Of a stretch of 5,474 nucleotides of DNA, positions 1 through 5,474 are shown piece after piece. Below the pieces are notes generated by a model that saw nothing but the letters and a program-made list of their open reading frames with translations, was not told the DNA's origin and did not search any database. Position 1 is the first letter of the stretch, and every line of letters begins with the position of its first letter. The translations under genes and the position numbers were made by a program. The DNA is from Desulfobacterales bacterium (GTDB taxonomy: Bacteria > Desulfobacterota > Desulfobacteria > Desulfobacterales > JAFDCJ01): positions 5,296,626 through 5,302,099 of the forward strand of contig CP070771.1 in assembly GCA_020345785.1 (NCBI GenBank), given 5' to 3'.

Positions 1-20
1 GGCTGTGCCGTAAATGAATG

Positions 21-183
21 CCATGGGGTATTGGAATAATGGAGTGTTGGAATATTGAAAACACGCGTTTGGTGGAAGGAAATCTGTTTTTATATGGACG
101 GCACAGAGCAGAAAATAAAAACAGACTCCCATCCGCTTTCGATCCCCAATATTCCATTTTTCCATCCTTCCACTATTCCATGG
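21..183. repeat. Symmetrical inverted-arm repeat element (MITE-like, 2 x 37 bp arms)
   Basis: Two 37-bp arms, 21-57 and 147-183, are imperfect inverted copies of each other: 28 of 37 positions match by hand. Each arm reads CCA, then four 8-nt units, then TG. In the left arm the units start at 24, 32, 40 and 48 (TGGGGTAT, TGGAATAA, TGGAGTGT, TGGAATAT). The right arm read on the minus strand has TGGAATAG, TGGAAGGA, TGGAAAAA, TGGAATAT. The inner 10 bases (48-57 and 147-156) and outer CCATGG are perfect inverted matches. The 89-nt middle contains a second inverted repeat. It has no convincing coding capacity. Related TGGAAT-type octamer repeats are, from memory, scattered in deltaproteobacterial genomes. 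Whether it is mobile, a folded RNA element or a decayed repeat cannot be settled from one copy. Confidence 0.6.
83..125. repeat. Inner inverted repeat, 11-bp perfect stem
   Basis: TCTGTTTTTAT at 83-93 is the exact reverse complement of ATAAAAACAGA at 115-125, with a 21-nt loop. It sits inside the larger inverted-arm element, giving a nested palindrome. The loop carries ACGGCACAG (98-106), the reverse complement of CTGTGCCGT at 3-11, just outside the left arm; this third pairing may be chance. The stem is AT-rich. Read on either strand it could form a cruciform or hairpin, but a terminator role is not supported over a structural part of the repeat. Confidence 0.6.
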
Positions 184-197
184 GGTATCTGACGGCC

Positions 198-217
198 AAA
201 ACCACCCCTCTGGGGTG
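198..217 (-). terminator. Possible intrinsic terminator after the asnB-like gene
   Basis: On the minus strand CACCCC, a 3-nt AGA loop and GGGGTG form a perfect 6-bp GC-rich hairpin (203-217), followed by G and TTTT. It lies about 71 nt past the stop codon of the asparagine synthetase-like gene. The stem is short and the U run is only four, so it would be a weak rho-independent terminator. A second small hairpin (CCTGG/CCAGG, 227-245) lies just upstream on the same transcript. Confidence 0.4.
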
Positions 218-288
218 AAGTCAAAGCCTGGTCTTCTAGCCCAGGATTCTTTACTTCTTGTAAAAATTACATCTGTTTCAAAGCATAA

Positions 289-2100
289 CTAGGTTGCCAA
301 AAATATCGCATGCCAGCGTTCCAGGGTATAGAGACGAAAAGCAACGTACTTCAGAGCGGCAATTGGACGGTGCTCGAGTTCCCTGCACAGCTCTTTTAAT
401 CCGTCGCGCCGGAAGTATTCATGGATATGTAAATCGTCCTGCAGCAGGGTTGTTGCCACATGCCGGTAGAATTGACTGCTTTGCATGGGAATCGGAAACT
501 GGCTTTTTTTTCTCTGCAATACCGGCCGGGGCAAATCGGCCCTAAACGCATCCCGCAGCAGCGCTTTTTCTTCGTTGCGTCTGAACTTGCGGTCAAAGGG
601 TAAAGAAAAGACGTATTCCACTAAACGATAGTCGCAAAGCGGACATCGGATCTCGACTGATGATGCCATCCCCAGTCGATCCTCGACTTCCAAAAGCTCC
701 TGCAGATGGATTTTTACCATCAGATAAGACAGTTTGTTTTTAAAGTCATCGGTCTGTCCCGCGGCCATGTACTGCCGGAATATTTCCTCGCTCCTGCTGC
801 AAAAATCCCCGGATTGTTTGAGCGCATCACTCAGAAGATATTTCATCCAGTCATAGGCGGTGACCGGCGGCCGGCCGTCTTCTCCCAGCCGCATGACCCA
901 TGGAAAATAGTCGGTGTTATCCGGTGTGCGGCGGTCGAGCCAGTAGTAGTATCCACCGAATACTTCATCTCCGCCCTGGCCGGTCAAAAGCACGGTGACA
1001 TAGGCTTTGGCCGCCTCGGCCAGTTTCAGGTGTCCGAACTCGGACATGACCAGCAGCGGCTTCTCCCGATGCCAGATGACGCGGTCCAGAGCAAGGGCAT
1101 AGTCGGTCAGATCATAAATCAAAGGCGTGTGCCGCGTCTGGTATTGATCCGCGACGACTTGAGAATAATGGGTATCATCTCCGGTGACCCCTTCAAAGGT
1201 CTTGTCAGGATTTTCGGCAAAGTAAGCCACATTGTCCCGATAACTGACGGTGTAGGTATTGATCGGGCTGCGGTTGACGGCCGTCGCCGCTGCGCAGACA
1301 CAGCTGGAATCCAAACCGCCGCTGAGGGTCAATCCAAGGGCGACATCGCTGCGAAGCTGGATTTTGACGGCTTCTTCAACCATCTCCCGCACGCGGCTGA
1401 CGGCATCGTGGGTCCGGCTTTGATCAAATGGAATGTCCCAATAGCGGTTGATTTCCAGTCCGGCAGCCGTGAAGATAAGGTAATGACCGGCGGGCAGACC
1501 CTTGATGCCTTTAAACATGGTTTCATCGCCCAGCACGTAGAAGCTGAACAGGTAGTCAGACAGGGCATTCAAATTAATTTGAGGCGGGTTGCATCCCGGA
1601 TATTTGAAGATCGACTTGATCTCGGAAGCAAAGATGAATTTTTTCCCGGCCAAACAGTAAAACAGGGGTTTGAGCCCCAGCCGGTCGCGGGCTGCAAACA
1701 ATCGGTCGTGCCGCGCATCCCAGACCGCGAAGGCAAAATCTCCGATCAAATGTTCAAGTGCATCCGTTCCGTAACGCAGGTAGGCATTCAGCAACACCTC
1801 CGTATCGGATCGGGTGTGGAAGATATGACCATCTTTCTCCAATTGTTTGCGAAGCTCGATGTAATTGTAGATTTCGCCGTTGAAAACCAGGGTCACCTGA
1901 CCGGATGGATCCTGCAGGGGTTGATGTCCTTTTTCAAGATCGATGATCGCAAGGCGCCGGTGAGCCAGGGCCGCATGCCGGCCGACATAATCGCCCCGAT
2001 CATCCGGACCCCGGTGCACCAGGGCTTCGGACATCGGGATCAAATCTTCCCTGGAAGGGGAGCTGCTGCCGAAATCAACGATCCCGCAAATTCCGCACAT
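289..2100 (-). CDS. asnB: Glutamine-hydrolysing asparagine synthetase-like amidotransferase
   Basis: A 603-residue protein with the full AsnB architecture. The start is fixed by Met1-Cys2-Gly3, because Cys2 becomes the N-terminal nucleophile of the class II glutaminase domain (about 2-200). Visible glutaminase motifs are RGPDDRG (30-36), Arg49, NGEIYN (74-79) and the SDTE segment with Asp99. The synthetase domain (about 230-600) has the ATP-pyrophosphatase loop SGGLDS (260-265) and GQGGDEVFGGY (374-384). The family hydrolyses glutamine, channels ammonia and amidates an adenylated carboxylate in the cytoplasm. In asparagine synthesis the acceptor is aspartate, but family members in polysaccharide and natural-product clusters use other acceptors. 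GGGGG, 6 nt before the ATG, is a plausible ribosome site. It follows the PP-loop gene by 125 nt, so it may be in the same transcript or have its own promoter. No catalytic motif I checked is missing. Family is certain; substrate is not. Confidence 0.93.
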   Translation of the reverse strand: MCGICGIVDFGSSSPSREDLIPMSEALVHRGPDDRGDYVGRHAALAHRRLAIIDLEKGHQPLQDPSGQVTLVFNGEIYNYIELRKQLEKDGHIFHTRSDTEVLLNAYLRYGTDALEHLIGDFAFAVWDARHDRLFAARDRLGLKPLFYCLAGKKFIFASEIKSIFKYPGCNPPQINLNALSDYLFSFYVLGDETMFKGIKGLPAGHYLIFTAAGLEINRYWDIPFDQSRTHDAVSRVREMVEEAVKIQLRSDVALGLTLSGGLDSSCVCAAATAVNRSPINTYTVSYRDNVAYFAENPDKTFEGVTGDDTHYSQVVADQYQTRHTPLIYDLTDYALALDRVIWHREKPLLVMSEFGHLKLAEAAKAYVTVLLTGQGGDEVFGGYYYWLDRRTPDNTDYFPWVMRLGEDGRPPVTAYDWMKYLLSDALKQSGDFCSRSEEIFRQYMAAGQTDDFKNKLSYLMVKIHLQELLEVEDRLGMASSVEIRCPLCDYRLVEYVFSLPFDRKFRRNEEKALLRDAFRADLPRPVLQRKKSQFPIPMQSSQFYRHVATTLLQDDLHIHEYFRRDGLKELCRELEHRPIAALKYVAFRLYTLERWHAIFLAT

Positions 2101-2225
2101 ATGTTACCCCCAAATCTTTAGGCCTTATTTCCTTAGGAGCGAATATCTAAAGCATGATGCAATGTACTGAAATACGCTCGAGGTTTCAGTCACGCCTCTG
2201 GATTCTCGAGTCAAATGACCAAACT
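2101..2225. other. Intergenic gap with paired CTCGAG palindromes and small inverted repeats
   Basis: This is the largest gap between genes of the cluster. It holds two copies of the palindrome CTCGAG (2177-2182 and 2205-2210, starts 28 nt apart), a perfect 7-bp inverted repeat ACTGAAA/TTTCAGT (2166-2172 and 2184-2190, loop 11 nt) overlapping the first palindrome, and CTTTAG/CTAAAG (2116-2121 and 2147-2152). The hairpins lack a T run on the minus strand, so they are not obvious intrinsic terminators. No sigma-70 promoter with both boxes is convincing. It could be a regulatory or processing region ahead of the asnB-like gene. Confidence 0.3.
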
Positions 2226-3266
2226 TCAAAATTCCGCCGGGTCTAGGCCCAGTTTCAGTGCGATATCCCGGACCAGCCCCATGTTCAGCTCCGCCTGTAC
2301 CGCTTGCAGGGCATCTGCCCGGGTCAGCAGTCCCCGTCGAACCAGATCGGCCAGCTGTTTGGTATAGGGATGGTAGCCCCTAGTCTTGTGATATATATAT
2401 ATTCCTAAAGAATTGAGCAGACAGTTTGTCGAGCAGGAATCGGTATCCGTCGGTTTCTGCCATCCCAGCTCCGCAATCCGGCGGTAGATTTGTCGTTCGT
2501 CGTAACGAATAAAATCAAACATCCTGAGAAATGCTTTTTCCTTGACATCGTCGGCGCTGAGGTGCGTTAAAAAAAGATCTTCCAGGCCCTTAATATCCGC
2601 ATACCGCAGAAAATGATGCATGATCCTGGCAATCGCCAGCCAGGGCTCGGCGCTCATGGCGGATGGAGAACCGACCGGCCGGGCCCGGGTGGCATAGCCT
2701 TTGTAATAATCCGGGTCCTGGGATGTCGTATAGCCGGTCGCAATCAAACGGGCGCCGGTGCGCATGGCCAGACGGATGGCAATAGAGTGGATCATGCAAC
2801 CGCAGACATAGCATACCGGACCATACTCCTGCATGCCCCGGCCGTAAATGCTCTCGGGCGGCATGGCAGGCAGCTCCCGGATGGAGGTTTTAAAAATCCT
2901 GCGGATAACCGCGGGATCCGGGCGGTAGATTTCCGTGTCGACGTTCAGAGCCCGTGTGACGCATTCGATATTACTGAGTGCCCCGGTTGACGTAAATCCA
3001 TGGTCGAAGGTGAAGGCCAAAACCTTCAGCCCGTAGTCCTGCACCAGGGTCTGCAGGGTATAGGTGCTGTCTTTGCCGCCGCTGTAGCAGACGATACAAT
3101 CGTAGGGATCGGACCGGTTTTGCTCCAGCAGCTCCGCGAGATCTTCGGAGGAGCCGGAAGCATCGACGGCTGCAGCGGGTTGCCGGCAAAAATGGCAAAT
3201 TCCCTGCGAGTCGAAGTGCGCGCCGGGAAAGTCGTCGGGAATGATGCACCTGGCACAGATATTCAT
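2226..3266 (-). CDS. PP-loop ATP pyrophosphatase, N-acetyl-sugar amidotransferase / thiolation-like (AANH superfamily)
   Basis: A 346-residue protein when started at the ATG at 3266. A GTG three codons upstream (3275) overlaps the Shine-Dalgarno itself, while GGAGG lies 8 nt before the ATG, so the ATG is preferred. Residues 4-27 hold two CxxC pairs (Cys4/7, Cys24/27), a probable zinc ribbon. The P-loop-like SGGKDS lies at 62-67 and binds and cleaves ATP to AMP and PPi. Further cysteines are CYVCGC (152, 155, 157) and CSTNC (278, 282). The family adenylates a carbonyl oxygen and replaces it with nitrogen or sulfur; relatives include WbpG/PseA-type sugar amidotransferases and, more distantly, Ncs6/TtuA tRNA thiolases, in which similarly placed cysteines hold an Fe-S cluster. 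The ATGA overlap with the ACP gene suggests translational coupling and perhaps an ACP-bound substrate. No separate glutaminase subunit is visible, though the AsnB-like protein downstream has one. Superfamily is sure; the reaction (amidation or thiolation) is not. Confidence 0.85.
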   Translation of the reverse strand: MNICARCIIPDDFPGAHFDSQGICHFCRQPAAAVDASGSSEDLAELLEQNRSDPYDCIVCYSGGKDSTYTLQTLVQDYGLKVLAFTFDHGFTSTGALSNIECVTRALNVDTEIYRPDPAVIRRIFKTSIRELPAMPPESIYGRGMQEYGPVCYVCGCMIHSIAIRLAMRTGARLIATGYTTSQDPDYYKGYATRARPVGSPSAMSAEPWLAIARIMHHFLRYADIKGLEDLFLTHLSADDVKEKAFLRMFDFIRYDERQIYRRIAELGWQKPTDTDSCSTNCLLNSLGIYIYHKTRGYHPYTKQLADLVRRGLLTRADALQAVQAELNMGLVRDIALKLGLDPAEF

Positions 3267-3556
3267 GTCGAACACCTCCGGCGCTGGTTTACAATGTAAT
3301 CGGCGGCCTTGGCAATGGTATCGAATTTGCCGGGGAAAAAATCTTTGGGAGAGACTTTGATATCAAATTCTTCTTCAATGTAGCTGATAATGTTCACCAG
3401 GCTGAGCGAGTCGATAATACCGAGCTGCAATAGAGAATGATCGTCTTCGATCCTAACATCGCCGGCCGATGCGAAGTTCTCCAAAAGAAAGCGCCGCAGT
3501 TTTTCTTTGATAAATTCGGGACTCAACTCCTCTTGTCCTGCTTGAATTTGTGCCAT
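3263..3556 (-). CDS. Stand-alone acyl carrier protein
   Basis: A 97-residue acidic carrier protein of the phosphopantetheine-binding family, slightly longer than a typical 75-85-residue ACP. The LGIIDSLSLV motif contains Asp49-Ser50-Leu51; Ser50 is the expected attachment site for 4'-phosphopantetheine, which a PPTase elsewhere in the genome must add. Helix I is around 13-28, helix II begins at the DSL motif, and the EEEFDIKV segment (61-68) is the usual acidic stretch before helix III. The C terminus ends in a basic tail (RRRC). It carries acyl or aminoacyl intermediates as thioesters in the cytoplasm. Lying alone among an HMGS-like enzyme, a LarA homologue and a PP-loop enzyme, it is probably dedicated to this pathway, not fatty-acid synthesis; no fab genes are visible. 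It follows the LarA-like gene by 73 nt and its stop overlaps the next start as ATGA. A dedicated D-alanyl- or peptidyl-type carrier remains possible, as sequence alone does not give the cargo. Confidence 0.92.
   Translation of the reverse strand: MAQIQAGQEELSPEFIKEKLRRFLLENFASAGDVRIEDDHSLLQLGIIDSLSLVNIISYIEEEFDIKVSPKDFFPGKFDTIAKAADYIVNQRRRCST
3275..3279 (-). promoter_or_regulatory. Ribosome binding site deciding the PP-loop gene start
   Basis: On the minus strand GGAGG ends 8 nt before the ATG at 3266 and lies inside the last codons of the ACP gene. The alternative GTG at 3275 begins within this motif and so could not use it. This supports the downstream ATG and the ATGA stop/start overlap. 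Confidence 0.75.
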
Positions 3557-3566
3557 AGTGGATGGT

Positions 3567-3580
3567 CTCCTCAGTTGGAG
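3567..3580 (-). promoter_or_regulatory. ACP ribosome site within a small hairpin
   Basis: GAGGAG on the minus strand (GGAG at 3567-3570, 10 nt before the ATG at 3556) is the likely ribosome site of the ACP gene. CTCC at 3577-3580 can pair with it across a 6-nt loop. The 4-bp stem is weak, so control by masking is only a possibility. Confidence 0.45.
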
Positions 3581-3629
3581 GTTATTTGTATTTGGGAGTC
3601 ATCAATACAAAATTGCCGATGCGTCGCTG

Positions 3630-4898
3630 CTAAGCGCTCAAAAGCGTCGTGCCGCCATCGGGAACGACGTACATCAAGCTACCGGCCTTAACGTCGGCGA
3701 TCTTTAGGGCGTCGGCGAGATCCCGGGCCGGGGTCATCCCCAGCTGCCTGACCTGGTCCGGCGGCAGCGATGTCACCATGATGACGCGCTGCTGGCGAAG
3801 AAATCGTCGCACTAAATAGGTGTTGTGTCCCGTGAGATCGTAATCGGCCAGAACGGCCCGATCCAGTCCGGCGAAATCCGGGTAAGCAAACCACCGCCAA
3901 AACCCTTGTTTGACGCCCTTGGGGCATTCGGCGACCAGAATCAGGGTCCCCCCGGGCGCTAATGCCTTTTCGCAGTTGAAAACGGTTTTGATGGTTTGCA
4001 TAAAGTTTATGTCATAGGGATACCCCCCGCAGCTTGCCACCACCAGTGGGGCGGGCCTGCCAATGTGCCTTCGATGCACGGCGTCGGCCAGACGGCAGCC
4101 TGCGCGGTGCGCGGCGATGTGATGGCCGGCGACACAATGCTGGAAGCGGTGTTGGTGATCGAGAATCGTATTGAAGATAAAATCCGGTTGCGCCAGTTCG
4201 GCGGCCTCCACCATGTCCCGGTGTACGGGGTTGTCGTCTAGGTTCCCGTAGGTCGCGCGAGGATCGGTACCGCCGGCTGACGACATGACCATGCGATGGT
4301 TGTGCCGGATGCTCTCAAATCCACAGACACCCGGCAAAATCGACTTGCTGCCGCCGGTGAAACCGGCAAAATAATGATGCGTAATTCTGCCGGTCAATAT
4401 CTTTAGATCCGCTTCCATGACAGCCCTGGCGGCTTGGATGCGATTGTCAAAACCGGTTGTGCCGATGTCCACCAGCCGGTTTCGGTCGTGGCAGTCATGG
4501 CCGTACACCCGCACCCGGACGGACAGGGCTCCGCCGATGACCCGGCTTATATCCTGCGGCGTCATGGATTCATGGGTGCCGGTGGCAAACACCACGGTCA
4601 CCTGATCGGCGGAAAGACCGCCGGCCTCCAGCTCTGCCATGACATGCGGCAGAAAGTATTGACTGCCGGTCACCCGGGTCTTGCCCGAAACCAGTATAAC
4701 TGCCGATCGCCTGCCCTCTGCCAGCCGGCGCAGCGGCGGTGTCTCCATCGGACGGCTTAAGGCCTGCTGAATAATCTCATCGCGCGAAGCTGCAGGGGGC
4801 TCAACCCGGCACTGCAGGATCTGCATCTCGACATCTTGCAGCGGCTGAAATTTCAGGCGCTGGCGCCCGTATTTGAGTTGGATGGAATGATTATCCAC
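3630..4898 (-). CDS. LarA-like nickel-pincer 2-hydroxyacid racemase/epimerase homologue
   Basis: A 422-residue protein, close to the 424 residues of Lactobacillus plantarum lactate racemase LarA. Expected NPN-cofactor and catalytic residues are present with family spacing: His109 (TGTH, equivalent to H108), His175 and Lys185 ten apart (HYFAGFTGGSK, equivalent to H174 and K184, the lysine that covalently holds the nickel pincer), and His201 (equivalent to the nickel ligand H200). GGYPYD (291-296) and MQTIK with Gln301 and Lys304 match the second-domain substrate site. Arg75 is kept, but the Asp of the DxTR motif is Gly72 here. LarA homologues racemise or epimerise short 2-hydroxyacids and sugar acids; they need LarB, LarC and LarE for the cofactor, none of which is in the window. 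The start is a GTG overlapping the previous stop by 8 bp; a stop codon lies 7 codons upstream in frame, so no longer start exists. GAGGA lies about 11 nt before. Family is sure; substrate is unknown and may not be lactate. Confidence 0.88.
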   Translation of the reverse strand: MDNHSIQLKYGRQRLKFQPLQDVEMQILQCRVEPPAASRDEIIQQALSRPMETPPLRRLAEGRRSAVILVSGKTRVTGSQYFLPHVMAELEAGGLSADQVTVVFATGTHESMTPQDISRVIGGALSVRVRVYGHDCHDRNRLVDIGTTGFDNRIQAARAVMEADLKILTGRITHHYFAGFTGGSKSILPGVCGFESIRHNHRMVMSSAGGTDPRATYGNLDDNPVHRDMVEAAELAQPDFIFNTILDHQHRFQHCVAGHHIAAHRAGCRLADAVHRRHIGRPAPLVVASCGGYPYDINFMQTIKTVFNCEKALAPGGTLILVAECPKGVKQGFWRWFAYPDFAGLDRAVLADYDLTGHNTYLVRRFLRQQRVIMVTSLPPDQVRQLGMTPARDLADALKIADVKAGSLMYVVPDGGTTLLSA

Positions 4899-5474
4899 TG
4901 TAAATTTTGTCCTCGTAAATCATGGCCGTGGCATAATCGAGCATCTGTTTGTCGGCAATCAACTCCTCGACTGACTTTCCGCGACCTCTTTTCTTTTCAA
5001 TTTCGCCGGTGACCCGCAGGCTGAGCACGTCGCTGCCGGCGCCGGGCCCGTAGGATGCTACCAGGATTCTGTCATCCGGCCGGGCAATGTCCAGTATATT
5101 GCCCAGGCCGATCAGAACCGAGGCCGAAGCGCAGTTTCCCAGTTCGTAAGCGGTATTCGAAGGCGTAATCTTAGAAAGATCGAACTGCAGCGCTTCACCC
5201 AGGGAGAACGGGACGATGCCGTAAGGCTGCTGAAAAACGACGTAGCTAAAATCCTCAGGGCCCAGCTTTTGTTGATCGAAAAACAAGCGCACGGCGGCAA
5301 CGATGTGATCTTTTATCCCAAACCCTGAATCCAGGGCTGCCGCCAGTGACTGGAACCCGCCGGACCGGATATGCTGCTCTCCCTGCAGCCGGAATTCATC
5401 GGAAAGATCCGTGCCATAGGACAGGGTCGCCTCGATTTCAGCGATGACATGGCGGGTTCCCAGGACGACCGCGC
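4891..5474 (-). CDS. HMG-CoA synthase-like thiolase-fold enzyme, C-terminal part (cut by window edge)
   Basis: The frame stays open to the right edge, so this is the last 193 codons of a longer gene; the GTG at 5292 is internal, not a start. The fragment matches the C-terminal half of archaeal/bacterial hydroxymethylglutaryl-CoA synthase: a GGF segment (38-40 of the fragment), a KDHIVAAV helix (54-61), VVFQQPYG (78-85), LGNCASAS (111-118), the YGPGAGSD glycine loop (141-148) and a C-terminal MLDYA...DKIY. In the family the VVF segment normally continues HQPNG, with His as catalytic base (equivalent to the His of FabH HQAN); here it is Gln81. The Asn of the GN motif (Asn112) is kept. The catalytic Glu and Cys would lie beyond the edge. 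The family condenses acetyl groups onto 3-ketoacyl thioesters, or in polyketide beta-branching onto ACP-bound ketones. The stop overlaps the LarA-like start by 8 bp, which suggests coupled expression. A KAS III-like enzyme is the main alternative. Confidence 0.85.
   Translation of the reverse strand, partial: AVVLGTRHVIAEIEATLSYGTDLSDEFRLQGEQHIRSGGFQSLAAALDSGFGIKDHIVAAVRLFFDQQKLGPEDFSYVVFQQPYGIVPFSLGEALQFDLSKITPSNTAYELGNCASASVLIGLGNILDIARPDDRILVASYGPGAGSDVLSLRVTGEIEKKRGRGKSVEELIADKQMLDYATAMIYEDKIYSG

Follow-up and report, generated by a model that had tools for sequence, protein, structure and literature searches.

The window, that is, the whole stretch of 5,474 nucleotides that was analysed, contains five open reading frames, all on the minus strand and in the order HMGS-like, LarA-like, ACP, PP-loop and AsnB-like:

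4891..5472, minus strand: 3' part of the PhlA-like (HMGS-like) gene, 193 aa, its 5' end lying beyond the window
3630..4898, minus strand: LarA-like gene, 422 aa, with a GTG start
3263..3556, minus strand: ACP gene, 97 aa
2226..3266, minus strand: PP-loop (AANH) gene, 346 aa, with a predicted zinc finger and a predicted Fe-S triad
289..2100, minus strand: AsnB-family gene, 603 aa

The HMGS-like and LarA-like genes overlap by 8 nt, and the ACP and PP-loop genes by 4 nt, which places a carrier protein in the same cluster as the PP-loop enzyme; gaps of 73 nt (LarA-like to ACP) and 125 nt (PP-loop to AsnB-like) separate the others. This co-directional layout had been described in an earlier, sequence-only reading of the locus and was recovered exactly on re-measuring. 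The PP-loop gene starts at an ATG with GGAGG in front, a GTG at 3275 being the alternative. Because homologues or domain matches exist for each of the five frames, they are not due to chance; plus-strand frames within the genes (e.g. 706..2121) were taken as shadow ORFs. An Rfam search of the window gave no match, and promoter and terminator scans yielded counts within or below those of shuffled sequence. The window holds no gene for a thiolase, DUF35 protein, acyl ligase or LarB/C/E, and no glycosyltransferase, deacetylase or hisH/hisF pair.

The LarA-like protein matches both domains of its family above cutoff (PF09861, 9.6e-57; PF21113, 1.1e-14), and its solved relatives include lactate racemase (2yjg, 2.5e-66) and Mar2 (5.9e-59). 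The nickel-pincer residues His/His/Lys/His are all kept:

4572..4574, minus strand: His109, invariant in 8 aligned rows and aligned with H108 of L. plantarum LarA, which we take to be the first catalytic His
4374..4376, minus strand: His175, aligned with H174, presumably the second catalytic His
4344..4346, minus strand: Lys185, aligned with K184, taken here as the NPN-attaching Lys
4296..4298, minus strand: His201, aligned with H200, presumably the Ni-ligating His

Judged by these domains and residues, the gene is a LarA-type nickel-pincer 2-hydroxyacid racemase or epimerase, as had been read at the outset. Its scores against the curated LarA groups are all below cutoff (356.0/500, 355.6/540, 293.9/460, 286.3/462, 64.5/740 and 27.3/500 bits). 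Homologues occur on plasmids in 14 records, and the 12 listed are 28.6-32.7% identical and either annotated as larA or found in annotation-free records.

The best solved relatives of the first gene's product are of the PhlA type (9skh, 4.3e-34; 5m3k, 5.1e-34), followed by the HMGS 6esq (6.4e-19). The residues used as a test of HMGS function were Glu82, Cys114 and the His of FHQP, in the numbering of 6esq, and the last of these sites falls within the window:

5230..5232, minus strand: Gln codon at the HMGS catalytic His site (FHQP in 6esq, FQQP in the window and FQQ in PhlA in the alignment)

The window ends short of the other two sites; those close relatives that extend across them have Cys in place of the Glu (6/6) and Thr in place of the Cys (7/7). 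Full-length relatives thus carry Cys/Thr/Gln for Glu/Cys/His, much as PhlA itself, which has Gly115 and Cys83 where HMGS has its catalytic Cys and Glu. These replacements, of the His in the window and of Glu and Cys in the relatives, were the ground for rejecting HMGS chemistry for the first gene, and the HMGS identity assigned to it in the sequence-only reading is not supported as it stood. The gene is instead, by similarity, the 3' part of a gene for a PhlA-like subunit with the HMGS/KAS III fold. The catalytic role in the complex of PhlA belongs to another subunit, and the PhlA-like subunit is probably unable to carry out HMGS chemistry alone, requiring a thiolase and a DUF35 protein. Its C-terminus has no fused DUF35 domain, and no PhlC/PhlB-type genes follow downstream within the window; its homologues on Priestia and L. 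plantarum plasmids adjoin thiolase, DUF35-type and NRPS genes. Seven close relatives share 79-91% identity with the fragment and the next ones 44-46%. The relatives P0242, P0248 and P0250 exceed the cutoff of NF003274, the hydroxymethylglutaryl-CoA synthase model, even though PhlA is the nearest solved relative of P0242 (9.4e-78), and the name 'hydroxymethylglutaryl-CoA synthase' given by this curated model to such PhlA-like proteins is probably wrong. The four best HMGS-like matches in a sample of 395 genomes are 33-34% identical to P0248, which has no match in phages.

The ACP matches PF00550 (7.7e-10; 39.3 bits against a cutoff of 20.8), its nearest solved relative is the PltL PCP (1.1e-07), and its nearest NCBIfam models, ornithine-lipid ACP and AmcB, both score below cutoff. 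The expected phosphopantetheine site can be read off the translation:

3407..3409, minus strand: Ser50 in the IDSLSL motif

The product looks like an intact acyl/peptidyl carrier protein. The AsnB protein, in which the N-terminal MCGICG and the SGGLDS are both in place, likewise appears to be an intact member of the glutamine-dependent amidotransferase family: it scores above cutoff with TIGR01536 (455.6 bits; cutoff 267.1), and its nearest solved relative is 7ylz, a 'hydroxyamidotransferase' (4.4e-82).

Four features of the PP-loop protein bear on its chemistry:

3186..3257, minus strand: tetracysteine C4-x2-C7...C24-x2-C27, the expected zinc site, from the sequence motif
3066..3083, minus strand: SGGKDS PP-loop, residues 62-67, in 133/133 wider relatives and 8/9 subfamily rows, the ninth (P0008) being a fragment that begins past the motif
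2802..2813, minus strand: C152-x2-C155, proposed to supply two of the three Fe-S ligands, from the alignment of relatives
2421..2423, minus strand: C282 in STNC, the third proposed Fe-S ligand, 127 residues past C155

A tetracysteine motif of this kind is described for NASAT in the available portion of PMC10607449. The Cys triad C152/C155/C282 is present in 9/9 subfamily members and 133/133 wider relatives, and its spacings of 3 and 127 equal those obtained from the residue numbers published for CtaC (C154/C157/C284), an Fe-S site according to the accessible part of PMC6772006; the accessible accounts describe the triad as an Fe-S site in the TtcA/TtuA family as well. Among homologues compared for it, the triad is present in 3/3 that are NRPS- or ACP-associated and in 1 of 5 above-cutoff NASATs. 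The three cysteines of the PP-loop protein match the C-x2-C...C pattern that has been reported in [4Fe-4S] thio-transferases, and it is a predicted Fe-S protein. Its score with TIGR03573 (NASAT/WbuX) is below cutoff (142.4 against 203.2 bits), for which reason plain WbuX membership was rejected; the protein is not a standard sugar amidotransferase.

Nine members of the PP-loop subfamily were found among the matches listed, and none turned up when 84,980 species genomes were scanned with a pattern. The clade includes NRPS-embedded domains and proteins whose genes neighbour ACP genes in polysaccharide loci of the exosortase (XrtA) type. In a midpoint-rooted tree with long branches, the window's subfamily is sister to the NRPS/ACP-associated homologues (support 94/80, slightly short of the tool's star), and the two are joined with the XrtA-locus homologues (97/95), with the NASATs apart; the joins NASAT_L134+NASAT_L136, NASAT_L135+main group, NASATs+GAT_L131 and HYP_L130+CDOM_L129 are possibly false. 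A clade standing beside or inside carrier-protein systems and a triad with CtaC spacing both strengthen the carrier-protein reading and the analogy with closthioamide biosynthesis proposed earlier. We examined 20 loci of PP-loop relatives and scored 18 of them (L076 and L084 were left out), naming genes by BLAST against proteins partly from the same loci: a ligase is near in 17, an ACP in 12, an XrtA-type deacetylase-like gene in 11 and an AsnB in 5. A Streptomyces locus has, in a row, asnB, A-PCP, a PP-loop+condensation protein and an amino acid racemase.

These neighbourhoods raise the possibility, which we regard as rather unlikely, of an exopolysaccharide-decoration module, whose ACP, PP-loop and AsnB genes would derive from the XrtA/PEP-CTERM ACP-ligase-PP-loop(-AsnB) set, with LarA and the PhlA-like protein supplying an unusual hydroxyacyl group for transfer to a sugar. 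Besides the locus counts, it draws on TIGR03006, whose cutoff is exceeded by 6 of the 7 proteins tested from the relatives' loci, and on the match of the window's AsnB to the XrtA-type TIGR03108 (E 1.6e-115), although at 387.2 bits this match is below the cutoff of 816.9. Against it, five AsnBs tested from the relatives' loci are also below the TIGR03108 cutoff (405.8-463.9) and two ligases below XrtA model cutoffs, the window lacks a glycosyltransferase, deacetylase and ligase, and the tree, long branches included, puts the window's PP-loop protein nearer to the NRPS-type than to the XrtA homologues. Also unlikely in our estimate is a pathway of nitrogen chemistry only, with the PP-loop enzyme making an amide, amidine or nitrile like WbpG/WbuX or QueC-like enzymes, AsnB acting as a second amidotransferase and the three Cys binding zinc or being structural. 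The triad speaks against this, since it occurs in all the wider relatives and is described as the Fe-S site in CtaC and the TtcA/TtuA family, whereas 4 of 5 above-cutoff NASATs lack it; nor does the window include a hisH/hisF pair.

The PP-loop relative P0006 and the LarA relative P0123 each list a 2,896-bp ENA contig, and the PhlA-like relative P0248 and the LarA relative P0124 each list one of 3,682 bp. The equal size and source of these contigs suggest that LarA-(ACP)-PP-loop and PhlA-like-LarA are linked once each elsewhere. Chance predicts 0.0075 and 0.0066 pairs of equal size among the close relatives, and one was seen in each set; in the control, 3 of 12,765 more distant PP-loop/LarA pairs were equal in contig size. 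Chance equality does occur: P0099 (JGI), of the PP-loop family, also lists 3,682. Among the 120 of 538 LarA matches listed, none is on the PP-loop contigs of 9,793 and 5,306 bp or on the PhlA-like contigs of 6,099, 4,636 and 4,825 bp, an absence that is not conclusive because only the longest contig per protein cluster is shown. For the five-gene set, linkage was looked at pair by pair: two neighbour pairs share a contig size, and the contigs of other relatives have no listed LarA. The sample of 395 genomes, covering the phylum of a Syntrophales MAG (which we take to be Desulfobacterota), contains no close version of the gene set. Its best scores are 226.5 bits for PP-loop and 319.3 bits for LarA, against 440-804 and 578-972 bits within the subfamilies (self included), obtained with another profile and database. 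AsnB was found in 0/395 genomes at E <= 1e-130, in a search without a positive control, and viral contigs contain no relative. That LarA plus the PhlA-like gene, the ACP/PP-loop pair and AsnB are two or three functional units brought together by chance or recent transfer is improbable given the gene overlaps and the equal-size contig pairs, even though the relatives' contigs lack a listed LarA, strong LarA (13/395) and PP-loop (39/395) matches never share a genome (only ~1.3 expected) and GC content differs between the ACP and LarA genes (0.459 versus 0.597).

We favour, tentatively and with somewhat less than even confidence, a thiotemplated small-molecule pathway encoded by the 3' part of the operon, in which AsnB would amidate and the Fe-S PP-loop enzyme would sulfurise an ACP-bound hydroxyacid derivative; its substrate, its product and its sulfur-versus-nitrogen chemistry are what we infer. 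This reading is supported by the tight co-directional layout, the CtaC-spaced triad, the tree, the ACP, ligase and AsnB neighbours of relatives, the Streptomyces locus, the plasmid neighbours in Priestia and L. plantarum, and the equal-size contig pairs above chance. LarA would determine the stereochemistry of a 2-hydroxyacid used, in its free form, as a building block, and an unseen ligase would load an acid on the ACP. The PhlA-like subunit, with an unseen PhlC-like thiolase and PhlB-like DUF35 protein, would form a three-component C-acyltransferase, and AsnB would add nitrogen to a carboxylate. The PP-loop enzyme would adenylate a carbonyl of the ACP-bound intermediate and, via its predicted Fe-S cluster, insert sulfur so that a thioamide or thioacid results. 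The end product could be released as a free metabolite or could decorate a surface polysaccharide. The complete scheme, in which the racemase, AsnB, the thioamide- or thioacid-forming PP-loop enzyme and a PhlACB-like acyltransferase act together and, by extension, the same PP-loop clade sulfurises ACP-bound groups in the XrtA loci of many bacteria, is doubtful as a whole. Of the earlier overall inference, the carrier-protein pathway, the closthioamide analogy and LarA gain support, whereas the HMGS identity is not supported as it stood.

In a literature search of titles and abstract openings, we found no account of this gene set, of a lactate racemase with an ACP cluster, or of the pairing in a rare cluster of a sulfur-insertion-like PP-loop enzyme with a nickel-dependent hydroxyacid racemase. 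If correct, the scheme would put nickel-pincer chemistry in the service of carrier-protein-bound biosynthesis and offer a starting point for finding new thioamide or thioacid products. A further suggestion is that XrtA-locus PP-loop genes beside an ACP, annotated as 'N-acetyl sugar amidotransferase' or '7-cyano-7-deazaguanine synthase', may encode Fe-S thio-transferases.

Among known systems, LarAH6 (malate) and LarAH10 (hydrophobic 2-hydroxyacid) share both domains and the His/His/Lys/His site with the window's LarA, whose tied scores (356.0 and 355.6 bits) are below both cutoffs (500 and 540), so that no substrate is predictable. PhlACB/PpATase provides the nearest solved relative, PhlA, and the Glu, Cys and His sites are all replaced in the relatives; the window's gene, however, is followed by larA rather than phlC and phlB, with identity falling to 44-46% outside the seven close relatives. 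NASAT/WbpG/WbuX enzymes have the same fold, tetracysteine zinc motif and SGGKDS, whereas the window's protein has the Cys triad, an ACP neighbour and no hisH/hisF in view. XrtA/PEP-CTERM exopolysaccharide loci have the ACP, PP-loop and AsnB families in common with the window, which differs in lacking ligase, deacetylase and glycosyltransferase and in its additional LarA and PhlA-like genes. The closthioamide system differs in that the accessible part of the CtaC description mentions no LarA or PhlA-like gene, and the window's PP-loop protein, likened to CtaC by residue numbers, scores best with sugar-amidotransferase models; it is similar in that its PP-loop enzyme has a C-x2-C followed by a third Cys at a distance of 127 residues and shares its cluster with a carrier protein (CtaE).

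Five genes lie on the minus strand of the window, in the order that the sequence-only reading had proposed, and our reading of the open frames confirmed its overlaps of 8 and 4 nt and gaps of 73 and 125 nt:

5472..4891, minus strand, HMGS-like (PhlA-like) gene, truncated by the window end
4898..3630, minus strand, LarA-like gene
3556..3263, minus strand, ACP gene
3266..2226, minus strand, PP-loop gene
2100..289, minus strand, AsnB-like gene

The source contig measures 7,205,039 bp. Positions 1-288, 3' of the AsnB gene (43% GC), hold an imperfect 37-nt inverted repeat (21-57 and 147-183; 76% complementary, arms 89 nt apart), with the appearance of a small palindromic repeat element.

The identity of the first gene product as an HMGS could not be sustained. 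The HMGS His site is Gln in the window protein, and among close relatives Cys replaces the Glu in all six that cover that site (P0246 begins past it) and Thr replaces the Cys in 7/7. The closest solved structures are PhlA-type; according to PMC6392133, PhlA itself lacks the key Cys (Gly115 instead) and the Glu (Cys83 instead), acyl transfer involves PhlC residues only, and PhlB is similar to the DUF35 family. Full-length P0242, P0248 and P0250, three of these relatives, nevertheless score above the cutoff of the curated NCBIfam equivalog NF003274 (hydroxymethylglutaryl-CoA synthase) despite their replaced catalytic residues, so that the model's name misleads and is likely a misnaming of PhlA-like proteins.

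Homologues on a Priestia plasmid (39% identity) and an L. plantarum plasmid (31%) are both adjoined by a thiolase and a zinc-ribbon/OB protein (the OB model being slightly under its cutoff in L. plantarum), followed by NRPS genes. On the Priestia megaterium plasmid (L138:10001-19101) the order is PhlA-like, thiolase, DUF35, hypothetical, condensation, A-PCP and KS-PCP-TE. Across 395 genomes sampled from the phylum of a Syntrophales MAG, HMGS-like matches (E <= 1e-25) occurred in 107; in the 30 loci aligned, the matches all lie in open frames 473-599 aa long and the HMGS Cys site is never Cys. Both of the two tested carry, after their HMGS-like part, a zinc-ribbon or OB domain that scores above cutoff. 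Taken together, the PhlA-type likeness, the replaced residues and the thiolase/zinc-ribbon neighbours of homologues suggest an acyltransferase with three components, of which the window gene most likely encodes subunit A; its partners should lie upstream, if nearby at all.

Both LarA domains score above cutoff in the window LarA, and its H109, H175, K185 and H201 align with residues of L. plantarum LarA that serve in catalysis and in NPN and Ni binding. LarAH6 (malate; 356.0 bits, cutoff 500) and LarAH10 (355.6, cutoff 540) tie, both under cutoff; LarAH10/52/66 mostly act on hydrophobic 2-hydroxyacids, as described in PMC11770544. The window ACP is similar to PCP and to ornithine-lipid ACPs, at scores under the curated cutoffs. 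The translated AsnB retains the N-terminal Cys and SGGLDS, and an acceptor other than asparagine is plausible because its closest solved relative, 7ylz, is named a hydroxyamidotransferase. From the families, motifs, gene order and partial linkage observed, we tentatively infer, at somewhat below even confidence, that LarA would set the stereochemistry of a hydroxyacid to be loaded onto the ACP, a PhlACB-like complex would carry out acyl transfer, AsnB would perform amidation and the PP-loop enzyme would insert sulfur. Decoration of a polysaccharide is a possible but unlikely alternative, and chemistry involving nitrogen only a slightly less likely one.

PP-loop relatives (E <= 1e-25), found in 39 of the 395 genomes, are often associated with carrier proteins. 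Neighbourhoods were taken for 20, and the gene was located in 18; within 6 kb, these loci hold an acyl ligase (17/18), an ACP (12/18, and two more by tblastn via L061 and L064), an XrtA-type deacetylase-like gene (11/18) and AsnB (5/18), counts to which some query proteins taken from the same loci contribute. TIGR03006 (XrtA system deacetylase) was above cutoff in 6/7 proteins tested. On a Roseovarius pelagicus plasmid (L128:12001-12975), a PP-loop domain of the window clade forms residues 863-1187 of a 2,682-aa NRPS protein; its gene adjoins polysaccharide export and flippase genes. On an Agrobacterium sp. MA01 plasmid (L131:7251-9065), a polysaccharide locus encodes a WbuX-like PP-loop domain that lacks the cysteine triad and is joined to a glutaminase-like domain.

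A midpoint-rooted tree of 58 rows, a subset of the available sequences and subject to long-branch warnings, groups the window subfamily with the Roseovarius sequence, two Streptomyces sequences and P0082 (94/80, without the tool's star); this group lies together with P0046 and the XrtA-type rows (97/95), on the opposite side from the NASATs and the GTDB-contig group.

Unrelated neighbouring genes would be the least probable explanation, and a quite improbable one. The PP-loop relative P0006 and the LarA relative P0123 lie on ENA contigs of equal size (2,896 bp, compatible with LarA-ACP-PP-loop packed as in the window), as do PhlA-like P0248 and LarA P0124 (3,682 bp). Equal sizes occurred in 3/12,765 pairs of more distant matches, so that about 0.007 equal pairs are expected per close comparison; one was observed in each of two. 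This linkage is partial and rests on equal contig sizes. Several other relatives' contigs carry no LarA among the matches listed, where only the longest contig per protein cluster is shown; the gene may lie at a contig end, that display may hide it, or the set may not be fixed. Peptide patterns from nine PP-loop subfamily sequences, scanned over 84,980 species genomes (contigs >= 3 kb), gave 45 loci, none above 31% identity; members altered in both patterns would escape.

In search listings from the open-licence literature, no description was found of a set combining LarA, ACP, Fe-S-type PP-loop, PhlA-like and AsnB genes. Every family in it is already known, as are thiotemplated PP-loop enzymes (CtaC). 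On the Streptomyces NBC_00470 plasmid (L130:9746-12696), a PP-loop gene annotated as hypothetical is followed by a short ORF and then ACP and ketosynthase genes. On that of Streptomyces NBC_01216, a PP-loop domain sits in a condensation-domain protein, and L129:8190-14882 reads consecutively asnB, A-PCP protein, PP-loop and condensation protein, and Asp/Glu racemase; this locus matches the window in four kinds of function, but its racemase is unrelated to that of the window.
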